Source of the DNA: Stenotrophomonas sp.
GTDB taxonomy: Bacteria > Pseudomonadota > Gammaproteobacteria > Xanthomonadales > Xanthomonadaceae
Assembly: GCA_003484865.1 (NCBI GenBank)
Contig: DMZT01000311.1
Span: 1 to 10,040 of the forward strand
Reading direction: 5' to 3'
DNA length: 10,040 bases
Position numbers and translations under genes: made by a program. The notes beneath the pieces were generated by a model. That model was not told the DNA's origin. It made no database searches and saw only the letters and a program-made list of their open reading frames with translations. Below are positions 1-10,040 of this stretch, piece after piece. Numbering within the stretch: the first letter of the stretch is position 1; every line of letters begins with the position of its first letter.

Positions 1-150
1 CTGGCCCAGCTCATCGCGCATCTGCTTCAGCAGACCGCGCATCTCCTTCAGGCTTTGGTAGGTCACGGTGCGGTCGGCATAGCGGACGCTCAGCACACCG
101 GCCGCAATCGCGGCCTCCAGTTGTACGACTTGATTCTTGGTGAATGCCAT
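1..150 (-). CDS. gpW-like head-tail joining protein, N-terminal part (runs off left edge)
   Basis: The first 50 codons of a small phage protein are present, from an ATG at 148-150, and the frame is open to the left edge. The translation begins MAFTKNQVVQLEAAIAAGV and continues with a short basic/acidic helical stretch (VRYADRTVTYQSLKEM). This is the usual N-terminus of the approximately 70-residue gpW-type proteins encoded directly after GpA terminases. In lambda, gpW sits at the portal and completes the head before tail joining. The start lies one base beyond the large-terminase stop (152-154), so translation is probably coupled. The upstream ribosome-binding site is weak (GGGACG). Family assignment rests on the N-terminal pattern plus gene order. 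The C-terminal end is not visible. Confidence 0.8.
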   Translation of the reverse strand, partial: MAFTKNQVVQLEAAIAAGVLSVRYADRTVTYQSLKEMRGLLKQMRDELGQ

Positions 151-151
151 T

Positions 152-2239
152 TCAGCGTCCCAGGTACTTGCTTCTGATGACGCGGCGGGTGCGCGCACGC
201 GGCATTGGCGCCGGCGCGACGTCGTCTGCCCTCACGTCTGGGTTGTCGTCCCACGGCGCGGCCCATGCCGGCGGCGCGGTCCAGTTGATGGCTGGAACCT
301 TCAGCCACAGCGCCATGCCCTCGGCATAGCCGCACAGGTCGAATGCCTCATTTCGCCGCTTCGCCAGGTTCTCCCAGCCCTTTGCCGTCCTCGACTCGGC
401 CGTCAGCTCGGCGTAGAACGCTTCCGGCAGCCAGTCGGGGAAGTGGTAGTAGCCCGGGCCGGGCTCTGCCCGCTTCACGTTCGCGTCCACGGTGTCCTTG
501 AGCCTGTCCACGTTGAGCAGCAGCTGCGGCACATCGCCCTTCGACCCTGATTTGCGGTCCCGGCGCTTACTGCTGTCGGGGAAGGTCTCTCGGAACAGCC
601 CGCCTTCGCGGCGCGCATCACCCTTGATCAACCTGACCCGGGCGTGCAGCTTCCGGGCCTTGAGCGAACGCCAGAACTCCAGCGCCCGCACCGAGGTGCC
701 CGATTTGCCACCCCAGTCGACGCCCACCGCGTGGACCGGCATGCTGCGGCCGGTGCCATCGTCCAGCGGGTAACGGCGGCTGATGACCTTCTCAACCAGC
801 CGCTCCCAGTCTTCCAGGTACTTAGGCGGATCCAGCGGCAGGAAGCCGCCCGAGCCGTCCTCGCGCTTGGACGTGCGCAAGGTGAAGGAATCCACCACCC
901 AGCGTTCCAGCTGCCCGGATTCGCCAATGCCGAAGCCCAGCACCAGCACTACGAATCGGTTGGCCTGGACGTCGACCTCTCCCAACAGGAAGCGCACCCC
1001 AGCGGGCACAGCACCAGCCGCCCATACCTCGGCGCGCTCCTGCATCTCGTTCGGATCACTGGCGGACCGCGCTGCCATCGGGACATAGTTGATCGCCCCG
1101 TCCACGTTGTGCGTTGTCTTCAGCGGGCGCTCTTCACCGGTGGTGGCGAAGGTACGCAGCGCCTGGAGGTAGCGCTCTATCAGCGATTCCCAGGACTGGT
1201 ACGACGCGGCGACACCGCCGAGCCAGTAGCTGGCGATGCGCGCCTCAGGCCGGTCACCGGTGACCGTTCCGTCGGCGTGCACGACCTGGCCCTCCGCAGC
1301 CCACACACCGCTGCGGTTCATCCCATCCTTCCACCGGTGCTGCAGGCCGACGCCGCAGTGCGGACAGTGCAACAGCGAGTAGTGCCGCGCCATCTTCTGC
1401 ACGTCGTCCAGCACGACCCGCTCCAGCAGTTCCTCCATCGGTGGCAAGGCGAATCCGTCATAGCCAGGCGCTGCCTGAAACCGCTCTCCGCACTCAGGGC
1501 AGGGCCAGTACCAGCGCCGCCGGTCACCGCGCGCATACAGCGCGGCGATGCCGGCGGCCGGTGGGCCTTGATGCGGGTGCAGTGGCTTCCAGGCGCCGTC
1601 GGCGTAGTCCGTTGCCGGGCTCGACTCGGCCACCACCATGCCGGCCGACATATAGGTCTGCGTGCGCTTCAGGCCCAGGCCGAAGCACTCATCGATCGTC
1701 AGGTCGCCGGTGTAGTTATCCACGTCCGTCATCAGGACGTCGTGGATGTCCTTGCCCGACAACACCGACACCGAGGGCCAACCCATGCGCAGCGACATTC
1801 CCGACCGAAAGAACTTCAGCAGGATGTTGTCGTCGTGGGCGCGCGGGCTCAGCCGGGAGCGTAATTCCGGACTGGCGGCGATGCTGCGGGCGATACGGGT
1901 CTTGCTGTAGTCCTCGGCCGCATCCTTGGACATCTGCACAACCATGGCGTCGGCCGGGTTGCATGTGATCAGGTAGGCGAGGCGCGCATCGATGAGCGAG
2001 ATGGTCTTGCCCGAACGTGCCGGCCCTATAAACACCACTGCTTCGTAATGCCAGCTGCCGGTCGTATCCAGCGGCTCGACCATGTAGGGCGTGGTGTCCG
2101 GATCCCAGGAACCGGCGGCGCCGGCGGCATTGGCCACCTGCAGCACCCGTGCACCTTCGCTCACCCTGATCCGGCGCGGCGGCCGGATCATCTCGGCAAC
2201 GCCTTGGCGCACGCTACGCGCTGTCGCGTACGTCGTCAT
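152..2239 (-). CDS. Phage terminase large subunit, GpA family
   Basis: This 695-residue protein is the DNA-packaging motor and nuclease that cuts concatemers and pumps DNA into the prohead. The N-terminal ATPase has a Walker A motif GPARSGKT (residues 72-79) and a Walker B-like strand VLMTDVDNY (168-176), where the usual DE pair is replaced by D-V-D. Two CxxC pairs (CPEC, 247-250; CPHC, 292-295) form a probable zinc knuckle. The C-terminal nuclease half shows GEVDVQANRF (D423), VGVDWGG (D508) and LIKGD (K539). These look equivalent to the lambda gpA metal-binding and lysine positions by order and context. The length is close to lambda gpA (641). The start is an ATG at 2237-2239 with GAGGG eight bases upstream. 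It overlaps the small-terminase gene by 26 bases. Function is confident; the exact catalytic residues are inferred. Confidence 0.95.
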   Translation of the reverse strand: MTTYATARSVRQGVAEMIRPPRRIRVSEGARVLQVANAAGAAGSWDPDTTPYMVEPLDTTGSWHYEAVVFIGPARSGKTISLIDARLAYLITCNPADAMVVQMSKDAAEDYSKTRIARSIAASPELRSRLSPRAHDDNILLKFFRSGMSLRMGWPSVSVLSGKDIHDVLMTDVDNYTGDLTIDECFGLGLKRTQTYMSAGMVVAESSPATDYADGAWKPLHPHQGPPAAGIAALYARGDRRRWYWPCPECGERFQAAPGYDGFALPPMEELLERVVLDDVQKMARHYSLLHCPHCGVGLQHRWKDGMNRSGVWAAEGQVVHADGTVTGDRPEARIASYWLGGVAASYQSWESLIERYLQALRTFATTGEERPLKTTHNVDGAINYVPMAARSASDPNEMQERAEVWAAGAVPAGVRFLLGEVDVQANRFVVLVLGFGIGESGQLERWVVDSFTLRTSKREDGSGGFLPLDPPKYLEDWERLVEKVISRRYPLDDGTGRSMPVHAVGVDWGGKSGTSVRALEFWRSLKARKLHARVRLIKGDARREGGLFRETFPDSSKRRDRKSGSKGDVPQLLLNVDRLKDTVDANVKRAEPGPGYYHFPDWLPEAFYAELTAESRTAKGWENLAKRRNEAFDLCGYAEGMALWLKVPAINWTAPPAWAAPWDDNPDVRADDVAPAPMPRARTRRVIRSKYLGR

Positions 2240-2717
2240 CGGTGATGCCCTCGTACATGGATTGGCGGACGCGATCGCACTCGTCCTGGACCTTGACTAC
2301 CTGCTCTGGTGTAAGCCCGGCCTTTCGCTCGAGAACATCAGGGAGGGTGTCGAAGAACTGCACGATTTTCTTCACCAGCTCGGCGTAATCAGCCTCGACC
2401 TCTGCGGCCGGCACCAGCTGCCCGATGGTCGATTCGACCTTCAGGCGCTCGTTCTCCGACTGGTAGAAGGCGCGCCGCTCCATTGGCGGCAGGTCGCGCG
2501 GATCCACCACACCTTCAGCGCCGAACGCAGCAGCGCCAGGATTCACCAGCGCGGGGGCTGCATCGGCCAGGCGGTAGACGTCGTGCCCCGCCCTCTTGGT
2601 CAGCGGCGGAACGCCGGCCTCCTTCAGGCGCTTGCTGGCTGTGCGGCGGTCTATTCCGAACTCATCAGCCAGCCGGGCCACGGACCAGCCCTTGGTGAAT
2701 TCGTGGATGTCAGCCAT
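2214..2717 (-). CDS. Phage terminase small subunit, DUF1441/Nu1-like
   Basis: This 167-residue protein resembles the DUF1441 family, which occupies the Nu1 position before GpA terminases. The N-terminus (about 8-35, KGWSVARLADEFGIDRRTAS) is a helix-turn-helix or winged-helix motif of the type Nu1 uses to bind cosB. The middle (about 80-100) and the C-terminal half (about 105-150) are charged and helical, as expected for oligomerisation and contact with the large subunit. The start is an ATG at 2715-2717. Its ribosome-binding site is poor: TAGGA lies only one base from the start, with GGGT further upstream. It overlaps the large-terminase gene by 26 bases, so the two are likely coupled. The 257-base gap upstream is the natural place for its DNA target. 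I recall the family from sequence pattern; I did not run a search. Confidence 0.88.
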   Translation of the reverse strand: MADIHEFTKGWSVARLADEFGIDRRTASKRLKEAGVPPLTKRAGHDVYRLADAAPALVNPGAAAFGAEGVVDPRDLPPMERRAFYQSENERLKVESTIGQLVPAAEVEADYAELVKKIVQFFDTLPDVLERKAGLTPEQVVKVQDECDRVRQSMYEGITDDDVRDSA

Positions 2718-2830
2718 GTCCTACCCGATGCACAGCCTATTCAGGCGTGAAAATGCGGTTTCTCCCGGGAATATCCGCCAAAAAGGTGGCCTGTGGTGGA
2801 GCACCCTGAAGGCCGAAATACTGTCTTTTA

Positions 2831-2852
2831 CCGGGGTCCGAATTCCCCCCGG
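2831..2852. repeat. GC-rich imperfect dyad (CCGGGG/CCCCGG) in the cos-like gap
   Basis: The outer six bases on each side are perfectly complementary (CCGGGG at 2831-2836, CCCCGG at 2847-2852) around a ten-base centre. Lambda cosN is also a 22-base imperfect dyad. That resemblance, plus position upstream of the terminase genes, is the only link to DNA cutting. Confidence 0.35.
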
Positions 2853-2856
2853 TGGC

Positions 2857-2865
2857 TGTGGATAA
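2857..2865 (-). promoter_or_regulatory. Perfect DnaA-box sequence / first of three CTGTGGATA repeats
   Basis: TGTGGATAA on the plus strand reads TTATCCACA on the minus strand, the consensus DnaA box. It shares CTGTGGATA (from 2856) with two further copies at 2894 and 2905. It could bind DnaA, or be a terminase or other protein site that happens to match. Confidence 0.4.
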
Positions 2866-2893
2866 CCCCAGGGACCCCGCCCCATTCAGCCTT

Positions 2894-2915
2894 CTGTGGA
2901 TATCCTGTGGATATC
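2894..2915. repeat. Exact tandem 11-bp repeat CTGTGGATATC x2
   Basis: Two head-to-tail copies of CTGTGGATATC lie at 2894-2904 and 2905-2915. The 11-bp period puts them on nearly the same face of the helix. Each contains a one-mismatch DnaA box (TGTGGATAT). With the copy at 2856 they make a three-site array comparable in number to the three R sites of lambda cosB. Confidence 0.7.
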
Positions 2916-2938
2916 AGGCATCTTCGTTCAGTTTCGCC

Positions 2939-2958
2939 TTCACGCCTGCTTGCGTGAA
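2939..2958. repeat. Hairpin just after the DUF6527-like gene (possible weak terminator or processing site)
   Basis: TTCACGC (2939-2945) and GCGTGAA (2952-2958) form a perfect 7-bp stem with a 6-base loop, 16 bases downstream of the TAA at 2975-2977 on the minus strand. No U-run follows in the transcript, so intrinsic termination would be weak. CGTGAAAC also occurs as a direct repeat at 2953-2960 and 2966-2973. Confidence 0.35.
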
Positions 2959-2974
2959 ACCATTTCGTGAAACA

Positions 2975-3343
2975 TTAGTTCTCGACCGGGGTCAGCGGCA
3001 CCGTCGTCCCCGCCAAAGCGTGGGTGCAATCGCTCAAGAACTCGATCTGCCCTTCGCGCACAAACGAATGGCAGGTATGGCACATGCTGACGCCGTCTTC
3101 GTCGGGGTGGTGTTTGTCGCAGTGCTCCGGCCCAAGATGGCGACGCTTTTCCTGCTCGTGCCATTCGGATTCGTAGCAGCAACCGCCACGCGCCAAGATG
3201 GACGGCGATAGGGTCGGACTCTCCACGTCGCCGTTGAACTGCCACGTGGTGCCGGCGCCCTGGACCGGGAGGGTGTGGTGCAGCCTGCACCCCGGGCACT
3301 TGAAGGACACGTGCCCATCCTCGAACTTCACTAAAGCGCTCAC
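2975..3343 (-). CDS. DUF6527-like cysteine/histidine-rich phage protein
   Basis: This 122-residue protein has the pattern of a small family common beside phage lysis genes, which I know as DUF6527. Signs are FKCPGCRLHHTLPV near the N-terminus, WQFNGDVESPTLSPSIL in the middle, and CHTCHSFVREGQIEFLSDC with an ending HALAGTTVPL. The CxxC at about 16-19, the CC-x(n)-H region (about 55-80) and CxxC (about 88-91) suggest bound metal. It starts with GTG at 3341-3343, and this codon overlaps the Rz stop by four bases (GTGA), so the start is well supported by coupling. It is the last gene before the cos-like gap. The biochemical role is unknown to me. Confidence 0.75.
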   Translation of the reverse strand: MSALVKFEDGHVSFKCPGCRLHHTLPVQGAGTTWQFNGDVESPTLSPSILARGGCCYESEWHEQEKRRHLGPEHCDKHHPDEDGVSMCHTCHSFVREGQIEFLSDCTHALAGTTVPLTPVEN

Positions 3344-3810
3344 TGAATCATCTCGGCACGGTCTGCGGCGATGACTGCCTGACAGGCCCTGAGCTGGTCG
3401 TCGGCTTCTCGACCGATTCCAATAGCAGGGCCCGCAACCGTGACTCCGAGGTCGGCGGGCGCATCACGTTGGACGGTGCCGGCGGCAGCTTCGGACAGGC
3501 GACCGGTGTGACAGGTGGCGAGGTCGTGGCGCAGCCGGACAGTGCCAGCACGCAGCTCAGCAACAACAGCAGCAGGGACGGCCTCGGCCGCCGCGCGGTC
3601 TTCTTCATGCTTCGCTCCGATGGTGGCCATGGCGTCGGCCTGGTTGTGCTCTATCGCGCGTGCCTGGGTGACCTGATCGACCACCGCGCCGCTGGCACCG
3701 GCCTGCTGCCGAAACTCTGCGCCTTCGGCGCGGTCGCCACGCCAGGACCAACCCGCCCAGAAGGACAAGGCCAGTGCTGCGGCAACGAGCAAGGTGTTGA
3801 GACGGATCAT
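3340..3810 (-). CDS. Rz: Rz-like inner-membrane spanin (i-spanin)
   Basis: This 156-residue protein starts with MIRLNTLLVAAALALSFWAG, a single N-terminal membrane anchor (residues 3-20). A long, charged, Ala/Glu/Arg-rich periplasmic part follows, with likely coiled coil around residues 45-95. That is the i-spanin layout: with Rz1 it fuses inner and outer membranes in the last lysis step. The ATG (3808-3810) shares one base with the stop of the gene upstream (TGATG) and has GGAG eight bases upstream. The same frame is open further upstream to 4257, but that stretch overlaps the holin candidate and endolysin and is not coding. Rz1 lies inside it in another frame. Sequence similarity to lambda Rz itself is low, as usual; the architecture is the evidence. 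Confidence 0.85.
   Translation of the reverse strand: MIRLNTLLVAAALALSFWAGWSWRGDRAEGAEFRQQAGASGAVVDQVTQARAIEHNQADAMATIGAKHEEDRAAAEAVPAAVVAELRAGTVRLRHDLATCHTGRLSEAAAGTVQRDAPADLGVTVAGPAIGIGREADDQLRACQAVIAADRAEMIQ
3348..3608 (-). CDS. Rz1: Rz1-like outer-membrane lipoprotein spanin, nested in Rz
   Basis: This 86-residue protein is fully embedded in the Rz gene in a different frame. It has a lysine/arginine-rich N-terminus, a leucine run and a lipobox LSGC with the acylated Cys at residue 26, so it is a lipoprotein signal. The mature part is proline-rich (SPPVTPVACPKLPPAPS), the hallmark of o-spanins. The ATG at 3606-3608 has GGAG six bases upstream. It ends ten bases before the Rz ORF end. The nested Rz/Rz1 layout strongly supports both genes. 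At about 60 mature residues it is longer than lambda Rz1 (40). Confidence 0.9.
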   Translation of the reverse strand: MKKTARRPRPSLLLLLLSCVLALSGCATTSPPVTPVACPKLPPAPSNVMRPPTSESRLRALLLESVEKPTTSSGPVRQSSPQTVPR

Positions 3811-4127
3811 CACGGCATCTCCGGCGGGATAACCGCGCCCACCTGGCGCATGGCTGACTCCAACGACATAACCCGCAGCCTCAGTCGGTGGGCCTCTTCC
3901 TGTGCGGTCATCCGCAACTTGATTTCCTCGGCTAGCTGGAGCGTGGTCGCCGCCTGAGTTTCCTCCAGCGACTTCACGCGCTGCACCAAGCCGTTCAACA
4001 GGTCGACGTTGGCGTCCGTCTCGGTCCGCTCTTTGCGGCGGGAGAGCAGCGCGCCCCACGTTTCCCTTGCCACCCAGAACGCAGCGAGACCACCGGCCAT
4101 CCACCACGGGACGGTTTCCTCGGTCAT
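3810..4127 (-). CDS. Small membrane-anchored coiled-coil protein, holin candidate
   Basis: I do not recognise the family of this 105-residue protein. It has an N-terminal hydrophobic stretch rich in Trp (VPWWMAGGLAAFWVA, residues 6-20), interrupted by Arg-Glu at 21-22. A basic cluster (SRRKER, about 29-34) and a long heptad-like charged region (about 40-92) follow, fitting a coiled coil facing the cytoplasm. The ATG (4125-4127) overlaps the endolysin stop by four bases (ATGA) and its own stop overlaps the Rz start by one base, so it belongs to the lysis operon. Its position makes it the best holin candidate in the window, but one short hydrophobic segment with charges is atypical. It could instead be an accessory or tethering protein. 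Confidence 0.7.
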   Translation of the reverse strand: MTEETVPWWMAGGLAAFWVARETWGALLSRRKERTETDANVDLLNGLVQRVKSLEETQAATTLQLAEEIKLRMTAQEEAHRLRLRVMSLESAMRQVGAVIPPEMP

Positions 4128-4612
4128 GACACGACCACGCCACCGGCTTTGCGGTAGGCCGCCAGCAGGTCATCCAGCTTCCGCTCGTGCTGGCCGTAGC
4201 CGGCGCCTGGCAGGCTCGCCCAGATGTTGCGGACGAAGCCGATCGCCTTGACGACATGACCGGCCTTGATCAGGTCCAGCGCCCGCCGCTCCCGGATCTG
4301 CTGGATTGCGATCAGATCCTGGCTGACCGGAGAAAAGTCCTCCAGACCCAGCAGACGGCGATACGCGTCGTAGTACCGCGATAGCAGCTGGTAGCGACCA
4401 GCAGCAGTGGACTTGATGCCGAGCCTGGGCAGCGAAACCAGCTCGCGCGGATGGTCGGCATAGCCGGTGAACAGCTTGCCTCCCACGATCACGTCATAGC
4501 CGTGATCCTTGGTCCGCTGCTTGCCGCTGTCGGTGCCCTCGGACCAGGCCAGCATGTCCAAGAAGGCGACGACGTTGGTGCCGCCTGCCTGTTGAGCGGT
4601 GATCTTGGCCAT
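4124..4612 (-). CDS. R: Endolysin, lambda R-type lytic transglycosylase
   Basis: This 162-residue protein closely matches lambda R (158 residues), the transglycosylase that cleaves the MurNAc-GlcNAc bond of peptidoglycan (GH104-type fold). Visible family motifs are FLDMLAWSEGT with the catalytic Glu at residue 25, KDHGYDVIVGGKLFTGYADH, STAAGRYQLLSRYYDAYR, DLIAIQQIRERRAL and NIWASLPGAGYGQHERK. There is no signal peptide or SAR segment, so it needs a holin. I chose ATG 4610-4612 because lambda R starts at about the same distance from FLDML and AGGA lies seven bases upstream. An in-frame GTG at 4709-4711 with an even better GGAGG site would add 33 residues. The stop overlaps the next start (ATGA). 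Confidence 0.95.
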   Translation of the reverse strand: MAKITAQQAGGTNVVAFLDMLAWSEGTDSGKQRTKDHGYDVIVGGKLFTGYADHPRELVSLPRLGIKSTAAGRYQLLSRYYDAYRRLLGLEDFSPVSQDLIAIQQIRERRALDLIKAGHVVKAIGFVRNIWASLPGAGYGQHERKLDDLLAAYRKAGGVVVS

Positions 4613-4717
4613 CAGAGGTTCCTGCAGAAATGTGCCCGCCCCGCTGCCGGCTAGGCGCGAGGGTAGATCCGGACGGGGGATGCGGGCGTAAATTGAGATA
4701 CTGGAATGCACCAGGTT

Positions 4718-4722
4718 CCTCC
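4718..4722 (-). promoter_or_regulatory. Second strong ribosome-binding site upstream of the endolysin
   Basis: On the minus strand GGAGG lies six bases before GTG 4709-4711, which is in frame with the endolysin. The site shares the core AGGAACCT with the one at 4620-4623 that serves ATG 4610-4612. Both starts could be used, or one may be left over from a duplication or from the insertion of the island. Confidence 0.45.
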
Positions 4723-4743
4723 CAACAGCAAGGTCAGGAAGAA

Positions 4744-5388
4744 ATGCTGAAGATCTTTGTTGATACGTGCGTATGGCGCCACTGGCTCTCGTGGGTTGCA
4801 GGCCGAATTAGCGACCTATCACCCCACTATGCAGACGCTACCGCATTCGATGACGTTCTCACGGCCATTAAACGTGGCCACGTCCAAGCACAGCTTCTGT
4901 ACGACGAGCGGGTAATGCTTGAGCTCGGGGAGGCCCTTGCTACAGAGGCCCGGAGGCGAACCGAAGGACATTCCACGCGTATACCTATCCCGGGCACACG
5001 TGCCGATGGCTCTTTCAAGGCCGATGGAAGCTTTCTCTACGGAGGCGTATACAGCGGGAGTCTGGACGTTCTGCTCACAGCGGATGGCATGGACCATGAA
5101 CGCCTGGTCCATGAGGCCGCCGTGCGCGCGCAGACAGCCGGGACGTTTCTCTACGACGAGAAGATTCGGCGTAAGGAATTTGATGTGGAACACCTAGAGG
5201 CCTCCCTCGAAGCCCAGGCTGACTACTTCGTCACGTCCGATGTCAGAACGATCATCCTTCGGCTTCAGCGGCTCTCCGAAAGGCTTCCCAACGATCAGGC
5301 GCTGCAGGCGGTCACGAGAACACTGCGCCGACCGACGCAGCTGAGAGGGGAACTCGTCTCGGCAGGAACTGGATTTCAGTCTTTCTGA
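4744..5388 (+). CDS. PIN-domain-like nuclease, accessory gene on the opposite strand
   Basis: This 214-residue protein begins MLKIFVDTCVWRHWL, the typical first strand of a PIN domain with Asp7. It carries a candidate second acid at Glu60 (ERVMLELGEA) and the C-terminal hallmark ADYFVTSDVRTI with Asp160 and Asp166. PIN domains are metal-dependent RNases, often toxins. The protein is longer than VapC toxins (about 130) because of an insert at about 75-145 with a repeated ADGSF (87-91, 93-97). The start is ATG 4744-4746 with AGGA a few bases upstream; the ORF is open upstream to 4630 without support. It is the only convincing plus-strand gene here, divergent from the endolysin. Its GC is lower than its neighbours (33/60 at 5221-5280). 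No small antitoxin gene is visible next to it. Substrate and role are unknown. Confidence 0.82.
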   Translation: MLKIFVDTCVWRHWLSWVAGRISDLSPHYADATAFDDVLTAIKRGHVQAQLLYDERVMLELGEALATEARRRTEGHSTRIPIPGTRADGSFKADGSFLYGGVYSGSLDVLLTADGMDHERLVHEAAVRAQTAGTFLYDEKIRRKEFDVEHLEASLEAQADYFVTSDVRTIILRLQRLSERLPNDQALQAVTRTLRRPTQLRGELVSAGTGFQSF

Positions 5389-5397
5389 AACGACGAA

Positions 5398-5434
5398 CCG
5401 CAGGTCACTGGACCTCCCGAGTCCAGGCCTGCGG
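5398..5434 (+). terminator. Stem-loop downstream of the PIN gene, probable terminator
   Basis: CCGCAGGT (5398-5405) pairs with GCCTGCGG (5427-5434, one G-U pair), and inside it CTGGAC (5408-5413) pairs with GTCCAG (5421-5426) around a 7-base loop; only CA is bulged. The stem begins ten bases after the PIN stop. No U-run follows directly, although TTGTTT appears at about 5449-5454. It could act in either direction. Confidence 0.5.
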
Positions 5435-5504
5435 CCGTTGAGTGCGGGTTGTTTGGAACCTCGCCCACGGTAGCTACTATGGCCTAGGTCTGGTTCCCAC
5501 TGCA

Positions 5505-5530
5505 ACTGCGGTAAGGTTCCTTACCGCAGT
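5505..5530. repeat. Perfect 12-bp inverted repeat ACTGCGGTAAGG with 2-base centre
   Basis: ACTGCGGTAAGG (5505-5516) and its exact reverse complement (5519-5530) flank TT. The GCGGTAA core recurs at 5540-5546 and 5561-5567, and as CGGTAA at 5578-5583. The very short loop fits a protein-binding dyad or cruciform better than an RNA terminator. Confidence 0.75.
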
Positions 5531-5612
5531 CGGGCGAATGCGGTAAGTTTCGTGGCGACTGCGGTAATCTTGCTTAACGGTAATCCGCTGAGAGTCGGGG
5601 TGCGCCAGCGAC

Positions 5613-5630
5613 CGCTTGTGGCCCAAAGCG
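5613..5630. repeat. 18-base hairpin repeat, copy 1 (CGCTT-N8-AAGCG)
   Basis: CGCTTGTGGCCCAAAGCG folds as a CGCTT/AAGCG stem, extended by one pair (C5612-G5631). It matches the copy at 5671-5688 in 15 of 18 positions, with all changes in the loop region. This looks like a REP-type dispersed element. Confidence 0.5.
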
Positions 5631-5644
5631 GCCAGCCGGCTGGA

Positions 5645-5656
5645 CCAGCCTCGGTA
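5645..5656 (+). repeat. 12-bp direct repeat flanking the ATPase gene, left copy
   Basis: CCAGCCTCGGTA occurs here and, in the same orientation, at 7345-7356. The two copies bracket the ATPase gene exactly 1700 bases apart and could mark ends of a transferred cassette. Confidence 0.5.
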
Positions 5657-5670
5657 GTGATGCCATTTTT

Positions 5671-5688
5671 CGCTTTTGACCCGAAGCG
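5671..5688. repeat. 18-base hairpin repeat, copy 2
   Basis: CGCTTTTGACCCGAAGCG has the same stem as copy 1, exactly 58 bases away. Its AAGCG arm can pair instead with GCGCTT at 5700-5705, giving alternative structures. It is 34 bases beyond the ATPase stop on the minus strand. Confidence 0.5.
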
Positions 5689-5721
5689 CACTCCAGTCAG
5701 CGCTTGTAGAACGGATGTGAC

Positions 5722-7176
5722 TTAGCTAAGCGGGCGTGCTTTTCCTCTGATCCGCTCTGCCGTATCCAGTGCACGTCGGAAACATGGGTGGATCTGTATC
5801 TCGTCGAAGCGAGGATGGTGAGGTTCCTGGAATGAGTAATGTGCGCGGGCGCCACCACCGGCGCCTCCTGCAACGTAGTCGCCTATGAGCCCCGTTTCGT
5901 ACAGGATGGCGATCATCTTATCTACGTCGGTGGCCTCAACAATTGCGTTGAACCACGGCTCGTTGATCTGCGATGTGGCGAGTAGAGTGACGATAACTTC
6001 ATCCAGATCCGCGCGACGAAGGTGATAGGCCTTGCGAGGAAAATGCGAGCGCCATGCGGAGAAAAATGCCTGCAGACTAGGATACTGATTGGAGAATTCG
6101 CTACATAGGTCCGTAAGTTTCCACGTCGAATAGCCGCTTTCCGCGGACTTCAACGCGATATCACTAGGCTCAAACCCGTCAACGCTTTCGGTGTAAGCAC
6201 GTACCAGCTGCAGCAACTCTCGCGGCCGATTAAGCGTACGCTCCACCAACCAGTTAACGGTATTCGATGTCGCGACGGTTTCCGGAAAAACACTTCCGAA
6301 TAGGTCATTAACTGGCCCGGCACCATGTACAGCTCGATTGAACTCAATGCGCGACTCAAGGATCTGAACGAGCTGCTCGCGCTCCCAGCGAATCAACTCG
6401 ATGTTCCGGTACTTGTCCGCATGCTGAGTGATGCCCATCAGCAGCGCATATACGTCCTCACGAAGGAAGATCACGGGAAAGATGTTCGCGCTTTTTCCAT
6501 TGAGGATTGTAGCCGCACGCAGTAATCCAAGCAGCAACTGGTTAGAGGCAGTCGAGTTATCCCAGCCCTGATCCAGGTCATCGAACATCACTACGAATTG
6601 TGCACCACTGGCCGCAAGCTCGAGGGCGTGATGTTCAAGGGCGTCTACATCGGCGATATTGCGTAGCTCCTTCTCAAGATTCAGCCCAAACTCCCCGAGC
6701 TCGCCAACTTTGGCTTTCGTGCGTCTCAGGACCTCGGTAATGTTCTCCAGCATGTCCAGTGAAGTGCGGTTGAGCTGCGTCGCCACATTGCGCGCGAACG
6801 CTTCGCTATCTCTAGCGTATCTACCCTTTACACCATGGCCGACAGCTGCCAAACAGTCGGTCAAAATCTGCCGCAGCCAAGTGTGCTGGAAGAAGATCTC
6901 CTGCCCGAAGGCATGCTGCAGGTCACCCTCGTTTAGGATGCTTCGAATCGTCGTGTACTGTGGAGCGACGGAAATGACAAAGGTATTGGGCTGAGCCTCG
7001 AAATGCGTCTTCAGACGCGAGCGCAACGCGCTCTTGCCGGTACCCTTCCGGCCGATAACGAGCTGCTTCTGTTTGTTTTTGATCCGCCGGAATGCAGTTG
7101 AATCGTAGAAGTACTGGAGCAGGTGCGGGTCGTTCTCGGCGCTGTCCGCGCCCCAGTCGATCTCACTTAGTCGCAT
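5722..7176 (-). CDS. P-loop ATPase, Sll1717-type (STAND/KAP-like), accessory gene
   Basis: This 484-residue cytoplasmic protein has the start pattern of the Sll1717-type ATPases: QYFYDSTAFRRIKNKQKQ leading into Walker A GRKGTGKS (residues 42-49). Walker B is FVVMFDDLDQGW (194-205). Next come a sensor-like strand FPVIFLREDVY (233-243), WEREQLVQILESRI (264-277) and a helical part with RTLNRPRELLQLVRAY (about 312-328). The C-terminal about 130 residues look like helical or winged-helix modules. No nuclease motif or membrane segment is evident. Family members often lie in mobile and defence-type regions, but I know no proven activity. ATG 7174-7176 has AAGGAAG eight bases upstream. GC is much lower than in phage genes (25/60 at 6061-6120), a sign of transfer. 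It faces the PIN gene tail to tail. Confidence 0.85.
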   Translation of the reverse strand: MRLSEIDWGADSAENDPHLLQYFYDSTAFRRIKNKQKQLVIGRKGTGKSALRSRLKTHFEAQPNTFVISVAPQYTTIRSILNEGDLQHAFGQEIFFQHTWLRQILTDCLAAVGHGVKGRYARDSEAFARNVATQLNRTSLDMLENITEVLRRTKAKVGELGEFGLNLEKELRNIADVDALEHHALELAASGAQFVVMFDDLDQGWDNSTASNQLLLGLLRAATILNGKSANIFPVIFLREDVYALLMGITQHADKYRNIELIRWEREQLVQILESRIEFNRAVHGAGPVNDLFGSVFPETVATSNTVNWLVERTLNRPRELLQLVRAYTESVDGFEPSDIALKSAESGYSTWKLTDLCSEFSNQYPSLQAFFSAWRSHFPRKAYHLRRADLDEVIVTLLATSQINEPWFNAIVEATDVDKMIAILYETGLIGDYVAGGAGGGARAHYSFQEPHHPRFDEIQIHPCFRRALDTAERIRGKARPLS

Positions 7177-7344
7177 GCCACTTCCTTCCTTGATAGACGG
7201 TAGGATGATGCTGGAAAGCAGCCTGGCGACGCAACCAGCTCGCGCGCGCCAACCATGGTGATAGAGAGAAGCGAGATGTCCAATCGCTAACTAGCGCGCT
7301 CTGCCATCCTGCAAAATGATGGAAAAGCTAGGCCCGGCGGCCCG

Positions 7345-7356
7345 CCAGCCTCGGTA
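7345..7356 (+). repeat. 12-bp direct repeat flanking the ATPase gene, right copy
   Basis: CCAGCCTCGGTA is identical to 5645-5656. It lies 169 bases upstream of the ATPase start, near the boundary where base composition changes from island to phage. Confidence 0.5.
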
Positions 7357-7506
7357 AGGCATGGCTGGGGCGGATCGGGATCTAGCTGCCGGACCTGTGC
7401 TCTCTGTCCTCGAATGCAGCCAGCGGTTAGTTTGGCCGATGCATATTACATTAGGCTGGCCGCGACCCATTTTCTATGCGCCGAAGCGAAACAAGGCGGC
7501 ACTACA

Positions 7507-7519
7507 GACCTGCCAGGTC
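7507..7519. repeat. Perfect dyad GACCTG-C-CAGGTC after the Q-like gene
   Basis: The 6-bp arms meet at a single base, immediately after (on the minus strand) the stop codon at 7523-7525. The loop is too small for a good RNA hairpin, so a dimeric-protein site is more likely. It could also mark the end of the early operon. Confidence 0.4.
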
Positions 7520-7522
7520 ACC

Positions 7523-8284
7523 TTAGTTGAACACCCTGCCGCTGAACTCCTTTCGCCCATCTTCCAGCGCTTGGCGAAGCGTTGCGGCAGCGATCTCATA
7601 CACGCGCAGGTACTCGCCCTTTCGCATCTTCGCAGCCTTGGCCGCATCCTGTGCAGCGATCTTCCCTTCCGGCCACACCAGATCGTTAACCGCGTCCTGC
7701 AGCACCAAGCGCATGCGCCAGCGGTCGGCCGGGTCATCCATTCGCAGCGCGGGCTTTGCGCCTATGCGGCGCTGCCCCTGGATCTGTCGCATTACACGCC
7801 TGGCCAGAGAACGCCCCAGCGACGACAGAGACACTCCCTGCCCTCGCAGCGCCACCGCCAGCACGGCCTGCTTGGCGACAGAGTCCCGCATCATGCCTAC
7901 TGCGGCGGCGATGTCAGCAGCTGTCAGCGGCGGCATGGTTGACCTTCCGTCCGATGGCTCGCGGAAACTTCCGCCCACGACCATGCGGGCGATCAGTTCG
8001 AGCGGGTCACGGTGCAGGGTGGTCTCTGGCACTGGCACTCGGCCGCGAGCAGCGCTGACTAGCGGAGGCGCCGACATGGAGAATGGCTTCTGCGCCCATG
8101 CCCGCACGGCAAGTATCTCCGCATCAGTGCCAACGTGCGATTCCCCTCGCGCGCCACAGCGCGCGCAGACGACCTGCGCCGTGCGGCGACTGTCGACACT
8201 GCCTCGCGCGCGCACCCGCACATCGTCGCTGCCACAGTTGCCGCAGGCCTTCATGCCTTGCACCGGCATGGCCACTGCCGACAT
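7523..8284 (-). CDS. Zinc-ribbon protein at the Q position (candidate late regulator)
   Basis: This 253-residue protein has an N-terminal zinc ribbon: CGNCGS (C14, C17) and CARCGARG (C40, C43), followed by DAEILAVRAWAQ. That is the pattern of small Lar-type phage proteins (restriction alleviation). A Pro/Ser-rich linker (about 67-115) leads to a helical, basic C-terminal domain (about 130-250) containing GRSLARRVMRQIQ and AKMRKGEYLRVYEIAAATLRQAL, which resembles a DNA-binding helix-turn-helix. The gene is last in the early operon, the place of the antiterminator Q in lambdoid phages, so a late-gene activator is a reasonable inference. No Q family match can be claimed. ATG 8282-8284 shares a base with the preceding stop (TGATG) and has GAGGTG upstream. 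An internal ATG at residue 11 is a less likely start. Confidence 0.75.
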   Translation of the reverse strand: MSAVAMPVQGMKACGNCGSDDVRVRARGSVDSRRTAQVVCARCGARGESHVGTDAEILAVRAWAQKPFSMSAPPLVSAARGRVPVPETTLHRDPLELIARMVVGGSFREPSDGRSTMPPLTAADIAAAVGMMRDSVAKQAVLAVALRGQGVSLSSLGRSLARRVMRQIQGQRRIGAKPALRMDDPADRWRMRLVLQDAVNDLVWPEGKIAAQDAAKAAKMRKGEYLRVYEIAAATLRQALEDGRKEFSGRVFN

Positions 8285-8436
8285 CAGGCCACCTCACTGT
8301 TGCTGACCCAGCGGGATCGCCCGTCCCGCCAGACCTCCCACAAGCTGCCGTCGACATGGCACCAGATGGGGTCTTCCTTTCCTTCCAGGTACAGATGGTG
8401 GGTGGCCTCGTCCAAGCTGTGGAATTTGTGAATCAT
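8284..8436 (-). CDS. Small phage protein of 50 residues, unknown function
   Basis: I do not recognise this protein. It begins MIHKFHSLDEATHHLYLEG and is rich in Trp and acidic/His residues (IWCHVDGSLWEVWRDGRSRW), probably a small globular domain with no membrane segment. I chose ATG 8434-8436 because GGAG lies eight bases upstream and the protein then looks compact. The frame also opens at ATG 8515-8517, overlapping the previous stop, which would add 27 residues of low-quality sequence including the dyad at 8472-8486. Its stop shares one base with the start of the zinc-ribbon gene, so the two are coupled. Confidence 0.65.
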   Translation of the reverse strand: MIHKFHSLDEATHHLYLEGKEDPIWCHVDGSLWEVWRDGRSRWVSNSEVA

Positions 8437-8471
8437 CGGGAAGTCTCCATGGTTGTCACGTTGGTTGTTTC

Positions 8472-8486
8472 CAGGGCGACGCCCTG
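8472..8486. repeat. Perfect dyad CAGGGCG-A-CGCCCTG in a short intergenic stretch
   Basis: The 7-bp arms flank one base between the 127-residue and 50-residue genes. If the downstream gene starts at 8436 this dyad is non-coding and could be an operator or an RNA structure affecting the small gene. Confidence 0.4.
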
Positions 8487-8513
8487 CTGTTGAAGGAATT
8501 GCAGGGCCGCCCA

Positions 8514-8897
8514 TCATTCAGCCCACTCCATGCGTGCAACGCGTCGCCTGCTCAGGTCCTCCGCTTCGCCCTTGGAAACCACGGTTACCGCCGTACTATC
8601 AGGTGCTTCCGGGCGGGCGGCGATCACTGCCATCTCGACGGTCTCGGCAGCCCTGATGTAGGCCGAGCGGGCCATCGGCGTGGCGGCACTGGCCAGCTTC
8701 CGAATCCGGGTCGCCGCCACGAGGACGCTGCGCTCGGGGGTGTAGCCCACGGGTGGCATGAGGGCGGCGATGATGGCACGTAGCGGCACGCAACTATCTG
8801 CCCCACCGCTGCGGACCCATGCAGCCGATTCAGCATCGCCGGATGCTTCAAGCTCCGCGACAAGCAGCTCCCGCGCCCGCTTCCGGATGGCGTCCAT
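8514..8897 (-). CDS. Phage protein of 127 residues, unknown function
   Basis: I do not recognise the family. The protein (MDAIRKRARELLVAELEA...) is soluble and mostly helical: an N-terminal charged helix (1-25), a short loop with one Cys, an Ala-rich middle (ARSAYIRAAETVEMAVIAAR, about 76-95) and a basic end (RRRVARMEWAE). The ATG at 8895-8897 shares a base with the KilA-N stop (TGATG) and has GGAGG seven bases upstream. An in-frame GTG at 8901-8903 would overlap that ribosome-binding site and is rejected. It belongs to the early operon by its coupling on both sides. Confidence 0.72.
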   Translation of the reverse strand: MDAIRKRARELLVAELEASGDAESAAWVRSGGADSCVPLRAIIAALMPPVGYTPERSVLVAATRIRKLASAATPMARSAYIRAAETVEMAVIAARPEAPDSTAVTVVSKGEAEDLSRRRVARMEWAE

Positions 8898-9688
8898 CAG
8901 CACACCTCCGGCGTCAGCTGCATCCGAGTCGCCGCGTCGGCCTGCGCCCAGGTCATCTGGTCCCGGTCGATGCTCTCGGCCAGCCGCGACAGACCCTTTG
9001 CGGTCACCAGCACCTGCTCGTGCACGCGATCAGGCTCTCCTTCCCTCCGCTGCACGCTGGCCTTGTGCGTCAGTACGCCCTGCTGCAGGCGGGTCTGGTA
9101 GGCCAGCCAGTTCTTGCTGCAGGCGCGGCGGTAGATCCAGCCATGCTCGGCCAGCCAAGCGAACAGCTGGCGCCGCTGCACCTGCAGCATCTTGGCCGCG
9201 GTGCTGATGTTGAAGGCGCCATCGGCTTGGCTCAGCCGCAGCAGCGCGCGCACCTGCGGCTCCTGGTATTGCACGCGCGCTTCGAGGATCTCGGCCTTCT
9301 CGCTGTAGGACAGCAGCAGCGCGCGCAGCGTCGCCGGATCGGTCAGCGCCTGCATCGGGTCAGGTGCGGGAGTGCCGGCAGCCAGCGCATCGTACGCGCG
9401 GATCACCTGCAGGCTGAAGCTCGGGCTGATCCACATGGCGTAGGCGTAGACCAGCTCGCGCACCACGTAGCTGCCACCGTAGCGGCCGGCCACTGAGTGC
9501 ACCGGGTAAACCCGGGAATCCCCGGAATTGACCAGCTCGGCCACCAGTTCCTCGGTCTGCTTCAGGCGCTGCCAGTCGCTGGGCTGGTGCCGCTTGGCGC
9601 CGCCGGCGGCCTGGTGCAGATCGTTAAGGCAGAACCTGCCCACGTCGTCGCGGCGCACGCTTGCGCCGCCAATCATCATCGCGTTCAA
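8897..9688 (-). CDS. KilA-N / KilAC (ANT) antirepressor-type DNA-binding protein
   Basis: This 263-residue protein has an N-terminal KilA-N domain (about 7-101). Typical marks are VGRFCLNDLHQAAGG, KRHQPSDWQRLKQTEELV and GGSYVVRELVYAYAMWISPSF followed by LQVIRAYDAL. The C-terminal part (about 125-240) matches the phage antirepressor KilAC/ANT domain, with ISTAAKMLQVQRRQLFAWL, EHGWIYRRACSKNWLAYQ and VLVTAKGLSRLAE. Such proteins regulate phage gene expression, in some phages by opposing the repressor. The start is TTG (9686-9688): GGAGG lies seven bases upstream, and the codon overlaps the upstream stop by four bases (TTGA). The ATG codons at 9679 and 9676 lie too far from the ribosome-binding site. 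Domain calls are confident; the regulatory target is not visible. Confidence 0.93.
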   Translation of the reverse strand: MNAMMIGGASVRRDDVGRFCLNDLHQAAGGAKRHQPSDWQRLKQTEELVAELVNSGDSRVYPVHSVAGRYGGSYVVRELVYAYAMWISPSFSLQVIRAYDALAAGTPAPDPMQALTDPATLRALLLSYSEKAEILEARVQYQEPQVRALLRLSQADGAFNISTAAKMLQVQRRQLFAWLAEHGWIYRRACSKNWLAYQTRLQQGVLTHKASVQRREGEPDRVHEQVLVTAKGLSRLAESIDRDQMTWAQADAATRMQLTPEVC

Positions 9689-10040
9689 GAGAACACCTCC
9701 GTTTTCCAGCCGCCGCCGGGGGCGCGCTGGACTGCCAGGAATCGGAACGGGTACATAGCGGCGGCCACCTTCACCTTCACGCGTGCGTCTTCCTCCCAGA
9801 AACCCTTCACCTCATGTGCCTCCAGATCTCCGGCGGCCGTCATCACGAAGAAGTCGATGGTCAGGTGCGTCTTCTCGGCCAATTTCAGCTTCACGGACTC
9901 GAAGCGGAACCACGCGATCGCGCCAGCGGCCAGCTGCAGCGTCAGGTGTGCGGCGTAGGCCTCTTCGGTCTTGTTCATCTCGCCCGGCACGTGGCGTGGC
10001 CTGCCGCGCGCGACCTTGCCGGCGGCGTTGCCGCTGAGAT
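9685..10040 (-). CDS. DUF1064-like PD-(D/E)XK nuclease (start beyond right edge)
   Basis: The sequence MNKTEEAYAAHLTLQLAAG, WFRFESVKLKLAEKTHLTIDFFV and LEAHEVKGFWEEDARVKVKVAA is the pattern of the DUF1064 family, small phage nucleases related to VRR/PD-(D/E)XK enzymes. Catalytic candidates are the Glu in the first helix (KTEEAY), the Asp in LTIDFF (usually PDF) and Glu/Lys in HEVKG. The role is probably resolvase-like processing of replicating phage DNA. A GTG at 9988-9990 and an ATG at 9976-9978 exist. However, the frame stays open to the window edge with phage-like basic residues (GKVARGRPRHVPGE), so the true start is probably outside. Its stop overlaps the KilA-N start. Missing the Pro of PD is a small departure. 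Confidence 0.82.
   Translation of the reverse strand, partial: LSGNAAGKVARGRPRHVPGEMNKTEEAYAAHLTLQLAAGAIAWFRFESVKLKLAEKTHLTIDFFVMTAAGDLEAHEVKGFWEEDARVKVKVAAAMYPFRFLAVQRAPGGGWKTEVFS

What the first reader, a model, noticed from the sequence alone, without database searches (positions are those of the whole stretch)
4744..7176. Low-GC PIN nuclease plus Sll1717-type ATPase inserted between the phage regulator and lysis genes
Two accessory genes interrupt the usual early-regulator-to-lysis order. Both have much lower GC than the phage genes. A nuclease-fold protein next to a STAND/KAP-like ATPase in a prophage accessory slot is the kind of arrangement seen in anti-phage defence or superinfection exclusion. 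They converge rather than form one operon, so partnership is inference, and each could act alone.
Basis: partly seen in the sequence, partly recalled or inferred. Interest (0 to 1): 0.7.

Follow-up and report, generated by a model that had tools for sequence, protein, structure and literature searches.

The report
Swappable defence genes in bacterial prophages
Two unrelated, probably virus-fighting genes sit in two neighbouring swap sites of a dormant bacterial virus in Stenotrophomonas, on either side of a fixed control element, and relatives of this virus carry other defence genes in the same place.

Summary
Both genes are real: a PIN-fold nuclease (4744-5388 +) and a Sll1717-family P-loop ATPase (5722-7176 -), between a regulator-like gene and the lysis genes of a Stenotrophomonas prophage. 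They are not a pair. Each sits in its own exchange slot; a 192-bp noncoding element (5388-5579) separates them and was matched in all 48 viral contigs (the window's own included) recovered with the regulator-like gene. In 45 non-redundant loci, slot A (beside the regulator) is 40-2553 bp long. In one or two relatives each it holds Septu PtuAB, a PtuA-like ATPase, RT-protease, GmrSD_N+HEPN, a TIR protein, or Mrr+histidine kinase. Slot B (beside the endolysin) holds a Dam-like methylase in 25, PIN in 5, neither in 10, both in 0 of 40 bracketed loci. The ATPase also occurs, 97% identical, in a sister prophage with the methylase and no PIN; four other PIN prophages lack the ATPase. 'Prophage defence slot' is well supported, 'nuclease-ATPase partnership' is not. 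Likely roles: ATPase, stand-alone anti-phage ATPase; PIN, stand-alone RNase of the lysogen, antisense to the late operon and so shut off on induction. No phenotype was tested.

The parts
4744..5388 (+). PIN-fold nuclease gene, 214 aa, slot B cargo; strand opposite to the late operon
   Evidence: dN/dS 0.11-0.21 against four relatives
4692..5387 (.). slot B cargo unit in this phage (PIN plus short 5' stretch); replaced by a D12 methylase unit or missing in relatives
   Evidence: left edge: conserved endolysin leader ends about 4691; right edge: conserved element begins 5388
5388..5579 (-). conserved 192-bp noncoding element between slots A and B; putative late promoter/terminator control region (inferred)
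   Evidence: blastn match in 48 of 48 contigs L049-L096 (L049 is the window's own contig; L096 partial; split in seven) plus L017 and L003-L006, not in L007; alignment
5398..5434 (-). GC-rich hairpin followed on the - strand by TTCGTCGTTT, terminator-like in the late direction
   Evidence: -29.4 kcal/mol, z -4.0 on the - strand and -28.7, z -4.5 on the + strand; nearly unchanged in 43 element copies, 36 distinct
5502..5579 (.). cluster of four TTACCGCA/TGCGGTAA motifs including a perfect 12+12 palindrome; possible regulator-binding sites
   Evidence: all four window copies lie here, none elsewhere in the window
5722..7176 (-). P-loop ATPase, Sll1717 family, 484 aa, nearest in fold to ORC/STAND-type AAA+ proteins; slot A cargo
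   Evidence: NF047389 250 bits; model pLDDT 86
5580..7525 (.). slot A cargo unit in this phage (ATPase with about 350 bp upstream and 142 bp downstream)
   Evidence: apart from the window's own contig, only L017 matches the upstream flank and the whole downstream flank
7523..8284 (-). regulator-like gene (253 aa, Lar-like Zn-ribbon N-terminus) bounding slot A; position suggests a Q-type late regulator (inferred)
4124..4612 (-). endolysin (start probably at 4612, not 4711), bounding slot B
   Evidence: phrog_90 endolysin 186 bits; ATG at 4612

Best explanation
The window shows a two-slot cargo hotspot of a Stenotrophomonas temperate phage. Slot A lies between a regulator-like gene and a conserved 192-bp element; slot B lies between that element and the endolysin. 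Shown: the slots, their borders, independent exchange of PIN and ATPase, and defence-family genes in slot A of relatives. Inferred: (1) the ATPase is a stand-alone anti-phage gene, an ORC/STAND-like AAA+ switch that assembles on a signal of an incoming phage and blocks its DNA replication or signals to host factors, since it has no fused effector that I could see; (2) PIN is a stand-alone RNase that cleaves RNA in the lysogen when another phage infects, causing abortive infection; (3) the element is the late promoter/terminator region, so on induction late transcription runs antisense through PIN and silences it, protecting the prophage's own burst.
For: Hotspot: element in 48 of 48 viral contigs; 45 non-redundant loci, slot A 40-2553 bp in the 44 where it could be measured. 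Slot A cargo with strong PADLOC scores: PtuA 524 and PtuB 221 bits (L054), PtuA-like 110 (L086), RT-Protease 476 (L084), NsnA/GmrSD_N 203 (L073), TIR PDC-S35 246 (L051), while 10 core phage genes of the window gave two weak hits of 18 and 32 bits. Independence: L017 has the ATPase (97%) with a D12 methylase and no PIN; L006, L060, L072, L091 have PIN without ATPase; outside this hotspot the ATPase lies at 53% identity in 20 kb of a chromosome (L032) and at 55% in 9.8 kb of another viral contig (L026), neither with a tblastn match to PIN at E <= 1e-3. Orientation: PIN opposite to the regulator-like gene in 5 of 5, the methylase on the same strand in 25 of 25. Constraint. Precedent for antisense nesting of a prophage RNase defence gene: Tha/ith of S. 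aureus phages (PMC11087260, abstract and passages). Precedents for a one-protein PIN defence (DS-3) and for the validated system DS-41, whose NCBIfam model the ATPase matches weakly: PMC13092281 (sections 5, 7, 15 read).
Against: No phage test exists for either gene. Of about 15 slot A cargo types that I told apart, 6 have a defence-linked match; the other 9, the ATPase among them, have none above threshold, and one is an NmrA-like protein. Defence matches are in slot A, so they speak for the ATPase more than for PIN. The sigma-70 and terminator scans found nothing in 4500-7700, and the hairpin folds equally well on both strands, so the late-promoter reading rests on position, motif clustering and the T-rich tail. 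Slot B more often carries a methylase, which need not be defensive. The ATPase matches the DS-41 model only weakly (42 bits, cut-off 370). Of eight further genome loci with a regulator-like gene, only two had the whole element, three a part and three none.
Confidence: 0.65

Rival explanations
1. PIN and ATPase form one two-gene defence system (ATPase as sensor, PIN as effector).
For: Adjacent in the window; P-loop ATPase plus nuclease is a common defence layout (established knowledge).
Against: 1 of 5 PIN loci and 1 of 2 ATPase loci have both; opposite strands; a conserved phage element lies between them; the ATPase is 97% identical beside a methylase instead.
Confidence: 0.06
2. PIN is a phage-fitness gene, not defence: an RNase that trims or destroys the phage's own late or lysis transcripts to hold back lysis until late transcription overrides it.
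For: PIN lies next to the endolysin in 6 of 6 PIN loci, including L007, where the 12.6 kb fetched show no match to the window's regulator, terminase or element; it is antisense to the late genes.
Against: 35 of 40 bracketed loci of the same phage group do without it. The usual alternative occupant, a methylase, does not suggest a lysis-timing role.
Confidence: 0.27
3. PIN is a VapC-type toxin of an addiction (toxin-antitoxin) module that stabilises the prophage.
Against: 53 bp between the endolysin leader and PIN and none between PIN and the element leave no room for an antitoxin gene on the same strand; no antisense frame stays open over most of PIN in all six loci compared. An RNA antitoxin is not excluded.
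Confidence: 0.1
4. The ATPase is a selfish or housekeeping replication/recombination ATPase (ORC-like) with no defence role.
For: Fold closest to ORC/Cdc6, archaeal STAND-like ATPases and TnsC; more than half of the slot A cargo types have no known defence match.
Against: Rare (2 of 91 genus genomes; 3 of 395 family genomes), exchangeable as a unit, and in a slot that in relatives holds defence systems.
Confidence: 0.22

Closest known systems
Prophage antiviral hotspots of P2-like phages, P4-like satellites and prophages of other species (Rousset et al. 2022, PMC9122126; passages read)
   Same: Small locus (about 1-5 kb) of high gene turnover between two conserved phage genes, holding diverse anti-phage systems; TIR and Septu are among those named in the passages.
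   Different: Different phage group (Stenotrophomonas, GpA-type terminase); site at the regulator-lysis junction, not next to cos; two slots divided by a conserved noncoding element.
Sll1717-family P-loop ATPases (NCBIfam NF047389)
   Same: Near full-length match, 250 bits with cut-off 75; Walker A GRKGxGKS and a DDLD Walker B invariant in 44 aligned sequences, 43 of the 120 listed homologues plus the window's own.
   Different: No published function found here: 0 papers of the library held the term 'Sll1717'.
DS-41 anti-phage protein (DefensePredictor, PMC13092281; sections 5, 7, 15 read)
   Same: The ATPase matches its NCBIfam model NF053860 weakly, best stretch residues 12-71 (42 bits).
   Different: Far below the curated cut-off of 370; the sections read give no mechanism for DS-41, so only a distant kinship is indicated.
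DS-3 and DS-5 PIN defence systems (PMC13092281)
   Same: PIN RNase with catalytic residues needed for defence; DS-3 is a single protein with no antitoxin.
   Different: Sequences not compared here; the DS-3 PIN is split between N and C terminus, DS-5 needs a second protein.
Tha/ith noncontiguous operon of S. aureus prophages (PMC11087260; abstract and passages read)
   Same: RNase-type defence gene overlapped by antisense phage transcription, so that defence is tied to lysogeny.
   Different: Tha is a HEPN protein inhibited by the product of an overlapping antisense gene; no conserved antisense ORF over PIN was found.

Membership tests
PIN-domain nucleases | PIN fold | tested here: met
PIN-domain nucleases | conserved acidic active site (about four Asp/Glu) | tested here: met
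   D7, E60, E145, D147, E149, D166 invariant in 20 aligned sequences, the window's own included
PIN-domain nucleases | RNase activity | not testable with these tools
   needs purified protein
VapBC toxin-antitoxin | adjacent cognate antitoxin gene in the same operon | tested here: not met
   slot B borders leave no room on the same strand
HARP (RNA-free RNase P) | sequence family membership | tested here: inconclusive
Sll1717-family P-loop ATPase | NF047389 score above the curated cut-off | tested here: met
   250.3 against 75
STAND/ORC-type AAA+ | AAA+ core with ORC/STAND-like architecture and C-terminal winged helix | tested here: inconclusive
DS-41 | NF053860 score above the curated cut-off | tested here: not met
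   42.3 against 370
Prophage defence hotspot | variable cargo between two conserved phage genes | tested here: met
   45 non-redundant loci
Prophage defence hotspot | cargo includes known defence systems | tested here: met
   control
Prophage defence hotspot | cargo shown to protect against phage | not testable with these tools
   no plating data
Noncontiguous antisense operon (Tha-like) | lytic-phase transcript running antisense through the defence gene | not testable with these tools
   orientation fits in 5 of 5; transcripts not measured
Noncontiguous antisense operon (Tha-like) | small antisense inhibitor gene | tested here: not met
   no antisense frame stays open over most of PIN in all six PIN genes compared

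The most novel reading that the evidence does not exclude
A conserved late-control element splits a phage cargo hotspot into two functionally different slots: an upstream slot for defence systems with their own promoters, and a downstream slot where either a late-expressed DNA methylase (sense) or a lysogeny-expressed PIN RNase (antisense) is installed, so that the phage's own late transcription acts as the off-switch that spares it from its RNase defence. The PIN family itself is unnamed and would be a new one-gene anti-phage RNase.
Probability: 0.33. Interest if true: 0.66.

Novelty: new member of a known kind. Interest (0 to 1): 0.52.

Why it matters
It points to a reservoir of candidate defence genes in a group of Stenotrophomonas phages. 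Several recurring slot A proteins (279-aa, 301-aa, 352-aa and 192-aa families), the Sll1717 ATPase and an unnamed PIN family are now linked by position to known defence genes and can be cloned and tested. The antisense PIN layout makes the question of how a prophage avoids its own RNase defence directly testable. The same data correct a tempting error, that adjacency within a defence slot means partnership.

Tried and rejected
Partnership of the two proteins: rejected from the exchange pattern. Overlapping inhibitor for PIN: no conserved antisense ORF. Known-phage homologues: PIN had no match in 50,697 phage records; the ATPase matched 2 Klebsiella phage records at 22% and no plasmid at E 1e-30. 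Profile searches of solved-structure sequences gave nothing useful (ATPase: one designed repeat protein at 1.6e-4; PIN: best 0.0088). Class-wide genome search with the ATPase profile: 1 of 369, only the window's genome. Rfam: no match in the window. Consensus promoter and terminator scans of 4500-7700: none. Viral structure library for the ATPase: one match at E <= 0.001, an unnamed protein at 8.5e-4. Two weak, partial PIN matches in named genomes, Polaromonas (L011) and Geobacter (L012), were not pursued beyond a tblastn that confirmed short matches.

Literature: 'Sll1717' in 0 papers. PMC11680222 (S. maltophilia defence islands) and PMC10746704 (S. maltophilia prophages) were searched by term only. 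on PIN/HARP and phage defence: listing only, nothing read.

How the slot count was made: 59 loci went in, namely L049-L096 and eight genome loci L097-L104 found with the regulator-like protein, and L006, L007, L017, which first came in through PIN or ATPase (the genomes behind L006 and L017 were also found with the regulator). Seven were not scored for want of a regulator or hairpin match: L007, L096, L099, L100, L101, L103, L104. Seven were dropped as duplicates: L059, L061, L089, L090, L094, L097, L098. Of the 45 left, five had no bracketed slot B and one (L102) no measured slot A. Of 16 regulator matches in 14 genomes, 11 regions beyond the window's own were fetched; L018 and L019 were left out of the count because L072 and L006 represent them. 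Content was assigned by homology, so a slot scored 'neither' may hold an unrecognised small gene. L079/L080/L082 and L086/L087 are near-identical and were counted apart. If methylase and PIN were placed independently, 0 of 40 with both would have probability 0.0046, but the loci are related and one slot may simply hold one unit, so this is not strong evidence of incompatibility.

Of 20 cargo proteins scanned with PADLOC, six scored 110-524 bits, three (all L055) 23-37 bits, eleven had no match.

Full report
WHAT IS THERE. The window is part of a Stenotrophomonas prophage: GpA-type terminase (152-2239 -), small-terminase-like gene, spanin and holin region (positions inferred), endolysin (phrog_90), then the two genes of the finding, then a 253-aa regulator-like gene, a KilA-N/ANT regulator and a resolvase-like gene. 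The genus comes from two named relatives, S. bentonitica VV6 and S. geniculata ATCC 19374, whose loci carry PIN, terminase and regulator matches. The window's own genome is a draft of 508 contigs, 78% complete. A viral contig of 26 kb contains 10,036 of the window's 10,040 bases at 100%.

THEY ARE NOT A PAIR. Four of the five non-redundant PIN loci of this backbone lack the ATPase. A sixth, distant PIN (45%, L007) sits beside a similar endolysin (86-91%); the 12.6 kb fetched there show no match to the window's terminase, regulator, element or ATPase. Conversely one genome (G040) has a prophage with the ATPase 97% identical in the same place, but a D12 (Dam-like) methylase where PIN should be. 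Elsewhere the ATPase lies in a chromosomal region where I recognised no prophage (L032, 53% identity, 20 kb) and in another viral contig (L026, 55%, 9.8 kb), with no tblastn match to PIN in either. In 91 genus genomes PIN occurs in 3, the ATPase in 2, both in 1. Wider draws: ATPase 3 of 395 family genomes, PIN 2 of 398 order genomes.

THE HOTSPOT. I used the regulator-like protein to collect related loci: 48 viral contigs, the window's own among them, and 14 of 91 genus genomes. Between that gene and the lysis genes each of the 48 contigs carries a stretch matching window 5388-5579 (81-100% identity, one partial). In seven of the 48 the element is split by a T5orf172-domain gene. Of eight further genome loci fetched, two had the whole element, three a part, three none. 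Of 59 loci examined, 52 had both regulator and hairpin matches and 45 of these are non-redundant. Slot A, between regulator and element, ranges from 40 to 2553 bp (44 measured). Slot B, between element and endolysin leader, was bracketed in 40: methylase 25, PIN 5, neither 10, both 0. PIN is on the strand opposite to the regulator-like gene in 5 of 5; the methylase is on the same strand in 25 of 25.

WHAT RELATIVES CARRY IN SLOT A. I told apart about 15 cargo types from the clusters. Strong PADLOC matches are PtuA/PtuB Septu (524/221 bits), a PtuA-like ATPase (110), RT-Protease (476), GmrSD_N/NsnA (203) with a HEPN neighbour, and a CAP12-type TIR protein (246). Mrr_cat with a histidine kinase and response regulator is a sixth by Pfam, weak in PADLOC. 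The other nine types, the ATPase among them, have no such match; recurring ones are 279-aa, 301-aa, 352-aa and 192-aa families. Ten core phage genes of the window gave two weak PADLOC hits of 18 and 32 bits. By position, then, the ATPase is a candidate defence gene. PIN is in the other slot, so this argument applies to it less directly.

THE ELEMENT. Read in the late direction (- strand) the element has spaced TTACCGCA motifs, a perfect palindrome CTGCGGTAAGGAACCTTACCGCAG, about 70 bp, then a GC-rich hairpin followed by TTCGTCGTTT directly before slot B. The hairpin folds at -29.4 kcal/mol, z -4.0 on this strand, and about as well on the other; it is nearly unchanged in 43 copies, 36 distinct. 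The four TTACCGCA motifs of the window lie in the element and none elsewhere in it; in the five other loci listed the motif is likewise confined to one cluster. This is the position where lambda-type phages keep the late promoter and its terminator (established knowledge), so I read it as the late control region. No consensus promoter or terminator was found by the simple scans, so this remains inference.

MECHANISM, SHOWN AND INFERRED. Shown: modular exchange, sharp borders, orientation bias, low dN/dS for both genes. Inferred: the ATPase works alone as a nucleotide-dependent switch against incoming phage DNA or proteins; PIN works alone as an RNase in the lysogen; late transcription through PIN on the other strand switches it off at induction. 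The last step has a published precedent in principle, the Tha/ith arrangement of S. aureus prophages (PMC11087260), but the small antisense inhibitor gene of that system has no counterpart here.

KNOWN OR NEW. Prophage defence hotspots are known (PMC9122126), so this is a new member of a known kind. I found no paper describing this slot in the searches named under Tried and rejected; that library lacks most subscription papers. The PIN family and the role of Sll1717 ATPases appear uncharacterised in what I searched.

Noticed in passing
L058, L060, L070, L072, L084 (and L003, L004 6705-7196): A T5orf172/GIY-YIG-like gene lies inside the conserved element, replacing about positions 51-100 of it, which looks like a homing-type insertion into the control region.
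   Followed up: partly
L064 around 9281-9353: The TTACCGCA motif array is duplicated, as expected of binding-site copy-number change.
   Followed up: no
L062, L065, L095 slot A: A 192-aa protein containing, near its start in L062, MDIYIDTNF looks by eye like another PIN-type nuclease in slot A; no Pfam, NCBIfam or PADLOC match.
   Followed up: partly
L055 2837-4960: Mrr nuclease, histidine kinase and response regulator in a row in slot A, a possible phosphorelay-type defence operon.
   Followed up: partly
L053/L081/L088/L093 (279 aa), L056/L063/L066/L067 (301 aa), L006/L057/L092 (352 aa): Recurring slot A proteins; the representative of each that was scanned had no PADLOC, Pfam or NCBIfam match. 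Candidate new defence genes.
   Followed up: partly
window 4612-4711: The endolysin probably starts at 4612 (MAKITAQQ...) rather than at the GTG at 4711, leaving about 130 bp between it and PIN.
   Followed up: no
window 7523-8284: The 253-aa regulator-like protein has a Lar-like zinc ribbon N-terminus and no other assignment; a possible new type of Q-like late regulator.
   Followed up: no
L004 7336-7605, L005, L058: A conserved small ORF of about 89 aa (MAEMLQITRT... in L004) recurs in slot A of loci without a larger slot A gene.
   Followed up: no
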